Positions 1 through 64,000 of a stretch of DNA of 64,000 nucleotides are shown here, in pieces (position 1 is the stretch's first letter; every line of letters starts with the position of its first letter). The stretch spans positions 4,216,001 through 4,280,000 of the forward strand of contig NZ_VFPG01000001.1 in NCBI RefSeq assembly GCF_006716565.1, read 5' to 3'. This DNA is from Nocardia bhagyanarayanae. GTDB taxonomy: Bacteria; Actinomycetota; Actinomycetes; Mycobacteriales; Mycobacteriaceae. The position numbers and the translations under genes are program-made. The notes beneath the pieces are model-generated. The model was not told the DNA's origin and ran no database searches. It saw only the letters and a list, made by a program, of their open reading frames with translations.

Positions 1-64
1 GTCGGGGAAGCGCACCCGGGATTCTGATTTCCGTGGCCCCGCAGACCGCTCGAAGGGACGTCCC

Positions 65-574
65 ATGCACTACGTCGACACGGCCAAAGAGCAACTGATC
101 GATCTCGTCGAGAAATTCCTCGAATCCGCCAGCCGGACCGGACCGAGCCGGACCGTGACGATCGCCCGGCCGCGAGCCGAGGTCGAACGGTTCTGGCGCG
201 ACGCCGACAACCTGTCCCGGGTGCTCGGCGATCTCGGCGACGTCTGCGCGACCGGTCCCGCCGACTACGAATGGACACTGCTTCGCGGTGACGACGAGGC
301 GCTGACCTGGCAGACCACGCTGGTGACCGAGGCGGACGGCCTGCGTTTCGTGGGCGTCGCCGATGACGGCTCCGCTCGTGAGGGTGGTCCGCAGATCGGC
401 TTGTCCTTCGCCGACGCGCCGCACGGTCTCGGCACCGAGGTGACGATGCGCGCGTCGGCGCCGGTCCCCGGTTTCCTGATCGGACCCGCGGCGTTCAAGG
501 CGCTCTACCGTGCGCGGGCACTGCTGCAGACCGGGGAGCTGCCCACCCTCGAACACAACCCGAGCGCCCGCTGA
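65..574 (+). CDS. SRPBCC (START-like) family protein
   Basis: This 169-residue protein has the layout of the SRPBCC/polyketide-cyclase-like fold. A basic strand near residues 28-40 (TVTIARPRAEVERFWRD) is followed by a tryptophan strand (YEWTLL) and a hydrophobic C-terminal helix near residues 135-155. Such proteins bind hydrophobic ligands, but the ligand cannot be read here. A GAAGGGA ribosome site lies just upstream of the ATG. It ends 13 bp before a zinc alcohol dehydrogenase, so the two are probably one operon and may serve the same redox pathway. The pathway is inference. Confidence 0.8.
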   Translation: MHYVDTAKEQLIDLVEKFLESASRTGPSRTVTIARPRAEVERFWRDADNLSRVLGDLGDVCATGPADYEWTLLRGDDEALTWQTTLVTEADGLRFVGVADDGSAREGGPQIGLSFADAPHGLGTEVTMRASAPVPGFLIGPAAFKALYRARALLQTGELPTLEHNPSAR

Positions 575-587
575 CCGAGGAGACGAC

Positions 588-1757
588 ATGCGCGCACTCT
601 GCTGGAACGGCGTCAACGATCTGGCGGTGGAGACCGTCGACGAGCCGAGGCTGGTCAATCCGCACGACGCCATCGTGCGGGTCCAGCTGACCACCACCTG
701 CGGTTCGGACCTGCATTTCATCGACGGCTACCTGCCGGGCATGCGCGAGGGCGATGTGTTCGGTCACGAGTTCATGGGCGAGATCGTGGAGGTCGGCAAG
801 GAGGTCGCCGCGCGTTCGGTCGGTGACCGGGTCGTCGTCCCGTCCTTCATCGGCTGCGGCTCGTGCTGGTACTGCGACAACGACCTGTACTCGCTGTGCG
901 ACACGACGAACCCGAACGCCGAGCTGCAACAGCCGATCCTCGGGTATCCGACCGGCGGCATCTACGGGTACACCCATCCGTTCGGCGGCTATCAAGGCTC
1001 GCACGCGCAGTTCATCCGGGTGCCGTTCGCCGACGTCAACTGTTTCACCGTCCCCGAAGGGGTGACCGACGAGCAGGCGCTGTTCCTGTCCGACGCGGTG
1101 CCGACCGGGTTCATGGGCGCCGACTTCTGCGACATCGAGTCCGGCGACACGGTCGCGGTCTGGGGAAGCGGCGGCGTCGGGCTGATGGCCGCGCACAGCG
1201 CCCGGCTGCTCGGTGCGGAACGCGTCATCGTCATCGATCGGCTACCCGAGCGACTTTCCCTCGCGCGCGCGAATATCGGCGCGGAGACCATCGACTACAC
1301 GGCGGTGGACAGCGTGCTCGACGCGCTGCGCGAAGGCACCGGCGGCCGCGGACCCGACGCCTGCATCGACGCCGTCGGGATGGAGGGGCACGGCACGGGT
1401 CTGCAACAGATCTACGACCGCGCCAAGCAGCTGCTGCGCATGGAGACCGATCGCGCGACGCCGCTGCGCGAGGCGATCCTCGCCTGCCGCAAGGGCGGCA
1501 CCGTCGCCGTGCTCGGCGTCTACGGGCTCACCGACAAGTTCCCGATGGGCGCGGTGACCAACAAGAACCTGACCATCCGCACCGCGCAGCAGCACGGGCA
1601 GCGGTACGTGCCGCGGTTGCTCGACTACGTCCAGCGCGGCGAACTCGACCCGACGTATCTCATCACTCACGACATGCCGCTCGAGGACGCGGTGACCGGC
1701 TACGACCTGTTCAAGAACAAGCGGGACGGCTGTGTCCGAGCCGTTTTCCGTCCGTGA
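588..1757 (+). CDS. Zinc-dependent alcohol dehydrogenase (MDR family)
   Basis: A 389-residue cytoplasmic NAD(P)-dependent alcohol or formaldehyde-type dehydrogenase. Catalytic-zinc ligands are visible as C38 (TTCGSDLH) and H60-E61 (GHEFMGE). Structural-zinc cysteines are C90, C93, C96 and C104. A Rossmann nucleotide loop (WGSGGVGLMA) follows near residue 190. The ATG at 588 was chosen over a farther upstream start because it has a GAGGAG ribosome site and begins exactly at the conserved N-terminus. The closest class by layout is the long-chain glutathione-independent FDH/threonine-DH type. The substrate is not determinable. Confidence 0.92.
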   Translation: MRALCWNGVNDLAVETVDEPRLVNPHDAIVRVQLTTTCGSDLHFIDGYLPGMREGDVFGHEFMGEIVEVGKEVAARSVGDRVVVPSFIGCGSCWYCDNDLYSLCDTTNPNAELQQPILGYPTGGIYGYTHPFGGYQGSHAQFIRVPFADVNCFTVPEGVTDEQALFLSDAVPTGFMGADFCDIESGDTVAVWGSGGVGLMAAHSARLLGAERVIVIDRLPERLSLARANIGAETIDYTAVDSVLDALREGTGGRGPDACIDAVGMEGHGTGLQQIYDRAKQLLRMETDRATPLREAILACRKGGTVAVLGVYGLTDKFPMGAVTNKNLTIRTAQQHGQRYVPRLLDYVQRGELDPTYLITHDMPLEDAVTGYDLFKNKRDGCVRAVFRP

Positions 1758-1951
1758 GTTCGGCACGACGGCACGATCGTCACACCCGCGGTCCGGCCAG
1801 AGGGTAGGAATCGGGCCTTCGGCAGGGTGTCTCCCCCCGAATGTCGCAGGTCAGCGGCTTGCCGCGTGCAATCGGACGCGAAAGAGCGCATTCTGTGTTA
1901 AGGGTCGGGTGCTCGTAGTCATGACGTACTTCGGAACGGGAACTACGCATC

Positions 1952-2641
1952 ATGTCCACGCCATACGGACAGAAGGCGCTGGGTAACGGATCGTACTCGG
2001 CAGAATACGATCGTGCGCGGCACCGGTCGGACGGTTGTGCCACTCTGTCCCACCGGGACCGCCACGGGGGCTTGCGCGAGATTCCACTCGATCACGGCGC
2101 GACCCGTATGACGATCGGGCGGTCGCACGCGGCGGACATCGTCGTGAGTGCCGACGCGACGGTTTCGCGTCTGCACGCGATCATCGAGCGAGTGGGCGGC
2201 TGCTGGGTCGTCATCGACAACGGTCTGTCGATGAACGGGACCTTCGTCAACGGCGAGCGCATCGGCGGATTTCGGAAGCTCGAGTCCGGCGATACGGTGC
2301 GCCTCGGAAAATCGGTGTTCGTCTTCACCGACGGCCGCCCGTCCGAAGACGAGAAAACGATGATGCAGGCGGGGCTGCCGACCCGGAATTCGCTGACCGA
2401 CGCCCAGTATTCGATTCTGGAGGCGCTGTGTCGCCCGTACGACTCCGAGGCCGCGTTCACCTACCCCGCGTCGAACTGGCAGATCGCCCACGATCTGTGC
2501 CTGAGCGTCGCCACGGTCAAAACTCACATGCGAGCACTGTTCAAGATTTTCGACGTGGAGGCCCTGCCGCCGAATCAGAAACGCGTATTCCTGGTCGAAC
2601 GTGCCATGGAGAGCGGCGTGATCGACTATCACGATCGGTAG
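1952..2641 (+). CDS. FHA-domain protein with C-terminal LuxR-like helix-turn-helix
   Basis: 229 residues. Residues ~50-125 form a forkhead-associated phosphothreonine-binding domain: GRSHAAD, the SRLHA core, and NGTFVNGERI are all present. After a short linker, residues ~145-225 resemble a winged or LuxR-type HTH (NWQIAHDLCLSVATVKTHMRAL). The combination suggests a DNA-binding regulator whose partner is a Ser/Thr kinase substrate. No kinase lies in the window. It is monocistronic, with a convergent protease gene downstream. Domain calls are firm; regulatory targets are unknown. Confidence 0.85.
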   Translation: MSTPYGQKALGNGSYSAEYDRARHRSDGCATLSHRDRHGGLREIPLDHGATRMTIGRSHAADIVVSADATVSRLHAIIERVGGCWVVIDNGLSMNGTFVNGERIGGFRKLESGDTVRLGKSVFVFTDGRPSEDEKTMMQAGLPTRNSLTDAQYSILEALCRPYDSEAAFTYPASNWQIAHDLCLSVATVKTHMRALFKIFDVEALPPNQKRVFLVERAMESGVIDYHDR

Positions 2642-2713
2642 GGCTCCAGGCCGTTTCGTCGATCTCTGTGCGCGGCCCCGGCGCCGCGGCGACTCCTTTC
2701 GATGCGGTGGAGG

Positions 2714-3376
2714 TCAGATCGGGCGGAAGCCCGCGCCGATGCCACCGCGTGCGTCGATGTCCTCGATGATGGCGGCCATGTTCCCGCCCAGCTGCGGTCC
2801 GAGGCACGGCACGTACAGGTAGCCGTTGACCATGCCGACCAGCGTTGTCCCGACCACGACAGGTCCGCCGGAATCGCCGGGAAGGACGCAGATCTGGGTC
2901 CAAGCCCAATTGTTGGTCTGGAACACATCGCCGTATGCCAGACCGCAGGTGTGGCCCGTGGTGTAGCCCTGCTTGCACGCGATGTCGGGGAACCGCGCCG
3001 GACCGCCCAACGCGGTGATCGTCGTGTTCCCCACGCGATTCACGGGGACGACTTTGGTCGGATCGAACTCGAGGACGGCGTAGTCCATCTCATCGTTCGT
3101 GTAGGCGAACGAGCCGACGACGCCGGCGTCACGGTTGGCCTCGGCGCCGATCGTGGTACCCGCGACACTGCAGTGACCCGCGGTGAGACCGACCAGCCGA
3201 CCAGCGGCATCGTGCCCGATCGTGGTGAGCGTGCAGACGCCCTGGTCGCCGACGACGATGCCGGAGCCGCCGCCGAGCACCGCCGGGGCAGCGGCATGCG
3301 CGATGCCGCCTTGCGCCCCGGCCGGCAGCACGCCTGCCGCGAGTGCGAAGACGGCCACTGCGAGCTTCCTGAACAT
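2714..3376 (-). CDS. Secreted S1-family (chymotrypsin-like) serine protease
   Basis: The protein is 220 residues from the chosen ATG. It starts with a signal peptide (MFRKLAVAVFALAAG, likely cleaved after AHA near residue 28). The catalytic triad is recognisable: H68 in TAGHC, an Asp in MDYAVLEFD, and the Ser in GDSGGPV. Cysteines pair as in actinobacterial alpha-lytic-like proteases. The second of two close methionines is preferred, because GAGGGG then sits six bases upstream. The target is unknown; export through Sec is expected. It converges with the FHA gene. Confidence 0.88.
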   Translation of the reverse strand: MFRKLAVAVFALAAGVLPAGAQGGIAHAAAPAVLGGGSGIVVGDQGVCTLTTIGHDAAGRLVGLTAGHCSVAGTTIGAEANRDAGVVGSFAYTNDEMDYAVLEFDPTKVVPVNRVGNTTITALGGPARFPDIACKQGYTTGHTCGLAYGDVFQTNNWAWTQICVLPGDSGGPVVVGTTLVGMVNGYLYVPCLGPQLGGNMAAIIEDIDARGGIGAGFRPI

Positions 3377-3592
3377 GTCCATCCCCTCGCTGGAGCCGCG
3401 ACGCTCCCGTGCGGCGTGAATGACGTCGGCACATCTATTGCGCAAGGCCTATCGGCGCGACGGCTTCAGGCCTTGTCGTTGTGTTCGCTCTGGCATCGAG
3501 TCCGGTCGGTCGTGCTGTGTTGATAGCACTTTTACTACAGGTCACCACACCAACAGGTGTGTGACGCGCGGCGGTTTCGGCATACGCCTAGG

Positions 3593-3838
3593 TCAGACGA
3601 GGCAGATGCCCGTCCCGAACGGGAAGATCGGCGGGACGAAGCAGACCCACCACAGGAATGGATTCCACCACAGAAGGGCGGGCTCGACCTGATCGGGAAC
3701 TTGATCGGAGGCGGGCGCCACCTGAACGGGCACAGGAGGTTCGACGGCCGGGGCCGAGGTTGCAACGCCTGAGCCGAGGGCGATCATAGGTGCGATCGCT
3801 ACCGCTGCGACGGCTGCGCGCATTTTGGTTGATTTCAT
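3593..3838 (-). CDS. Small secreted Pro/Trp-rich protein
   Basis: 81 residues. An N-terminal signal peptide (basic MKSTKMR, then a hydrophobic stretch ending GVATSAPA) precedes a short mature part. That part has a proline/valine-rich linker and a C-terminal aromatic patch with WWNP, WWVC and PPIFPFGTGIC. A GAAGGAAAG ribosome site precedes the ATG. Two cysteines near the end could form a disulfide. No family is recognised. Actinobacteria often carry such tiny exported proteins in surface layers, but the function here is unknown. Confidence 0.7.
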   Translation of the reverse strand: MKSTKMRAAVAAVAIAPMIALGSGVATSAPAVEPPVPVQVAPASDQVPDQVEPALLWWNPFLWWVCFVPPIFPFGTGICLV

Positions 3839-3995
3839 GATCTTTCCTTCAACTGAGCGCTTTTCGGGACACCCCGCAAGGCGTCCCGGATGACACTCCC
3901 AACTCTTCTCGCAGAGCCCGCGAAAGATCTTCCACCTGCGGGTTGGAAATACTCAGACCTCGGGTTGGACCGGTGTGCGCCGCTGTCCGAAGCGG

Positions 3996-5117
3996 CTACT
4001 GGTTCGAGGACGAGCGAGACGGTTGCGCGCGCACGGTTTTTCGGCTGTGCGCGGGAGCGGGGGAGGGGAACGCCTGGGTCTGATGGGTGGGTTGCCCGAG
4101 TCGGAATCGTGCGCGGGCGGGTGCGAGCGGCGGGCTGTCTCCGGTCCGACCCGTGCGAAGTCCCGCGGCGAGTTCGGCGGCGACCGCGTCGGCCCGATGG
4201 CGCGGTGACCAGCCGAGTTCGCCGCGCGCCCGCGCGGTGTCGATCAGGCACGCGCGGTCGGCGAGTTCGAGCCAGCCCGGATGCAGGGGTTGGACGCCGA
4301 GCCGCCAGCTCGCCCACGCGGCTGCTGTGAGCGCGGGCAGCGGGGCCGGGATACGGAATCCGCCGAAGGTCGCGGCCAGTTCGGCGGTTGTCAGCACCGG
4401 CTCCGCGGCCAGGTTGTACGGACCGCTCGCCTGCCGCGTCAGGATCAGGCGGATGGCCGCGGCGACGTCTTCGCTGTGCACGAGCTGCAACCGCAGGTCC
4501 TTCCAGAGCGGGACCGGCAGCCAGCGGCGGCCGATCAGCGTGCGCGGCAGCCACGGACTCAGCGCCCAGTCGGCGAGTTCGGCGGCGGCGTCGGCCTGCG
4601 TGATGCCGCACGGCCGGATCCGCGCGATCCGCACGTCGGGGTGTTCCGCCGCGAAACTGTCGAGCAGCGCCTCGAGCACCGCCTTGCCCCGGCTGTAGGC
4701 GCTGCCGGGAACCCCGCTCGACGACCACGCCTCGTCGACCCGCCGCCAGCGCGGGGCGGGCGCGTACGCCGCGACCGAGGACGCGCACGTCAGATGCGGT
4801 ACGCCGCAGTCCGCCACGGCCCGCAGCACATTCGCGCTACCCGCCAGATTCGTCCGTTCCATCAGCGGCTCCCCGCCGCGCGGATGAATCGCCCACGCCA
4901 GGTGCACCACCGCGTCCGCGCCCGCGAACGCCTCGCACAGCGCCCCGACGGCCCCCGGCGCACCGACATCGCACCGCACCCAACGGGCCCGCGCGTACGG
5001 CCCGCGCTCCGCGGGCGGCCGGCGAACGACCCCGACCACCTCCCAGTCCTCGGCGCGCAGCGCCCGCAACAGCGCGGTCCCCACATTCCCACTGGCCCCG
5101 GTGACGACAGCCTTCAC
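3996..5117 (-). CDS. NAD-dependent epimerase/dehydratase (extended SDR)
   Basis: 373 residues starting at a GTG with a GGAGGG ribosome site. The N-terminal Rossmann loop TGASGNVG (residues 7-14) and the active-site YSRGK are present, the latter after an SSVAAY serine. The final ~55 residues are low-complexity (Pro/Ser/Arg/Gln) and probably not part of the fold. Extended SDRs of this type act on nucleotide sugars or steroid/terpenoid alcohols; the substrate is unresolved. It is divergent from the YciI/sigma pair downstream at 5332. Confidence 0.85.
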   Translation of the reverse strand: MKAVVTGASGNVGTALLRALRAEDWEVVGVVRRPPAERGPYARARWVRCDVGAPGAVGALCEAFAGADAVVHLAWAIHPRGGEPLMERTNLAGSANVLRAVADCGVPHLTCASSVAAYAPAPRWRRVDEAWSSSGVPGSAYSRGKAVLEALLDSFAAEHPDVRIARIRPCGITQADAAAELADWALSPWLPRTLIGRRWLPVPLWKDLRLQLVHSEDVAAAIRLILTRQASGPYNLAAEPVLTTAELAATFGGFRIPAPLPALTAAAWASWRLGVQPLHPGWLELADRACLIDTARARGELGWSPRHRADAVAAELAAGLRTGRTGDSPPLAPARARFRLGQPTHQTQAFPSPAPAHSRKTVRAQPSRSSSNQ

Positions 5118-5254
5118 CAGCCGCCCCCTCCGAGGCTCTGCCCGGCGTAAGACATGCCCACGCCATACCCAGAACCGCCGCAGTCACACGATGGTGTCAC
5201 GCCCCAGGGGCAAGGCAGCGGCTCGGCATCACCCGGAACTTTTTTCGCGGCGGG

Positions 5255-5281
5255 TGTCCGAGAATGGGTCGTGGCTTCGAC
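5255..5281 (+). promoter_or_regulatory. Putative ECF-sigma promoter (TGTC-N17-TTCGAC) of YciI/sigma pair 1
   Basis: TGTC at 5255-5258 and TTCGAC at 5276-5281 lie about 50 bp before the YciI start. The same two boxes, with 18 bp between them and similar flanking bases (CCGGAA, then TTCG), occur at 31774-31801 before the second pair. That conservation, with otherwise dissimilar intervening sequence, argues for an autoregulated ECF promoter. Confidence 0.55.
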
Positions 5282-5331
5282 GTCTCGGATGAGCGGCGCC
5301 ATCGAGGGGCCGACGGACCACAGGAGTTGTC

Positions 5332-5745
5332 ATGAAGTACATGATCCTGAGCTACGGCTCGCAGGTGGACTACGACGGCATGGTCGGCAAGGAGACCGGG
5401 CAACCGGCCTGGTCGCCGGAGGACGTGGCGGCGATGGTCGCGTTCATGGGCGAGTTCACCAAGAAGCTGGAGGAGTCCGGGGAGCTGGTGGAGACCCGCG
5501 GGCTCGCCGAGCCGGTGCACACCCGGCGCGTCTCGGCCAAGGACGGCGTGCCGTTCGTGACCGACGGACCGTACGCCGAGACGCAGGAGGTACTGGCCGG
5601 TTACTGGGTCGTGGAGTGCGAGAGTTTCGACAGGGCGACCGAGATCGCCGCGGAACTGAACAACTGCCCGGCCCCGCCGCACATCCTGGCCTCGGCCTAC
5701 GCCGACGTGCGGCCGATCATGGAGTCCGCGGCCGAGTTCGGCTGA
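5332..5745 (+). CDS. YciI/DGPF-domain protein partnered with ECF sigma factor
   Basis: 137 residues of the YCII-related (DGPF) family. It begins MKYMILSYGS and carries the signature VTDGPYAETQEVL, with Tyr in place of Phe in DGPF, near residues 80-92. AGGAG precedes the ATG. Known family context: these proteins are encoded beside ECF42-type sigma factors and are thought to act in their signalling or output. It ends 4 bp before the sigma gene, so the two are co-transcribed. A paralogue lies at 31853. Confidence 0.88.
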   Translation: MKYMILSYGSQVDYDGMVGKETGQPAWSPEDVAAMVAFMGEFTKKLEESGELVETRGLAEPVHTRRVSAKDGVPFVTDGPYAETQEVLAGYWVVECESFDRATEIAAELNNCPAPPHILASAYADVRPIMESAAEFG

Positions 5746-5749
5746 TCCG

Positions 5750-6991
5750 GTGACCGATTCCCAGGTAGCGGACCTGCTGCGCCGGTCGGCGCCGCAGGTC
5801 CTCGCCGCGCTGGTTCGCCGCTACGGCCACTTCGACACCGCCGAGGACGCCGTGCAGGAGGCCATGCTCGCGGCGGCGACCAAATGGCCCGCCGACGGCG
5901 TGCCCGACGATCCGCGGGCGTGGCTGATCACGGTGGCCGCCCGCAGGCTGACCGACCTGCTGCGCAACGAGCAGGCCCGCAGGCGCCGGGAGGAGACCGT
6001 CGCGCGCTGGTCGCCGCCGCGCGAGTGGGTCGCGCCGCCCGCCGATCGCCGCCCGGCCGATTCCGACGACACCCTCGTCCTGCTGTTCCTGTGCTGCCAT
6101 CCGGCGCTGTCGCCGACCGCGCAGGTGGCGTTGACGCTGCGCGCCGTCGGCGGCCTCGACACTGCCGAAATCGCCCGCGCCTTCCTGGTTTCCGAGGCGA
6201 CCATGACCAAGCGCATCGGCCGCGCCAAGCAGGCGATCAAGGCCACCGGCGCCACGTTCGCCCCGCCCTCGGCCACCGAGCGCGACGCCCGGCTGGCGGC
6301 CGTGCTGCACGTCTTGTACCTGGTGTTCACCGAGGGATACGCGCCGACCTCCGGTCCGGATCTGCATCGGGTCGAGCTCTCCGCCGAGGCCATCCGCCTG
6401 ACCCGCCTCGTGCACCGGCTGCTGCCGGACGATCGTGAGGTGACCGGCTTGCTCGCCCTCATGCTGTTGACCGACGCCCGCAGGCCCGCCCGGACCGGTC
6501 CCGGCGGCGAACTCGTCCCGATGGCCGAGCAGGACCGATCCCGCTGGGACCGTGCGATGATCGAGGAGGGCGTCGCTTTGATCACCGCGGCGCTGCCGAA
6601 GGGGGCGCCGGGTCCGTATCAGTTGCAGGCGGCGATCGCGGCCGTGCACGACGAGGCCCCGACCTACGCCGAGACCGACTGGCCGCAGATCACGCTGCTC
6701 TACGAGTGGCTGCTGCGGCTGGTCGACAATCCGATCATCGCGCTGAACCACGCCGTCGCCGTCGCCATGGCGGCCGGGCCGCGAGCCGGTCTGCGGCTGC
6801 TGGACGAGCTCGCCGCCGACGAGCGCCTGCGGACCGACCACCGGGTGCCCGCCGTGCGCGCCCACCTGCTGGAACTGCTCGGCGACGGCGCGGCCGCGCG
6901 CGAGTCCTACCTGCGCGCGGCCCGGCAGACCACCAGCCTCCCCACCCAGCGCTACCTGTACGCCCGCGCCGCCGCCCTGCCCGCCGGCTGA
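5750..6991 (+). CDS. ECF42-type RNA polymerase sigma factor with C-terminal extension
   Basis: 413 residues from a GTG that follows the YciI stop by 4 bp. Sigma region 2 (EDAVQEAMLAA) is at about residues 25-55. Region 4 with its helix-turn-helix (TAEIARAFLVSEATMTKRI) is at about 135-170. A long C-terminal domain with TPR-like helices holds the family hallmark YLVFTEGYA and a DRSRWDRAMIEEG block. This architecture and the DGPF neighbour identify the ECF42 group, which has no anti-sigma factor. It probably reads the promoter upstream of its own operon. Confidence 0.9.
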   Translation: MTDSQVADLLRRSAPQVLAALVRRYGHFDTAEDAVQEAMLAAATKWPADGVPDDPRAWLITVAARRLTDLLRNEQARRRREETVARWSPPREWVAPPADRRPADSDDTLVLLFLCCHPALSPTAQVALTLRAVGGLDTAEIARAFLVSEATMTKRIGRAKQAIKATGATFAPPSATERDARLAAVLHVLYLVFTEGYAPTSGPDLHRVELSAEAIRLTRLVHRLLPDDREVTGLLALMLLTDARRPARTGPGGELVPMAEQDRSRWDRAMIEEGVALITAALPKGAPGPYQLQAAIAAVHDEAPTYAETDWPQITLLYEWLLRLVDNPIIALNHAVAVAMAAGPRAGLRLLDELAADERLRTDHRVPAVRAHLLELLGDGAAARESYLRAARQTTSLPTQRYLYARAAALPAG

Positions 6992-7430
6992 GCGGGCCGC
7001 TGCCCCGAAATCGCGCTCGGCGTGCCGCGCCGAGGGCAGGCCGGGGCCGATCCGAACCGGAATCGGCCGTGCCGCGCCGTTTTCCGGCTGTGTGGACCGA
7101 AGTTGCCTGTCCGGCACTTGGGCTGCGAGCGATGGTTCCGATAGGTATGATGCCCCGATGTGATCGAAACCTGTTTTGGTCGAACACTTTTCAACTGCCG
7201 CAAGTTTGCTGAGCGGCGAGCGTGGCGCTGGACCGAACTGGGATCGGCGGGTCTACGCAGCGGCTGAGTTCGTTGCGGCACAAGGCGACCGGGGTTTTGG
7301 GGTCGCCAGTGGATTGCCGACTCCGCTCCACCGGGACGCGTCGACACGCGACCGCTTCACCTAGGCAACCTGAAAACGGTTGTGAGTACGTCGCTTTCAT
7401 CGAAGTATTCGATTTGTAGGGGGTTTTGCT
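6992..7430. other. Intergenic region before the P450 cluster
   Basis: No convincing protein gene fits. Short open frames exist on both strands but lack ribosome sites and family resemblance; one on + ends with the aromatic tail CEYVAFIEVFDL at 7419. The stretch contains a terminator-like hairpin just after the sigma gene and a TATGAT box at 7146-7151, which might be the -10 of the P450 transcript. No matching -35 was found. Confidence 0.5.
7045..7068 (+). terminator. Hairpin terminator after the sigma gene
   Basis: GGCCGAT (7045-7051) pairs with ATCGGCC (7062-7068) across a 10-base loop. A TTTT run follows about ten bases later. It sits 54 bp after the sigma factor stop. Confidence 0.45.
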
Positions 7431-7514
7431 GTGACGTCTACACTGAGAAATCCGACCCTGCCTGCGGCTGCGGATGCCGCAGCCCGGGTCGACGGCCAAG
7501 GCCGAACCGAGTGA
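7431..7514 (+). CDS. 27-residue ORF translationally coupled to the first P450
   Basis: This 28-codon frame starts at GTG 7431, seven bases after an AGGGGG ribosome site. Its TGA overlaps the P450's GTG start in GTGA. The peptide begins MTSTLRNPTLPAAAD and ends GQGRTE; it has no aromatic residues or cysteines. It could be a leader peptide setting translation of the P450, or a small protein in its own right. The alternative is a longer P450 start at GTG 7382, but that extension is Cys/Arg-rich and unlike P450s. Confidence 0.45.
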   Translation: MTSTLRNPTLPAAADAAARVDGQGRTE

Positions 7515-8677
7515 GGCTGGATTCGGAGGCGTTCGCCGCCGATCCGCACGGTGCGTATTCCGCGCTCCGTAAGGAACACGGTCCGCTGGCCCCCGTGGAG
7601 CTGGCCGACGGGGTCTCCGCGACACTGGTGCTCGGCTACCGCGAGGCGCTGCAGATCCTCAGCGATCCAGCGCGTTTCCCGACCGATCCAACGGATCTTC
7701 CATCGGACGCAGGCTGGCCTGCGCTTCCGCTGTCGCAGTGGCGGCCGAGCGCCGCCCGAGGCGAGGACCCCAACCGGCACCGGGAGGCCTACAACGACTG
7801 CCTGGCTCGGGTCGATCTGCACGCGTTGCGCTCCGACGTCATCGCCAACGCGGTACCACTGATCAACTCGTTCTGTGGTGAAGGCGCCGCCGATCTGCTC
7901 AACGAGTACGCCGTACCGCTGACCGTGCGGGTGATCAACGCCTTGCTGGGCTTCCCGCCGGAAGCGGACGACGCCGCGTTCGCCGCGTTGACGCACATGC
8001 GCGACGCCGCCGACGCGGCAGCGGCGGAGACGGCTGCCGAGCAGTTGGCCGCGGTCGTCCGAAAAACTCTGGCGGACAAGCGGGCGCGACCCGGCTCGGA
8101 TGTGATGTCGGCCCTGCTGACGCACCCCAGCCGGTTCAGCGACGCGGAGATCACCCGGACCGTCGGCATGATGTACGAGGGCGGCGCCGAGCCCACGTGG
8201 AACTTGATCGCCAACACATTGCTCGAGATGACCAAGGACGTGTCGTTCCGCGATGTCCTCCTCGGCGGATCCCTCTCGACGAGAGACGCGATCGACGACG
8301 TGCTGTTCGGTGACCCGCCGGTGCCCAACGGCTGCGTCAGCTATCCGCGCCAGCCACAGATCATCGGCGCCACGATGCTCCCGCCGAATCAGCCGGTGAT
8401 CACCAGCATGGCGGCATCCAACAACGATCCGACGACGAGCGGCGGCGATCGCACCGGCAACCGATCGCATCTGGCGTGGGGAGCCGGACCGCATACGTGC
8501 CCGGACAAGGCTCAGGCGGTGGCCATGGTGATCGCCACCGAGGCCGTCGAACAACTACTCGACGTCCTACCCGAGATCGAGCTCGCCGAGCAGCCGCAAT
8601 GGCGGCGCGGCGCGTTCCACCGTGCGTTGACAGCTCTACCGGTGACCTTTCCCAAAACCCCACCCCTGAATCTATAA
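7511..8677 (+). CDS. CYP157-like cytochrome P450, first of tandem pair, ExxR absent
   Basis: 388 residues. The opening (LDSEAFAADPHGAYSALR) and the VDLHALR and AEPTWNLIANTLLEM blocks match P450s of the actinobacterial conservon (CvnE/CYP157) type. The K-helix reads DDVLFGDPPVPN where canonical P450s have ExxR, so both invariant residues are gone. CYP157 members are known to lack ExxR. The haem loop WGAGPHTCPDKA keeps the thiolate cysteine. GTG 7511 overlaps the preceding small ORF. No conservon genes (kinase, roadblock, DUF742, GTPase) lie nearby. The substrate is unknown. Confidence 0.85.
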   Translation: MRLDSEAFAADPHGAYSALRKEHGPLAPVELADGVSATLVLGYREALQILSDPARFPTDPTDLPSDAGWPALPLSQWRPSAARGEDPNRHREAYNDCLARVDLHALRSDVIANAVPLINSFCGEGAADLLNEYAVPLTVRVINALLGFPPEADDAAFAALTHMRDAADAAAAETAAEQLAAVVRKTLADKRARPGSDVMSALLTHPSRFSDAEITRTVGMMYEGGAEPTWNLIANTLLEMTKDVSFRDVLLGGSLSTRDAIDDVLFGDPPVPNGCVSYPRQPQIIGATMLPPNQPVITSMAASNNDPTTSGGDRTGNRSHLAWGAGPHTCPDKAQAVAMVIATEAVEQLLDVLPEIELAEQPQWRRGAFHRALTALPVTFPKTPPLNL

Positions 8678-8688
8678 GGAGAAGCCGC

Positions 8689-9948
8689 GTGCAGCCGCAG
8701 CAGGCGCCACTTCGTGAGGGCGCCGAACCACGCCCCATCGAGTTGATCGGGCCACGAATCTCGCTCTACAGCCCCGAGTTCGCTCACGATCCGCACCGCG
8801 CCTACGAAGAAATGCGTCGCCGCTACGGACCGCTGGTGCCGGTCGAGATCGACCCCGGCATTCCGGCGACCCTTGTCATCGGCTACTCGACGGCGGTCAA
8901 GATCCTCGGCGACGAAACGCGTTTTCCGGCCGACCCGCGGGCCTGGCAGAAGACCATCGATCCGGATTCGCCGATCCTGCCGATGGTGGAGTGGCGGCCC
9001 AACGCCCTGCGCAATGTCGGTGCGACGCGCATTCGCTACCGGACGGCGACCAACGATGCGCTGGCCGGTGTGGATCTGCATTCGCTGCACGCGGTCGTCG
9101 AGCGGATCGCGGTTCAGCTGATCAACTCGTTCTGCCGCGCGGGCGAGGCCGATCTCATCAGCCAGTACGTGCAACCGCTGGTGTTCTCCGTGCTCAACCA
9201 CATCCTCGGGTGCCCGCCCGAGATCGGCGAGCGGGTGGCCGCGGCGTCGGCGGCGATGTTCGAGGGCGTGGACACGGCCACGGTCAACGCGATGCTCGAC
9301 GACGCTTTGCTCGAGCTCGTCGATCTCAAACGCGCCCATCCCGCCGAGGACGTCGCCACCCGGCTCGTCCAGCATCCGGCCGACCTCGACGACAAGGAAC
9401 TGATCAACGCGCTGGTCACCTGTTACGCGGCGGGCATCGAACCGCAGCAGAACCTGATCAGCAATACGTTGCGGTTGATGCTCACCGACAGGCGTTGGGA
9501 GACGGACAATCTCGGTTCGGCGCCGCTGACACGTGCGGCGCTGGAAGAGATCCTGGCCACCGACCCGCCATTGGCCAACTACTGCATCACCTATCCGCCC
9601 AACCCCGTCATGATCGCGGGGGCATCGCTGCCCGCGAACGAACCGGTCATCATCAGCATGGCGGCGTGCAGCAACGATCCGGCGATGAACAACGGCCAAT
9701 ACTTCGGCCACGGAGCGGCGTGGAGTCTGGGTTGGGGCGGTCCCAGCCCGCACCAATGCCCCCGGCAGGCGCAGGCATCCGCGTTCCAGATAGCCCAGGA
9801 CGCCATCGACCAACTGTTGGACGCGCTTCCGGAATTGCGGTTGGCGATCCCGGCCGACGACCTGGTGTGGCGTCCGGGCCCGTTCCATCGAGCGCTGGCG
9901 GCACTGCCGGTCGCCTTCCCCAAGATGCCGCCACTGAATGTCGGGTGA
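8689..9948 (+). CDS. CYP157-like cytochrome P450, second of tandem pair
   Basis: 419 residues from GTG 8689, six bases after AAGGAG and 11 bp after the first P450. It shares the same layout: ISLYSPEFAHDPHRAYEEM, VDLHSLHAV, the I-helix-like GIEPQQNLISNTLRLM, and a haem loop WGGPSPHQCPRQAQA. The K-helix is EEILATDPPLANY, so the arginine of ExxR is alanine. The two P450s are paralogues and probably arose by duplication. They are co-transcribed and may act on the same or successive intermediates. A hairpin terminator follows. Confidence 0.87.
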   Translation: MQPQQAPLREGAEPRPIELIGPRISLYSPEFAHDPHRAYEEMRRRYGPLVPVEIDPGIPATLVIGYSTAVKILGDETRFPADPRAWQKTIDPDSPILPMVEWRPNALRNVGATRIRYRTATNDALAGVDLHSLHAVVERIAVQLINSFCRAGEADLISQYVQPLVFSVLNHILGCPPEIGERVAAASAAMFEGVDTATVNAMLDDALLELVDLKRAHPAEDVATRLVQHPADLDDKELINALVTCYAAGIEPQQNLISNTLRLMLTDRRWETDNLGSAPLTRAALEEILATDPPLANYCITYPPNPVMIAGASLPANEPVIISMAACSNDPAMNNGQYFGHGAAWSLGWGGPSPHQCPRQAQASAFQIAQDAIDQLLDALPELRLAIPADDLVWRPGPFHRALAALPVAFPKMPPLNVG

Positions 9949-9977
9949 GGCGTATGAACTGAGGCCGACCAGATGAT

Positions 9978-10004
9978 CCGGGCTGAGCGCGGTGCTCAGC
10001 CCGG
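9978..10004 (+). terminator. Hairpin terminator after the P450 pair
   Basis: CCGGGCTGAG pairs perfectly with CTCAGCCCGG over a 7-base loop. A T-rich stretch (TTTCCATTTT) follows at 10011-10020. It would separate the P450 pair from the next gene, or attenuate readthrough into it. Confidence 0.7.
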
Positions 10005-10099
10005 CCGGTGTTTCCATTTTCGTTCCGCCCGCGACTGCGCGTCCGCGCTCGACGTCGTGGACAACCGCGCGGGTGGCAGGCAGTACAAGGGTGAGCGCA

Positions 10100-11938
10100 A
10101 TGACCAGAGCTGAACTTCCCGTCGACCTATCCTCCGAATCCCTGCTGGAGCTGAATGATCCTGGCTCGACCGTCCGAGCGTTGCGGGAGGTGATCTTCGG
10201 CGCGCATACCGAGCTGCACCTGCGAGTCCGTGACATCGTCGCCGGCCTCGGTGATGTCGCGCGGTCCGATCTCACCTTCACCCAGCAGACCCAGGCCGCG
10301 CCCGATCTGCTGCGCGCGGTCATCGCGGCTCTGGGCCGCCCCGCCCGCGACATCGCGACCGACACGCAGTTGCGCGGCGCGCTGTGCGACTGGGCTCAGG
10401 TCGCCGCACCCCGGTTGCTGCTGGTGCTGACCGGCCACTTCGACCTCGCGATCGGCGCGATCCTCGCCCACGGCAACGGCTCGCCCTACCAACAGGCGTG
10501 TCTGGCGGACTTGGACTCCGGCGCGGCGATGGGGGTGCTGGCGCTGACCGAACTGGGCGGCACGAACGGAGCGGACCAACAGACCCTCGCCGAGTGGGAC
10601 CCCGTCTCCAGGGGGTTCTGGCTGACCACGCCGTCACCGGAAGCCGCGAAGTTCATGCCGAATGTCGGTTGCGACGGGGTGCCGAAGATCGTCGTGATCA
10701 CCGCCCGGCTGGTCATCGACGGCCGCGACGAGGGCGTCCTGCCGTTCCTTTTGCGGATGCGCACAGCCGACGGGCTCGCGGCCGGCGTGGAGGTGGTCAC
10801 GCTGCCGGACAAGACATCCGCGCCGATGGATCACGCGATGCTCCGGTTCGATCGGGTATGGCTGCCGCGTGAGGCGCTGTTGGGGGGTGAGTGGGCGCGG
10901 TTCGGCGAGGACGGCCGGTTCGAGTGTGCGCTGCCGCCGCGCCGCCGTTTCCATCGCGCGATCGCGGTTCTCGACAACGGACGCCTGGACCTGGCGACCG
11001 CGGCCATCGCCAGTGCCCGCGCGGGCTTGGCCGGACTGGTGAACTACAGCCGCCAGCGACGTCCAGGATCCGGCACGAGGATGTCCGACCGCGACGCGGT
11101 GCGACGGGACCTGGTGTCGGCCTTGGTGTCGGTGTACGCGACCAGCGCACTGGGGCAACAGATCCGGGACATGCGCGCGACCGCCGACGATCCCGACCAG
11201 AGGCTGTGGTCGGCGCTGGCCAAACCCTTGCTGTCCCACACCGCCGACAACGTGCTCCGGATCTGCCGGCAGCGCGCCGCGGCGCAGGGCGCCTTACGCG
11301 TCAACCACCTGGTGGACTGGCTCGGCAATCTGGAAGCGATCATCACCGCCGAGGGTGAGAATCAGATCCTGCTGGTCATGGCCGGGCTATCCCGGAGCCT
11401 GACCGCACTTCGACTACCGAACACGCCCGCACAGCTGCCGTGGTACCTCGATCTGCTCGTCGATCGTGAACGCACGCTCGCCGCCGCGATGGAAGACGGC
11501 CGCTATCAATCGGCAGGCGTCGTCCTCGGCCGGGACTCGGCGGCGATCGAGCTGGCCACCGCTACCGGAGATCGGCTCGCGACGACCGCCCTGGTCATCG
11601 CCGCCGCCCGAACGGTCGATCCGGCCGCCAGGAGACTGATCGAGTCGACCGCCACGGCGTACGCGCTCGGACGCGTCGACGCCCACGGCGCGTGGTACAC
11701 CGCCCGCGGCTTGCTGCCGTCGGAGCGCGCCGCGCGAGTCGAGACCCAGTTGCAACGGCACTACGCCGAGCTGGCGGGCCATTTGCCGGGCATGGTGGAC
11801 GCATTCGCCATTCCGGCCCTGCCCGGCCCGATCTTCGCGCCCGACAACACCGGTGGGCCGGCGAAGACCAGCGACCGACCGGCCGCCTACGTCGAACGGT
11901 GGATGGAGTACGCCGGGTGGACCGGTCGCTGGTCCTAG
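10100..11938 (+). CDS. Acyl-CoA dehydrogenase/oxidase-like flavoprotein
   Basis: 612 residues. The middle shows the acyl-CoA oxidase pattern: LALTELGGTNGAD (FAD/substrate loop), GFWLTTPSPEAAKFMPNVG, then LRFDRVWLPREALLGG. A helical domain (SARAGLAGLVNYSRQRR) and a long C-terminal part follow, consistent with oxidase rather than short dehydrogenase length. ATG 10100 is preferred over GTG 10091 for its AAGG spacing. It follows the tandem P450s by 150 bp on the same strand and may share their pathway. The catalytic base was not located with certainty. Confidence 0.78.
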   Translation: MTRAELPVDLSSESLLELNDPGSTVRALREVIFGAHTELHLRVRDIVAGLGDVARSDLTFTQQTQAAPDLLRAVIAALGRPARDIATDTQLRGALCDWAQVAAPRLLLVLTGHFDLAIGAILAHGNGSPYQQACLADLDSGAAMGVLALTELGGTNGADQQTLAEWDPVSRGFWLTTPSPEAAKFMPNVGCDGVPKIVVITARLVIDGRDEGVLPFLLRMRTADGLAAGVEVVTLPDKTSAPMDHAMLRFDRVWLPREALLGGEWARFGEDGRFECALPPRRRFHRAIAVLDNGRLDLATAAIASARAGLAGLVNYSRQRRPGSGTRMSDRDAVRRDLVSALVSVYATSALGQQIRDMRATADDPDQRLWSALAKPLLSHTADNVLRICRQRAAAQGALRVNHLVDWLGNLEAIITAEGENQILLVMAGLSRSLTALRLPNTPAQLPWYLDLLVDRERTLAAAMEDGRYQSAGVVLGRDSAAIELATATGDRLATTALVIAAARTVDPAARRLIESTATAYALGRVDAHGAWYTARGLLPSERAARVETQLQRHYAELAGHLPGMVDAFAIPALPGPIFAPDNTGGPAKTSDRPAAYVERWMEYAGWTGRWS

Positions 11939-12053
11939 CCCGATCAGCACACCGAGCCGCGGTCGTGACCGGTTGTCGCGACCGCGGTATCGGTCCGGGC
12001 CGACAGGTCGCCGACCTCGGCGCGCGTCCGTTCGAGCGCGAAACGCGGACCCG

Positions 12054-12584
12054 CTACTCCGGGATGCGCTCGGCGTACTCCGCCTCGAGCCGAGCGAGCT
12101 TGGGCCAGAACGGTTCCGGAGTGCTGCCCGAGAGCCGGGTGACCAACAGGTCGAGGTGGCTGTGCCAGCCGCCGGAGACGCTGAGCAGGGCGCCGCGGTC
12201 GGGGAGCTTGCGGTGGTCGAGTTCCAGGCGGACCTGTTCGCCGACCTGCTCCAGCGTGAAGGTGACCTCGGACCCGTCACCCCAGGTGAACGACAGCAGC
12301 CGCGGCGGGTCCCAGGCCAGGACCTCGCCCCGCATCCGGTGCTCGTTCGAGTACTGCGGCGGCGCCGGATCGTCGGCGCCGGTGAGTTCGGAGTTGCGGA
12401 AGATCAGTTCGACCTCGCCGCCCGCCGCCTCCGCCATCTCGCCGCCCGCCAGCCAGGTGCGCCGCAGCTCGGCGTCGGTCAGGTATCGCCACACCCGCTC
12501 GATGGGGCCGGGCAGCAGTCGCTCCATGCGCACCGCGCCGGGTTCGGTCACCGTGCCGTAGCCGGAAATCTGTTGTGCCGTCAT
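12054..12584 (-). CDS. SRPBCC / AHSA1-family protein
   Basis: 176 residues with the AHSA1-type SRPBCC fold: VRMERLLPGPIERVWRYLTD near the N-terminus, LLSFTWGDGSEVTFTLE in the middle, and a GGWHSHLDLLVTRL helix near the end. Its start overlaps the stop of the ArsR regulator by 4 bp. ArsR-AHSA1 gene pairs are common in actinobacteria; the SRPBCC member probably binds a small hydrophobic molecule. The ligand is unknown. Confidence 0.88.
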   Translation of the reverse strand: MTAQQISGYGTVTEPGAVRMERLLPGPIERVWRYLTDAELRRTWLAGGEMAEAAGGEVELIFRNSELTGADDPAPPQYSNEHRMRGEVLAWDPPRLLSFTWGDGSEVTFTLEQVGEQVRLELDHRKLPDRGALLSVSGGWHSHLDLLVTRLSGSTPEPFWPKLARLEAEYAERIPE

Positions 12585-12916
12585 GATTCATCCTCGGTTC
12601 GGAGTAGTTCTTCGAGCCTGTCGAGCCGCTCGGTCCAGAAGCGCTCGTAGAAGCGCATCCACTCGGCGCCGTCCCGGATAGGCCGCGCGTCGAGGCGGCA
12701 GACATGAACCCGGCCGCGCACCGTCCGCCGCACCAACCCCGCGCGCTCGAGCACCTGAATGTGCTTGGACGCCCCGGCCAGTGTCATCGCGTACGGCTCG
12801 GCCAACTCGCCCACACTGTGCGCCCCCTCGGCGAGCCTGCGCAGCATGGCCCGCCGGGTGGGGTGCGACAGCGCGTGAAACAGCGCGTCCAGCCGCTCGG
12901 ATTCTTGTTCAACCAC
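12581..12916 (-). CDS. ArsR-family transcriptional repressor
   Basis: 111 residues: LFHALSHPTRRAMLRRLAEG, the recognition helix region AGASKHIQVLERAGLVRR and a wing. No cysteine metal site is visible (only one Cys, in the wing), so it is probably a small-molecule-sensing ArsR of the SRPBCC-linked type. The GTG start lies inside one of two identical-pattern palindromes, which are probably its operators. It forms an operon with the AHSA1 protein through an ATGA overlap. Confidence 0.9.
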   Translation of the reverse strand: MVEQESERLDALFHALSHPTRRAMLRRLAEGAHSVGELAEPYAMTLAGASKHIQVLERAGLVRRTVRGRVHVCRLDARPIRDGAEWMRFYERFWTERLDRLEELLRTEDES

Positions 12917-12964
12917 ATGGTTGAGTATGCGCCCCGCAAGGTCTGATGGTCAACCACTTGGTTG
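12910..12964. promoter_or_regulatory. Two ArsR operator palindromes
   Basis: CAACCACATGGTTG (12910-12923) and CAACCACTTGGTTG (12951-12964) are near-perfect inverted repeats, 41 bp centre to centre. They differ only at the central bases. The first overlaps the start codon of the ArsR gene. This arrangement fits negative autoregulation. Confidence 0.75.
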
Positions 12965-13079
12965 AATTAATTCGCCAGTGGTCGCTGCGGACACGTCCGA
13001 GCCGACTGCCGTACGGGCGGTGGTACGAGCGCCTGAGATCGATTGCCGGCGCTGGGTGAACAACCGCACCGGTGGAGTG

Positions 13080-13511
13080 CTAATCGAGGGCGCGGGCGAG
13101 CAGGAGAGTGAGATGGTCGCGTTCGGCGGCCGACAGCGCGTGGAAGAGTTCGGCCTGTACTGCCGAGAGGGCCGTGTCGAGTTCGTCGAGTCGGCGTCGT
13201 CCCCCGGGTGTGAGGGTGATCAGATTGCGGCGTCGATCGCTGGGGTCTGGTAACCGCTCGACGTGACCTTGTTCTGCCAGCTCGCTGACCATGGTGTGCA
13301 TGTCGCTCTGGTCGATCGCGCACCGCTGGCCGATCTGCGCCTGGCTGCCGGGACCGAATTCGTCGAGCGCGGCGAGGATCGCGAAGTGGTAGGCGCGACC
13401 GCCCGCATCGGCCATCGCTTCTGCGATGAGCCGATGCGCCCGAGCCGACACTTTGCTGATCAGCCAGCTCGGCTTGGTTCGTAGCCGTGCGGGTGTTTCG
13501 TCGATCGCCAT
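13080..13511 (-). CDS. MarR-family transcriptional regulator
   Basis: 143 residues from ATG 13511, which removes a non-conserved N-terminal stretch. The winged HTH is clear: SQAQIGQRCAIDQSDMHTMVSELAEQGHVERLPDPSDRRRNLITLTPGG. It is divergent from an HbpS/GlcG-like gene, with several inverted repeats between them. It therefore probably represses both itself and that gene. The inducer is unknown. Confidence 0.88.
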   Translation of the reverse strand: MAIDETPARLRTKPSWLISKVSARAHRLIAEAMADAGGRAYHFAILAALDEFGPGSQAQIGQRCAIDQSDMHTMVSELAEQGHVERLPDPSDRRRNLITLTPGGRRRLDELDTALSAVQAELFHALSAAERDHLTLLLARALD

Positions 13512-13530
13512 GCAGGCAGTGTAGGCATTC

Positions 13531-13590
13531 CCTTGGTTCTCCCAAGGAATCCAAGTATTCTTGGTCCGCCCAAGTTTGGTCGAACCAAGG
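13531..13590. promoter_or_regulatory. Cluster of CCAAG/CTTGG inverted repeats between MarR and HbpS-like genes
   Basis: Three adjoining dyads are visible: CCTTGG-N5-CCAAGG (13531-13547), CCAAG-TATT-CTTGG (13551-13564) and TTGGT-CGA-ACCAA (13576-13588). They fill the divergent intergenic space where the MarR protein would act on both promoters. Confidence 0.7.
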
Positions 13591-13603
13591 AAAAGCGGAA
13601 TCG

Positions 13604-14113
13604 ATGTCACTCACTCTCGACGAAGCCCGAGTCGTCAGCGCCCGTGTGCGCGAACGTGCCGCAGAACTGGGTGCGCGGATCACCGTCGCGATCGTCGACG
13701 ACGGCGGGCACCTTCAGGTCCTCGATCGCATGGACGGTGCGCCGCCGTTGTCGGCTCGTATCGCCCCGGCGAAGGCGTCGAGCGTGGCGCTGTTTCACCG
13801 CGACGGCAGCGAGCTGGTGCGGTTGCAGCAGGCATGGCCCGCGCTGTTCGCGCAGATGGATCACCTGGCGGGCACGCCGATCGTGGCGGGCGCGGGCTCT
13901 CGCTTGATCCGGCGTGGCGATGTCGTTGTCGGTGCGATCGCGGTCAGCGGTGGGAAGCCGGAGCAGGACGACGAGTGTGCCGATGTCGGGCTCGGCATCT
14001 GTTCGTCCGCGCCGTCCGCTGCGGGTCGAGTACAGCGGAATGGTCCCCGCGGTGGCGCTATCGACCGCGACGGCGGTCGTGGTGATGTCCGTGGTCGCGA
14101 CGTCAGTCAATGA
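13604..14113 (+). CDS. GlcG/HbpS-type (DUF336) haem-binding family protein, odd C-terminus
   Basis: The first ~125 residues match the HbpS/GlcG family: MSLTLDEARVVSARVRERAAELG, VAIVDDGGHLQVLDRMDGA, and AIAVSGGKPEQDDECADVGL. Family members normally end within a few residues of that last block. Here the frame runs on for about 45 residues of Arg/Gly-rich sequence with no resemblance to the family. The true end may have been lost by a frameshift or deletion. The divergent MarR gene is its likely regulator. Proposed roles in the family are haem or redox sensing. Confidence 0.72.
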   Translation: MSLTLDEARVVSARVRERAAELGARITVAIVDDGGHLQVLDRMDGAPPLSARIAPAKASSVALFHRDGSELVRLQQAWPALFAQMDHLAGTPIVAGAGSRLIRRGDVVVGAIAVSGGKPEQDDECADVGLGICSSAPSAAGRVQRNGPRGGAIDRDGGRGDVRGRDVSQ

Positions 14114-14288
14114 CGTTGTCATGAATGCGTTTGTTGGGAGGAGCGTCATTCCGCACGGGCCGGTCGTCGCTGCTGGTCCCGGACCAAGTGAGATTAGGAT
14201 CTTGGAGCGTGGTCCACGGGCGATCGCTCGGCATCGAAACCCCGCGAGCCGCAACGACATTGCCCGACGTGTCTGCTTGGAGAACGCA

Positions 14289-14822
14289 TTGAACAGCCCG
14301 TACTCGCCTGTCGAGGAGCTCAACCTGCTGATGGGTTTGCAGGACAGGCTCGGCTACGAGAATTACGCCGACGGATTCGGTCTGACGGACTTCGGGGACA
14401 TCTCCGGCTTGGTCGCGGGCTGGTCCAAGGACTCGGAGTTCACCGACCGGCTGATTCCCTTCGCGCAGGCCAACGGTTCCGGTTCGTTCTACGCGCTGTG
14501 GCGTCTCGACGACCGGGCCGACCTGGCGACGCTGCCCGTCGTCGTCTTCGGGGACGAAGGCGGGGAGTACGTCGTCGCCCGCCACGTGCGGGAGTTGTTC
14601 CAGCTCCTCGGCTTCGACTCGGAGATCCGAGTGGACTGGGAAGAGGTGTATTTCTATCGCGGAGAGGACGAGGCGCACAGCGACTGCCACGACGAGTTCG
14701 TCGCTTGGCTCGACGAGAACTTCGGCCTGTCGCCGGCGGGCGACCCGGCAGCTGTACTCGCGGCGGCACAGGCGGAGCTGGGGGAGCGGTTCGCCGACTG
14801 GGCCAAGCCGTTCCTCTCCTGA
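14289..14822 (+). CDS. SUKH/SMI1-KNR4-like protein
   Basis: 177 residues from TTG 14289, with a TTGGAG ribosome site six bases away; a longer frame exists upstream, but its N-terminus looks non-coding. The core resembles SUKH proteins: NGSGSFYALWRLDD, LPVVVFGDEGGEYVVA, then LFQLLGFDSEI. Bacterial SUKH proteins are often immunity proteins of polymorphic toxins. No toxin is adjacent, so it may be an orphan immunity gene or a housekeeping relative. Confidence 0.68.
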   Translation: MNSPYSPVEELNLLMGLQDRLGYENYADGFGLTDFGDISGLVAGWSKDSEFTDRLIPFAQANGSGSFYALWRLDDRADLATLPVVVFGDEGGEYVVARHVRELFQLLGFDSEIRVDWEEVYFYRGEDEAHSDCHDEFVAWLDENFGLSPAGDPAAVLAAAQAELGERFADWAKPFLS

Positions 14823-14921
14823 CCCCCGCTCGATTCAGCTCCACGGCCGAACGACATCCACACCGTTCCTGGACGCCGTACGATTCGCCGAGGACCCGCT
14901 GAGCAGATCGGTAGCACCACA

Positions 14922-15236
14922 ATGATTCTCGCGACAGCCCTCGACGTTCTGGCGCAAGTCGGCAACCCCGCACCGGAGCCGCCGCCCGAGTCGGGCAAAT
15001 CCTTGCAACTCGTCCGATATCTGATCTGGTTCGCCATCATCGGCGTGGTCGCGGTGGTCGTGATCGGTATTCCGCTGATCGTCGTCCTGGTGACGCGCCG
15101 GTCCAACCGTCGGGCGCCGGGCGGGCCGGGTCCGGGCTACGGTGGCGCGCACCCGCCGGGGCCGGGTGGACCCGGCGGGGGTGGTCCGGCGGGCAGTGGG
15201 AACCACGGTTACGGTGGCGGCGGCCCGAGGGTCTGA
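14922..15236 (+). CDS. Single-pass membrane protein with Gly/Pro-rich tail
   Basis: 104 residues. A short N-terminal segment, then a transmembrane helix near residues 33-58 (WFAIIGVVAVVVIGIPLIVV), then a TRRSNRR basic stop-transfer and a glycine/proline-rich disordered tail (GGPGPGYGG repeats). Topology suggests the tail is cytoplasmic. No function is assignable. Low-complexity tails of this kind are common in actinobacterial membrane proteins. Confidence 0.65.
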   Translation: MILATALDVLAQVGNPAPEPPPESGKSLQLVRYLIWFAIIGVVAVVVIGIPLIVVLVTRRSNRRAPGGPGPGYGGAHPPGPGGPGGGGPAGSGNHGYGGGGPRV

Positions 15237-15385
15237 GCGCCGCCGACATGGACCCTTCGCGAACAGGGTCGTAGCCGAACCGGTCGGTCCGACGAGCACG
15301 GCCGATAGTGAACTTCTGATACGAAGTGCCTGTTCTGTAGGTTTACATGTCAACGGTTGGGCGTGACGGCCGAGGCGCACATGAT

Positions 15386-15399
15386 CGACCGATCGGTCG
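15386..15399. promoter_or_regulatory. TetR-type operator palindrome
   Basis: CGACCGATCGGTCG is a perfect 14-bp palindrome 23 bp upstream of the TetR start. The GACCGATCGGTC core is typical of TetR-family sites. Confidence 0.75.
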
Positions 15400-15421
15400 C
15401 AATAGGGAGGAATGTCGAAAC

Positions 15422-16006
15422 ATGGCGCGCACCAAGGAATTCGACCCAGATGTCGTCTTGGAGCTCGCCATGGATCTGTTCTGGGAGCGCGGGTTCGAAG
15501 CGACTTCGATGTCCGATCTGGTCGAGCATCTCGGCATAGGCAAGGCCAGCATCTACGCCGCTTTCGGTTGCAAACACGAACTGTTCAGCAAGGCGCTGCA
15601 ACGCTATCTGCAACTCGCCGACGAGCGGATCACCGGCGCGCTCTCCCAACCGGGCCCGGCCGTACCCGCCATCCGAGCGCTCCTCGGCCGTTTCGTCTCC
15701 GAAGCCTGCGACGAACACCGCTACCTGGGCTGCCTGGTGTCCAATACCGCCGTCGAGCTCGCCGCCCGAGACCCCGAGATCGCCGCACTGGTCGAATCCG
15801 GCTGGGCAAGCTGGGAAACCATTTTCGCTTCGGCGTTCGAGCGCGCCCAGGCGCAGGGCGAACTGGCGGCCGACCGCGACCCACGTGCGCTGGCCCGGTT
15901 CCTGCTGGTCTTCCTCCAGGGCGTCTGGGTCTTCGAGCGCACGCCCAACGCCGCCACCCGCCTGCGCGACGCCAGCGAAATGGTAGCGGCGTTTCTGTTC
16001 GGTTAG
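15422..16006 (+). CDS. TetR-family transcriptional regulator
   Basis: 194 residues. The N-terminal HTH (MARTKEFDPDVVLELAMDLF, then TSMSDLVEHLGIGKASIYAAFG) is classic TetR. The C-terminal ligand domain contains RYLGCLVSNTAVELAARDPE, as in the AcrR/YxaF-like subgroup. A palindrome directly upstream suggests autoregulation. The next gene on the strand is the methionine-rich mini-protein, 179 bp away. Whether it belongs to the regulon is unknown. Confidence 0.9.
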   Translation: MARTKEFDPDVVLELAMDLFWERGFEATSMSDLVEHLGIGKASIYAAFGCKHELFSKALQRYLQLADERITGALSQPGPAVPAIRALLGRFVSEACDEHRYLGCLVSNTAVELAARDPEIAALVESGWASWETIFASAFERAQAQGELAADRDPRALARFLLVFLQGVWVFERTPNAATRLRDASEMVAAFLFG

Positions 16007-16185
16007 CCCACGCCGGATCGGAGCCGCCGTATCCCTCGAGCCGCATCTCGCAAACATCCCACCAATCGACTGACTGCGGGAGTCCCGAGCCGGTAGTTCG
16101 GCGCCGAAATTTGCCGCATATTCGCGGCGATCATGGGTAGGCGGCATCTGATCGACGATTCGCGGGACCCGAGGAGGTGATCGCG

Positions 16186-16272
16186 ATGATGATGCCCGGT
16201 ATGTGCATGCAGATGATGGACATGTTCATGGGTCTGCTCAACATGCTTCCCGGCATGCCGATGATGATGTGA
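16186..16272 (+). CDS. Ultra-methionine-rich 28-residue protein
   Basis: Twenty-eight codons, of which 14 are ATG. It begins MMMPGMCMQMMDMFMG and ends MLPGMPMMM, with one Cys, one Gln and one Asp. A near-perfect ribosome site, GAGGAGGTGA, sits five bases upstream. The TGA is followed 17 bp later by a strong hairpin terminator. The two ends mirror each other (MMMPGM and PGMPMMM). Methionine thioethers bind Cu(I)/Ag(I), and the whole chain could form one amphipathic or membrane helix. A metal-binding or oxidant-scavenging role is inference. I recognise no family. Confidence 0.75.
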   Translation: MMMPGMCMQMMDMFMGLLNMLPGMPMMM

Positions 16273-16289
16273 TCACTGGAAAGAATCGG

Positions 16290-16317
16290 CCTCCAGGGCG
16301 AATCAGCACCCTGGAGG
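16290..16317. terminator. Bidirectional hairpin between Met-rich gene and Fe-S regulator
   Basis: CCTCCAGGG (16290-16298) pairs with CCCTGGAGG (16309-16317) over a 10-base loop. It lies between two convergent genes and can serve both. Confidence 0.75.
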
Positions 16318-16335
16318 TCGTTGCCCGAACGGCCG

Positions 16336-17031
16336 TCAATCCGTGGTGGAGTGCAATTCGACGCAGCATTCGCCCGCGCGCGGCACCAGTGCGGCTCGCA
16401 CGCTCGCGGCCTCCAGCCCGGTCAAGACACCGGAGAGGAAGGCATGGTTGAGACCGCACACCAATTCCGGCGCGGTCTGCGCCAGTGGATGGAACGGGCA
16501 ATTGCGCAGCCGGACGCAGGACGGGGATTCCCGGCTCGGTTCGAAGCCGTACTCACCGAGCAGGCTGTGCACGAGGGTGAGCGCACGCTCGGTACTCAAC
16601 CGACCGGGTTTGACGCGATCCCGCTCGGCGCGCCCGATGTCCGCACCGCGACGGCCGGCGACCCGCATCGCGGCGTCTCGGGCCGTCTCGTCGGCGCCTT
16701 CACCGAGAACGGCGTCCATCAGGATCTCGGCGAGCACTTCGTAGCGGCGCTCCGGGATGCTCACCCGAACGTCGACGTCGGTGGGCTCGTAGACCTTGGG
16801 GGCGCGCCCGACACGTCGAACGCCGCCGACCGCCTCGTAGTGTGCGCGCAACAATCCGGCGTCGACGAGCTTGTCCAGATGGAACGCGGCCAGCTTCCGC
16901 GAGATCCCGACTTCGGCGGCGGCCTCGTCGCGGGTCACCGGATGGTGGGCCCGCCGGATGAACCAATACATGCGCCGCCGCAGCTCATCGTCGAGTACGG
17001 CGACCGCGCCGATGGCCGATTCAGTGGTCAC
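16336..17031 (-). CDS. Winged-helix regulator with C-terminal cysteine (Fe-S-type) motif
   Basis: 231 residues from GTG 17031. The N-terminal HTH (VTRDEAAAEVGISRKLAAFHLDKLVDAGLL) resembles the COG2345/SufR group. The C-terminal part carries cysteines in SCVRLRNCPFHPLA, then LVCGLNHAFLSGVL and ECCVEL. This C-x5-C...C-x2-H pattern fits an iron-sulfur or metal-sensing site. It converges on the methionine-rich mini-protein gene and is divergent from the membrane protein/folE pair. Redox or metal control of either neighbour is possible. Confidence 0.8.
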   Translation of the reverse strand: MTTESAIGAVAVLDDELRRRMYWFIRRAHHPVTRDEAAAEVGISRKLAAFHLDKLVDAGLLRAHYEAVGGVRRVGRAPKVYEPTDVDVRVSIPERRYEVLAEILMDAVLGEGADETARDAAMRVAGRRGADIGRAERDRVKPGRLSTERALTLVHSLLGEYGFEPSRESPSCVRLRNCPFHPLAQTAPELVCGLNHAFLSGVLTGLEAASVRAALVPRAGECCVELHSTTD

Positions 17032-17228
17032 GCGACCACGATACGCCAATTCGAGCAGTTTTTATGGGGCAGGCAGCACGATGATCCAGGTGCTTGACCT
17101 CCGTCACGAATAACGCCAATAATCGTTGGCGAAACTACGAACGGGAGCCCGGATGGTCGACGACACCGCTCGAGCCGCCGGATTCCCACGCTGATATCGC
17201 CTTCCCACCTCATCCGCAGGAGCACATC

Positions 17229-17648
17229 ATGGGCATCGCAGCACTGATCACCTGGCTGTTGACCGCGGGCGGCGGCTCGGTCCTGCTCGCCACCTGGATC
17301 GCCAAAGGCGGCGCGCGACAACCAACCGCCAGCCACCTGCCGCCACCGGTCGTCTTCGGTCACTTCCTGCTCGCCGCGGCAGGACTCGTCGTCTGGATCG
17401 TCTACCTGGTAGCGGACGCCACGGCGCTGGCTTGGATCGCGTTCGCCCTGTTGGTCCCCGTCGCCGCCCTCGGATTCGCCATGCTCCTGCGCTGGCTGCC
17501 GGTCTACCGCGCCCGCACGGCCAATGCCGGCGACTCCGCTCCGCCGGAACGGCACTTCCCGGTCGCGATCGTCGGCGCGCACGGCGTCCTGGCCGTCACC
17601 ACGGTGGTCCTGGTCCTGCTCACCGCCCTGGGCATCGGAGCCGACTAG
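17229..17648 (+). CDS. Four-helix integral membrane protein
   Basis: 139 residues from ATG 17229, with an AGGAG ribosome site. Four hydrophobic helices are evident, at about residues 4-25, 43-65, 68-88 and 113-136. The loop before the second holds a PPPVVFGHFLLAAAG block, seen in actinobacterial DUF2269-like proteins. It ends 2 bp before folE, so the two are co-translated. Function unknown. Confidence 0.78.
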   Translation: MGIAALITWLLTAGGGSVLLATWIAKGGARQPTASHLPPPVVFGHFLLAAAGLVVWIVYLVADATALAWIAFALLVPVAALGFAMLLRWLPVYRARTANAGDSAPPERHFPVAIVGAHGVLAVTTVVLVLLTALGIGAD

Positions 17649-17650
17649 AC

Positions 17651-18244
17651 ATGACCCGCGCCGCCCTCCGCGTCGTTCACGACCACACCACCCTCGATCT
17701 GGACGCGGCCGAACTCGCCGCCCGGGATTTCCTGCTCGCGCTCGGCGTCGATCTCGACGCCGATCACCTGCACGCCACCCCCGGTCGCATGGCTCGCGCC
17801 TACGCCGAGCTGTTCACCTCTCGCCCGTTCGACCTGACCACCTTCCCCAACGACGAGGGCTACGACGAGCTCGTCCTCGCCCGCCGAATCCCGTTGCGGT
17901 CGGTGTGTGAGCACCACCTGCTGCCGTTCGTCGGTATCGCCCACGTCGGGTATCTACCCGGCCAGCGCATCCTCGGGCTGTCCAAGCTCGCCCGCATCGT
18001 CGAGCACTTCTCCCGCCGCCCGCAGGTCCAGGAACGACTCACCAAACAGATCGCCGACTGGCTCGCCGAGCACCTGCAACCCAAGGGCGTCGGGGTCGTC
18101 ATCGAAGCCGAGCACACCTGCATGACATTGCGCGGCGTGCAAGCGGCCGGCGCCACGACGGTCACCTCCACCCTGCTGGGCAGCTTGCGCGAAGATCCCC
18201 GCTCGCGTCAGGAGTTCTTCGCCCTCACCGGCATCGCGCCCTGA
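17651..18244 (+). CDS. folE: GTP cyclohydrolase I
   Basis: 197 residues, the size of a bacterial GTP cyclohydrolase I core. It converts GTP to 7,8-dihydroneopterin triphosphate in folate/pterin synthesis. The zinc and catalytic motif SVCEHHLLPFVG (Cys86, His88/89) is intact, as is the second half-site EHTCMTLRGV. HATPGRMARAY and LSKLARIVEHFSRRPQVQERLT are family blocks. It is separated from the usual folate genes and paired with a membrane protein, so it may be a second paralogue used for another pterin product. Confidence 0.95.
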   Translation: MTRAALRVVHDHTTLDLDAAELAARDFLLALGVDLDADHLHATPGRMARAYAELFTSRPFDLTTFPNDEGYDELVLARRIPLRSVCEHHLLPFVGIAHVGYLPGQRILGLSKLARIVEHFSRRPQVQERLTKQIADWLAEHLQPKGVGVVIEAEHTCMTLRGVQAAGATTVTSTLLGSLREDPRSRQEFFALTGIAP

Positions 18245-18352
18245 CCGGAGACCAACGGGGCGAACGTCGGATATCGGGACCGGTTGTGCGCTTAGCATGG
18301 CTGTAGGCCATAGAGGCGGTGTGAATCCGACGAGCTGCGGGATGGTGCGTTC

Positions 18353-18823
18353 ATGACGGAGGACAACCGATCGCGGAGTGGTTATCTCGCGACCCTGGTG
18401 ATCTACGCGATCACCGTGGTCGCGGTGGCTGTCCTCGGCAGGCTCACCCACCGGAAGCTTCCGGAGGCCATGTGCGTGCAGGATTTGGTGACGACCGCGT
18501 TCGCGGCGCACAAGCTCTCCCGTACCGTCACCAAAGACGCTGTGGTCGCACCGCTCCGGGCCCCGTTCACGCGGCCCGCGGGCGACGGTGGCCCCGGCGA
18601 GGTGATGGAGCGGCCGAAAGCCGACGACGGCGTCGCACACAGCATCGGTCAGCTGCTGACCTGCCCGTTCTGCTTCGACGTGTGGGTGGTCACCGGCTTC
18701 ACCGTCGGCCACGTCTTCGCGCCGCGCACCACCCGAATGATCGGGGAGTCCTTGGCCGTGCTGGCCGGTGCCGACTTCCTGCACCTGGCGTACGCGACCG
18801 CCCAGCGGATCGCCGAGAAGTAG
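18353..18823 (+). CDS. DUF1360-family membrane protein
   Basis: 156 residues with an N-terminal helix (YLATLVIYAITVVAVAVLG), the VTTAFAAHKLSRTVTKDAV block, and the family signature LLTCPFCFDVWVV, whose C-x2-C could bind metal. Two more C-terminal hydrophobic segments follow. DUF1360 proteins are small bacterial membrane proteins of unknown function, sometimes linked to sporulation or cell envelope. It stands alone. Confidence 0.85.
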   Translation: MTEDNRSRSGYLATLVIYAITVVAVAVLGRLTHRKLPEAMCVQDLVTTAFAAHKLSRTVTKDAVVAPLRAPFTRPAGDGGPGEVMERPKADDGVAHSIGQLLTCPFCFDVWVVTGFTVGHVFAPRTTRMIGESLAVLAGADFLHLAYATAQRIAEK

Positions 18824-18961
18824 ACCTCGCCGGAGGCCGCCCGCTGTCCCCGCACGAGCGCTGTGGCGTGGAGCCGATGCTCGGGCGGGCCGTCCGCGGG
18901 TGACCGGCGCGCGTCCACTACTGTCCCCACCGACATTTCGCCTCTTCGAGGAAGCAGGTCG

Positions 18962-19684
18962 ATGGATACCCTGCGGAAGCTGCTCGCCCGTCTGGTTTCG
19001 GTCGTGCTCGTTCTCGGCGTCGTGGTCGGGTCCGCCGCCGCCGAGCCGGTTCCCGGTTCCGCGCGGAACCCGGTCCTGGTGATCGGCGGGTTCGACGCGA
19101 ACGTCGGCAAGCTCGAGACGTTGCGGGCGTGGCTGGAATCGCGCGGCTACACCGCGTACGCGATGGTGCTGCCGGGCACGCCCGCCGCGACGGCACCGCT
19201 GGTCGAGTCGGCGGCGGCCGTCGCGGCCGAGGTCGCCGAGATCCGCCGCGAAACCCGTTCGGCGCGAGTGGATCTCGTCGGTCACTCGATGGGCGGTCTG
19301 GCCCAGCGCCACTACGTGAAGTTTCTCGATGGGCGAGAGTCGGTGGACACCTACGTCGATTTCGGCACACCGGAGAACGGCGTGGTTCTGGCCTTGCTGT
19401 GCTCCCCCTTCTATCCGGGCTGCCGCGACCTGAGCCCGGGTTCGCCGTTCCTCACCGCGCTCAACACCGCACCGGCGATTCCCCCTGATCTGCCCGCCTA
19501 CCACCTGTTCTCCGAGGACGCGGGCGAGGAGCGCGAACCGCTGCCCGGCGCGAACAACGCGAGCGTGCAATCGTTCTGCCCGGGCCGCCGGGTGTCGCAC
19601 GCCGACGAACCGATCGACGGCGCTTTCCAGGAGTTGATCGACAGCGCGCTGCGCGGCGGGCCCCTGGCCACCGGTTGCCCCTGA
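18962..19684 (+). CDS. Secreted triacylglycerol lipase/esterase (alpha/beta hydrolase)
   Basis: 240 residues. The signal peptide (MDTLRKLLARLVSVVLVLGVVVGSAAAE) is followed by NPVLVIGGFDAN, the oxyanion region of class 2 lipases. The nucleophile motif is GHSMGG near residue 108. DEPIDGAFQELID near the end and a C-terminal cysteine suggest a disulfide with the CSPFYPGC pair. It probably hydrolyses host or envelope lipids outside the cell. It is a single-gene unit. Confidence 0.87.
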   Translation: MDTLRKLLARLVSVVLVLGVVVGSAAAEPVPGSARNPVLVIGGFDANVGKLETLRAWLESRGYTAYAMVLPGTPAATAPLVESAAAVAAEVAEIRRETRSARVDLVGHSMGGLAQRHYVKFLDGRESVDTYVDFGTPENGVVLALLCSPFYPGCRDLSPGSPFLTALNTAPAIPPDLPAYHLFSEDAGEEREPLPGANNASVQSFCPGRRVSHADEPIDGAFQELIDSALRGGPLATGCP

Positions 19685-19717
19685 TCGTATGTCCGAGGCT
19701 GCTTCTACAATCCGCGC

Positions 19718-20284
19718 GTGACCCTCACTCTCGCCGACCTCGTCGGCTACACCGATCGCGACCTCGACGCCGACCTGGCGCGGTGGTTCTCCGATGCGAC
19801 TCCCGTCCAGGTACCGGAGGAAACCCGGCCGGTGACACCGTTTCTCGCGCGCCTCGCTCCCGCGGACGCCGCGGCGCTGGCCGCGCTCGACCGCCGGGTG
19901 CGCTCGGGCCGCCTGCCGCAGTTCCTGGACATCTTCTCCTGGTCCTACGGTTTCGACTTCGGCGAAAACGGCTGCGGGTTGCTGGATTCCGACTACACCA
20001 CGGAACTCACCGATGACGACGTCTACTCGATCGGCGCCGACGGCGGCGGCAATCTGTACGTCGTGCTCACCAACGGTCAAGTGGCCGTGTGGTTTCACGA
20101 GGAGGAGGTGCTCGAAGGCGGCACCCGCTTCGACAACCTCGACGTCTTCCTCTGGTCGTTCGTGCGCTACCGGGCCGTCCGCGCGGGGAAGCTCGAGCGC
20201 TCGGCCGTGGAAGCGGACTTCGTGGCCCTCGGTCAGGACGGCGCACTCGAACCGAACCTCGGCCTGTTGCAGTACATGAAGTAG
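19718..20284 (+). CDS. SUKH-like hypothetical protein
   Basis: 188 residues from a GTG. The central part (DVYSIGADGGGNLYVVLTNGQVAVWFHEEE) matches the SUKH (SMI1/KNR4) pattern of an acidic loop, glycine turn and paired strands. Related proteins act as immunity factors against polymorphic toxins. No toxin is nearby. The call is by pattern only. Confidence 0.65.
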   Translation: MTLTLADLVGYTDRDLDADLARWFSDATPVQVPEETRPVTPFLARLAPADAAALAALDRRVRSGRLPQFLDIFSWSYGFDFGENGCGLLDSDYTTELTDDDVYSIGADGGGNLYVVLTNGQVAVWFHEEEVLEGGTRFDNLDVFLWSFVRYRAVRAGKLERSAVEADFVALGQDGALEPNLGLLQYMK

Positions 20285-20443
20285 CTGTGCCCGTTTGCGT
20301 GGCGTGGCGCGGCGAATCTATAGTGGCCGTAATCCGATTGGTGCTCCCCAGAAGTACAGCCGCAGAATGGGAGACCACGCCTCGATGATCCAGGCGATGG
20401 AGTGGGCGGTGTTGTTTGCCCACCCATTTTTCTGGAGGAATCC

Positions 20444-21292
20444 ATGCATATCGGACTCGGATTGCCGGTCTCCGACCCCACTGTTCTGCTCGATTGGGCG
20501 CGCCGTGCCGACGCGGGACCGTTCTCGACGCTCGGCTTGCTCGACCGCCTCGTCTACGACAATCCCGAGCCATTGGTCGCGCTGTCGGTCATCGCGGGAG
20601 CGACCAGTCGCGTCAAGGTGCAAACCGAGGTGTTGCTCGCCCCGCTGCGGGAGACGGCACTGCTAGCCAAACAGGTTGCGACACTGGATCGTATGTCCGG
20701 CGGCAGGCTGGTGCTCGGGCTCGGCGTCGGTGGACGCGCCGACGACCATCTCGCCACCGGCGTCGAGCTGCGCACGCGCGGCCGCCGGATGAACGAGCAA
20801 CTCGCGCACCTGCGCAGCCTGTGGTCGGGAGAGCCGTTCGGCGCGGAGTGCGGTCCGATCGGCCCGAATCCGGTGCGTCCTGGAGGTCCGCCGATCCTGT
20901 TCGGTGGCTTCAAGCCCGCCGCCCTGGAACGCGTCGCGCGCTGGGGCGACGGTTTCCTCTCCGCGGTTCCGCCGAACTGGGCGGGCGGGTTGTTCGACTC
21001 CGTCCGCAAGTCCTGGCACGACCACGGACGCGATGGTGAGCCCCGGCTCGTCGCGCAGGTCAATGTCGCCCTCGGCCCACAACCCGTGGTCGACGAAGCC
21101 CGCGCGGCGATCGGCGCCTACTACGAGTTCACCGGCTGGGCCGACAACATGGTGGCGGGCCTGCGCACCACTCCCGACGAGATCCGCGCGACCGTAACGC
21201 AATTCGCCGATCTCGGCGCCGACGAGGTGATGCTCTACTGCTACGGCGCCGATCCCGGCCAGGTCGACCGCATCGCCGATGTGATCGGCTGA
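20444..21292 (+). CDS. LLM-class flavin-dependent oxidoreductase
   Basis: 282 residues from ATG 20444, preceded by TGGAGGAA. The luciferase-like TIM-barrel fold shows at LGLPVSDPTVLLDWARRAD, VALSVIAGATSRVKVQTEVLLAPL, and RLVLGLGVGGRADD. Such enzymes use F420 or reduced FMN to oxidise or reduce hydrophobic substrates. Three LLM proteins occur in this window. A strong bidirectional terminator separates it from the convergent SDR. Confidence 0.9.
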   Translation: MHIGLGLPVSDPTVLLDWARRADAGPFSTLGLLDRLVYDNPEPLVALSVIAGATSRVKVQTEVLLAPLRETALLAKQVATLDRMSGGRLVLGLGVGGRADDHLATGVELRTRGRRMNEQLAHLRSLWSGEPFGAECGPIGPNPVRPGGPPILFGGFKPAALERVARWGDGFLSAVPPNWAGGLFDSVRKSWHDHGRDGEPRLVAQVNVALGPQPVVDEARAAIGAYYEFTGWADNMVAGLRTTPDEIRATVTQFADLGADEVMLYCYGADPGQVDRIADVIG

Positions 21293-21301
21293 TCGAGCAT
21301 C

Positions 21302-21333
21302 CGGGCCCGTCGGCGGTCGTGCCGACGGGCCCG
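21302..21333. terminator. Bidirectional terminator between LLM and SDR genes
   Basis: CGGGCCCGTCGGC (21302-21314) pairs with GCCGACGGGCCCG (21321-21333): 13 bp with a 6-base loop, between convergent genes. Confidence 0.85.
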
Positions 21334-21356
21334 TCCTAGGGCGGTGGGGCCGCCTG

Positions 21357-22130
21357 TCAGAACATGCTGTAGCCGCCGTCGATCAGCAGGGTGTCGCCGG
21401 TGTGGTAGGCGCTGGCCGGGCTCGCGAGATAGACCGCGACCGCCTCGAAGTCGCCGGGTGATCCCCAGCGCCGCACGGGGATTCGCGGCTGAACGCGTTC
21501 CCTGAAGCGGTGCCAGGCGAAGATGTGCTCGGTCATCGGGGTGTCGATCCAGCCTGGGAGCACGGCGTTGGCGCGGATGCCGTGCTTGCCGAGTTCGACG
21601 GCGATCGAGTTGATCACCGCGATGATGCCCGCCTTGCTCGCGGCGTAGGACTGGCCGCGCGGCACACCTTGCCTGGCCGCCAGGCTGGCGGTGGCGACGA
21701 GGCTGCCGCCCGCGCCCTGTGCCACCATCACCTTCGCGGCCTCGCGCAGGGTGACGAAGGCGCCGTCGAGGTTGACCGAGGTGACGCGGCGGAACTCCGC
21801 CAAGTCGGTGTCCAGGAATGGCGTCATTCCCTGTGCCACACCGGCATTGACGAAGCAGGAGTCGATGCGCCCGAGTTCGGCGGCGGCGCGCGCGACGGTG
21901 TCCACGATCTGCTGCTCTTCGGCGACGTCGCAGACGAGGGGAAGCACACGGCCGCCGAACTCGCTCAACTCGGCGGCGGCCGCGGCGTTGCGCTCGGCAT
22001 TGCGACCGACGATGCAGACGTCGGCCCCCGCACGCGCCAGGCCGCGGGCGAAACCGAGCCCGATGCCGGAGTTGCCGCCGGTGACGACGGCGACGTGGCC
22101 GCCGAGATCGAAGGGGGAGACGTCGGTCAT
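21357..22130 (-). CDS. Short-chain dehydrogenase/reductase (classical SDR)
   Basis: 257 residues. TGGNSGIGLG (cofactor loop), NAGVA, the catalytic S...YAASK pair, and a C-terminal GDTLLIDGG are all present, so it is a classical FabG-like SDR. An Arg/Asn after the first strand (GRNAER) suggests NADPH. It is followed on the same strand, after a terminator, by nothing closely linked. The substrate is unknown. Confidence 0.92.
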   Translation of the reverse strand: MTDVSPFDLGGHVAVVTGGNSGIGLGFARGLARAGADVCIVGRNAERNAAAAAELSEFGGRVLPLVCDVAEEQQIVDTVARAAAELGRIDSCFVNAGVAQGMTPFLDTDLAEFRRVTSVNLDGAFVTLREAAKVMVAQGAGGSLVATASLAARQGVPRGQSYAASKAGIIAVINSIAVELGKHGIRANAVLPGWIDTPMTEHIFAWHRFRERVQPRIPVRRWGSPGDFEAVAVYLASPASAYHTGDTLLIDGGYSMF

Positions 22131-22192
22131 GAATAGGTCCTTCCGTCGGCGACACTGCCTGCGCTCGACGGTACCGGGGGCGATCGAGCGCG

Positions 22193-22218
22193 ACGGCCCC
22201 GGCGGGCGCCGGGGCCGT
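22193..22218 (-). terminator. Terminator after mycolyltransferase-like esterase
   Basis: ACGGCCCCGGC (22193-22203) pairs with GCCGGGGCCGT (22208-22218) over a GC-rich 4-base loop, just past the esterase stop at 22227 on the minus strand. Confidence 0.75.
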
Positions 22219-22226
22219 GCGGTCGG

Positions 22227-23168
22227 TCAGGCGCCTACCGATGTCAGCAGCATGCCGAGGGCGTTCTGCATCTGGGCGCGCCAGGCGGGCCAGTCATGGC
22301 CGTGGCCCTCGACGTAGCGCTCGTCGACGGTGGCGCCGAGCTGCTGGAGGCGGTCGACGAAGCGGTAATTCTGTTGGTAGACCGCCTCTTCGACGGCGCC
22401 GCTGCGACCGTAGGAGACGAACAGGGGCTTGCCGGTGAGTTTCGCGGCCTGGCTGTAGGGGTTGTTCTGCTCCCAGATCGCCCGCTGGGCGGGGATGTTG
22501 TAGTCACCCCAGACGCGCTTCCAGTCGGCGGCGCAGCCCTGGCCCGGCTTGTCCGGGTCGCCGGGGGCGCCGGAGGCGTGCAGCGGGTCGACGTTGCCGC
22601 TGAAGGAGGCCGCGGAGCGGAACATGCCCTGGTACTCGGCCGCGAACTTCATCGCGCCGAGGCCACCCATGGAGTTGCCCGCGATGGCGCGGGTGGTGTT
22701 GGCCTTGTAGGTGGATTCCAGGATGGTGCGCACGTCTTCCAGCAAGTACTTCTCCCAGGCGGGCGCGCCCCATGCGCCGTTGTTGTACCAGTCGGAATAG
22801 GCACTGCACCAACTGGTTTCGGGCAGCACGAAGATGGCGTTCGCGTCCTTGGTGAGCGCTTCGAGGTCGCCCTTGTCGGTCCAGGACTTGTGGTCGTCGA
22901 AGCCGCCGTGCAGTACCCACACCGTGGGCCAGGTGCGGTTCGCGTCCTTGGACCAGCCTGGTGGCAGCAGTAATCGGACGACCTTGACCGACCAGTCGGG
23001 GTCTTCCAGGTTGGGCGAGGAGATGCCGATGTCGAGGACGCGGTCGCTGACCCGCGCCTCCCAGCGCACGATGCCCGCCGCGTCTGCGGGCGTTCGAGGG
23101 ACGAAAGTCAATGCGACACCAGCCAATACGCTGACGATCGCGAGCGCGATTCGGATCGGTCCGGACAC
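22227..23168 (-). CDS. Secreted mycolyltransferase-like esterase (antigen 85/esterase D fold)
   Basis: 313 residues from GTG 23168, with GAAAGGAT upstream. A signal peptide (LALAIVSVLAGVALTFV...PADAA) leads into the esterase D fold. TVWVLHGGFDDHKSW is the oxyanion strand, AGNSMGGLGAMKF the nucleophile serine, and GHGHDWPAW the catalytic histidine. The Ag85/Fbp family transfers mycolates onto trehalose or arabinogalactan, which fits a mycolic-acid organism. A simple esterase is the alternative. Export is expected. Confidence 0.85.
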   Translation of the reverse strand: MSGPIRIALAIVSVLAGVALTFVPRTPADAAGIVRWEARVSDRVLDIGISSPNLEDPDWSVKVVRLLLPPGWSKDANRTWPTVWVLHGGFDDHKSWTDKGDLEALTKDANAIFVLPETSWCSAYSDWYNNGAWGAPAWEKYLLEDVRTILESTYKANTTRAIAGNSMGGLGAMKFAAEYQGMFRSAASFSGNVDPLHASGAPGDPDKPGQGCAADWKRVWGDYNIPAQRAIWEQNNPYSQAAKLTGKPLFVSYGRSGAVEEAVYQQNYRFVDRLQQLGATVDERYVEGHGHDWPAWRAQMQNALGMLLTSVGA

Positions 23169-23427
23169 AGTGGATCCTTTCGGTACGAGCTGTCGCAGAG
23201 GAAGGTAGTCGAGTACCCGGTTCTGCGAATAGCAGTGTTCGTGAAACCGTGAACACTTACCAGACGCGAATTCCTCTGGCGCTCGGCACGCCCGGCCGTC
23301 GTGCAGCGGGGCGAGGGCAGGACCTGGGGAACGGTGTCGGGTTCGCTGATCGGTGTGGCCGGGGTGGTGGTGCCGTCGAGTTGTTGATGCCGTTCGCTGG
23401 GCAGACCCACGATCGGCGTGGTAGACG

Positions 23428-24573
23428 ATGTCCATGCGTGGCGGGAAAAGGCTGAAGCCGCAAAGGGTTCAGAAGCTGCGGTTGATCATTGTGGCAGCGG
23501 CGAGCATCCTGTTGATGGGCGGCGCCGCTGCTGTCACGGTGGTGTCGGTGACCTATAGCACCCGCGCGTTCTGGACTATTGCGGCGCAACCGCTCGCAAC
23601 CGTGTTCACCGGCGCCGGTGCGGTTACTGCCGCCTGTCTCATCTTGTTCAATGGCCATCTGGTTCGCAGGCAGGAAGACAAGCATCATCGCGAGACGGCT
23701 GCACGCGAAGGAGAGATCGCGTTACGGGATCGCTATACATCGATCGCGGGCCAGCTTGCCGACAACAGTCCCGCCGTCCGCATGGCGGGTGTGTACGCCC
23801 TCGTTGCGCTGTCCGATGATTGGCATGCGTTCGGAAATGATCAGGAGCGTCGGGTCTGCGTCGATTTGCTCCGTGCTTACATACGGGTTCCGATGCCCGA
23901 ACCGGTCGATGCGCCGGACGGCCTCAGCGGTGCGGGAGAACGCGAAGTGCGTCAATCGATTGTGCGGTCGATCTCCTACCGCCGACAGCTCGCTCAGGGT
24001 GACGATCGGTCATGGTCGTCGATCAAGACAACGTTTTGGAGGTCGATTCTCCCGGGGTGCGCCCTGCAGGACTGCAAGATGCCTGGATGGCAGCTCACCG
24101 GAGCTGTTCTTACCGAGGCAAGTTTGGCTGGTGCAGATCTATCCGCAGCGATATTGCGCAGTGCTCGACTGGAACGGGCGGATCTCACAAAAGTGAATCT
24201 GCAGGGAGCCGACCTTCGAAACGCTGCGGCGGCTGGGGCGAATTTCGAGAAGACCGATCTGAGTGGTGCGTACCTGTCGGAGGCAGATCTCTCAGGTGCC
24301 AATCTGACTGAAGCTCGATTGAGTACTGCGGCTCTGCTGGCGGCCAAGTTGACTGGCGCAGATCTGACGAGAGCGGATTTGTCCGGAGCAGATCTGCGAA
24401 GTGCCGACCTCACTGGAGTGATCTACTCCGCGGACACTCGGTGGCCCGACGGGTTTCGTCCTCCGCCGGACAGCACCAGCAGTTCCCCTAGCTCGACCGA
24501 AACGACAGTTGGTAGACCGCCGTTTGCTTTCGGTCGATTGGATCGAGTATGGCAGCGTCTTGACCGCCGCTGA
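23428..24573 (+). CDS. Membrane-anchored pentapeptide-repeat protein
   Basis: 381 residues. Two N-terminal transmembrane helices (~18-42 and ~52-74) precede a cytosolic helical region. Residues ~205-330 then form about 20 A(D/N)LxX pentapeptide repeats, such as GADLS, RADLT and GANLT, making a right-handed quadrilateral beta-helix. The C-terminal ~50 residues are Ser/Pro-rich. The repeat fold can mimic DNA or scaffold membranes; the function is unknown. It is followed 75 bp later by another membrane protein on the same strand. Confidence 0.85.
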   Translation: MSMRGGKRLKPQRVQKLRLIIVAAASILLMGGAAAVTVVSVTYSTRAFWTIAAQPLATVFTGAGAVTAACLILFNGHLVRRQEDKHHRETAAREGEIALRDRYTSIAGQLADNSPAVRMAGVYALVALSDDWHAFGNDQERRVCVDLLRAYIRVPMPEPVDAPDGLSGAGEREVRQSIVRSISYRRQLAQGDDRSWSSIKTTFWRSILPGCALQDCKMPGWQLTGAVLTEASLAGADLSAAILRSARLERADLTKVNLQGADLRNAAAAGANFEKTDLSGAYLSEADLSGANLTEARLSTAALLAAKLTGADLTRADLSGADLRSADLTGVIYSADTRWPDGFRPPPDSTSSSPSSTETTVGRPPFAFGRLDRVWQRLDRR

Positions 24574-24648
24574 TCAAAGCGGGGTAGCGCTCGGCCCGAG
24601 CGTCGCCTGCGCCCCCCGGCCGGATCCTGCGCAAGCGTACGAGAATAT

Positions 24649-25248
24649 GTGCGGGTGGATCTTGCTCAAATCAGAACACGCATCAGTGACCTCGCGAGCA
24701 GGTTCGGTGTGCAGCCTCTTGAAGTCGAACTGGGGAAGGTGCCGAAGGCGCTGCCAGAAGGTGCGCGGGTACTGGTTCGCAAAGGTCGGCCGGTTCTGGT
24801 GATCGGTGCAGCCTTCGACAATCACTTGCGGGCTGAGCAGGACTACATTCTCGCAAGTGCCATGCTGATCATGGACTACGCCATGAGGAGGCGGCTCCTG
24901 TTCGCGTACACCGTTTCGCTTTCCGTGGCACTGCCGCTCGGGTTCATCAGTGGCGGCGCGATAGCGAGCGGCGCACCGGCGTGGCTGGCGATCCCAGTGC
25001 CGTTGGTCGTGTGGGCGGTCTGCTATGTCGCAGCGCATATGGCGAGGCTCCGACGCTTCGCCTACCGGGTGGACCGCCGGATGGTCGAGGTGATGGGGCA
25101 ACCGCTTATAGGCATGATGCTCGACTTCGACCACCGGATGCGGGACAGCCGCCCGGGTCTCGTCGGCGCCGCTTTGAATTTTCTCACTCCCCACCCGTCC
25201 CAGCGGGCGCAGCGCCTGGACGCCGGCCCCGTAGCGACCGTCATGTAG
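24649..25248 (+). CDS. M48-like membrane protein lacking the HExxH zinc motif
   Basis: 199 residues from GTG 24649. The layout follows M48 (Ste24/HtpX) peptidases: ARVLVRKGRPVLVIGAAFDN, then ILASAMLIMDYAMRRRLL where the family has a HELGH helix, two transmembrane segments, and a C-terminal THPS-like TPHPSQRAQRL. No HExxH is present, so it would be catalytically inactive. The relation to M48 is inferred from pattern only. It may be a pseudo-protease partnered with the preceding pentapeptide protein. Confidence 0.6.
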   Translation: MRVDLAQIRTRISDLASRFGVQPLEVELGKVPKALPEGARVLVRKGRPVLVIGAAFDNHLRAEQDYILASAMLIMDYAMRRRLLFAYTVSLSVALPLGFISGGAIASGAPAWLAIPVPLVVWAVCYVAAHMARLRRFAYRVDRRMVEVMGQPLIGMMLDFDHRMRDSRPGLVGAALNFLTPHPSQRAQRLDAGPVATVM

Positions 25249-25495
25249 GTGGGCGGCGCGCCCGAGCCGGTCCGCGGGTTTGGGTGACGGTCTCGGCCAC
25301 GAACAGACGGGTGCGGCCGAGGTCGATGTCACGCATTCACGTCGACCCGTCTCATCGAGGGCATCGAGGCGGGATGGTAAGGCTGTTCACCTCGGTGGCG
25401 ATGGCGGCCGAACAGTCGACCAGCGGGCTGGCCCGCGCTGTGCCGGGGTGTTCGGCGAGGTGGCGGCGCCACCCACTAGCGACTTCGGGACAAAC

Positions 25496-26131
25496 CTACT
25501 CGCGGCCCTCGGGTTCGTAGCGCGGACCGAGGAGGGCGATGGCGGTCTCCACGGCCACCTCGACGAGGTCGGAGACGTCCTCGCCGTCCTCCACGGCGGA
25601 GGCGATGAGTTCGCGGTAGCCCCCATACAGGATGGTGGCGGTCCGGCGGGTCGCTCGGTGCACGCCGGGCGCTCCGAACTCCGGTGTGGCGGTGAGGTTT
25701 TGGATCAGGCCGACGAACGCGTCGGCGGCCTCGCGGTGCAGTCGCCGCGCGTCCTCGCCCAGCGCCGGTGTGTCGCGGATCCAGGCGAGGGTGATCGTCC
25801 GGTCGGTCTTCGACGCGTCGATCCATGCCTCGATGGCCTGGCGGACCTGTGTTCGCCACGGCGCCCGCGGATCGACGGCGTCGTAGATCCGCTGGATCGT
25901 CTCGTTGTTCCGTTCGGTCAGCAGCGCGATGAAGCAGTCCTGCTTGCTGGTGAAGTGCTCGTAGAAGGTGCGCCGCGAGGTGCGCGCGGCCCGGACCACG
26001 TCGGCCACCGTGGCGTCGCGGTACCCGCGCTCGCGAATCGCCTCCGCCATCGCGTCGAGCAGCCTGCGGCGGAAACCGGATTCCGGCGCGGTCTCGGCGG
26101 CGGTCGTGGTGGCGGGCTCGGCGCGGGTCAC
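25496..26131 (-). CDS. TetR-family regulator of the adjacent oxidation operon
   Basis: 211 residues. The HTH (AEAIRERGYRDATVADVVRAARTSRRTFYEHFTSKQDCF) is a textbook TetR domain. It is the last gene of a tight minus-strand operon: it starts 10 bp after the BVMO stop. It is therefore regulated with the enzymes, and probably binds the twin palindromes at 30769-30808. Confidence 0.92.
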   Translation of the reverse strand: MTRAEPATTTAAETAPESGFRRRLLDAMAEAIRERGYRDATVADVVRAARTSRRTFYEHFTSKQDCFIALLTERNNETIQRIYDAVDPRAPWRTQVRQAIEAWIDASKTDRTITLAWIRDTPALGEDARRLHREAADAFVGLIQNLTATPEFGAPGVHRATRRTATILYGGYRELIASAVEDGEDVSDLVEVAVETAIALLGPRYEPEGRE

Positions 26132-26141
26132 ATCGACCAGG

Positions 26142-27635
26142 TTAGTGACCGCCCGGCTCCGCGAGCACGTCGGATCCGGCGCGGTGCCGCGTCGCTCGGG
26201 CGAAGCGGAGGGTGCCGTCGTCGATCCGGCCGTGCCGCAGGGTGAGCACGTCCTGGGCGTAGTTCATGCCGAGCCGCCACGGCGCTCGCGATCCCGCCTT
26301 CGGGAACCGGTCCAGCGAACGCAGGACGTAACCGGCCTGGAAGTCCAGCAACGGCCTGGCGTCGATCGCCGGGTCGGGCACTGGAACGCAGTAGTCGTAG
26401 CTGTGCGCGTCCATGTGCCGCAACAGCCGGCAGACGTATTCGGCGACCAGATCGGCCTTCAACGTCCACGAGGCGTTCGTGTAGCCGATGGTGAACGCGA
26501 AATTCGGCACCCCGCCGAGCATCATGCCCTTGTAGGCCATCGTCTCCGGCAGCGGGACCTCCCGCCCGTCGACGGCCAGCCGGATGCCCCCGAGCGCGAG
26601 CAATCGCAGACCCGTCGCGGTCACCACGATGTCGGCCTCGATCTCGGCGCCGGAGGCCAGCCGCAGCCCGCGTTCGGTGAACCGGTCGATCCGGTCGGTG
26701 ACCACCGACGCGCTGCCGTCGCCGATCGCCCGGAACAGATCGGCGTCCGGCACCAGGCACAGCCGTTGATCCCACGGGCCGTAGGCCGGGTTGAAGTGGA
26801 CGTCCACCTCGTAGCCCTCGGGCAACTGCTTGATCGTCTGCTCGCGGATGAACTTGCGCATCATCGCGGGCCGCCGCTGGCTGAGCTGGTAGATGAGCGT
26901 GCTGATGAGCACGTTCTTCCATCGGGTGACGGCGTAGGCGCGGCGCGGCCCGAGGAGCGCGCGCAAGCGGGTGGCCACGGCGTCCACGGTCGGGGCGGAC
27001 AGGATATAGGTGGGCGAACGCTGCAGCATGGTGACGTGGGCCGCGTCGCGCGCCAGGGCGGGGACCAGCGTCACCGCCGTCGCGCCGCTCCCGATCACGA
27101 CGACGCGCCGACCCGCGTGATCGAGATCGTCGGGCCAGTGCTGCGGGTGCACCACGCGGCCGCCGAAGTCCTCGATACCGTCGAACTCGGGGGTATAGCC
27201 GCGGTCGTAGTGGTAGTAGCCGCCGCAGACGTAGAGATACGAGCACGTCATGGTGACCGTCGCGGCCGCGTGCTCGACGGTGAGCGTCCAGCGCGCCGTC
27301 CCGCTGTCCCAGGACGCGTCGACGACCTTGTGCCCGAAGCGGATTCGCCGGTCGATGCCCGCCTCGGTCGCCGTCGCGCGCACGTAGTCGAGTATGGCCG
27401 GTCCATCGGCGATCGCCTTGGCGTCGGTCCACGGACGGAACCGGTAGCCGAGGGTGTGCATGTCCGAATCCGATCGAACGCCCGGATAGCGGAACAGATC
27501 CCAGGTGCCACCGATCGTCTCGCGCGCCTCCAGCACGAGGTAGGTCCGGTCGGGGAGAGCCGTCTGCAAGTGGTGGGCGGCGCCGATGCCGGAGAGGCCG
27601 GCGCCGACGATCACCACGTCGAGATGTTCGCTCAT
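26142..27635 (-). CDS. Flavin monooxygenase (Baeyer-Villiger type)
   Basis: 497 residues. GAGLSGIGAAHHL binds FAD at residues ~11-23, GSGATAVTL is the NADPH loop, and FGGRVVHPQHW at ~160 is the Baeyer-Villiger signature FxGxxxHxxxW. The closest known relatives by layout are mycobacterial EtaA/MymA-type enzymes, which oxidise ketones and thioamide drugs. It lies in an operon with an SDR, hydrolase and P450. That set could oxidise an alcohol to a ketone, insert oxygen, and hydrolyse the ester. Confidence 0.93.
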   Translation of the reverse strand: MSEHLDVVIVGAGLSGIGAAHHLQTALPDRTYLVLEARETIGGTWDLFRYPGVRSDSDMHTLGYRFRPWTDAKAIADGPAILDYVRATATEAGIDRRIRFGHKVVDASWDSGTARWTLTVEHAAATVTMTCSYLYVCGGYYHYDRGYTPEFDGIEDFGGRVVHPQHWPDDLDHAGRRVVVIGSGATAVTLVPALARDAAHVTMLQRSPTYILSAPTVDAVATRLRALLGPRRAYAVTRWKNVLISTLIYQLSQRRPAMMRKFIREQTIKQLPEGYEVDVHFNPAYGPWDQRLCLVPDADLFRAIGDGSASVVTDRIDRFTERGLRLASGAEIEADIVVTATGLRLLALGGIRLAVDGREVPLPETMAYKGMMLGGVPNFAFTIGYTNASWTLKADLVAEYVCRLLRHMDAHSYDYCVPVPDPAIDARPLLDFQAGYVLRSLDRFPKAGSRAPWRLGMNYAQDVLTLRHGRIDDGTLRFARATRHRAGSDVLAEPGGH

Positions 27636-28516
27636 GCTTGCGCCTCACTGGCGCTCGGCTCCGGCCTGCGTGCGGCGCGACCCCTGGCCCGTAGGCGACG
27701 TTCCAGCGCCGCGATCACGGCGTAGTAGTGGGTGGGCGTGATCCGCGCCAGCGCGTCGAAGAGGTAGGCGTCCGGCCCGACGAGGATGCGCGCCTTGCCC
27801 TGTTCGACGCCCCGGATGATGATGTCGGCCGCCTTCTCTGGCGAGGTCAGGGTGACCGCTTCGAAATCGGCCGCCATCTGCTCCTTGCTGCGCCCGAGGC
27901 CCTCGGGATCCTTGCGCACCCTGGCATTTCGCGCGATGTTCGTGGTGATGCCGCCGGGGTGCACGTTCACCGCCGAGACGCCGGTGCCCCGAAGTTCCTG
28001 GCGCAGTGCGTCGGTGAAGCCGCGCACCGCGAATTTCGCCGCGCAGTAGGCGCTTTGGTTCGGCATGCCGACCAATCCGAACACACTCGACGTATTGACG
28101 ATCACGCCGCTGTCCTGCTCGACGAGCAGCGGCAGGAAGGCGCGCGTCCCGTTGACCACACCGTCGAAGTTGATCTGGCGCAACCACTCGTCGTCCTCGG
28201 CGTTCGCGTCGAGCACCGACGCGGAGACCGCGACCCCCGCGTTGTTGAACACCGCGGCCAAGGGCGCGGTCAGCCAGTCCCGCACCTCGTCGGCGAACGC
28301 GCGCTGATCGGCCGCGTCGCGGATGTCGAGCACCCGGGTCAGCACAGGACCGGCGAGCGAGGCGGCGGTCTCCTTCAGTCCCGCCGCGTCGATGTCGGCG
28401 ATGGCCACCGGCGACCCGCGGCGGGAAAGATGCTGGGCGAGTGCGCGTCCGATGCCGGAGGCGGCGCCGGTGATCATCGCCGGGTGACCGGACAGGGGCT
28501 TAGCGGTTCGGGGCAT
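27632..28516 (-). CDS. Short-chain dehydrogenase (SadH-like)
   Basis: 294 residues. TGAASGIGRALAQHL, the NNAGVAVSA block, and the catalytic S...YCAAK are present. A C-terminal extension with YYAVIAALERRLRARGR resembles mycobacterial SadH proteins. It overlaps the BVMO start by 4 bp (ATGA) and the hydrolase stop by 17 bp. It probably interconverts the alcohol/ketone used by the BVMO. Confidence 0.92.
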   Translation of the reverse strand: MPRTAKPLSGHPAMITGAASGIGRALAQHLSRRGSPVAIADIDAAGLKETAASLAGPVLTRVLDIRDAADQRAFADEVRDWLTAPLAAVFNNAGVAVSASVLDANAEDDEWLRQINFDGVVNGTRAFLPLLVEQDSGVIVNTSSVFGLVGMPNQSAYCAAKFAVRGFTDALRQELRGTGVSAVNVHPGGITTNIARNARVRKDPEGLGRSKEQMAADFEAVTLTSPEKAADIIIRGVEQGKARILVGPDAYLFDALARITPTHYYAVIAALERRLRARGRAARRPEPSASEAQA

Positions 28517-29408
28517 CGGTGCTCCTGGTGGCTGCGGTGCGGATGTGATCGTCGATGAGTTCGGCGAGCGTCGGCCAAACGCCCTCGGGCAGATCGTGAC
28601 CCAGGCCGGTCAGTGTGTGCAGGCGCGCGCCCGCGATGGCGCGGGCGGTGACGGCGCCGCCGGTCGGCGCCACCATGAGGTCGCGATCGCCGTGCAGCAC
28701 CAGTGTCGGCGCGGTCACCGCGCGGAGTTCGCGAGTCCGGTCGCCGGACTTCAGGATTCCCGCGAGCTGGCGGCCGACGCCCGCGGCGGGCAGCGGGTCG
28801 CGATCCCACACGAGCGCCGCCGCCGCGCGCACCGCCGCCTCGTCGAACGGATAGCCCGCGGACGCGATGTGCCGGTACATGCGGACGGCGGCGTCCACGT
28901 GCTCGGCGCGGGTGCGCGGTGGTTTTCCGAACATGCGGCGCCAGGTCGAGAGCGCCGGGCGGCCGACGCGCGGCGCACCGGTCGTGGACATGACGGAGAT
29001 CAGCGAGGCGACCCGCTCGGGATGGCGCGCGGCGACGGTCTGCGCGATCATGCCGCCCATCGACATGCCGACCAGGTGCACGGAGCCGAGATCGAGCGCG
29101 TCGAGCAAACCGACGGTGTCCGTGGCCAGATCGCCCAGCTCGTACTGATCGGGATGCCAGCGCTTGCGCAGGAAGTCGAGCGGGCCCGGCGGCGGGAAGG
29201 TGAAATGCGTCGACTCGCCGACATCGCGATTGTCGAAGCGCAGCACCGGATGACCGCGTTCGGTGAGCAGGCGGCACAGGCCGTCGGGCCACGCGTGCAG
29301 CTGCTGGCCGAGTCCGGCGATCAGGACGATCGGCGTCCCTTCCGAGCCGCCGAGACGCTGGTAGGCGAGGTGGACGCCGCGACCGACGTCGGCGCGGCCG
29401 TCGATCAT
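28500..29408 (-). CDS. Alpha/beta hydrolase (LipR-like esterase)
   Basis: 302 residues from ATG 29408, overlapping the P450 stop by 4 bp. The nucleophile elbow is GMSMGG near residue 108, HGDRDLMV holds the acid, and GLGHDLPEG the histidine. IVLIAGLGQQLHAWPDG is the oxyanion strand. In this operon it is the likely ester hydrolase after Baeyer-Villiger oxidation. Confidence 0.9.
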   Translation of the reverse strand: MIDGRADVGRGVHLAYQRLGGSEGTPIVLIAGLGQQLHAWPDGLCRLLTERGHPVLRFDNRDVGESTHFTFPPPGPLDFLRKRWHPDQYELGDLATDTVGLLDALDLGSVHLVGMSMGGMIAQTVAARHPERVASLISVMSTTGAPRVGRPALSTWRRMFGKPPRTRAEHVDAAVRMYRHIASAGYPFDEAAVRAAAALVWDRDPLPAAGVGRQLAGILKSGDRTRELRAVTAPTLVLHGDRDLMVAPTGGAVTARAIAGARLHTLTGLGHDLPEGVWPTLAELIDDHIRTAATRSTDAPNR

Positions 29409-30751
29409 GCCGTCACCTCGGCGGCGCGCGTGTCGGCCGCGACCGCTGGGCGTGGCGGTCGCCTGCGCACGACCGCCCGGCCCTTCTTGGCGGGCACCAG
29501 CGCCACGCCGCGGAAGTGCGCGCGCTCGTCCGGCGCGGTGCTGGTCTCCAGCGTGAAATCCCGGAGCAGCGTGCGCAAGACGACGTTCATCTCCATCGTG
29601 GCGAAGGCAGCGCCGATGCAACGGCGCGAACCGCCGCCGAACGGGATCCAGGTGAAAGTGCCCGGTCGCACCCCGACGAACCGGTCGGGGTCGAAGGTGC
29701 GCGCCCTCGGGAAGAGCTCCTCGTTGTCGTGCACGAGCCGAATGCTCACCAGCACGTTCTGGCCTTTGGGCAGCGTCCAGCGTCCCAATGTCATCGACTC
29801 GGCGCGCACCTTGCGCGCGGTCGCGTCGATCACCGGCCGCACGCGCTGCACCTCGAGCAGTGTCGCCTCCCGCAGCTCCGAGCCGCCCGCGTCGACCTCG
29901 GCGACCAAGCGCCGCAAGATATCCGGATGCCTGCGCAACCGTTCGACGGTCCAGGCCAACGTCGTCGCGGTGGTCTCGTGTCCGGCGGTCAGCAAGGTGA
30001 GCAGTTCGTCGGCGATCTCCCCGTGTGTCATCGCGGAGCCGTCGTCGTAGCGGGCTTGCAACATCATCGACAGCACGTCGTCGCGATTGCCGAGCTCGGG
30101 ATCGGCGGCGGCGCGGGCGATGAGTCGCGCGACGATCTCGTCGTAGTTCTTGCGGTGCGCGGCGAATCGGGCCCACGGCCCGTAGCGGCCGAGGAACTTC
30201 CGCGGTACGGGCAAGGCCGCCAGCGCGGATCCGACGAGAACCAGCCGGGGGAGCAGATCGCGCAACTCCTCGAACTCCCGGCCTTCCGCGCCGAACACCG
30301 CGCGCAGGATCACGTTCAGGGTGATCCGCATCATCGAGTCCATCGTCGCGAACTCGACGCCCGAGGGCCAGGTCGCCAGCTCCCGTTCGGTTTCCTCTTC
30401 GATGAGCGCCTCGTACACCGCGAGTCGTTTGCCGTGGAAGGGCGGGGTGAGCAGCTTGCGCTGCTTGCGGTGTTCGGCCCCGCTCAGCGCGAAAAGCGAA
30501 CCGGGACCGAGGAATTGGCCGAGGTTGACGTCCAGGTTGTCCGCGACGTCGCTGCCCGCGGTGAACAGCGCCTTGACCTCGGCGGGATCCGAGATCACCA
30601 CGGTGCGACCGAATCTGGGCATGTAGACCGTGAACGCGGAGCCGTATTTGCGGCGCCAGTGCCGCCAGGCGCGGGTCCGGCCTGCCACGATCGCGAGGCT
30701 CTGGACGAGCGGTGGCGTGGATGGTCCTTCGGGCAGTGTCACGGTGCTCAT
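29405..30751 (-). CDS. Cytochrome P450 heading the oxidation operon
   Basis: 448 residues from ATG 30751, with GGGAG eight bases upstream. Canonical motifs are intact: I-helix TAGHETTATTLAW, ExxR in LLEVQRVRPV, and haem loop FGGGSRRCIGAAFA. The layout matches CYP families acting on alkyl or steroid substrates. It is first in the five-gene operon (P450, hydrolase, SDR, BVMO, TetR). Ferredoxin partners are not encoded nearby. Confidence 0.93.
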   Translation of the reverse strand: MSTVTLPEGPSTPPLVQSLAIVAGRTRAWRHWRRKYGSAFTVYMPRFGRTVVISDPAEVKALFTAGSDVADNLDVNLGQFLGPGSLFALSGAEHRKQRKLLTPPFHGKRLAVYEALIEEETERELATWPSGVEFATMDSMMRITLNVILRAVFGAEGREFEELRDLLPRLVLVGSALAALPVPRKFLGRYGPWARFAAHRKNYDEIVARLIARAAADPELGNRDDVLSMMLQARYDDGSAMTHGEIADELLTLLTAGHETTATTLAWTVERLRRHPDILRRLVAEVDAGGSELREATLLEVQRVRPVIDATARKVRAESMTLGRWTLPKGQNVLVSIRLVHDNEELFPRARTFDPDRFVGVRPGTFTWIPFGGGSRRCIGAAFATMEMNVVLRTLLRDFTLETSTAPDERAHFRGVALVPAKKGRAVVRRRPPRPAVAADTRAAEVTA

Positions 30752-30768
30752 GCGCCATCTCCCAGCGT

Positions 30769-30808
30769 GGTACATCTATGTACCATTCGCACGGTACACG
30801 TATGTACC
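30769..30808. promoter_or_regulatory. Twin operator palindromes upstream of the P450 operon
   Basis: GGTACATCTATGTACC (30769-30784) and GGTACACGTATGTACC (30793-30808) share the half-site GGTACA and are 24 bp apart, centre to centre. They are placed 18-57 bp before the P450 start, ideal for repression by the operon's own TetR protein. Confidence 0.8.
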
Positions 30809-31086
30809 AGGCTGTGGCAAGGGTCACATTCTCGCGATCGGCCCTGGCCGATGCCGCGGACAGCGCCGGTACGACGCGGCCGTTCGCCACGGCGTCGGCC
30901 GCGGTCCGCAGCGCCTCCGAGATCGAGGCCGTCTCGACCGACCCCTGGCTCGCGGGAATCCCGCATGGCAGGAGTCGTGATCAAGGTGGTCGGGCTCGCG
31001 GCCGGGCCGGTGTCGGCGTCGTCGCCGACTCGGCCCCGGCGCGTCGTTGACGAATAGGACGGGCTCCGCTGGGCACCATTGCTGGT

Positions 31087-31437
31087 ATGGGAGATCCGAG
31101 GTCGGAGCTGACTTACGTGGTCGAGATCTCGCTACCTGGCCGGTTGGAGGAACGGTGGTGGCGGGTCAGCAACTCCGGCACGCCCGCGCAGACGGCGGCG
31201 GCGCTGTCGGAGTTGGCGACGCGGATCTACCGCGATCTGCTCGGGCCGGGCGCGGGCGGCCTGCACCGGGGCCGATGCTGGTATCACTGCCTGGTGTGCG
31301 GGCCGGACGGCACGGTCCTCGACGAGGTCGAGGGTTTGGTGCAGGCGTTCCTCCTGTCCGGGGAACTACGGACGGTGTCGGCGACGATCACCGCGCGGGC
31401 GCGCCGCCTGCGTGACCAGCGGCGCGACGTCCGCTGA
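31087..31437 (+). CDS. Conserved-looking hypothetical protein
   Basis: 116 residues. It opens with a strand region (LTYVVEISLPGRLEERWWRVS), then a helix (AAALSELATRIYRDLLG) and a YHCLVCGPDG block with a C-x2-C. It ends in a basic helix. Composition and codon use look coding. I recognise no family and no neighbour gives a clue. A possible minus-strand gene overlaps its end. Confidence 0.55.
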   Translation: MGDPRSELTYVVEISLPGRLEERWWRVSNSGTPAQTAAALSELATRIYRDLLGPGAGGLHRGRCWYHCLVCGPDGTVLDEVEGLVQAFLLSGELRTVSATITARARRLRDQRRDVR

Positions 31438-31721
31438 CGTGCCGATCACCGCGCGAGTCGAGGAACCGGCACGGCTCCCAATTCGGTTCCGGAGCATCCC
31501 GACCGGCAGCGCGCTCAGCCACTCGTCGTGCAGCGGAAGGTCGCGACGGACCCAGGTGCCCAGCGCCGCGGAGAGGTCGACTGCGTCGGCGAGGACGTCG
31601 AGCGTCCGCAGCGCCGCCTCCCGCGCCGCCTCTGCGGGCAGGCCGATGGCGGCTTCCAGTTCGTCGGCGTCGCGGGCAGTGCGCGCGGCGGGCCGATGAG
31701 CGCCGACCGAACCGCGTTCAT
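31366..31721 (-). CDS. Possible frameshifted small helical protein
   Basis: The minus strand encodes a natural-looking helical stretch (LEAAIGLPAEAAREAALR, then LDVLADAVDLSAALGTWVRR). It has no start codon in its own frame. A start (MNAVRSALIGPPRA) lies in the adjacent frame just upstream. One base change would join them. No family is recognised. It overlaps the convergent gene ending at 31437, which lowers confidence. Confidence 0.3.
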
Positions 31722-31773
31722 CGACAGCGCGACATATGCTGCCCGCGATCGCCGGAAAAAAGTTCGGCGCCGG

Positions 31774-31801
31774 TGTCGATCCGTGGCGATCCCCGTTCGA
31801 C
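31774..31801 (+). promoter_or_regulatory. Putative ECF-sigma promoter (TGTC-N18-TTCGAC) of YciI/sigma pair 2
   Basis: TGTC at 31774-31777 and TTCGAC at 31796-31801, 52 bp before the YciI start. It matches the promoter of pair 1 in both boxes, in spacing and in upstream CCGGAA...TTCGG context. Confidence 0.55.
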
Positions 31802-31852
31802 CTATGGGCGAGAGGGTCCGCGAGGGACCCGCACAGCACAGGGAGACAAACC

Positions 31853-32272
31853 ATGAAGTACATGCTGATCATGCGCGCCACCGACGAGGCCTACGCGGCG
31901 ATGGGCGAGATCGACTTCGACAAGATGCTCGAGACCATGGGGCGGTTCAACGACGAGCTGATCCGGGCGGGCGTGCTGCTGGCCGCGGAGGGCCTCGAGG
32001 ACGCCGCCGAAGGCGTTGTCGTCGACCACTCCTCGGAGACGCCCGTGGTCACCGACGGTCCCTACGGCGAGACCAAGGAGCTGTTCGGCGGCTTCTACAT
32101 CCTCAACGTGGCGTCGAAGGAAGAGGCGATCGAGTGGGCCAAGCGGATGCCGATCCTCGGTTCCGGCTTCAAGACCGAGATCCGCCGCGTCCCGACGATC
32201 GACGAGTTCCCGCAGGACAACGTGTGGATCCAGAAAGAGCGGGCGTGGCGCGAAGCCACCGGCCAGCTCTGA
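31853..32272 (+). CDS. YciI/DGPF-domain protein of second ECF pair
   Basis: 139 residues from ATG 31853, with GGGAG upstream. It starts MKYMLIMRATDEAY and has VVTDGPYGETKELFGGF, the DGPF signature with Tyr. It is a paralogue of the protein at 5332. It lies 15 bp before its sigma factor. As for the first pair, its role is probably signalling within the ECF42 circuit. Confidence 0.9.
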   Translation: MKYMLIMRATDEAYAAMGEIDFDKMLETMGRFNDELIRAGVLLAAEGLEDAAEGVVVDHSSETPVVTDGPYGETKELFGGFYILNVASKEEAIEWAKRMPILGSGFKTEIRRVPTIDEFPQDNVWIQKERAWREATGQL

Positions 32273-32287
32273 GCGGGCGGACCGGCG

Positions 32288-33565
32288 ATGGCCGACCACT
32301 CCGGCCGTGAGGCCGTCGCCGCCGTCTGGCGGATCGAGTCCGCGCGGATCGTCGGTGCGCTCGCGCGCTACACCGGCGATTTCGCGCTGGCCGAGGATCT
32401 CGCCCAGGAGGCGCTGGCCGAAGCGCTGGTGACCTGGCCGCGGGAGGGCGTGCCGCGCAAGCCCGCGGGATGGCTGCTCACCGTCGGCAAGCGTCGCGCC
32501 ATCGACGCGTTTCGCAGGCGCTCCGCCCTCGACGAGAGGTACGCCGCCCTCGCCGGTGCGCTGGGCGAGGGCGGTGCCGCCTCCGGTGGCGAGCCGGCCG
32601 ATCCGGCCGGGGATGTGCTCTGGGACCCGGACCAGATCGATGACGACGTGCTGGCGCTGATGTTCATCTCGTGTCACGAGGTGCTGCCGAGGGAGGCGCG
32701 CATAGCGCTCACCCTGCGGGTGGTCGGCGGTCTCACCAGCGACGAGATCGCCAAGGCGTTCCTCGTGCCGACCGCGACCGTGCAGGCCAGGATCACCAGG
32801 GCGAAGAAGACGCTGGCCGCGGCGCGGGTGCCGTTCGCGCTGCCCTCGGCCGAGGAGCGGCGCGCGCGGCTCGGATCGGTGCTCAGCGTGATCTACGTGA
32901 TCTTCACCGAAGGGTCGACGGCCAGCTCCGGTGACGATCTGATCCGGCTCGACCTGGCGAGCGAGGCGCAGCGCCTCGCGCGGGTGCTCGCCAGGCTGGT
33001 GCCCAGCGAACCCGAGACGCACGGCCTGCTCGCGCTGCTCGAACTGACCGCGGCGCGGTTCCCCGCCCGTACCGGCCCCGACGGGCAGCCGGTGCTGCTC
33101 GAGCAGCAAGACCGCCGCCGCTGGGACCGCGGCGCGATCCGGCGCGGCCGCGCCGCCCTCGCCCGTGCGGAGCAGCTCGGCCGCGGTCTCGGCGCCTACG
33201 GCTTGCAGGCGGCGATCGCGGAATGCCATGCCGTCGCGCCGTCGGTGGACGAAACCGATTGGGAGCGTATCGTTCTTATCTACGAGGCACTCGGCAGACT
33301 CGCGCCGTCCCCGGTGGTCGACCTCAACCGGGCGGTCGCGGTCGCCATGGCGCAGGGACCCGCTGCGGCGCTGCCGATCGTGGACGAACTGGTATCCGCT
33401 GGGGCGCTGGCGAATTCGCACCTGCTGCCGAGCGTGCGCGGTGAACTGCTCACCCGGCTCGGCCGCACGGACGAGGCCCGCGACGAACTGAAGCGCGCGG
33501 TGCGATCGTGCGCCAACGAACGGGAACGGTCGGTGTTGGAAGACAAACTCGCCGCCCTCGGTTGA
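32288..33565 (+). CDS. ECF42-type sigma factor, second copy
   Basis: 425 residues. Region 2 (AEDLAQEALAEALVTWPREG) and region 4 (LTSDEIAKAFLVPTATVQARITRAKK) flank a linker. The C-terminal domain holds VIYVIFTEGSTASSG, RRRWDRGAIRRGR and AYGLQAAIAECHAVAP. It is the same architecture as the copy at 5750, but clearly diverged. Two such circuits in 26 kb suggest different inputs, or cross-talk through shared promoter boxes. Confidence 0.92.
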   Translation: MADHSGREAVAAVWRIESARIVGALARYTGDFALAEDLAQEALAEALVTWPREGVPRKPAGWLLTVGKRRAIDAFRRRSALDERYAALAGALGEGGAASGGEPADPAGDVLWDPDQIDDDVLALMFISCHEVLPREARIALTLRVVGGLTSDEIAKAFLVPTATVQARITRAKKTLAAARVPFALPSAEERRARLGSVLSVIYVIFTEGSTASSGDDLIRLDLASEAQRLARVLARLVPSEPETHGLLALLELTAARFPARTGPDGQPVLLEQQDRRRWDRGAIRRGRAALARAEQLGRGLGAYGLQAAIAECHAVAPSVDETDWERIVLIYEALGRLAPSPVVDLNRAVAVAMAQGPAAALPIVDELVSAGALANSHLLPSVRGELLTRLGRTDEARDELKRAVRSCANERERSVLEDKLAALG

Positions 33566-33579
33566 GGGCGCGGCTGGGT

Positions 33580-34872
33580 TCATCTCGGCAGCGGCGGCAG
33601 TTCCAGATTCGCGCGGAACGTGTCACCGACGTAGTCGGTGCCGACGATGCCGCGGCGGCGCAGTTCGGGCAGCAGTCCGTTGCGGAGGAAGTCGCCGGTG
33701 CGCGGATCGTCCAGGCCGCCGAGGGCGATGACGTCGAGGACGCCCGCGTCGTAGCGTTCCGCAATGGCGTCGGCGAGCTGCTCCGGGGTGCCCGCCGCGG
33801 CCCAGTGGCCGGTGTCCTTGGCGGCGATGATCAACTGCCGCAACGTCTTTCCCGATCGGGCGAAGTTGGTGAAGATCTCGACGCGTCCGCGCCGGCGGCG
33901 CACCGCGCCGATGTCGGGCAGCAGCCGCTCGGGAATCGGTTCGTCGAGCGGAAGCTCGGACAGGTCGATACCGCCGCCGAGCATGTCGGCCAAGGCGTTT
34001 CGCCCGGCCTCGAAGTCGGTCGCCTCTTCGCGCTCCCGGACCGCGGCGCGCGCCTCGGCCTCGGTGGCGCCGTAGGTGGCGTGGAACGAGCTCATGATGA
34101 GCGGAAGCCCGTCCGCGCGACCGAGTTCGGCGGCGCGGGCGCGGATTCGCTTGGTGTAGGTGACGGCGTCTTCCAGGGTGGGCAGCGAGGTGAACACCAC
34201 CTCGGCGAAGCGCGCGCCGAGCTCGATGCCGCCCTCGGATTGACCGGCCTGGAACTGCACCGGCCGTCGCTGCGGCAGCGGTGGGATGTTCAGCGGACCG
34301 CGCACGGTGAAGTACCCGCCCGCGTGGTCGATCGGTCGCACCAGCTCGGGCCGCAGCACCGCGCCGCCGCGGCCGTCGGGAGTCAGCGCTCCCGGCGCCC
34401 AGCTGTCGAACAGCGCGTTGACCACCGCGAGCGATTCGGCGGCCCGCGCGTATCGTTCCTCCGGGCTCGGCAGCTCCTGGGCGCCGTAGTTCTCCTCGCC
34501 CACCGACGAGGTCACCGCGTTCCACGCGGCGCGCCCGTTGCTGACGTGGTCGAGGGTGCCGAACAGGCGGGCCAGGTTGTACGGGTGGTGGAAGGTGGTC
34601 GTCACCGTCGCGATGAGCCCGACGTGCGAGGTCACCGCCGCCAGCGCGGACACGAAGACCAGCGGCTCCTGCGCGCCGATCGCGCCTTGCGCGCCGAAGC
34701 TGAGCAGGTCCGCTGCGAACAGCGCGTCGAACTTCTCGGCCTCCGCGATTCTCGCGATCTCGACCGCCTGCGCCAGGGTGGACCGTCGCGGATCCACCGC
34801 CGCGGCGTACACCTCGGGCGAGCCACTGACCCCCGTGACGAGTTTCAAAGGCCGTCGCCCGCGCACGCTCAT
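33580..34872 (-). CDS. LLM monooxygenase of the NtaA/SnaA/DszA family
   Basis: 430 residues. The family signatures LKLVTGVSGSPEVYA near the N-terminus, AAWNAVTSS at ~115, PVQFQAGQSEGGIELGARFAE at ~200, and SGKTLRQLI later identify FMNH2-dependent monooxygenases such as nitrilotriacetate or dibenzothiophene-sulfone oxygenases. They need a separate flavin reductase, not seen here. It converges with the sigma gene and is followed upstream by another LLM gene on the same strand. Confidence 0.9.
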   Translation of the reverse strand: MSVRGRRPLKLVTGVSGSPEVYAAAVDPRRSTLAQAVEIARIAEAEKFDALFAADLLSFGAQGAIGAQEPLVFVSALAAVTSHVGLIATVTTTFHHPYNLARLFGTLDHVSNGRAAWNAVTSSVGEENYGAQELPSPEERYARAAESLAVVNALFDSWAPGALTPDGRGGAVLRPELVRPIDHAGGYFTVRGPLNIPPLPQRRPVQFQAGQSEGGIELGARFAEVVFTSLPTLEDAVTYTKRIRARAAELGRADGLPLIMSSFHATYGATEAEARAAVREREEATDFEAGRNALADMLGGGIDLSELPLDEPIPERLLPDIGAVRRRRGRVEIFTNFARSGKTLRQLIIAAKDTGHWAAAGTPEQLADAIAERYDAGVLDVIALGGLDDPRTGDFLRNGLLPELRRRGIVGTDYVGDTFRANLELPPLPR

Positions 34873-34955
34873 GGTTTCCGACGCTATTGCCGCATACCCG
34901 CGCGGGCACGGTTTCGGATCATCTAGATCTCAACCACCGCAACGCAATCGGTTCA

Positions 34956-35756
34956 CTACGGGCCTCTGTCGATGAGCGCGAACGCTTCGGCGCGGGTGCA
35001 GATCTCGGGCAGCTGGCGCAGCCACCAGGTGGCTCCGGCCCGCTCGTAGGCGTCCCGTTCCTCGTCGCGCTCCGGCGGGACGGCGACGGATACCTCGTAG
35101 CCGGTGAGATCGGTGCGGTAGTCCGCGATCACCGCGAGCATCTGGGTGAGTTCGCCGGGCGACGCTTCCGGGCACAGACCGTCGTAACGCGCGGCCCGGC
35201 GCAAGGGCGCGCCGCGCACGGACTGCGCCGCCACCCAGATCGGAATGCGGGGGCGCCGCACCGGGCGGGGCAGGAAACACAGGTCGTCGACGCGGTAGCG
35301 GGGACCGTCGTGCCGGACCTGGTCGCCGCTCCACAGCGCGGTGATCACGTGCAGGCCTTCGTCGAGCAGCCGGGCCCGCTCGCGCGGCTCGGCGGCCTCA
35401 CCCAGTTTGCTCAGCTCACCACCGGCGTCCGCACCCGAGCCGACGCCGAGCACGAACCGGGCGTCGCTGAGTTGATCGAGCGCCACGGCCTGCCGCGCGA
35501 CGTCGTGCGGACGCCGCCGCGACAACGGCGTGACCCGTGGCCCGATAGTCACACGGCGGGTCGCCAAAGCCATGGCGGCCAGCGCGATCCACGCGTCGCA
35601 CACCGCGAGCCCCGGCCGGTGTGGACGCACCACGTGATCCCAGACGAAGACGCCGTCGAACCCGGCCTGTTCCGCCTCCGCCGCGAGATCGGCCAACACC
35701 CGCGGGTCGGCGAGCTCACCGAACGGCGGCAGATAGACCCCGTGCCGAAGGCTCAT
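34956..35756 (-). CDS. LLM-class oxidoreductase
   Basis: 266 residues. It starts MSLRHGVYLPPFGELADPR. GFDGVFVWDHVV, VTIGPRVTPLSRRRPHDVARQAVALDQLS and RFVLGVGSGADAGGE are LLM core blocks. It is shorter than most F420-dependent members but complete. It sits 83 bp upstream of the NtaA-type monooxygenase on the same strand, so a shared transcript is possible. The substrate is unknown. Confidence 0.88.
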   Translation of the reverse strand: MSLRHGVYLPPFGELADPRVLADLAAEAEQAGFDGVFVWDHVVRPHRPGLAVCDAWIALAAMALATRRVTIGPRVTPLSRRRPHDVARQAVALDQLSDARFVLGVGSGADAGGELSKLGEAAEPRERARLLDEGLHVITALWSGDQVRHDGPRYRVDDLCFLPRPVRRPRIPIWVAAQSVRGAPLRRAARYDGLCPEASPGELTQMLAVIADYRTDLTGYEVSVAVPPERDEERDAYERAGATWWLRQLPEICTRAEAFALIDRGP

Positions 35757-35872
35757 GGCGCCAGCATAGGCACCGGCGATCGCGCCGATCTCACCCGAAA
35801 CGTGTGAAGCGCCGCCGCGCCGGCGGACTTAGCGTCGACCACGGCGGCGCACCGAAGAGCGGAGGAGCACGC

Positions 35873-35926
35873 ATGGCTGGACACCCGACCGCGATCGCCA
35901 GGACGCGCGAGGTCGTCTCGAGTTGA
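35873..35926 (+). CDS. 17-residue leader ORF coupled to the AI-2E transporter
   Basis: ATG 35873 has a strong GGAGGAG site seven bases upstream. The 17-codon frame (MAGHPTAIARTREVVSS) ends at a TGA that overlaps the transporter's TTG start as TTGA. The transporter's own TTG has no good ribosome site. Coupling through this leader would explain its translation. Confidence 0.5.
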   Translation: MAGHPTAIARTREVVSS

Positions 35927-37068
35927 CCGAAAGCGGGCCAGAGCGATCGCCCGGGACCGGGCAGGCACGGAACGGCGAACCACCGGCCACGACCGCGGGA
36001 GCCTGGGCGATCCCGCGCGGCCTCATCGTGCTGCTGGCCGCGGCTAGCTCCGTGGGCGCCATCGCGGGCATCAAGATCTTCGCGAGCATCCTCGCCCCGG
36101 TCTTCCTCGCGCTGATGCTGACCATCGCCGTCCAGCCCCTCCAGTCCTGGGCGCGGCGGCGTGGCTGGCGGCCCTGGGTCGGCATGGTCGTTGCCCTGAT
36201 CGCCGTCTGGTCGATCCTGATCGTGCTCATCGGCGCGTTGGTGGTGTCGGCAGCGCAGCTGGCCACCGAACTGCCCAACTACGCCGACCGGGTCGACGAG
36301 CTGCTGGACGGTGTGCGCCGCGCGCTGGCCGACGCCGGGGTGAACGCCGAGGAGATTCAGAACGTGCTGAGCTCGATCGACATCGGCAAACTCGTCGACC
36401 TGCTCGAATCGGCCCTGCGCGGTCTGCTCGCCGTCTTCTCCAATCTGTTCTTCGTGCTCGCGCTGCTGGTGTTCATGACGCTGGACGGCATGGCCATCGG
36501 CGCGAAGATGGCGGTCGTCGAACGCGTCCGGCCCGAGATCGCCTTCGCCATCGAGGCCTTCGCGCAGGGAACGAGGAAGTATCTGATCGTCTCGACGGTC
36601 TTCGGTCTCATCGTCGCCGTGTTCGACGGCATCGGGCTGTGGTTGCTCGGCGTGCCGCTGCCGGTTCTGTGGGCGCTGCTGTCGTTCATCACGAACTACA
36701 TCCCGAACATAGGATTCATCGTCGGCCTGGTGCCGCCCGCGCTGCTCGCCCTGCTCGACGGCGGTGTCGGGCTGATGATCTGGGTGATCGTGCTGTACTC
36801 CGTGATCAACTTCGTCATCCAGTCGGTGATCCAGCCGAAGTTCGTCGGCGACGCCGTGGGATTGAGCGTGACGGTGACGTTCCTGTCGCTCGTGTTCTGG
36901 TCCTGGGTGCTCGGCCCGCTCGGCGCGCTGCTCGCCATCCCGCTCACCCTGCTGGCCAAGGCCGCCCTGCTCGACATCGACCCCGCCACGCGCTGGGCGA
37001 ACGTGCTGATCGCCGAGAAGGCGCCGGACGTCGCCGAGGTGGACGACACCGAGCAGGGGAAGACGTGA
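35923..37068 (+). CDS. AI-2E family transporter (PerM-like permease)
   Basis: 381 residues from a TTG. About eight transmembrane helices fall in the usual pattern: paired helices at ~28-75, then a periplasmic helical insert (LPNYADRVDELLDGV), then helices from ~160 to the end. The family signature VLWALLSFITNYIPNIGFIVG is present. The family name reflects E. coli TqsA, but most members are uncharacterised exporters. Translation is probably coupled to the preceding leader ORF. Confidence 0.9.
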   Translation: MTESGPERSPGTGQARNGEPPATTAGAWAIPRGLIVLLAAASSVGAIAGIKIFASILAPVFLALMLTIAVQPLQSWARRRGWRPWVGMVVALIAVWSILIVLIGALVVSAAQLATELPNYADRVDELLDGVRRALADAGVNAEEIQNVLSSIDIGKLVDLLESALRGLLAVFSNLFFVLALLVFMTLDGMAIGAKMAVVERVRPEIAFAIEAFAQGTRKYLIVSTVFGLIVAVFDGIGLWLLGVPLPVLWALLSFITNYIPNIGFIVGLVPPALLALLDGGVGLMIWVIVLYSVINFVIQSVIQPKFVGDAVGLSVTVTFLSLVFWSWVLGPLGALLAIPLTLLAKAALLDIDPATRWANVLIAEKAPDVAEVDDTEQGKT

Positions 37069-37086
37069 GCGCGCTGTTGGCGCAGC

Positions 37087-38028
37087 TCAATCCTTCGCGA
37101 CGCGGAAGCCGAGATTGCCCGTCGAGGAGACCGGTTCGCTGCCCTGGCGCGCGGAGACGCGGTACCGGCGGCAGTAGGAGAGGTGGCAGAGGTAAGAACC
37201 GCCGCGCATGACGCGCCCGGCTCCCCTGGTGGGCCCGGCCGGGTTCCGGCTCGGGCTGTGCCGGTAGTAGCCGGGAGAGAACCAGTCGGCGCACCACTCC
37301 CAGACGTTGCCGGTGACGTTGTGCAGGCCGAAGTCGTTGGCGGCGAAGGCGTCGACCGGCATGGTGCCCAGGTGCGCTCCGGGCTCGGTGCGCGGGAAGC
37401 GGCCGTGGAAGACGTTCATCCTGTGCTCCCCGCCGGGGTCGAGGTCCGGTCCCCAGGGAAACGGATCGGTGGATCCGGCGCGCGCGGCGTACTCCCACTC
37501 GGCTTCGGTCGGCAGGCGTGTGCCCGACCACGCGCAGAAGGCCTGGGCGTCGTCCCAGGACACGTGAACCACCGGGTGGTCGAGAATGTCGTCGACGCCC
37601 GAATCCGGCCCGAACGGGTGACGCCAGTCCGCGCCCTCCACCTGCCGCCACCACGGCGCGCCGACGACGCTCCTCGTCGGCGGCGTGTCCTTCGGGAGCA
37701 GGCCCGCGAAGACGAACGACCAGCCGTAGCGTTCGGCGTCGGTGCGGTAGCCGGTGGCGTCGGCGAACGCCGCGAAACCGGCGTTGGTGACGGCGTATTT
37801 GTCGATGGCGAACGAGTCGACGGTCACCTCGTGGCATGGCCCTTCACCGTCGCCCGGATAGGCCCATGGGCTTTCGTCGCCCATGAGGAACGTTCCGCCG
37901 GGGAGCGGCGCGAGCGAACCGGGAGGACGGCCGCCGCCTTCTCGCGCGGTGGGTGCGATGGTCTCGGTCGACCGTCGAGCGGTCGGTGCGCAGCAACCTG
38001 CGGTCTGGTTCTCGGAGCGATGTTCCAT
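37087..38028 (-). CDS. Formylglycine-generating enzyme (sulfatase-modifying factor)
   Basis: 313 residues from ATG 38028, with AGAGGA upstream. PLPGGTFLMGDESPWAYPGDG opens the FGE/SUMF1 domain. LPTEAEWEYAARAG and NVWEWCADWF follow. The C-terminal copper-binding cysteines lie in RGGSYLCHLSYCRRYR, as in active aerobic FGEs. It oxidises the Cys of CxPxR to formylglycine in sulfatases. Its divergent neighbour is a deleted arylsulfatase that still has CSPTR, so its natural substrate appears lost locally. Confidence 0.95.
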   Translation of the reverse strand: MEHRSENQTAGCCAPTARRSTETIAPTAREGGGRPPGSLAPLPGGTFLMGDESPWAYPGDGEGPCHEVTVDSFAIDKYAVTNAGFAAFADATGYRTDAERYGWSFVFAGLLPKDTPPTRSVVGAPWWRQVEGADWRHPFGPDSGVDDILDHPVVHVSWDDAQAFCAWSGTRLPTEAEWEYAARAGSTDPFPWGPDLDPGGEHRMNVFHGRFPRTEPGAHLGTMPVDAFAANDFGLHNVTGNVWEWCADWFSPGYYRHSPSRNPAGPTRGAGRVMRGGSYLCHLSYCRRYRVSARQGSEPVSSTGNLGFRVAKD

Positions 38029-38250
38029 GGCCGTCCTCTCCCGCTTCTCCGCGGACCAGGCCGTCCCGTCACGACTGTCGCGGGTCGGCGGCCGAGCCAT
38101 GGAAGGCCGGTCCACACCGGGCGGAATCAGGTGAATCCCGTCGAAACAGCAACGTCGTCAGGATAGTAGCTCGCAGTTCGCCGGATGCCTCATGTCCGAA
38201 TGTCGGCTGGTATTCGCGCACGAAGCGGATCTCACCACTGCGGATGACGC

Positions 38251-38637
38251 GTGGCCGCCGGGGGAGTGGTCCAATCGCGAGGGCACCCCAGCGCTCTGTG
38301 CTCGCCGACTCGATCGACCTTCCTGACCGGTCGCAACATCGGCGTGGACTTCCAGAAGGAACGCCCCGGTGACCACGGCGAGTTCTGGGGCACCGCGACC
38401 CTCCACATCGACGACAAGGCGGTAGCCGACGCGGAAATCCGCACCCTGACCGGGAATTTCGCACTCTGCGGCGAAGGACTGTGCATCGGCTACGACGGCG
38501 GTGACACCGTAACCGGCCACTACCGCGGCAAATTCGCATTCACCGGCGGTGAAATCGAGAAGGTGATCTTCGACGTGGCCGACGACGCCTACGTAGACGT
38601 CGAAGCGCACTACGAAGCGGCGATGTCGCGAGACTGA
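38251..38637 (+). pseudogene. Arylsulfatase relic: active-site segment fused to C-terminal domain
   Basis: 128 codons from a GTG. Residues 17-28 (LCSPTRSTFLTGRN region) are the sulfatase signature modified by FGE. Intact arylsulfatases are roughly 500-780 residues, but here the frame passes directly into a beta-rich segment. That segment (FALCGEGLCIGYDGGDTV, then KVIFDVADDAYVDVE) is the usual sulfatase C-terminal domain. The whole metal-binding catalytic core between is missing. It lies divergent from FGE. It may instead be a very small FGE substrate, but deletion is simpler. Confidence 0.8.
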
Positions 38638-38651
38638 GTGTTCGGCCGGAT

Positions 38652-38679
38652 ACGCCCCGGGATAGTTATCCCGGGGCGT
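38652..38679. terminator. Perfect hairpin after sulfatase relic
   Basis: ACGCCCCGGGATA pairs with TATCCCGGGGCGT: a 13-bp perfect stem with almost no loop, between convergent genes. There is no U-tract. Confidence 0.7.
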
Positions 38680-38788
38680 TCCGCTCCCTACCCGGCGCTG
38701 TTCGAGCGACCCGGCTGTGATCTTCGGGCCATGCCCGGACACCCGCCCGTCACGTTCATGGGCGACCGCCGTGACAGGCAGGACTCGG

Positions 38789-40093
38789 TCAGACGGCGGC
38801 GAAACCGGTGCGCAAGTCGGCGAGGATGTCGTCGATGTGCTCGATGCCGACGGCGAGGCGGACCAGGCCCGGGGTGACGCCCGCGGACAACTGCTCCTCG
38901 GGGGTGAGTTGGGAGTGGGTGGTCGAGGCCGGGTGGATCACGAGGGAGCGCACGTCGCCGATGTTGGCGACGTGGCTGTGCAACGTCAGGGCTTCGACGA
39001 AGCGCTTGCCCGCGTCCACTCCGCCCGCGAGTTCGAAGCCGACCACGGCGCCGACGCCCTTGGGCGCGAGGGCGCGGCCGCGCTCGTACCACGGCGAGGA
39101 GGGCAGACCCGCGTAGGACACCGAGGTGACCTCGGGGCGCGCCACCACGAATTCCGCTACAGCTTGGGCATTTTGGACGTGCCGTTCGACGCGCAGGCTC
39201 AGCGTTTCCAGGCCCTGGCTGATGAGGAACGCGTTGAACGGCGAGATGGCCGCGCCGAGATCGCGCAGCAGCTGCACCCGAGCCTTGAGCGCGTAGGCGG
39301 GCGCGCCGAGGTCGGCGTAGCGGACGCCGTGGTAGCTGGGGTCGGGTTCGGTGAAGCCGGGGAACCGGCCGCCGGTCCAGTCGAACGTGCCGCCGTCCAC
39401 GATCACGCCGCCGATGGCGGTGCCGTGACCGCCGAGGTACTTGGTAGCCGAGTGCACGACGATGTCGGCGCCGTGGGCGAGCGGCTGGATCAGGTACGGC
39501 GTCGCGACCGTGTTGTCCACGCTCAACGGGATGCCCGCGTCGTGCGCGACCGCCGCGATGCCGGGGATGTCGAGGATGTGGTTCTGCGGGTTGGAGATCG
39601 TCTCGCCGTAGAGCGCCTTGGTGTTCGGCCGGATCGCCGCGCGCCACTGGTCGAGGTCGTCCGGATCGTCCACGAAGGAGACCTCGATGCCGAGCTTGGG
39701 CAACGAGTACCGGAAGAGGTTGTACGTGCCGCCGTACAGGCGCGGGCTGGACACGATGTGGTCGCCCGCCGACGCGAGGTTGAGGATCGCGAACGTCTCC
39801 GCGGCCTGCCCGGAGGCCAGCAGCAGCGCGGCGACACCGCCTTCCAACGCCGCGATGCGCTGCTCCACGGCGTCCTGGGTCGGGTTCATGATGCGGGTGT
39901 AGATGTTGCCCGCTTCGGTCAGTCCGAACAGCGCGGCCGCGTGCTCGGTGTCGCGGAACGTGTAGGAGGTGGTCTGGTAGATCGGCAGCGCCCGCGCGTT
40001 GGTCGTGCCGTCCGGCACTTGGCCGACGTGGATCTGCTTGGTTTCGAAGCTCCACGCCTGGGTGGGGTCGGCGGGCTGCGGGGATTCGGTCAT
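38789..40093 (-). CDS. metY: O-acetylhomoserine sulfhydrylase (PLP enzyme)
   Basis: 434 residues from ATG 40093, with GGAG at good spacing. The Cys/Met-metabolism PLP family is clear: TTSYTFRDTEHAAALFGL, YTRIMNPT, and the PLP lysine in HSATKYLGGHGTAIGG. NIGDVRSLVIHPASTTHSQL is typical of O-acetylhomoserine aminocarboxypropyltransferases. It makes homocysteine from O-acetylhomoserine and sulfide. It follows an OsmC-family gene by 41 bp on the same strand. No metX is adjacent. Confidence 0.93.
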   Translation of the reverse strand: MTESPQPADPTQAWSFETKQIHVGQVPDGTTNARALPIYQTTSYTFRDTEHAAALFGLTEAGNIYTRIMNPTQDAVEQRIAALEGGVAALLLASGQAAETFAILNLASAGDHIVSSPRLYGGTYNLFRYSLPKLGIEVSFVDDPDDLDQWRAAIRPNTKALYGETISNPQNHILDIPGIAAVAHDAGIPLSVDNTVATPYLIQPLAHGADIVVHSATKYLGGHGTAIGGVIVDGGTFDWTGGRFPGFTEPDPSYHGVRYADLGAPAYALKARVQLLRDLGAAISPFNAFLISQGLETLSLRVERHVQNAQAVAEFVVARPEVTSVSYAGLPSSPWYERGRALAPKGVGAVVGFELAGGVDAGKRFVEALTLHSHVANIGDVRSLVIHPASTTHSQLTPEEQLSAGVTPGLVRLAVGIEHIDDILADLRTGFAAV

Positions 40094-40134
40094 CGAGTGC
40101 TCCAGTGCGAGAGGGCCCGAAGGCGGACGGAAGG

Positions 40135-40650
40135 TCAGGCGGTGATCAGCGTGGTCTCGACCGGCGTCGGCGCGGTCGAGAGATCCAGGACCGGGCAGTG
40201 CGCGTCCACGGCTCGCTGGAGTTCGGCGTAGCGTTCGGCGGTCTCCGGCCCGGTGATGCGGACCGTGACGCGCACGGCTTGGAAGCCGGGGCGGACGGTG
40301 TCGTCGATGCCGAAGAAGCCACGGACGTCGAGATCGCCCTCTGCCGCCACTCGAATGTCGTCGACGGTGATGCCGAGTCGTTGCGCCCAGAACCGGTAGG
40401 TGACGACCTGGCAGGCGATCAGCGACGCCAAGTAGACCTCGACCGGGTTCGGCGCGCTGCCCGCACCGCCGAGCGCGGGCGGCTCGTCCACCCGAATCGT
40501 GTAGTCGCCCAAGGCGATCGCGCTGCCGACCGTGCCTTCCGGCACACCCGACGCACGGAAGACCACTCGCGCGTTGGCGGGATCCTGCGCGACCGCCCGC
40601 GCGGTGGCTTCCGTGATGTCGTTCAACGACGTGCTCACATTCGCTGTCAC
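40135..40650 (-). CDS. OsmC/Ohr-family peroxidase-like protein
   Basis: 171 residues from GTG 40650. OsmC features are VEVYLASLIACQVVTYRFWAQRLG, with the first reactive cysteine, and VDAHCPVLDL with the second. The family reduces organic hydroperoxides by a dithiol mechanism. It lies directly upstream of metY in the same direction, linking thiol peroxidase activity to sulfur assimilation. Confidence 0.88.
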   Translation of the reverse strand: MTANVSTSLNDITEATARAVAQDPANARVVFRASGVPEGTVGSAIALGDYTIRVDEPPALGGAGSAPNPVEVYLASLIACQVVTYRFWAQRLGITVDDIRVAAEGDLDVRGFFGIDDTVRPGFQAVRVTVRITGPETAERYAELQRAVDAHCPVLDLSTAPTPVETTLITA

Positions 40651-40791
40651 GGCTACCGACGGTAGGAACCGGCACGCGTCGTGGCGAGAGTTACATTCCC
40701 CGTGAGCTGAAAGGTAGCTGCCGACCCTTCGCCGCGCCTTGCGCACGTCGTCGGCGAGTTGCCTTGCGAGCCAGGCGCTTTGCCGCAGCGC

Positions 40792-41949
40792 TCAGCGGTG
40801 CCCGCCGTGATCGTGTGAACAGGTGTCGGTGCGACGGCCGTCGGCGCCGGTGGCCGCCTGCCCCGCGCCATGACCTTCCAGGGCGGCGAACGGTCCGCAC
40901 TGGTGGGCGGTGATCCAGACGTGGACCATCGGATTGCCCGCGCCGGGGTTGACCGAGTTGGGCGGGCAGTTGCCCTGGGCGTCGGTGACCCCGGCGACCT
41001 GGGGACCGTTGTCGCCGGCCTTCCAGCAGAGGTTGTCGTGGACGTGCCACTGCATCAGCGGCCCGCCGTAGTCCACCAGCTCGGGGTCGTCGATCTTCTT
41101 GCCCTTGGCGATGTACATGGCCGAGACCAGGGTTCGATTCGCGCCGTCGACCCGGTAGACCAGCGACTCCGGATAGGCGGCGTCGAGGAATCGGTCGTCG
41201 CGGATGTAGCCGGTGTTGACGAAGTGCTCGTAGCCGGTGGCCGAGTCGCCGATGGAGCGGAAGCCCAGTGCGCCGATGGAACCGACGTCGGCGAACGCGG
41301 GCAGCTGGTCGAGGGTGCTGCGAACCAAGGCGGTCGCGCGCTGCTCCTGCGCGGCGGTCACACCGGGCACGCCGGACAGGTCGATCGGCGTCGCCGGATC
41401 CCATGGCCGCGGCCACGCGGCGCCGGTCCCGTGGTCGTGATCGGTGTGATCCCCGCCGGCGGCATGGGCGTGGTCGTCGCCGTGGCTGTGCACATGTCCG
41501 GCGCCGCCGAGCATCGCCGCGACGGCGAGAATCCCGGCCAGACCGGCGGCGACCGCGGTCGGTGCCGTGGGCAGGGTCGCGCCGGGGCGCACCAGGGCGA
41601 CGGCCGCACCGGCGATCGCGAGCATCCCCAGCACCGCGCACGTGCTGTCGAGGAGTTGCGGGGCCTCCGCCGTGCCGAGACCGTCGGGCCACGGCAGCCC
41701 CGCGAAACGGGTGTACCCCCAGATCGCCACCGCGACGAGGTTCACCCCTATCACCGTGGCAGGCACGGCCTTTCGCGCACTCACCGACGCCAGCAGCCCG
41801 GCCGCGCACTGTGCCGCCGCCAGCACGACCATCAGCCGGGCGAGGGTGGCGTGCTCGGTGTGCAGTCCTGCGGCGAACAGGTGCAACGCACCCGCCCCGA
41901 CCGATGCCACACCGCCGAGCAGCAGGAATCCGTTGCGCCCACCAGCCAT
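40792..41949 (-). CDS. Polytopic membrane protein with His-rich loop and large external domain
   Basis: 385 residues from ATG 41949, with GAGGAGAT upstream. Five hydrophobic helices lie in the first ~150 residues. Then a histidine/aspartate-rich loop (HVHSHGDDHAHAAGGDHTD) is followed by a ~200-residue soluble domain containing PLMQWHVHDNLCW and HVWITAHQCGPFAALEGHG. It ends in CSHDHGGHR. The His clusters suggest divalent-metal binding at the outer face. It matches no enzyme I know. Confidence 0.78.
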   Translation of the reverse strand: MAGGRNGFLLLGGVASVGAGALHLFAAGLHTEHATLARLMVVLAAAQCAAGLLASVSARKAVPATVIGVNLVAVAIWGYTRFAGLPWPDGLGTAEAPQLLDSTCAVLGMLAIAGAAVALVRPGATLPTAPTAVAAGLAGILAVAAMLGGAGHVHSHGDDHAHAAGGDHTDHDHGTGAAWPRPWDPATPIDLSGVPGVTAAQEQRATALVRSTLDQLPAFADVGSIGALGFRSIGDSATGYEHFVNTGYIRDDRFLDAAYPESLVYRVDGANRTLVSAMYIAKGKKIDDPELVDYGGPLMQWHVHDNLCWKAGDNGPQVAGVTDAQGNCPPNSVNPGAGNPMVHVWITAHQCGPFAALEGHGAGQAATGADGRRTDTCSHDHGGHR

Positions 41950-42202
41950 GCGCGATCTCCTCTCGTATTCCGCGGATGCTACTGGGCCGGGTCGCGCTCT
42001 GGCTCCGAGAACTCGTGAGAGAACTCTGTGGTTTTCGTGCCCGGTCGCGGAGGTGACAGAACGCGGCTCGGCGTGCAGGCACGGGGCTTCCAGAGCGGGC
42101 GCCAACTGTCGATGACGACGTCCGCGCCGCCCCTGCCGTGCGGAACCGAGTGGCTGCCTCGCGGCGAGAAGGGCGACTCTTTCGGAGCCGCCCCTTGGTC
42201 GC

Positions 42203-43834
42203 TCAGTTCTGGAGTACCCGAACCTTGTCGCCGGTCGATTCGACGGCCGGGGGAGTGCCCTCGGCGTTCGCACGCATCGGATCCATCGCCGGATCGATGT
42301 CGATCGTGTTGCGCAGCGGACGATTCGGCAGCAGCGCGGTGGCGATCAGCGCGACGAACGTCGCCAGCGCGGCGATGAGGAAGATGCGGCCGGTCGCGTC
42401 GCCGTAGGAGGTGCGCACGATCGCCGCGACGGGTCCGGGCAGCGCGTCGAGATTCAGGTTGCTGCCGCCGGAGGCGCCGGTGTGGATGCCCAGCTTGGCG
42501 AATCCCTCCGTGGACAGCTCGCTCACCCGGGTGGCTAGCACCGAACCGAGCACCGAGACGCCGATCGCGCCGCCGAAGGTGCGGAAGAACGCGACGCTGC
42601 TGGACGCCGCGCCGATGTTGTGCACGCTCACCGTGTTCTGCACGGCGAGAACGAGATTCTGCATCATCATGCCGACGCCGAGACCGACGATGACGGTGTA
42701 CCCGCCGACCAGCCACAGGTTCGTCGCGTGATCGATGGTCGACAGTAGTGCGAACCCGACCACGAGCAGCGCGCCGCCCGCGACCACGAACCGCTTCCAC
42801 TTGCCGAAGCGGGTGATCAGCTGCCCCGAGCCGACCGAGGCGATGAGCATGCCGACGACCAGCGGGATGCTGAGCACGCCCGCCGCGGTCGGGGAATAGC
42901 CGCGCGCCGTCTGGAAGTACTGGCCGAGGAAGGTGGTCGCGCCGAACATGCCGACGCCGACGGCGATCGAGGCGATGATCGCCAGGCCGGTCGTGCGTTC
43001 GGTGACGATCGGCAGCGGGATGATCGGCGACTTGGCGCGCGCCTCCACCCACACGGTCGCCACGAGCAGCAGCACGCCCGCGCCCACATACAGCGCCGAC
43101 TCCCGCGAGACCCACTCGTAGTAGCCCGCCTTGCCCGCGAACGACACCCAGATCAGCAGCACAGAGACGCCCGCGGTGAGCAGCGCGGCGCCGAGCCAGT
43201 CGATGGAGACGCCCGTCTTGCGTTCGGTGGGCAGCCGCAGGGTCCGGTGCAGCAGCGCCAGCGCGATCACGGCCAGCGGCACGCAGACGAAGAAGCACCA
43301 GCGCCACCCGAGCGGGCTGTCGACGATGACGCCGCCGAGAATCGGGCCGCCCGACATCGATACCGCCATCACCGCGCCCATGTAGCCGGAATACCTGCCG
43401 CGTTCGCGCGGCGCGACGATGGTGCCGATGATCGCGACCGCGAGCGCGGTCAACCCACCCATGCCGACGCCCTGGATCACCCTGGCGACCAGCAGCAGTG
43501 CCACATTGTGGGCGAACCCGGCGACGATCGAGCCGATCACGAAGATGACGATCGCCGACTGCACGAGCAGCTTCTTGTTGAACAGGTCGGCGAACTTGCC
43601 CCAGATCGGGGTGGACGCCGCGTTGGCCAGCAGGGCCGTGGTGATGACCCACGCGTACGCGGTCTGGGATCCCTCGAGATCGCCGATGATCGTGGGCAGC
43701 GCGGTGGCGACGATCGTGGTGCTCAACAGGGCGGTGAACAGCGCGGCCAGCAGACCGGTCATCGCCTCGAGTACCTCGCGATGGGTCATCGCGGCCGGAT
43801 CGCGCCGCGTGGGCGTCTCGACTGAACTAGACAT
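42203..43834 (-). CDS. DHA2-family MFS multidrug efflux transporter
   Basis: 543 residues with about 14 transmembrane helices, as in EmrB/QacA drug:proton antiporters. Motif C-like GPILGGVIVDSPLGWRWCFFV and motif A-like GKFADLFNKKLLVQSAIV are visible. The C-terminus is a short acidic cytosolic tail. It overlaps the stop of a MarR regulator by 8 bp and is therefore the regulated efflux pump of that pair. The drug specificity is unknown. Confidence 0.95.
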   Translation of the reverse strand: MSSSVETPTRRDPAAMTHREVLEAMTGLLAALFTALLSTTIVATALPTIIGDLEGSQTAYAWVITTALLANAASTPIWGKFADLFNKKLLVQSAIVIFVIGSIVAGFAHNVALLLVARVIQGVGMGGLTALAVAIIGTIVAPRERGRYSGYMGAVMAVSMSGGPILGGVIVDSPLGWRWCFFVCVPLAVIALALLHRTLRLPTERKTGVSIDWLGAALLTAGVSVLLIWVSFAGKAGYYEWVSRESALYVGAGVLLLVATVWVEARAKSPIIPLPIVTERTTGLAIIASIAVGVGMFGATTFLGQYFQTARGYSPTAAGVLSIPLVVGMLIASVGSGQLITRFGKWKRFVVAGGALLVVGFALLSTIDHATNLWLVGGYTVIVGLGVGMMMQNLVLAVQNTVSVHNIGAASSSVAFFRTFGGAIGVSVLGSVLATRVSELSTEGFAKLGIHTGASGGSNLNLDALPGPVAAIVRTSYGDATGRIFLIAALATFVALIATALLPNRPLRNTIDIDPAMDPMRANAEGTPPAVESTGDKVRVLQN

Positions 43835-44324
43835 CTGCTCCCTGACTCTCCTTCGAAACCGGCTGGGGGTGCGCCGTTCCCGCGTGCTGCGCGTGCGTGG
43901 CGAGCGAATTCCTGAGCTTGCGTACCGACTCGCAGGCCTGCTCGGCCTCGTCCTCGCTCCAGTCGGCGAGGGCGGTTTGCAGGCCGCGCGCTCGCGAGGC
44001 TCGGACCCGGCCGAGCAGGTCGCGGCCTTCGTCGGTGACCCGGATGAGGGTGGCCCTGCCGTCGCTCGGGTCGGCGTGGCGGCTGATGTAGCCCGCGCCG
44101 ACCAGTTCGGTGACGTGCCTGCTCAGCGCGGACGCGCTGATGCACAGGTCGACGGCCAGGTCGACCTGGCGGCACGGCCCCTTGGATTCGAGCGTGCCGA
44201 GCACGCCGATGCCGCCGGGCAGTAGTTGTCCTTCCTCCGGATGCAGAAGGGCGATCCGGATGGCTCTGCCGATCAGGTAGAGCTCCTTGATCAGGCTTTG
44301 CGCCGTATCGGGTGACACCGGCAT
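43827..44324 (-). CDS. MarR-family repressor of the efflux pump
   Basis: 165 residues from ATG 44324, with GGGAG six bases upstream. The HTH runs CRQVDLAVDLCISASALSRHVTELVGAGYISRHADPSDGRA. It is the first gene of an operon with the DHA2 pump (8-bp overlap) and has two matching palindromes in its promoter region. Substrate-induced derepression is the usual logic. Confidence 0.93.
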   Translation of the reverse strand: MPVSPDTAQSLIKELYLIGRAIRIALLHPEEGQLLPGGIGVLGTLESKGPCRQVDLAVDLCISASALSRHVTELVGAGYISRHADPSDGRATLIRVTDEGRDLLGRVRASRARGLQTALADWSEDEAEQACESVRKLRNSLATHAQHAGTAHPQPVSKESQGADV

Positions 44325-44347
44325 ATCCGCTCCCCGCACGAGATCAA

Positions 44348-44392
44348 TTGCTTGCAGTCAGCAACTATATTTCAATTGCTTGAGCTAAGCAA
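44348..44392. promoter_or_regulatory. Two MarR operator dyads
   Basis: TTGCTTGCAGTCAGCAA (44348-44364) and TTGCTTGAGCTAAGCAA (44376-44392), both preceded by CAA, lie 28 bp apart and flank a TATATTT box that may be the -10. They sit directly before the MarR start. Confidence 0.8.
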
Positions 44393-44475
44393 CTAAATTC
44401 TCGGCTTCGAACCGGCGGGGGAGCGGGCTACGGTGGTTACCGCACTCGTGCACCGATCGACTCTCGGGAGGCGTC

Positions 44476-45285
44476 TTGCGCACCATCGCCCGCGTACTGC
44501 TCGTTCTGCTCGCCGTCGTATGCGGCATGGCGCCGACGCTGCCCGCGGCGGTGGGAGCGCCGAACGCGGCGACCATCGACGACGCCAGCGCGCGCAAGAT
44601 CGACGAGCTGCTGGCCTTGCGCGCAGGCGCTCCCGGTGCGACCAAGGGGGAGCTGATCGAGTTGCTGTCGAGCCGCTTCCTCGGCACGCCGTACCAGGCG
44701 AACATGTTGGTCGGCTCCGCGACGCAGCCGGAGCAGCTTGTCGTCGATCTGCGTCGGGTCGACTGCTTCACCTATCTCGACTACGTCGAGGCGCTGACCA
44801 GATCCGCCGATCGCGATCAGTTCGTGGCGAACCTGATCGAGACCCGCTACGCGGGCGGTCAGGTCGACTTCCGCAACCGCAAGCACTTCTTCACCGATTG
44901 GGCGCACGCGCCGAGAACCGCCGCGACCGACATCACCGCGTCGCTGAGCGCCGCCGCGGTCACCGTCGCCAAGCAGCTCAATGCGAAAGGGGATGGGGGG
45001 ACGTATCTTCCCGGGTTGCCGGTGGTAGCCCGCGACATCACCTACGTTCCGAGCGCCACGGTCGACCAGCAGATCATCGGCCAGCTGCGGACCGGCGACT
45101 ACATCGGGGCGTACGCCGACCAGCCCGGTCTGGACGTCACTCACGTCGGCATCTTCGTGATGACGCCCAACGGTCCGGTGTTCCGGAACGCGTCCTCGCT
45201 CGCCGCGCACAACCAGGTGGTGGATTCGCCGTTGCTCGACTACGTGCGGTCTACGCCGGGGATCGTGGTGCTTCGGCCGCAGTAG
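44476..45285 (+). CDS. Secreted DUF1460/AmiA-like cysteine amidase
   Basis: 269 residues from TTG 44476, with GGGAGG upstream. A signal peptide (ARVLLVLLAVVCGMAPTLPAA) precedes the DUF1460 fold. FLGTPYQANMLVG and the nucleophile region LRRVDCFTYLDYVEALTRS are present, as is DVTHVGIFV with the likely catalytic histidine. DUF1460 enzymes cut peptidoglycan amide bonds or related peptides. It is convergent with a deaminase gene. The substrate in this organism is unknown. Confidence 0.85.
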   Translation: MRTIARVLLVLLAVVCGMAPTLPAAVGAPNAATIDDASARKIDELLALRAGAPGATKGELIELLSSRFLGTPYQANMLVGSATQPEQLVVDLRRVDCFTYLDYVEALTRSADRDQFVANLIETRYAGGQVDFRNRKHFFTDWAHAPRTAATDITASLSAAAVTVAKQLNAKGDGGTYLPGLPVVARDITYVPSATVDQQIIGQLRTGDYIGAYADQPGLDVTHVGIFVMTPNGPVFRNASSLAAHNQVVDSPLLDYVRSTPGIVVLRPQ

Positions 45286-45301
45286 CGCGTCCGATCGGGT
45301 T

Positions 45302-45781
45302 TCAGCCCCGGGGTGTGCGGTGGAGTCGGTGTAGTTCGCGCATCGCACCCGCCAGTTGGGGTGCGGGACCGTCGGTGGGGACGCCCGGTGCGACCTCGTT
45401 GATCGGCAGCGACCGCACCGGCGCGGGCGGAACCCCGAGGTCGCCGAGCCACTCGGTCAACTGTGCCGCCGAGCTGGCGTAGACGATCCGGCCCAGACCT
45501 GCCCAGGCGTGCGCGGCCGAACACATCGGGCAGTGCTCGCCCGAGGTGTAGACGGTCGCGGCCGCGCGTTCGGCGGGTTCGAGGTTGGCGACGGCCCAAT
45601 AGACCAGTGCGAGCTCCGGATGCCGCGTCGGATCCCCACCGCCTTCCTCGTTCCGCTCCTCCGCCACGACCCGGCCCTTGCTGACGAGCAGGGACCCGAA
45701 CGGCGCGTTCCCGCCGTCGAGCGCCTCCCGCGCGAGGTCCACGCAACGCCGCAGGTACCGGAGATCGGCATCATCCACCAT
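45302..45781 (-). CDS. Nucleoside/guanine deaminase-like zinc enzyme
   Basis: 159 residues of the CDA fold. RHPELALVYW holds the zinc His and catalytic Glu (HPE replaces HAE). SGEHCPMCSAAHAWAG holds the two zinc cysteines. The size fits guanine deaminase or tRNA adenosine deaminase relatives. The HPE variant is a mild oddity that still keeps both needed residues. Confidence 0.88.
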   Translation of the reverse strand: MVDDADLRYLRRCVDLAREALDGGNAPFGSLLVSKGRVVAEERNEEGGGDPTRHPELALVYWAVANLEPAERAAATVYTSGEHCPMCSAAHAWAGLGRIVYASSAAQLTEWLGDLGVPPAPVRSLPINEVAPGVPTDGPAPQLAGAMRELHRLHRTPRG

Positions 45782-45842
45782 GTTCCGAGCCTATGCGCCC
45801 GCGGCGAGCTGAACGTCGGAGTCGTCGTTTCGGCAGCAGGCC

Positions 45843-46109
45843 TCACGGCTTCCGAAACAGCTCGAGCATCGCCGCGTAGGAGTTCGTGCCGTGCCCGGCG
45901 GCGATCGCCCGCTCCATGTCGACGCCTTGTACCGCGCTCTCGTGCAGCAGGTGCGCGCCGTGCTCGCCGGACCACGCCGCGGCGTCTCGCGCCTGCCCCA
46001 TGAGCCCGAGCCCGATAACCGTCACCGGTGTCCGGATGACACTCGCAGCGCCTGTCGTCACTTCAGCCTTTCGATCGTGAATCACTGTGACCCGCAGAGA
46101 CATTCGCAC
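45843..46109 (-). pseudogene. Imine-reductase-like dehydrogenase relic with internal deletions
   Basis: 88 codons. Residues ~26-40 (TPVTVIGLGLMGQA) are the N-terminal NADP loop of an imine reductase. Next comes ARDAAAWSGEHGA from the middle of that enzyme, then HLLHESAVQGVD and ERAIAAGHGTNSYAAMLELF from its extreme C-terminus. Full enzymes are about 290 residues, so at least two in-frame stretches have been deleted. Only the ends and a central piece survive. Confidence 0.7.
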
Positions 46110-46242
46110 GTCATCTCGAGAGGCGACAAGAGGTTGCTTTCCGGTCTGGGACTAACCGGGAAGTAAGCATCGAGGTCGCCGCGCCTCGGCGACGCGCGCG
46201 TGGAGCGATCGTCATTTCACTATCTGGATATGCGCATCTATC

Positions 46243-46556
46243 TATAGATTGCGGAAATGGCGCCAACCGGCGAACAGCGCGTCGGCTATGGCGTTGGCGG
46301 CCAGGACGTCGTAGGCGCGGTTGTAGACGACCGCTGGCTTATGTGGCCAGGCGGCGACCAGCTCGAGCAGGCTCGGATCGACGCGGTCGTCGGAAACCGC
46401 CCGCGCTCGCGGGCCGAGTCCTGCAAGCCGGAACAGGTGCCCGCGCGCGTCCTCGTCCAGCTATAGCGCGGCGGCCAGCGCCTCGGCGGCCTGCGTTCCC
46501 GGCCTTGTTCGAGGCGGGTGAAGTAGTCCGCGCTGACCCCGGCCAGATGTGCGCAC
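46243..46556 (-). pseudogene. XRE/MmyB-type regulator relic
   Basis: Minus-strand reading gives AHLAGVSADYFTRLEQGRER, then after a frame change EALAAAL, a TAG stop, and LDEDARGHLFRLAGLGPR followed by PSLLELVAAWPHKPAVVYN and RAYDVLAANAIADALFAGWR. This is the linker and ligand domain of an XRE/MmyB regulator. The N-terminal HTH start is missing, cut off next to a direct repeat. Confidence 0.65.
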
Positions 46557-46560
46557 TACG

Positions 46561-46700
46561 TACTCTATGTCGCCTGAGCAGCGCGAAGAACGGCTCAGAA
46601 TTCCTCTCTCAGTTCCACCACCAACCGGGTCGGCCGATTCAGTCAGCCCCAGGAGGCATTTCGAGTGCCAGACAGGCTGTCCGACCGCGCGATAGGCGGC
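46561..46700. repeat. Direct repeat, copy 1 (~140 bp)
   Basis: This segment matches 50731-50871 with about seven differences, in the same orientation. It contains a CTGAGC/GCTCAG hairpin. On the minus strand it encodes REEF, a stop, then AVLRAAQA, the same linker that leads into the EndoU domain in copy 2. Here it runs instead into the XRE relic. Confidence 0.85.
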
Positions 46701-46792
46701 AGTAGCGGATGTTCCGCTGGGCGCTGGGTATTGGGTCTTACCAGCAGTTCCGGGCCGCACGAACAGCGCAGACATACGGCGCGTCCGTCCGG

Positions 46793-47406
46793 TCAATCTC
46801 CTTGAAGTGGGGCATCAATCTCGACCCGAGATCCGACCGGACCGTCAGGACCCAGATTCCACTCGTGAGCGTGTATGAGCGGTATAGCGCAGCACGCTGC
46901 GAGGCTCTCACTCGCGGTGAGAATTCGTTTCGCTTGCCCCTCATCTTCGACCTCGAATTCGATCCCAGCCGCTTCATGCAGCGAGTCGCACGTAACCAGT
47001 GTGTCCTGGAACAGTCGGGGAAGCTGATAGAGGGCGAAATCAGCTCGGTTACTCCGGAACTCGGGCTTGATGGTGGCGAGTATCCCCCCGGGCTCACCCC
47101 ATCCGTTCCTCATGGCTTCGCCCATCGAAAAATGCAGCGACCTACTCGTAGCGCTGTGAAGATAGCGATAGAGCGGCCCTCTGCCGGTTCGCTCCGCGAC
47201 CCAGTCCGCAGGCGGGGACACACGTTTCCCCCACCCGAGAGCTTCGCCGCGCTTCTTCAGCTCACCCTTCAACTCGCTCTCCTGGTCCGCTGCCGTGTTG
47301 CTACGGCCTCCCACGTCAAGTCGCCGATGACCAGGCCCTGGCGAAGTGACGCGAGCCATTCTTCGACCACTGCGAGCCGCGCCTCAGAATCGGTTTTGTG
47401 ACCCAT
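46793..47406 (-). pseudogene. Frameshifted helical hypothetical protein
   Basis: One frame starts MGHKTDSEARLAVVEEWLAS and ends in a stop near 47305. The next frame continues GELKKRGEALGWGKRVSPPAD, then SRSLHFSMGEAMRNGWG, LYQLPRLFQDTLVTCDSLHEAA and a C-terminal tail. Together they read as one ~200-residue helical protein broken by a frameshift near 47300. The pattern recalls DUF5677-like proteins, but I am not certain. It lies within the toxin/immunity island. Confidence 0.5.
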
Positions 47407-47848
47407 TTGATCAGCTTGCACGCATACCCCTCACGAAGCCGCCACTTTTCAACCAACCTGCTCGCCCAGTCGGGATCATGCCCAGCCGCAACAGCATGAC
47501 GGATACCGAACAGTATTCGATGCCTTTCGGTACCGCGGCCGCGTGAAACGCACGAACCTCGGCATGTGCGGATGGTTGAGATGTCATGTGGCTGAGGCCG
47601 TGAAGGCGGACAGGATGCAGTTCAGTTGGCCCACCGAGCCGATCCAGAGATGCGATTCTGTCGTCCACGCGACATGAGGTCGGGTCTCTCACCAGGGATA
47701 CGCGCGTCCCGCGGCATCATCGGACGGTCTGCACCGCAGTGGATCTCACTCCTCAGATCGCCCGCCCAGCGGCATTTCCGGACATTCTGCGGAAGAATCA
47801 CCTCCTCGACCGCGAATAGCCGGGACGGAGATGCGTTAAGGAGTGCAG
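47407..47848. other. Gene-poor stretch in the island
   Basis: Only short frames without ribosome sites or family resemblance were found on either strand. No repeat or IS end was recognised. Confidence 0.4.
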
Positions 47849-48322
47849 ATGGCAGACATGACCATGACCTGGGAGCTCGCTGGCACAGGCTGGGTTCGTG
47901 TTCACGTTTCCGACAACGGCAACGGCAACGGCAACGAGGCCGAAGCTATCGCGTCTTATCTCACCGAAGCCCCGGAAGACATGCTCAACGCTGTGGCCAG
48001 CCTCCGGAGCGGGGACGCTACTGCCCAAGTGTTTTTCGAAGCCGAGCCGAATGCCTACATCTGGCTGTTCGACAGCACGGACTCAAAGGTACATATCCGC
48101 CTGGTGGGACGGGAGTACAGTGACGACCCGGACTCCGCCGTAACAGAGCTGTGGTCCACCAACCAGACTCTTGATCATCTCGTGTGCACTGTGATCGGAG
48201 CGTTCGAGGAAGTAGCACGGCAACACGGCGACGACGGCTACCTGAAGGAGTGGTGTAGGCCCTTCCCCCATGCCGCACTTCAGGCGCTTGTCGAGGCCCA
48301 ATCCAACGCGAGGCGTCACTGA
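47849..48322 (+). CDS. Putative immunity-type acidic protein
   Basis: 157 residues from ATG 47849, five bases after AAGGAG. It is acidic, with paired beta-strands (MTWELAGTGWVRVHVSD, then AQVFFEAEPNAYIWLFD and KVHIRLVGREYSD) and a C-terminal helix. A short NGNGNGN repeat lies near residue 25. This composition is typical of immunity proteins such as Imm1-like families. The family is not certain. It is isolated from any toxin on its strand. Confidence 0.6.
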   Translation: MADMTMTWELAGTGWVRVHVSDNGNGNGNEAEAIASYLTEAPEDMLNAVASLRSGDATAQVFFEAEPNAYIWLFDSTDSKVHIRLVGREYSDDPDSAVTELWSTNQTLDHLVCTVIGAFEEVARQHGDDGYLKEWCRPFPHAALQALVEAQSNARRH

Positions 48323-48526
48323 TAAGACCGATGATCTTGTTCGGGCTGGCGCGTCGATCAAGGCCATAATCGGCAGATCAGTGCGTACCAGCAGGGCCTC
48401 GTCGCAGCAAGTTCGCCTTCGAGGCGAGTGCTCAGAGCCTGGATACAGAGAGAGGGCCGCTGGCGACCCTCGGCTGAGGGCGGCATCGGATCAGATCGAA
48501 TCGCATGCTCGCGTAGCATCCGCGCA

Positions 48527-49039
48527 ATGAGTGAATTCCCGACCGCCGCTGACGAGGCGAAGTTCTGGAGCCTTGTCGAGTCGGCTTGGGGGCTGGTCGG
48601 CAGCGAGCCTGCCGAGCTGCGGAAAGCATTGCTGGACAATGATAACGATGAGGCAGCCTATGCGCTGCACGAGCATCAGGGCGCATTTCTCGAGGGCTTG
48701 CGCACACTCGGGCGCGAGATGTCGGCCGCGGAACTGACCGCGTTGGACCGGGTGGTCGAACGCAAGCTCTACGACATCGACCGGGCCGATATCCACGAGA
48801 TCACCGACGGCTCAGACGACGGGTTCCTCTACTGCCGCGGGTTCATCGTGGCGATGGGCCGGGACTACTACGACGCGGTTGTCGCGGATTCCGGGATGGC
48901 CGTGCCCGACGCGGAGTGCGAGACTATGTGCTACCTCTTCGCCCACATCCATAACGAACGATTCGGGGACTTCCCCGACACCGGCTCCGGAATCACCCGG
49001 GAAAGCTTCTCCAACGCCGAAGGCTGGGCCGAAGGCTGA
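48527..49039 (+). CDS. DUF4240-domain protein
   Basis: 170 residues from ATG 48527. The DUF4240 pattern is clear: EAKFWSLVESAWGLVG at the start, then a central helix and EITDGSDDGFLYCRGFIVAMGRDYYDAVV. DUF4240 proteins are widespread in actinobacteria and several sit next to polymorphic toxins. Function is unknown; immunity is a guess from context. Confidence 0.8.
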   Translation: MSEFPTAADEAKFWSLVESAWGLVGSEPAELRKALLDNDNDEAAYALHEHQGAFLEGLRTLGREMSAAELTALDRVVERKLYDIDRADIHEITDGSDDGFLYCRGFIVAMGRDYYDAVVADSGMAVPDAECETMCYLFAHIHNERFGDFPDTGSGITRESFSNAEGWAEG

Positions 49040-49444
49040 AGCGGCGGCTCGACGACGCGGTCGTGCGTAGCCACACCAGAGCTATTGGCCGTCCGGCGAC
49101 AGTTCGATCGTTACAGGGACATCCGGATCCATCCGCCAAGGGTTGCCAGCTGTCCCAAAACGGCCGAAGAACATGCACGATCATCGGCAATATGGTGCGT
49201 TTGGCCGACCAAGAGGAGTAGGGCCAGTGGATCTTCCATAGCCCAGCGCTGGCCGCTTCGGACCGTGCGGAATCGCCCAGCGGCTGACACGAGTTCGGGG
49301 ATTCGTGGCCGAAACCGCTGGCCTGCAACGAGCACGCCAGCGTGGCAGCTGGCGGGCTAGTGCCTTGTCCGGGAAGGTTGATGCGGTAATCGCCGGGGTG
49401 GCGGGTTGAACCGGAGGCCTTGACCGGCGATGCTGCCGGTGGAG
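49040..49444. other. Non-coding or decayed stretch before IS fragment
   Basis: Minus-strand pieces such as AMEDPLALLLLVGQTHHIADD look protein-like but are broken by frame changes. No family was recognised. Nothing convincing on the plus strand. Confidence 0.35.
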
Positions 49445-49720
49445 GTGATGCCGGTGGCTCGCAAGCCGGATGTGTTCGGCAGAGCGGTGACTCCGGAGGG
49501 AGGGTCGCAAGCTGGCCCAGATCGCCCGGCGTAGCAAGGTGCCGGTGCGGATGCGGCGGACGGTGGTGGTGATGGCCTCGGCCCAGCATCAACCGGTCGG
49601 GGCGATCGCGAAGTTGATGCAGGTCTCGGAAGCTTATGTGCGGCAAGTGATTCACGACTTCAACGCGCATGGATTCGAGGCGCTGGACCCAAAATGGAGC
49701 GGGGGCAGGCCGGCGAAGAC
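49445..49720 (+). mobile_element. IS630-family transposase N-terminal fragment
   Basis: The reading MPVARKPDVFGRAVTPE changes frame at 49497-49503, then continues KLAQIARRSKVPVRMRRTV, SAQHQPVGAIAKLMQVSEAY and HDFNAHGFEALDPKWSGGRP. This is the HTH half of an IS630-type transposase. The DDE half is absent. The end abuts, and probably interrupts, the minus-strand gene at 49718. Confidence 0.75.
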
Positions 49721-49918
49721 CACGTGGTCGGCGAGGCTGTGCATCCGCACCGTGGACTCGGCCCCTCTCATCCGAAGGTCATTGACCAGCTTGTCGTCGC
49801 CGTCAAGCCGGTGCAGCGCCTCGGTGAGCTCCTGGCCGTGGGTGTCCATTGTCTCGTCGAGCTTGCGCTTCATCGCTTCCCAGGTCTCGTGCAGTTGCTT
49901 GGCCTTGTCCGCGTCCAT
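49718..49918 (-). pseudogene. Helical hypothetical protein truncated by IS fragment
   Basis: MDADKAKQLHETWEAMKRKL, then THGQELTEALHRLDGDDKL and STVRMHSLADHVVFAGLP, after which the frame enters IS630 DNA in antisense. An alternative start lies at GTG 49945. About 67 natural residues remain. The downstream remainder is not found. Coiled-coil-like; function unknown. Confidence 0.5.
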
Positions 49919-49983
49919 GACCTCATCCTGCCCGGTCGCGCCCACCTGCTCACCCTCGAATCAGCGGCTTTCGCCATCCAGCT

Positions 49984-50343
49984 CTATTCGTGGCCCACAT
50001 TCAACTCCGCAAGCACCCGCTCATAACTCTCTATATAAAACATGGAGGAATTTTCTCTAGGGTTTCCAAACAATGGCAGGAGATCAGCTAAGGCATCACG
50101 CTCGGCCGCGCTGACCAAAATTTGATCTTTCACCAGAGTGGCGCAAAGGTTATCGATCAACAACGTCCACTCGCCGACCTCATTGAAAGTCCGGTACTGA
50201 GCTAGCGCTTCGGGCCGAAGGCGGTCCGAGAACCGTTCTAGAAGTTCCCGGGAATCGTTGTTCAGCTTGGCTAATTTAGCCTTCTGCTCCGGAGTGAACT
50301 GTCGCCTTTTGCGCCGAATGCTGGGCCTATCATCAGAATCCAT
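49984..50343 (-). CDS. Putative immunity protein of the EndoU toxin (MafI-like)
   Basis: 119 residues from ATG 50343, five bases after AGGTGA; a GTG start at 50352 is possible. It is helical: RRKRRQFTPEQKAKLAKLN, then FNEVGEWTLLIDNLCATLV and ERDALADLLPLFG. The EVGEW block resembles MafI-type immunity proteins. It begins 17 bp after the EndoU frame stops, the usual toxin-immunity order. The immunity role is inferred from position. Confidence 0.65.
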   Translation of the reverse strand: MDSDDRPSIRRKRRQFTPEQKAKLAKLNNDSRELLERFSDRLRPEALAQYRTFNEVGEWTLLIDNLCATLVKDQILVSAAERDALADLLPLFGNPRENSSMFYIESYERVLAELNVGHE

Positions 50344-50359
50344 CAGTGTCACCTAAGTT

Positions 50360-50764
50360 CTATTTGATCGGGTTGCCATTTGCGTCGTTCTTATACACGC
50401 CCGGACCACTGACCGGATAGCCCGTGATGATGTTGCCCGACGTGTCGACGACGACCTCTATGACAACACCATCCCGCGTACCAGTGACCAACCAAGTTCC
50501 GTGCTTCTGAAGAACAGGAACCTGATCGGGATTCTTAGCAACATCTTGAATGCTATTGATAATGTGGTCGTCCGTCCAAGTCTTATTGTCCGGGAATTCG
50601 GTCTTACCTGGTATGCCTGTCCCAGGCGCATGCCCTCCGCTGTTAACGTCGTCGCTCCCGTCTCCGTCGAGGATATGAATCTTCCTGAACTCGGTGATAG
50701 AGATACTGCTCGGAACAGGCCCCGTAACCTTACTCCATTTCGCCTGAGCAGCGCGAAGAACGGC
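50360..50764 (-). pseudogene. EndoU-type nuclease toxin tip without N-terminus
   Basis: The minus strand is open for 134 codons with no start codon. It reads AVLRAAQAKWSKV, then RKIHILDGDGSDD, SGGHAPGTGIPGKTEFP, WTDDHIINSIQDVAKNPDQV, GTWLVTGTRDGVVIEVVVD and IITGYPVSGPGVYKNDANG. The two histidines (HILDG and GGH), the terminal TGYPV and the overall spacing are those of bacterial EndoU RNase domains, found at the C-termini of CdiA and WXG-type polymorphic toxins. Its carrier protein is absent: upstream an in-frame TGA lies in the direct repeat. Confidence 0.78.
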
Positions 50765-50871
50765 TCAGAATTCCTCTCTCGGTTCCACCACCAACCGGGT
50801 CGGCCGATTCAGTCAGCGCCCAGGAAGCGTTTCGAGTGCCAGACAGGCTGTCCGACCGCTCGATAGGCGGC
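50731..50871. repeat. Direct repeat, copy 2 (~140 bp)
   Basis: Matches 46561-46700 in direct orientation with about seven differences, one a single-base indel. On the minus strand it encodes the segment just before the EndoU domain, so it looks like a pre-toxin linker shared by swapped toxin modules. Confidence 0.85.
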
Positions 50872-50975
50872 TACTTAAGACTGGTGGTAGGACTTGGTCC
50901 CGGCCAGGATCAGTCCCAGGTACCCGGTGGGAGGCTCTCTAAGCGGCTGCCCGCCAGCAGTATTGGCGTGGCTCG

Positions 50976-51757
50976 CTAATGGCTTGCGTCCCACCGGGTT
51001 ACCGTGCGGGTGTGGCTGGAAAGGGGGCCGAGGCGGTCGATGAAGGTTGCGGTCGGTCCGTCGGTGTCGATGGTCGCGAGTTCGATGATCGGGTCGGTGC
51101 CTTCGGTGACGGTCAGTTGGCCGGTGTGGTTGTTGATGTCGATGGCGGTGCATTTGCGGTTGGCGATCTCTCCGGGTGTGAGAACGTTGAACTTGATCTC
51201 CGGGAGGGCTTGGGCGTACCTGATGGTGATCATGTTCAGTGCTGCTTTGGAGGAGCTGTAGGCGAGCTCGTGGAATGTCGCAGGGGGTGCGTGGGGTCGG
51301 TCGCGATCGTCATGGATCCAATGGCGCTGGACACCATCACGACTCGTGGGTTGTCGGCCACTCGTAGCAAGGGGAGGAACGCTTTGGTGACCCTGATCGG
51401 CCCATAAACGTTGGTGTTGTATACGGAGTGAACCTCCGCGACCGTTACCTCCTCGGGGGTAACGATGTTGCCTGCGGCGCCCGCGTTGTCGACGAGTACG
51501 TCCAGCCGGTCCGTGTGCTGTCGGACGAGGCCTACAGCGTCGGCCATGGACTGGTCCGAGGTCACGTCCAACGGGACCATGGTCACGTTGACGCCGCGGG
51601 CGCTCAGTTGGTCGGCGGCTGTTCGTCCTCGTCCAGGGTCACGTGAGCCGAGAAAGATCGTCCAGCCTTGTTCTCCGAGTCGGCGGGCGGTCTCCAAACC
51701 AAGTCCTTTGTTGCCTCCGGTGATCAGTGTCGAGGTTGATTGTGGAGTCGTGGTCAT
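50976..51757 (-). pseudogene. SDR oxidoreductase, frameshifted at a G5 tract
   Basis: The first part has LITGGNKGLGLETARRLGEQ and DVLVDNAGAAGNIV and continues to DPTH. There the frame shifts at GGGGG 51283-51287. The catalytic YSSSKAAL and the remainder (MITIRYAQALPEIKFNVLTPG) are in the next frame. Joined, it is a complete ~260-residue classical SDR. It is 40 bp after a DoxX gene and part of a divergent unit with an ECF sigma factor. A sequencing error is possible. Confidence 0.82.
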
Positions 51758-51797
51758 GTGGTTTCTCCTTTGATGGTGGTTCCGGCGGCCAGCCGAG

Positions 51798-52178
51798 TCA
51801 GGCGAAGGGTTCGAGGCTGAAACGGCCCCAGGCCACGAAGACGGCCATGGCCAGGTAGAGCACCTCGGCGACGGCCGTGGCCCATAATCCGCGCCGGATC
51901 CGCACGATGATCGCCCCGCCGAAAAGCAGGGCCGTGCCGGTCGCCGCCACCGGCACCAGGATCGGTGCGATGTCGAGCACGGCGGGCAGGATCAGCCCCA
52001 CTGCCCCCATAAGGTCCACGACGCCAAGAGCTTTCAGAGCAGCCGGGCTGAAATCCTCGGCCCACGCGGCATATTTACCGGCGGCCAGAATCTTCTCCTT
52101 GGGGATCACCAGCTTGGCGCTGCTGGCAAGGAGCACGGCCGCCAGCACTCCGGCGACGATCCACAAAGCGACGTTCAT
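51798..52178 (-). CDS. DoxX-family membrane protein
   Basis: 126 residues with four transmembrane helices. AAVLLASSAKLVIPKEKILAAG and ALKALGVVDLMGAVGLILPA are DoxX-family blocks. DoxX proteins act in quinone or thiol redox at the membrane. It heads a short operon with the frameshifted SDR and is divergent from the ECF sigma gene 75 bp away, which probably controls it. A TGTC...CGTC box pair reading toward it lies at 52225-52252. Confidence 0.85.
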   Translation of the reverse strand: MNVALWIVAGVLAAVLLASSAKLVIPKEKILAAGKYAAWAEDFSPAALKALGVVDLMGAVGLILPAVLDIAPILVPVAATGTALLFGGAIIVRIRRGLWATAVAEVLYLAMAVFVAWGRFSLEPFA

Positions 52179-52253
52179 GATTGACTGCCTCCACTATTCA
52201 TGTCGGAATGGCTTCCTGCTGCTCTGACGGGTGACGGCGAGGAAACCAGACAC

Positions 52254-53117
52254 ATGAACGGAAACGAACTGCTCGCGAAGCGCTTCGAAGAACACCGGAG
52301 CCACCTGCGGGCAGTGGCCTACCGGATGCTGGGGTCGCTCAGCGAGGCCGACGACGCCATCCAAGTGACCTGGCTCAAGGCCGCCGGCGCCGACACCAGC
52401 GGCGTCGCGAACCTGGCCGGCTGGCTGACGACCGTGGTGGGCCGGGTCTGCCTGGACATGCTCAGGTCCCGCGAATCGCGCCGCGAGGACTCCCTCGACG
52501 AACACGGCGCAGGCCTCGTCCCGCGGCTTCGGGCCGATCCCGAGGAGGAGGCCCTGCTGGCGGACTCCGTCGGCCTGGCGCTGCTGGTGGTGTTGGACAA
52601 ACTCTCACCGACCGAACGGATCGCCTTCGTCCTGCATGACCTGTTCGCCGTACCGTTCGCCGACATCGCCGCGATCGTCGACCGCAGTCCCGAGACGACG
52701 CAGCGGATCGCCAGCCGGGCGCGCGGGCGGGTGCGAGGCAACCCCGGGTCGGGCAGCGACAACCGGATGCGGCGATACCGAGCCGTCGAGGTGTTCCTGC
52801 GCGCCGCACAAAACGGCGAGTTCGAAGCGCTGCTGGCGATGCTCGACCCGGACGCGACCTACCGCACGGACGAGGCCGCACGCCTGCTGGGAGCGGGGAC
52901 CGACATCGACGGTGGCCGAGTCCTCGCCGAAGCGTTCTGCGGTAGGGCGCAGCCTGCCCGCGCGATCATGCTCGACGGCGAGCCGGGCATGGTGCTGGCA
53001 CCGCGCGGCACGCTGATGCTGGTAATGACCATGCGATTCGTGGGCGAGCGCATCGCCAGGATCGACGCGGTCGCAGATGACGACCGATTGTCGAGAATGG
53101 AACTCACGGTGCCATAG
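52254..53117 (+). CDS. SigJ/ECF41-type sigma factor with SnoaL-like C-terminus
   Basis: 287 residues from ATG 52254. Region 2 reads HRSHLRAVAYRMLGSLSEADDAIQ, and region 4 ends LFAVPFADIAAIVDRSPETTQRIASRAR. A C-terminal SnoaL-like domain follows (YRAVEVFLRAAQNGEFEALL, then DATYRTDEAARLLG). This fusion is typical of SigJ/ECF41-type factors, whose fused domain tunes activity. The divergent DoxX/SDR unit is the expected target. Confidence 0.88.
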   Translation: MNGNELLAKRFEEHRSHLRAVAYRMLGSLSEADDAIQVTWLKAAGADTSGVANLAGWLTTVVGRVCLDMLRSRESRREDSLDEHGAGLVPRLRADPEEEALLADSVGLALLVVLDKLSPTERIAFVLHDLFAVPFADIAAIVDRSPETTQRIASRARGRVRGNPGSGSDNRMRRYRAVEVFLRAAQNGEFEALLAMLDPDATYRTDEAARLLGAGTDIDGGRVLAEAFCGRAQPARAIMLDGEPGMVLAPRGTLMLVMTMRFVGERIARIDAVADDDRLSRMELTVP

Positions 53118-54069
53118 CTCGAGCACGAACCTGCCCGCGAATGGTCATGCCCGACGCCCTTCGCGCCGGACCCCCGATGACGAACGGGCGGTTCATGCCG
53201 GCGAGGAGTGGGGGAATCCAGTCGAGTTGTTCGGCCCGGATTCGGGCCCGGACCCATGGGTCGGTGTCAGAGGGTGGTGAGTCGATCTCCTGCACGGTCG
53301 CGATTGCGGCGGGCAGCAGCAGGCGGATCTCGGTGAGTGTGCCCTGGACTCGGACCGACACATCGTGCCGATAGGGTGCAGTGGCAAGTGCTGATAGCAG
53401 ATGTGCGGTCGGCTCGAATCCGGCGGGCGGAGTGAATGTTCCGGGTCATGTGGTCACCGCGGTGATGCGGTCGAGCCGGAACTGGCGTAGTTCGTCACTG
53501 CTGCTGTCCTGTCCCGTCAGGTACCACCGGCCGGAGTGCTCGACGAGCCCGTACGGGTGCACGGTGCGCTCGCTGGGCCGGCCGTCGCGGTCGGTGTAAT
53601 CCATTGCGACCGATCGGTGTTCGCGGGTGGCTTCGGCGAGCAGGAGGAGGACGGCGGTCTCGACAGCGACGTCCGGGCGGGCGTCGGCGGTGAATTCGAC
53701 GGTGTTGATCAGTGCGTCCAGCCGGGCCGTCAGACGTGGGGGTAGGACGCGGCGGAGTTTGGCCGTCGCGCTGTCGGCTGCGAAGGTGGCAGTTGTCGAC
53801 CGGCTGGTGAGGAGTCCGAGTAACACGGCCACCGCCTCGTCGTCGGTCAGCATCAGCGGTGGCATTCGGTATCCGGGAGCGAGCCGGTATCCCCCGTAGC
53901 GGCCCCGCACCGATCGGACCGGGATATCCAGGTCGGTGAGATGTGTGACGTATCGCCTGACGGTGCGTTCATCGACGCCGAGCCGTCCGGCGAGTTCGCC
54001 GACGGTATGAGTACCGCCGGTCTGCAACAGCTCGAGCAGGGCCAGCACTCGGGCGGTGGGGCGCGTCAT
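53104..54069 (-). pseudogene. WYL-domain regulator interrupted by an in-frame stop
   Basis: The HTH (VGELAGRLGVDERTVRRYVTHL) and WYL domain (VHPYGLVEHSGRWYLTGQD, then RLDRITAVTT) end at TGA 53446-53448. The same frame then resumes with PGTFTPPAGFEPTAHLL and a complete WCX C-terminal domain to 53104. Removing the stop gives a normal ~321-residue YafY-like regulator. A CGA to TGA change would explain it. It is divergent from a VOC protein, its likely former target. Confidence 0.85.
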
Positions 54070-54172
54070 CGGGAAATTCTCGCATCCATACCGGGCGGAA
54101 ACTGTCCGGTATCGGCTCTACCGTGGCGTGCGGCGGTGGAACCTCCGCCTCATCCGACAGCAGGAGCACACA

Positions 54173-54571
54173 ATGAAGCTCGTCTCGATCCGTCTGATCA
54201 CCAACGACATCCAGCGGCTGGTCAGTTTCTATCACCACGTGACCGGCGTCGAAGCAAACTGGGCTACACCGGATTTCGCCGAAATCGTCACACCGGCTGG
54301 CACCCTCGCGATCGGAAGCACCCGCACCGTGGCGCTGTTCGCCGCGGGCAGCGCGCACCCAGCCGACAATCACACGGCGATCATCGAATTCTTGGTCCCC
54401 GACGTCGATGCCGATTACCGGCGGTTGCGAGATACGGTCGAGGATTTCGTCAACGAGCCCACGACGATGCCGTGGGGGAACCGGTCTTTGCTGTTTCGCG
54501 ACCCCGACGGCAACCTGATCAACCTCTTCACCCCGGTAACCGCCCAGGCCATCGCGAAATTCGCCGGTTGA
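54173..54571 (+). CDS. VOC-family (glyoxalase fold) protein
   Basis: 132 residues from ATG 54173, with AGGAG upstream. The two betaalphabetabeta halves are visible: VSIRLITNDIQRLVSFYHHVTGVEA and HTAIIEFLVPDVDADYRRLRD. WGNRSLLFRDPDGNLINLF closes the fold with the conserved metal/ligand edge. Such proteins can be metal-dependent lyases or antibiotic sequestrators. It is divergent from the interrupted WYL regulator. Confidence 0.9.
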   Translation: MKLVSIRLITNDIQRLVSFYHHVTGVEANWATPDFAEIVTPAGTLAIGSTRTVALFAAGSAHPADNHTAIIEFLVPDVDADYRRLRDTVEDFVNEPTTMPWGNRSLLFRDPDGNLINLFTPVTAQAIAKFAG

Positions 54572-54721
54572 CAGCCGCTCATCCGCTCGTCGGCATTATG
54601 TTGCGTCAACTGCTGCGAGCTCGGATTCAGGTCAGCCACTCCTCAGCCGGGAATCCAGGCCGAACGAGAACGCGATGTTCGGATCCGTGACGGGTACGAC
54701 GGAATCGAATATCGTTCGCGC

Positions 54722-55510
54722 ATGTTCCCCACCTGGCGAATCGCCTCTGCCAAAGCGACCTTTCAGCGCTGGCCCCGGCATGCCACCCTTGGGCTGGCGA
54801 AATCGATCGCACTCGTCGGGTTTCCCGCAGCACTCATCGGAGTTGCAGTGAGGGCCGGATTACCCTCCACCGCAACCGAACTGATCGTTGTAGTCTGGCT
54901 GCTGCTCATGGTGGCCACCGTCCTCGTCGCGGGCTGGCTCTGGGCGTGGCGCGTCAGCGAAGTCGCCAAGAAGGAAAACAGTGCGCGCTACGACGTGCTG
55001 CGGGACATCGAAACCTCGCGGCTCACCCTGCGCCGACCGGCGCCGAAGGACGCAGTCTCGCTCGAAGCCACGATCGACGATGCGATGCTCGCCGGCAACG
55101 GCTGGACAGAACGACATGGCCGGGCACTGATCAAGGCGATCGGCGGCGGCCACCCGACTCCAGGGCTTCTCGTGTTCGAGTCGCGGTCGGACGCAAGCGT
55201 GATCGGTGGCGCAACTGTGCACCCCACCGGCGACGAGACGTCGTCGCGTTCCATCGGTTGGTGGATCGGCCCCAGTCACCGGGGAGCCGGTTATGCGAGC
55301 GAAGCGGTGGCGGCACTCGTCGACGCGATTCACGACGCCGGATATACCGGCGTCGAGATCGGCACGAACGAGTCGAATCTCGCGGTACAGCGCATCTGCG
55401 ACAAGATCGGCGCAACGGTAGTGGACCGGCGACCGCAGCCGTTGCCGAACGGATCGACTGTCCCTGGAATCTGGTATGAACATCAACGTGTGGTCACAGA
55501 ACCCACGTGA
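54722..55510 (+). CDS. Membrane-anchored GNAT acetyltransferase
   Basis: 262 residues. Two transmembrane helices (~26-46 and ~52-75) are joined to a GNAT domain at ~95-255. The domain starts RLTLRRPAPKDAVSLEATID and has the acetyl-CoA loop region GWWIGPSHRGAGYASEAV and TGVEIGTNESNLAVQRICDKIG. RimJ/RimL-like in pattern. The fusion to membrane helices is unusual and would place the active site at the inner membrane face. Confidence 0.82.
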   Translation: MFPTWRIASAKATFQRWPRHATLGLAKSIALVGFPAALIGVAVRAGLPSTATELIVVVWLLLMVATVLVAGWLWAWRVSEVAKKENSARYDVLRDIETSRLTLRRPAPKDAVSLEATIDDAMLAGNGWTERHGRALIKAIGGGHPTPGLLVFESRSDASVIGGATVHPTGDETSSRSIGWWIGPSHRGAGYASEAVAALVDAIHDAGYTGVEIGTNESNLAVQRICDKIGATVVDRRPQPLPNGSTVPGIWYEHQRVVTEPT

Positions 55511-55757
55511 TCAGGTGCTCTCTCCCAGATGTGAATGGGCCCACGACAGCCCGCGGTGGGTCCGGCAGATCTTCGCGTCGATGGTTGTATGGGGTAGAGA
55601 GACGGCGAGTAGCGACGTCGAGCTGGCAGCTGGCCGGTGAATTCGAGCCCGAGCTCGTCCAGTCGACAGAAAGTGGTCAGGTCACGCGGGAGAGACCCCG
55701 ACCAGGACTAGCGTCGTTCACGTCGGACGCTGCTTCCCGACGCTTCCCGTTGACTGG

Positions 55758-56630
55758 TCAGCGGCCGATGCTGTCCAGTTCGGCCACGTCCTCGCCGGAG
55801 AGGGCGAGCCCGGCGCCGGCGATGTTCTCGCGCAGATGCGCAGTCGATGACGTGCCCGGGATCAGCAGGATGTTCGGGGAGCGCTGCAGTAGCCAGGCCA
55901 GCGCGACGGACATCGGTGCTGCCCCCAGCCGGTCGGCGACTCCCGACAGCGCCGCGGACTGTAGCGGCGTGAAACCCCCGAGGGGGAAGAACGGTACGTA
56001 GGCGATGTCGGCGGCGGCGAGCCGGTCGATGAGGTCGTCGTCGTGGCGGTGGGCGAGGTTGTACATGTTCTGCACGCATACGATCTGTCCGATGCGCTGC
56101 GCCTCGGCGACCTGCTCGGTGGTGACGTTGCTGACGCCGAGGTGGCGGATCAGACCTTCCTGCTGGAGGTCGACGAGCGTCCCGAACGCCTCTGCGAGCG
56201 AGCCGGGCTGGGGGCCTTCGGCATTGCCCATCCGCATGTTGACCAGGTCGAGTACCTCGAGACCGAGGGACTGCAAGGTCTCGTGGACCTGCTTGCGCAG
56301 GTCTTCGGGCCGCCGGGCTGTGGGCCACCCGCCCTGCGCGTCGCGGTTCGCCCCTACCTTGGTGGCGATGAACAACGACCGAGGATAGGGGTGCAGGGCT
56401 TCGCGGATCAGCTCGTTGGTGACCTGCGGGCCGTAAGCGACACTGGTGTCGATGTGGGTGATCCCGGCCTCGACTGCCTCGCGCAGTACCGCCAGGGCAC
56501 CGTTGTGGTCGGCGGGCGGGCCCATGACCCACGGGCCCGCGAGCTGCATCGCGCCGTAGCCGAAGCGGGTGACGGGCGAATCGTCCAGATTCCAGGTGCC
56601 GCCGGGAAGTGAGGTGGGGGATGCGTTCAT
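55758..56630 (-). CDS. Aldo/keto reductase
   Basis: 290 residues from ATG 56630. AKR motifs: GITHIDTSVAYGPQVTNELI holds the catalytic Asp/Tyr, LFIATKVGA the Lys, and IRHLGVSNVTTEQVAEA the later strand. IPGTSSTAHLRENI binds NADP. It is divergent from an HxlR regulator with a palindrome between, forming a regulated unit. Confidence 0.93.
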   Translation of the reverse strand: MNASPTSLPGGTWNLDDSPVTRFGYGAMQLAGPWVMGPPADHNGALAVLREAVEAGITHIDTSVAYGPQVTNELIREALHPYPRSLFIATKVGANRDAQGGWPTARRPEDLRKQVHETLQSLGLEVLDLVNMRMGNAEGPQPGSLAEAFGTLVDLQQEGLIRHLGVSNVTTEQVAEAQRIGQIVCVQNMYNLAHRHDDDLIDRLAAADIAYVPFFPLGGFTPLQSAALSGVADRLGAAPMSVALAWLLQRSPNILLIPGTSSTAHLRENIAGAGLALSGEDVAELDSIGR

Positions 56631-56697
56631 CGTGCTTCGTTCTGCTCTCTGATCCGAGGTGGCGCGTCTCGCCACCACGGACCATCATTGGGGAGTT

Positions 56698-56714
56698 ACT
56701 TCCTATCGGGAAGT
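56698..56714. promoter_or_regulatory. HxlR operator palindrome
   Basis: ACTTCCTATCGGGAAGT: a 6-bp inverted repeat with a 5-bp spacer between the divergent aldo/keto reductase and HxlR genes. GTTACT/AGTA-type edges fit HxlR-family sites. Confidence 0.75.
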
Positions 56715-56753
56715 AGGCACTTCAAGGTGCGTAACTCACTCTCAGGAATAGGT

Positions 56754-57200
56754 GTGATCAGGTTGGGGACGACAAACGCCGCTCAGCGACGAGCGCAGGC
56801 CAAGGTGGAATACAACGCGTTCATGGCGGCATGCCCCAGTCGCCAACTGCTCGACCGGATCTCGGACAAGTGGGTTGTGCTCGTTCTATGCGCGCTCGGG
56901 GGCGACGCTTCCGACCAGCCCGCTGTGGTGAGCGATGCGAGGGCGATGCGCTACTCCGAGATTTCGCGCCTGCTGGCGGGAGTCAGCCAGAAGATGTTGA
57001 CCCAGACATTGCGGTCGCTGGAACGTGATGGCCTGATCACCCGCACCGTGACGCCAACCGTCCCCGTCACCGTCTCCTACAAGGTGACCGACCTGGGCCT
57101 CTCCCTCCACCACCTGACCCGCGGACTCAGATCATGGGCGCAGAGCCATATGGACGAGGTCCTCTTTTACCGCGCCACTTATGACGCTCGCGTCTCGTAA
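56754..57200 (+). CDS. HxlR-family transcriptional regulator
   Basis: 148 residues from GTG 56754; later starts are possible. CPSRQLLDRISDKWVVLVL holds the conserved cysteine before the winged helix, and RYSEISRLLAGVSQKMLTQTLRSLERDGLITR is the HxlR HTH. The cysteine may sense electrophiles, which suits control of the adjacent aldo/keto reductase. Confidence 0.9.
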   Translation: MIRLGTTNAAQRRAQAKVEYNAFMAACPSRQLLDRISDKWVVLVLCALGGDASDQPAVVSDARAMRYSEISRLLAGVSQKMLTQTLRSLERDGLITRTVTPTVPVTVSYKVTDLGLSLHHLTRGLRSWAQSHMDEVLFYRATYDARVS

Positions 57201-57616
57201 CCAACACCTCGAACCGTCGGATACCACCACACCCTCGATTGTGAAGCGCCGGTCATGATCGTCATCTTCGACTACGCCAGTAGCCCAAGGCATTTCGTCC
57301 GAGGGTTCAGCCTGGCCGGGATCGCCGTCCTCGACGACGTCAGGTGCCCAGGGCCTTCCGGACCAGTAGCTGACAAGCGACCCGACAAGTTCTCGATCTC
57401 GGTACAGTTCAAAGGGCGAGCGCCAATCCACCAGTCCGCGGTTCGGGCGGTCGTCGCTCACGGCTGATAGCGCGCCCGCAAGGCGTCGGGCTGAGCGTCC
57501 TGGAATCGGCATGATGGTGCGTTCGGCTGACCGCGTGGCCTACTACGTATGACCTCAGCTGGGCCGACGGCTGCTACGTTCGTCGCTATCGTTGCTGGCT
57601 TGCAGGGGGTAAATCG
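57201..57616. other. Uncertain stretch after HxlR gene
   Basis: A minus-strand frame (57512-57132) reads LVDWRSPFELYRDRELVGSL and PWATGVVEDDDHD and could be a hypothetical protein. It overlaps the HxlR gene's end, shows no family and no clear ribosome site. I leave it uncalled. Confidence 0.3.
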
Positions 57617-58233
57617 ATGGAAGAGGCCGCGCTGGCTTTTCGCGAGTATCAGTTGGCGATGCTGGCTCCGATGTGTGAAAGTGCCCCGGCTCAGCCGCAG
57701 GCAGTGCTCGATGCAGTCGATGCGTCGCGCGCCGATGCCGAGGTCGCCGCGGACCGGCGTCGATGGGCAATCCCCACCACTCTCGACGAATACAAAACAG
57801 CTTGCGGTGTGCCGGATTGGGAAGCTGCCGACGAACCTCAAGAGGGCCGCCAGATGCGCTACGCACGGTGGGATCTGGCGTTCTGGCCCGGCCTGCAAAT
57901 CGAGCTGACCCAGGTCTGGCCCACCACAGTCATATTCAGACGGTTCGTTCGCCGCCGGGAGGTGCCATCGCCTCGGCTCGAGTCCCTGGAAGACCTGGCA
58001 CCGTGGTCATGCACCGTCGGAGAGTTCGACCGCAGCGTCTTCGGTCCACTCGAGAATGTTGACGGTTTCGGCGCTGTGGGCGATGTTTACGCCTTCGTCG
58101 CCAGCGATCCAGACTCCGGAAAAGGCTCACCTACTGGGCGTACTTCGATTGGAGCCTGTTGCAGTCGGTCGCACCGGCGCCCGATGATTACTTGTCGAAG
58201 CCATGCTGCGAGCTTCATGGGCAGGTTCCCTGA
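57617..58233 (+). pseudogene. Hypothetical protein frameshifted near its end
   Basis: The frame from ATG 57617 is coding-like for ~170 residues (EEAALAFREYQLAMLAPM, then YARWDLAFWPGLQIELTQVW and VGDVYAFVASDPDSGK). At an A4 run near 58120 it diverges into unnatural sequence. The neighbouring frame then gives LTYWAYFDWSLLQSVAPAPD and stops at 58233. The joined protein is ~205 residues with no family I know. Confidence 0.6.
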
Positions 58234-58724
58234 GGGGACCGCCGAGTTCGGTGGTAGCGATGTGGTCGAAGACCGATCTGGGGACATCCGTCCGCGCCGG
58301 AACCCGTGTCCCGGGTCCGCGGACCGGTAGTGGCGGTTCGACCACTGCCTACCCGATCAACCACGATCCGCGTTCTCGCCGCGTCGAATCATGGGGCTGC
58401 TGTAGGGAGTACGGAGAGGTGACATCGTCGTCTCCCTCTCCGTATGCGGGCATTCGAGGAGTGTGTAACCGACATCTCACCCCGGCGAGCAGGGCCGACT
58501 CTGCACTCCTAAGGCCCGTAACAGCCCGCGCGATCAGCGGCTACTCAATACTGCAACGGCAGTCAGGTGAGCGGGTGGGCCGCAGCGCCGGGTAGTTGGC
58601 TGAGGCGGGGTTGGTGTTGCCGCCAGGTCGACCGGGCCCAGAGGTGTTGGGGTGGCTGTGCGCCGGCTCCATCTCTGACCGAGTTCCTCACCGAATCCCC
58701 ACATCGCTTTGCTGTACTCATCTC
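58234..58724. other. Intergenic region with hairpin
   Basis: No gene is convincing. TACGGAGAGG (58410-58419) pairs exactly with CCTCTCCGTA (58435-58444) over a 15-base loop. It may be a terminator or a structured RNA element. Confidence 0.4.
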
Positions 58725-59282
58725 GTGAAATCGGTAGAGGTGGGGGCGAGGACTCTTGCGGGCTTGGGCAGTTGCGTCGCCGCCATACTGGTCCTGCTCT
58801 ACGGTGTGGTGATGTTGATCGCCGGCATGCCCGACGAGGAGGTTCCGGCTGGACAGAACGGCGTCTTCTCGAGCAAAGCAATCATTGTCGGGGCGGCGGC
58901 CATAGCGCTGTTCGTCGGCGCGATTACGGCGCGAGCCGCGATGATCATCGGCGGCTGCTTGCTGTTCATCGTGGATTTCGTTCTTCTGCTCGCCTGGGAT
59001 TCAATGCTCCATGACCAACCAGCGAACTCCCTCAGCGAGGGTGAGTCGGCGCATCCGTCCGAGATCGTGCTGACGGTGTTGGTGCTCTGGGTAGTGTTCC
59101 CTGTTCTGACGATGCTGATCGCCATTGTGTGGTCAGCCGGTCGGTCGAAGGCTGGCCTGATCGGCCAGTCGCCGAGTCGACTCGAGGGCATGGTGGCCAA
59201 CGCTCGATTGGACCAGAACATGAAGGCAGGTTCGGGCGTTGCCGATGCCCCGAGAAATCAATTGGAGCCGCCCTGGTGGTAG
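58725..59282 (+). CDS. Four-helix membrane protein
   Basis: 185 residues from GTG 58725. Hydrophobic helices lie at ~8-28, ~45-65, ~68-90 and ~110-132, with a charged C-terminal tail (KAGLIGQSPSRLEGMVANAR). The loop PDEEVPAGQNGVF lies outside or inside. No family recognised. Composition looks coding. It overlaps the next relic's beginning by a few bases. Confidence 0.65.
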   Translation: MKSVEVGARTLAGLGSCVAAILVLLYGVVMLIAGMPDEEVPAGQNGVFSSKAIIVGAAAIALFVGAITARAAMIIGGCLLFIVDFVLLLAWDSMLHDQPANSLSEGESAHPSEIVLTVLVLWVVFPVLTMLIAIVWSAGRSKAGLIGQSPSRLEGMVANARLDQNMKAGSGVADAPRNQLEPPWW

Positions 59283-59563
59283 CGATTCGGCTTTCTCTGC
59301 TCACCGAGGAGAGGTGGCGCGTCCCGCAGCCGGGCCGCTACCTCGCCTACGCCGAGTTCGAGCGGCAGGAGTCGGGCGGGCAACTGGTCTCCGGTGCCTT
59401 CGAGGTCTCCGGTGCCGCCCAGCCGGACGCCCCCAGTCCATGACCCTGCCGAACCCCGCCTCACCCCGGCCACGCCGACGGCCGGAAGTCCGGTGACTGG
59501 GCCCACTACGCCGCCGAAGGCCGACTCGTGACCCGGCCCTTCACCGTGGAGGTGAACCGGTGA
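59280..59563 (+). pseudogene. Remnant of an upstream operon gene, multiply frameshifted
   Basis: One frame gives RWRVPQPGRYLAYAEFERQ and SGAFEVSGAAQPD. Another then gives GRKSGDWAHYAAEGRLVTRP and FTVEVNR, whose TGA overlaps the following GTG. The pieces resemble a periplasmic beta-sandwich protein that precedes YtkA-like genes. It has no start. Confidence 0.4.
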
Positions 59564-59935
59564 AGCGCACGTATTTCCTGCTGGCCGCTTGTCTTCTCCT
59601 GTCGGGTGTGCTGTTCGCCGTCGCGACGAATTGGTTCGGCCGCGCCCCCGAGTACGTGGCGGCGGCGGGCACGCGATACACGCGTCAGCGTGCTGCCTGT
59701 CGATCCGCTCGAGGTGCGGGTGACTTCCGGTGACGCCGACACGGTCACGATGGCGGCGGTCATGCCGAGCATGGGTCACGCGCTGCCGCCGGTCGACACC
59801 GTCCAAGCCGAGCCCGGCCACTTCGTCGCTGCGGAGGAGGTGTTCGTCATGGGTGGCGAGTGGGAGCTGTCGATCACTGTCTCCCGGACCGGCGGCCAAG
59901 AGGTGATCACCGTCAGCACGGTAGTCGACCGGTGA
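59560..59935 (+). pseudogene. YtkA/FixH-like exported protein, frameshifted
   Basis: GTG 59560 opens a signal peptide (MKRTYFLLAACLLLSGVLFA). After GTRYT the frame breaks near 59683. The other frame carries SVLPVDPLEVRVTSGD, then VMPSMGHALPPVDTVQAEPG and FVMGGEWELSITVSRTGG, the YtkA-like domain. One base removed would restore ~125 residues. YtkA/FixH-type proteins occur with copper-handling genes. Confidence 0.6.
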
Positions 59936-60109
59936 CTTGCTGAGGTTCACGCCGCGATGTCGCCCTCCGCACGCTGTTGGCTGGGTTCACACCGGCAGTG
60001 GCACAACGGATCTCGGTGGATTCCAGAGCGAAGGGGCTGCGCGGCGATGGCAGAGCAGACCGTCCCATACGGCCCCGTATCCGATGTGGCTGATGCGGCG
60101 ATGAACAGG

Positions 60110-60826
60110 TCAAAACCGGCGATAGATAATCGGCTGCGCGGCGATGCCGTTGGCTTTGAAGTTGGCCAGTACGAAGCTGCGGAAGGTGGGCCGGAAGATC
60201 AGGCTGGGTAGGAAGGTCCGCCAGTTCGGCCAGCTGGCGTGGTTGACGAGCCCGTAGTCTGCGGGCTCCCCCTCCACTGGCCGCATCAGTGCGGAGTTGG
60301 GCAGCGCGGTCTTGGCCTGGAACCACCCTGCGGTGTACTCCCACACCTTCAGCAGGGTCTCGCGGTCGTTGGCGTAGAAGTAGTTGAACAGGAAGCAGTG
60401 GTCTCGGCTGTGGTCCACGTCGCCGAGCAGCCCGGCGTTGTCGGCGACGATCTGGTGGGTCCGGCGGGCGGCCGCGCTGAGAGTCTCGACAAGTTCCTTG
60501 TAGGCGGCGCTCTCGCGCAGCTCCAGCGCGGCCTCCACGGACGCGGTGCGGATCAGCACGACGAGGTCGAAGCGCGCGGGCTGGAGGCCCTTGGCGGCCA
60601 GCACCTCGTCGCCCTCGCCCGGTGGCCGCAGGACCGCGCGGAACACGTTTACCTCGCGCGCCTCTATGCCCGCGGTGAGCGCCGCGAGGCGGGCGGCCAG
60701 CTGGATCGGAGCAGACGCGAAGGGGCCACGCCAGGAGCCGACCTCGCCGGCCAGCATGATAAATCCGTCGTCGGTCGGGGGCAGTGCGCGGGCCTTGATC
60801 GCCGCGTGGTCATTGATCAGCTTCAT
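60110..60826 (-). CDS. Dimeric alpha/beta-barrel-like hypothetical protein
   Basis: 238 residues. Two ferredoxin-like halves are suggested by FDLVVLIRTASVEAALELRES in the middle and by VNVFRAVLRPPGEGDEV before it. A C-terminal aromatic region follows (HCFLFNYFYAND, FRPTFRSFVLANF). No catalytic residue was identified. It converges with the preceding relic and lies 72 bp after the LuxR regulator's stop, so it may be transcribed with it. Function unknown. Confidence 0.6.
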   Translation of the reverse strand: MKLINDHAAIKARALPPTDDGFIMLAGEVGSWRGPFASAPIQLAARLAALTAGIEAREVNVFRAVLRPPGEGDEVLAAKGLQPARFDLVVLIRTASVEAALELRESAAYKELVETLSAAARRTHQIVADNAGLLGDVDHSRDHCFLFNYFYANDRETLLKVWEYTAGWFQAKTALPNSALMRPVEGEPADYGLVNHASWPNWRTFLPSLIFRPTFRSFVLANFKANGIAAQPIIYRRF

Positions 60827-60898
60827 GACGCCGACGCTAGCCAGAGGCGTTCGGGATCGCTTCCGTCATCCGACTGGCGGTGAGGTGCTGTTCGGGGG

Positions 60899-63619
60899 TC
60901 ACGACACCAGCCTGGCCAGCTCCGCGCGTGAGGTGATGCCCAGCTTGGGGAATGCCTTGTACAGGTGATAGGCGACGGTGCGCGGGCTGAGAAACAGCTG
61001 CGCGCCGATTTGGCGGTTGGATGCGCCTGTGACGGCCAGCCGGACTACCTGAAGTTCCTGCGGCGTCAGCACGATCAGCGGATCGCTCACGCGGGAATGG
61101 TTGGGCACGGAATGTCCGGTCGCGCGCAGTTCGGCGGCGGCGCGGTCCGACCAGACGGCCGCGCCGAGCCGGTCGAAGGTCTCCATGGCGGCTTGCAGTT
61201 GCGGGCGTGCATCGACGCGACGCCTGTTGCGGCGCAACCACTCTCCGTACACCAGGCGGGTACGTGCCTCGTCGTAGGGTTGCCGGTGTTCGGCGTGCAG
61301 CGCCAGGGATCGCTCGAAAAGCTCCTCCGCGGCGCTGTCGGGGGCCAGCAGCGCACGGGCCCGGTGCAGGATGGCGAGCGCCGCCGCTTGGCCGGTGCTC
61401 TCGACCCAGTCCGCGAGGGGCTTCAGCCGATCGTGGCCCCGTTGCGAATCGCCCAGCCGGACAGCGGCTTCGATGTAGTCCGGCCACGAATACCACCACA
61501 GGAAGGCGTGGCGGGTGGGACCGGTCATCGCCTGGTCCACTCGATCGAGCACCGAGTCGTAGCGACCCCGCCCGAGATCGAGGATCACCCGCGAGTACTC
61601 GGCCCAGCAGGCGGCCGGCATCCAAGCCCGGTGGTCCGCGCCCCGAATCGCCTGTTCCGTCAAGGAGATACACTCGGCCTCCGCCCGACTGACCGCGGAC
61701 AGCCAGGCGTGCAGGCCCGCCAGGTAACCGCGCCACATCGGCTGGCCGACATCGGATGCCAAGGCCATGCCCGTGGTTGCCGTCGCCCGCGCGGATTGGT
61801 GTCGGCCGTTGAACAGCTGGGCGATGGCGAGGAGCGTCATGGCCTGAGGCATGCGTCCAAGTCGTCCTTCGGCCCGGCATTCCTCGACGAGTCCGGTCGC
61901 GCGCTCGAGCATGCTGTGTGCGCCTGCGCGGGCCAGGTCCTGAAACGCGATGAGGTAACGCAACTCCGGTGGTAGGTGATCGGCCGGAATCACGAAATCG
62001 GCCGCGGTCGCGGGCGTGCCCTCGACGAGGATGCGCAACGCGCGGTTGGCCGCGCGCACCGTGGTGGGCAGTCCTTCACCCTCCGGGCACATCTCCTCGG
62101 AGCGGCGAGCCAGCGCGAGCTGATCCGGATGGGCGGCGCTGGCCCAGGTGTAGTAGCCCGCCAGCGCGACCAGCGACAGCCTGGCTAGCATGTCGTCCGC
62201 GGCCTCGGCCCCCTCGTGCATGAGCCGCACGGCCGCCAAGGGCCGATCCGACCGGAGTTCCAATTTCGCGCGTACGTAGGCGAGCTGTGCCAAGACATCG
62301 CCCGTCGGTGTCGCCGCCTCGGCCTGGCGTCGTGCCCGGTCCACCAGTTCACCCGCGCGTTGCCACAGGCCCGCTTCGGTCGCGGCCTCGGCCGCGGCCG
62401 TCCACCGGCGAACAGCCGCACCGGGTTCGGTGGACAGCTCGGCCGCGCGAGCGTAGGTTGCCGACACCGCCGCCTGCCCACCGCGTTGCCGCGCACGCAG
62501 CGCCACAGTTTCGAGCTGCTCGGCCAATTCCCCATCGGGCCCGAGGGCGACGGCAGCGAGATGCCAAGCGCGTCGGTCGGCGTCTACCGCCGCGGCCAAC
62601 GCCCGGTGCGCGTCCATCCGGGCGGCGATGTCGCAAGCCAGCAGCACCGCGGTACGCACCAGCGGATGCCGGAAGGCGACACCGTCCGGGCTCACCCCGA
62701 CCAAGCCCGCCCGCTCGGCCACAGCGAAGTCCTCCAGCGAAGCGCCGAGCAAGCCGATCGCGTGCGCGAGCACATCCAACTCGTCGATGTGCTCCAACGC
62801 CGACACCAGCAAGCAGGAACGAGTGCCCTCCGGAAGCGCTGCGATCCGCGCGCGGAACCCCATCAGCACCCTGTCCGTCACAGGCTGTGCGGCACCCGGA
62901 GAAAAGGGCGGCAGGACCAGTGCGCCTCTGCGTTGCTCGGCGGTGAGCATGCGGGGCAGCTCGATCAGGGCGAGCGGATTGCCCATCGCCTCGGCGACGA
63001 TCTGGTCCCGGACGGCGGGCGGCAGGTCCGAGGCCTGATCGTGGAGGAGCGTGCGGGCAGCCTCGTCGTCAAGGCAACCCGGCCGCAACTCGGGCAAATC
63101 CCATGCGGGGCAATCGTCCCCCGAGCACCACCCGCTCCTCGAGGCGAACAGCATGATGACAGGCTCGGCATGCAGGCGGCGGGCGGCGAACTGCAGGGCG
63201 TCGGAAGATTCACCGTCCAGCCATTGCGTGTCGTCGACCAGGCACACCACCGGGTTCGCCGCCGACAGCTCCACCAGCAGGCCGAGCGTCGCCAGCCCGA
63301 CCAGGAACCGGTCGCCGTGCACGACGTCACCCATACCGAGTGCGGCGCGCAACGCGTTCGCCTGCTGCTGTGGCAACGCCTCCACCTCATCGAGCACTGG
63401 GCGCAGCAGCCGGTGCAGCGCGGCGAACGGAAGATCGGCCTCGGACTCGACACCGGCGACCCGCAACACCCGTGCCCGCGCCGCCGCGCCCGCGTACTCC
63501 AGCAGAGCCGACTTGCCGACGCCCGCCTCGCCGCGTACGACCAGCGCGCCGGACCCGCCCTTCAGCAACTCGTCTATGACGGACTGCTCCGCTTGCCGCC
63601 CGAACAGTATGGAACCCAT
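60899..63619 (-). CDS. LAL-type LuxR regulator with ATPase domain
   Basis: 906 residues. An N-terminal AAA ATPase shows Walker A GEAGVGKSALLEYA near residue 30 and Walker B VVCLVDDTQWLDG near 125. A long helical TPR-like middle (residues ~350-800) follows. The C-terminal LuxR HTH is LTPQELQVVRLAVTGASNRQIGAQLFLSPRTVAYHLYKAF. LAL/MalT-type regulators activate secondary-metabolite or catabolic operons on ligand and ATP binding. Its targets are outside the window or are the neighbouring gene. Confidence 0.95.
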   Translation of the reverse strand: MGSILFGRQAEQSVIDELLKGGSGALVVRGEAGVGKSALLEYAGAAARARVLRVAGVESEADLPFAALHRLLRPVLDEVEALPQQQANALRAALGMGDVVHGDRFLVGLATLGLLVELSAANPVVCLVDDTQWLDGESSDALQFAARRLHAEPVIMLFASRSGWCSGDDCPAWDLPELRPGCLDDEAARTLLHDQASDLPPAVRDQIVAEAMGNPLALIELPRMLTAEQRRGALVLPPFSPGAAQPVTDRVLMGFRARIAALPEGTRSCLLVSALEHIDELDVLAHAIGLLGASLEDFAVAERAGLVGVSPDGVAFRHPLVRTAVLLACDIAARMDAHRALAAAVDADRRAWHLAAVALGPDGELAEQLETVALRARQRGGQAAVSATYARAAELSTEPGAAVRRWTAAAEAATEAGLWQRAGELVDRARRQAEAATPTGDVLAQLAYVRAKLELRSDRPLAAVRLMHEGAEAADDMLARLSLVALAGYYTWASAAHPDQLALARRSEEMCPEGEGLPTTVRAANRALRILVEGTPATAADFVIPADHLPPELRYLIAFQDLARAGAHSMLERATGLVEECRAEGRLGRMPQAMTLLAIAQLFNGRHQSARATATTGMALASDVGQPMWRGYLAGLHAWLSAVSRAEAECISLTEQAIRGADHRAWMPAACWAEYSRVILDLGRGRYDSVLDRVDQAMTGPTRHAFLWWYSWPDYIEAAVRLGDSQRGHDRLKPLADWVESTGQAAALAILHRARALLAPDSAAEELFERSLALHAEHRQPYDEARTRLVYGEWLRRNRRRVDARPQLQAAMETFDRLGAAVWSDRAAAELRATGHSVPNHSRVSDPLIVLTPQELQVVRLAVTGASNRQIGAQLFLSPRTVAYHLYKAFPKLGITSRAELARLVS

Positions 63620-63747
63620 CCAGCACGCCTATCCCTCGTGCCGTACGAAACACGGCACGGATCAGATTAGCGTGATGTTGTCCGGTCTTCTCGGTGTCGA
63701 ATCGAAGCGGTCGGCTCCGTGCGGCCGGGACAGGACCGTGGGCCAGG

Positions 63748-63779
63748 TCCAATTATCCAGTGTGTCCAATTATCCAGTG
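63748..63779. repeat. Tandem 17-bp direct repeat
   Basis: TCCAATTATCCAGTG occurs at 63748-63762 and again at 63765-63779, 130 bp upstream of the LAL start. AT-rich relative to surroundings. It could be a binding-site pair. Confidence 0.6.
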
Positions 63780-63965
63780 CCGCCTTGCATTCGGCCACTT
63801 CGCGACCGTCGTCGGCCCAGGCCGCGTGCGATCTTCGGTCACTCCCTGACCGCAGCATCGATCGCAGCGGTCTGGTTCAGCGGTCAGGTCGGGATGCGAC
63901 ATGAACGCCTGCCGTTCGAAACTGTCCACAACGTGCGCACGCAGCAGCGGATCGAGCGGATTCAC
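63753..63965 (-). pseudogene. Possible N-terminal relic of a PaaI-type thioesterase
   Basis: The frame begins NPLDPLLRAHVVDSFERQAFM, resembling the first helix of PaaI-family hotdog thioesterases. It then degenerates into Arg/Pro/Cys-rich sequence and ends at 63753. The GTG start overlaps an upstream stop as GTGA. Only about 25 residues are family-like. Confidence 0.35.
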
Positions 63966-64000
63966 TCCTGCTCCCAGTCCGCCGGGGTCTGGACCGGGGA
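63962..64000 (-). CDS. 3' end of a gene extending beyond the window
   Basis: Twelve codons (SPVQTPADWEQE) and a TGA that overlaps the next start by 4 bp. The body lies past the right edge, so it cannot be identified. Confidence 0.35.
   Translation of the reverse strand, partial: SPVQTPADWEQE

Follow-up and report, generated by a model that had tools for sequence, protein, structure and literature searches.

A methionine-rich mini-protein gene

In the window, the whole 64,000-nt stretch of Nocardia bhagyanarayanae DNA analysed here, an open reading frame (ORF) on the plus strand at positions 16186–16272 encodes 28 residues followed by a stop codon. Its translation is MMMPGMCMQMMDMFMGLLNMLPGMPMMM, and 14 of the 28 residues are methionine, as an earlier note on this DNA had reported. 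A Shine–Dalgarno sequence, AGGAGGTGA at 16172–16180 on the same strand, is well spaced from the ATG at 16186, in agreement with the perfect ribosome site that the note described. Further upstream on the plus strand lie a −35-like GCAT (16116–16119) and, 15 nt after it, a −10-like GGGTA (16135–16139); this is the sole match of its kind in the window, where 0.2 would be expected. The gene is preceded on the plus strand by that of a TetR-family regulator (15423–16006, inferred start; longest ORF from 15347), which had been named as such and matched PF00440 and PF16925. It is faced from the minus strand by the gene of an HTH_20 regulator with a Cys-rich C terminus (16336–17031; PF12840; start inferred, longest ORF to 17049). 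Beyond the latter, two plus-strand genes that recur near the peptide gene elsewhere encode a 139-aa membrane protein, here TM139 (17229–17648; no Pfam match, DUF2269 family in some database names), and the GTP cyclohydrolase I FolE (17651–18244; a neighbour at 4 of 60 loci).

The half-methionine composition of the peptide is not a product of chance. The window contains 734 ORFs of 20 aa or longer; the runner-up among them had a methionine fraction of 15% (first residue excluded), and the top ORF in 40 Markov-resampled windows had 19%. Together with the relatives described below, these figures uphold the claim that the ORF is a real mini-protein gene, which we consider well supported.

A terminator-like hairpin (about 16287–16320) lies between the convergent genes, beginning 14 nt past the stop codon of the peptide. 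Folding z scores were −3.3 for 16270–16330 on the plus strand and −2.6 for the 70 nt past the stop. The T-rich tail beside the hairpin is on the minus strand, and the hairpin therefore suits the facing gene no less than the peptide gene; of the proposed terminator after the peptide gene, the structure stands but its assignment to that gene is shared. Within 70 nt past the stop, hairpins with z < −2 were found at 10 of 33 loci, compared with 1 of 33 for a control stretch 400 nt further on. In combination with the promoter described below, this suggests that the peptide is transcribed as a single-gene unit at some loci at least.

Relatives are concentrated in Nocardia

The earlier note had named a lack of conservation in related genomes among the findings that would refute it, and relatives were found. 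A first search with the peptide in 60 related genomes gave nine with matches at E ≤ 1, real in the own genome and five others, and a pattern search gave 39 matches, of which 16 were confirmed as family loci, all in Nocardia records. A profile search of 150 Nocardia genomes then returned 52 genomes at E ≤ 0.1 with 63 places. Discounting G123, in which the match sits within another reading frame (L103), and counting the split copy of G127, found as two pieces, once, leaves 51 of 150 genomes with 60 intact copies and one split copy. Outside these, an earlier profile gave four matches in 397 genomes of the order and a search of 394 genomes of the class also gave four, with two convincing matches, both in Nocardia, in each case. 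The family search, covering 401 genomes, gave 24 matches at E ≤ 0.05: 18 in Nocardia and one in another genus (G554) were convincing, and five were not. The G554 peptide is MMWPQMMAMFRTWWNHMFPMWPM, with its own GAGGAGGTGA. Sampling beyond the genus was thin, and short peptides are easily overlooked by such searches. Several candidates (L007–L009, L105 in G528, L115 and L119–L121) were dropped as chance matches or non-members on reading the sequence, and two genomes (G801, E 0.008; G273, E 0.096) by score alone. Pattern searches of viral contigs gave 41 and 25 matches, none confirmed by tblastn, and thus no confirmed phage copy.

Most carrier genomes have a single copy, the distribution being patchy and some genomes multi-copy. 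In Nocardia sp. NBC_01503 the peptide is encoded three times, by two identical copies on a plasmid and one on the chromosome (L060–L062); on the plasmid, NZ_CP109597.1, the peptide lies near 84446–84517, and an ECF-type sigma factor is annotated near one plasmid copy. The split copy in G127 is interrupted by an insertion of about 2.2 kb (L101, 5780–8100), whose ORFs resemble an IS21-type IstA/IstB pair. The sole non-Nocardia member has on its 5′ side an ORF of 456 aa that looks membrane-like, contains several His residues and has no Pfam match (L116, 1–1368).

The family is under coding selection

We examined 58 copies (57 of the 60 fetched contexts and the window), with start codons picked by script. 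They represent 48 distinct peptides of 22–34 residues with a mean methionine fraction of 40%; among the forms are that of the window and also MPGMCMQMMNMLRDMWNMMFPSMPM. The ribosome site is conserved, a matching run of at least 7 bases being found in 48 of the 58 copies and one of 4–6 in the other 10. Overall, methionine makes up 39.7% of residues, compared with 6.4% for Leu, Ile and Val combined. In the alignment four positions (Met, Pro, Met, Met) are invariant in 48/48 peptides and others nearly so: Q in 47, R and N in 45 each, F in 44, and W and the Met preceding F in 43 each. Cysteine occurs in 18 of the 48 and is absent from 30; His and Lys occur in none of the 48. The window subfamily (window, L094 and L097) is an outlier that lacks the Arg and Trp conserved in most others.

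Next, substitutions were compared with the expectation for the same changes placed at random, using 23 of the 58 copies. In the five subfamilies, observed/expected synonymous changes were 8/2.1, 33/7.9, 78/22.0, 16/5.3 and 7/2.4, an excess of about 3–4 fold, and the corresponding non-synonymous changes were 4/12.7, 20/58.2, 70/149.7, 19/33.8 and 11/16.1; as pairs within a subfamily are related and non-independent, these figures are read as ratios and not as p-values. Selection therefore acts on the protein. The coding sequences of the window and L097 are 88% identical, whereas their 120-nt flanks are 59% and 53% identical (shuffled sequence, 53%); for the window and L094 the values are 99% for coding sequence and 76% and 75% for the flanks. 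Together, these results demonstrate that the Met-rich peptides form a genuine protein-coding gene family. A spurious ORF, to which the absence of the peptide gene from one annotated record with an incomplete gene table might point, is in our view already refuted by the coding selection; the relatives in about a third of the Nocardia genomes, the outlying methionine content and the invariant positions argue against it as well.

No family in the databases searched accounts for these peptides. In Pfam, three families matched at E 0.029–0.093, each to one of 33 members, and none matched more at E 0.1; NCBIfam had no match for the window peptide, the best PDB match had E 0.91 and was not meaningful, and three Rfam matches around the gene were all below the gathering score. 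Judged by titles and the starts of abstracts among the literature matches listed, no such peptide was described.

Stress-type promoter elements accompany the gene

Reducing the 58 upstream regions to a non-redundant set left 32, of which 23 contain GGGTA 37–55 nt before the start codon (one with a second, distal copy) and nine lack it; in 500 rounds of Markov resampling the mean was 3.0 and the maximum 7 of 32. GCAT, noticed by eye before counting, stands exactly 15 nt 5′ of GGGTA in 12 of the 23, whereas nine other spacings, which served as control, gave 0–1. The more general GNNT is found at 15 nt in 16 of 23, and GTTN at 14–15 nt in 7 of 23. Across the 60 contexts (1.88 Mb, both strands), 19 GCAT-N15-GGGTA sites stand at the peptide and two lie elsewhere: before the DUF305 gene of L071, and 4.9 kb downstream of the peptide in L051, where the gene behind it resembles that of the gas-vesicle protein GvpA. 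In the own genome this form gave 11 matches compared with 12 for a reversed control, and thus defines no broad regulon there. GTTT-N15-GGGTA, in contrast, occurred 28 times in the contexts and window compared with 0 for its reversed control, which suggests that promoters of the SigF type are widely used. The operator of the CsoR/RicR copper regulon is a TACCC-GGGTA palindrome, of which the upstream sequences, judged by eye, contain the GGGTA half only.

The G554 copy has GTGT-N15-GGGTA, and a site of that form is also found ahead of DUF2231 in L067. In L055 and L057 a Cys-rich protein, which we take to be of the copper-storage type, is encoded about 3.7–4.7 kb downstream of the peptide behind GTTT-N15-GGGTA; in L057 this protein is DUF326.

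Excerpts of published work give the SigF consensus of M. smegmatis as GTTT-N14–19-GGGTA, with catalase and hemerythrin genes in the regulon (PMC4694148), and the SigB-type −35 of S. coelicolor as GNNT, as in SCO0566p, where GCATAA, 14 nt and GGGTAT place the −10 element 16 nt from GCAT (PMC8346170). The peptide promoter resembles these in its GGGTA, its G..T −35 element and its spacing of about 15 nt, and differs in that GCAT is the commonest −35 element here and, in the fetched contexts, is nearly private to the peptide family. We conclude that the peptide gene has its own promoter-like elements of the sigma-B/SigF stress type; this is well supported, and such a promoter for this family is new here. 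A sigma factor of that group, we infer, reads it; in the own genome four sigma factors score above the SigB/F/G cut-off (TIGR02980).

Neighbouring genes vary between loci

The regulators next to the window gene, which the earlier note had proposed to look for beside it in other Nocardia genomes, rarely accompany it elsewhere. Of the 60 loci, only L094 has a relative of the TetR gene near the peptide, and full-length HTH_20 relatives are found at three (L054, L067 and L087; tblastn E ≤ 1e-10). Both are thus context and not a conserved pair with the peptide. The facing regulator had been called Fe-S-type, at most a putative assignment: it does face the peptide gene and its C terminus is Cys-rich, but an NCBIfam metalloregulator model matched it only far below the cut-off, and its sole match among solved structures was a weak one to the HTH. 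A cluster of the HTH_20 regulator, (DUF2231), TM139 and FolE recurs in Nocardia (window 16336–18244; L054 and L067).

DUF2231 and/or TM139 genes lie within about 2 kb of the peptide at 17 of 60 fetched loci as well as in the window, in four gene arrangements and four peptide subfamilies. Peptide–DUF2231–TM139 accounts for 11 loci, largely one inherited arrangement; DUF2231–TM139–FolE–peptide, or part of it, was found at four (with partial matches in L087), TetR–peptide followed by TM139 in the window and L094, and peptide–DUF2231 in L097. The own genome has three DUF2231 genes, and TM139 has 3,292 relatives at E ≤ 1e-5. DoxX-type proteins are encoded near the peptide in L051 and L067.

Copper-type genes, detected by a motif scan of roughly called genes, lie within about 8 kb at 13 of 60 loci, or 15 if two doubtful P-type ATPase flags (L073, L093) are included; Pfam was run on four such contexts (L057, L047, L071 and L050). 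In one group the order is TetR–peptide–DUF305, with DUF305 directly downstream, DUF326 nearby and a P-type ATPase some kilobases away; in a second, a CopA-type ATPase and HMA proteins are encoded 4–8 kb from the peptide. DUF305 was identified in L071 and MerB in L050. We do not take the copper link as proof because the copper-type genes fall into about three independent contexts, a number that chance alone could, by our estimate, yield within 8 kb.

What the peptide may do

The reading that we rank first, tentatively and as a possibility only, is that the peptide is induced by stress, folds as an amphipathic Met helix with a PxMPM tail and uses its thioethers to handle the soft metals Cu(I)/Ag(I); the metal role, already suggested in the earlier note, is the part that we infer, together with membrane association. 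A stand-alone micro-protein gene would be transcribed from its own sigma-B/SigF-type promoter (GCAT or GTT-type, 14–15 nt, GGGTA), a near-perfect ribosome site serving its translation. Its product would be a short amphipathic helix with a hydrophobic face made largely of Met, with Trp/Phe, followed by the PxMPM tail, and probably stays inside the cell, as no signal sequence is seen by eye. Under stress, three invariant Met residues, aided by Trp/Phe in most members, may provide a thioether site at which Cu(I)/Ag(I) binds; the peptide, perhaps located at the inner face of the membrane or bound to a membrane partner, would buffer the soft metal. The helical hydrophobic moment exceeded that of shuffled sequences (p < 0.05) in three of five representative cores, but not in the other two, which speaks against the helix. 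A single-sequence AlphaFold model of the 31-residue frame 16177–16269 predicted a helix over peptide residues 3–20 and a loose tail (mean pLDDT 78, pTM 0.36), and for such a composition says little past helix propensity.

If a greasy face were all that mattered, ATG codons should drift to Leu/Val codons in a GC-rich genome, and the retention of Met over Leu/Ile/Val suggests that thioether chemistry is favoured; Met itself, beyond mere hydrophobicity, seems to be kept in the family. Three invariant Met near Trp/Phe resemble a soft-metal site in kind, and the DUF305, DUF326, CopA-type ATPase, HMA and MerB genes at some loci are consistent with this. Against metal handling, most loci lack a copper-type gene and the contexts that have one may be coincidental, Cys is absent from 30 of 48 peptides and His from all, the window subfamily is without Arg and Trp, several conserved non-Met positions exceed the needs of a plain metal sponge, and the arrangements in which the DUF2231/TM139 cluster recurs outnumber those of copper genes. 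This last point favours the reading ranked second, which we consider somewhat unlikely: an amphipathic Met/Trp helix that binds the membrane or a DUF2231, TM139 or DoxX-like protein and tunes it under stress, with Met as a flexible hydrophobic surface and no metal ligand. The DUF2231/TM139 neighbours at 17 of 60 loci, with only three DUF2231 genes in the own genome, and the DoxX-type neighbours at two loci would fit, and the conserved Q, R, W, N and F with the PxMPM tail suggest a specific surface. Yet 43 of 60 loci have no DUF2231/TM139 relative in the fetched stretch, 11 of the 17 that do largely share one inherited arrangement, so that the link may mean a shared stress island only, and a general hydrophobic face would permit more Leu, Ile and Val than is found.

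An oxidant sink, in which Met residues are sacrificed to oxidants under oxidative stress and then restored by Msr enzymes, comes third and seems improbable: the Met enrichment and a SigF-type promoter, whose M. smegmatis regulon includes catalase and hemerythrin genes in the excerpted text (PMC4694148), agree with it, but a sink needs bulk, whereas four positions are invariant and a 28-residue peptide is small unless very abundant. We give still less credence to a regulatory leader peptide, in which ribosome stalling at the Met codons or at the FPxMPM end would control a downstream gene. The ORF is short, has a strong ribosome site and is followed by a hairpin at 10 of 33 loci, and in some groups the next gene is on the same strand (DUF305 in group a; DUF2231 in group b and L097). 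However, about half of the loci have a convergent gene next (30 of 61 rows including the window, by a rough ORF caller), the downstream family is not constant between groups and none named is Met-related, and conservation of the amino acids extends over most of the peptide, beyond any stall motif. Very unlikely indeed is a membrane-active toxin of type I kind or a mobile-element peptide: the patchy, sometimes multi-copy distribution, the identical plasmid pair and the copy split by a mobile element recall one, but in most carriers the gene occurs once, purifying selection acts on both protein and promoter, and the helix, examined by eye, carries Q, R/D and N and has no all-hydrophobic membrane-spanning stretch.

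If soft-metal handling is correct, the peptides constitute a family, so far undescribed, of proteins unusually rich in Met, found in a genus that comprises soil bacteria and opportunistic pathogens; they also raise the question whether thioethers alone, in a fixed pattern, make a biological Cu(I) site or a stress buffer. In its strongest form, which we regard as rather doubtful, the peptide would be a stress effector of a new kind: an intracellular thioether micro-protein of 22–34 residues, as much as half of them Met, in which three invariant Met and nearby aromatics would make a complete Cu(I)/Ag(I) site without Cys or His, its own variant (GCAT) sigma-B-type promoter travelling with the gene to other locations, plasmids included. 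The promoter, the ribosome site and Q...M.R..WN..FPxMPM together provide a search signature for genes too short for the usual gene finders.

Comparison with known systems

Bacterial copper metallothioneins such as MymT are very small, cytosolic and sulfur-rich, and the Nocardia peptide is like them in size and sulfur content and probably in location. It differs in offering thioethers in place of thiolates, the Cys-rich ligand set of the MymT type being absent from a family in which only 18 of 48 peptides have any Cys, and in its conserved W, N, Q, R and PxMPM. The Met/Trp Cu(I) site of CusF belongs to a folded protein of the periplasm; the peptide shares with it a Met-x-Met motif close to Trp that could provide Cu(I) ligands, but is short and has no known sequence relation to CusF. 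SpoVM-type micro-proteins, of about 26 residues, combine an amphipathic helix with expression from an alternative sigma factor, and the peptide resembles them in size, predicted helix and apparent sigma-factor type, whereas its hydrophobic face is dominated by Met and, by appearance only, sequence similarity to SpoVM is not evident. The copper proteins of the DUF305/CopM type (PMC4335983) form a separate and larger family; one of their genes lies directly downstream of the peptide in one group, and in L071 has the same form of promoter.
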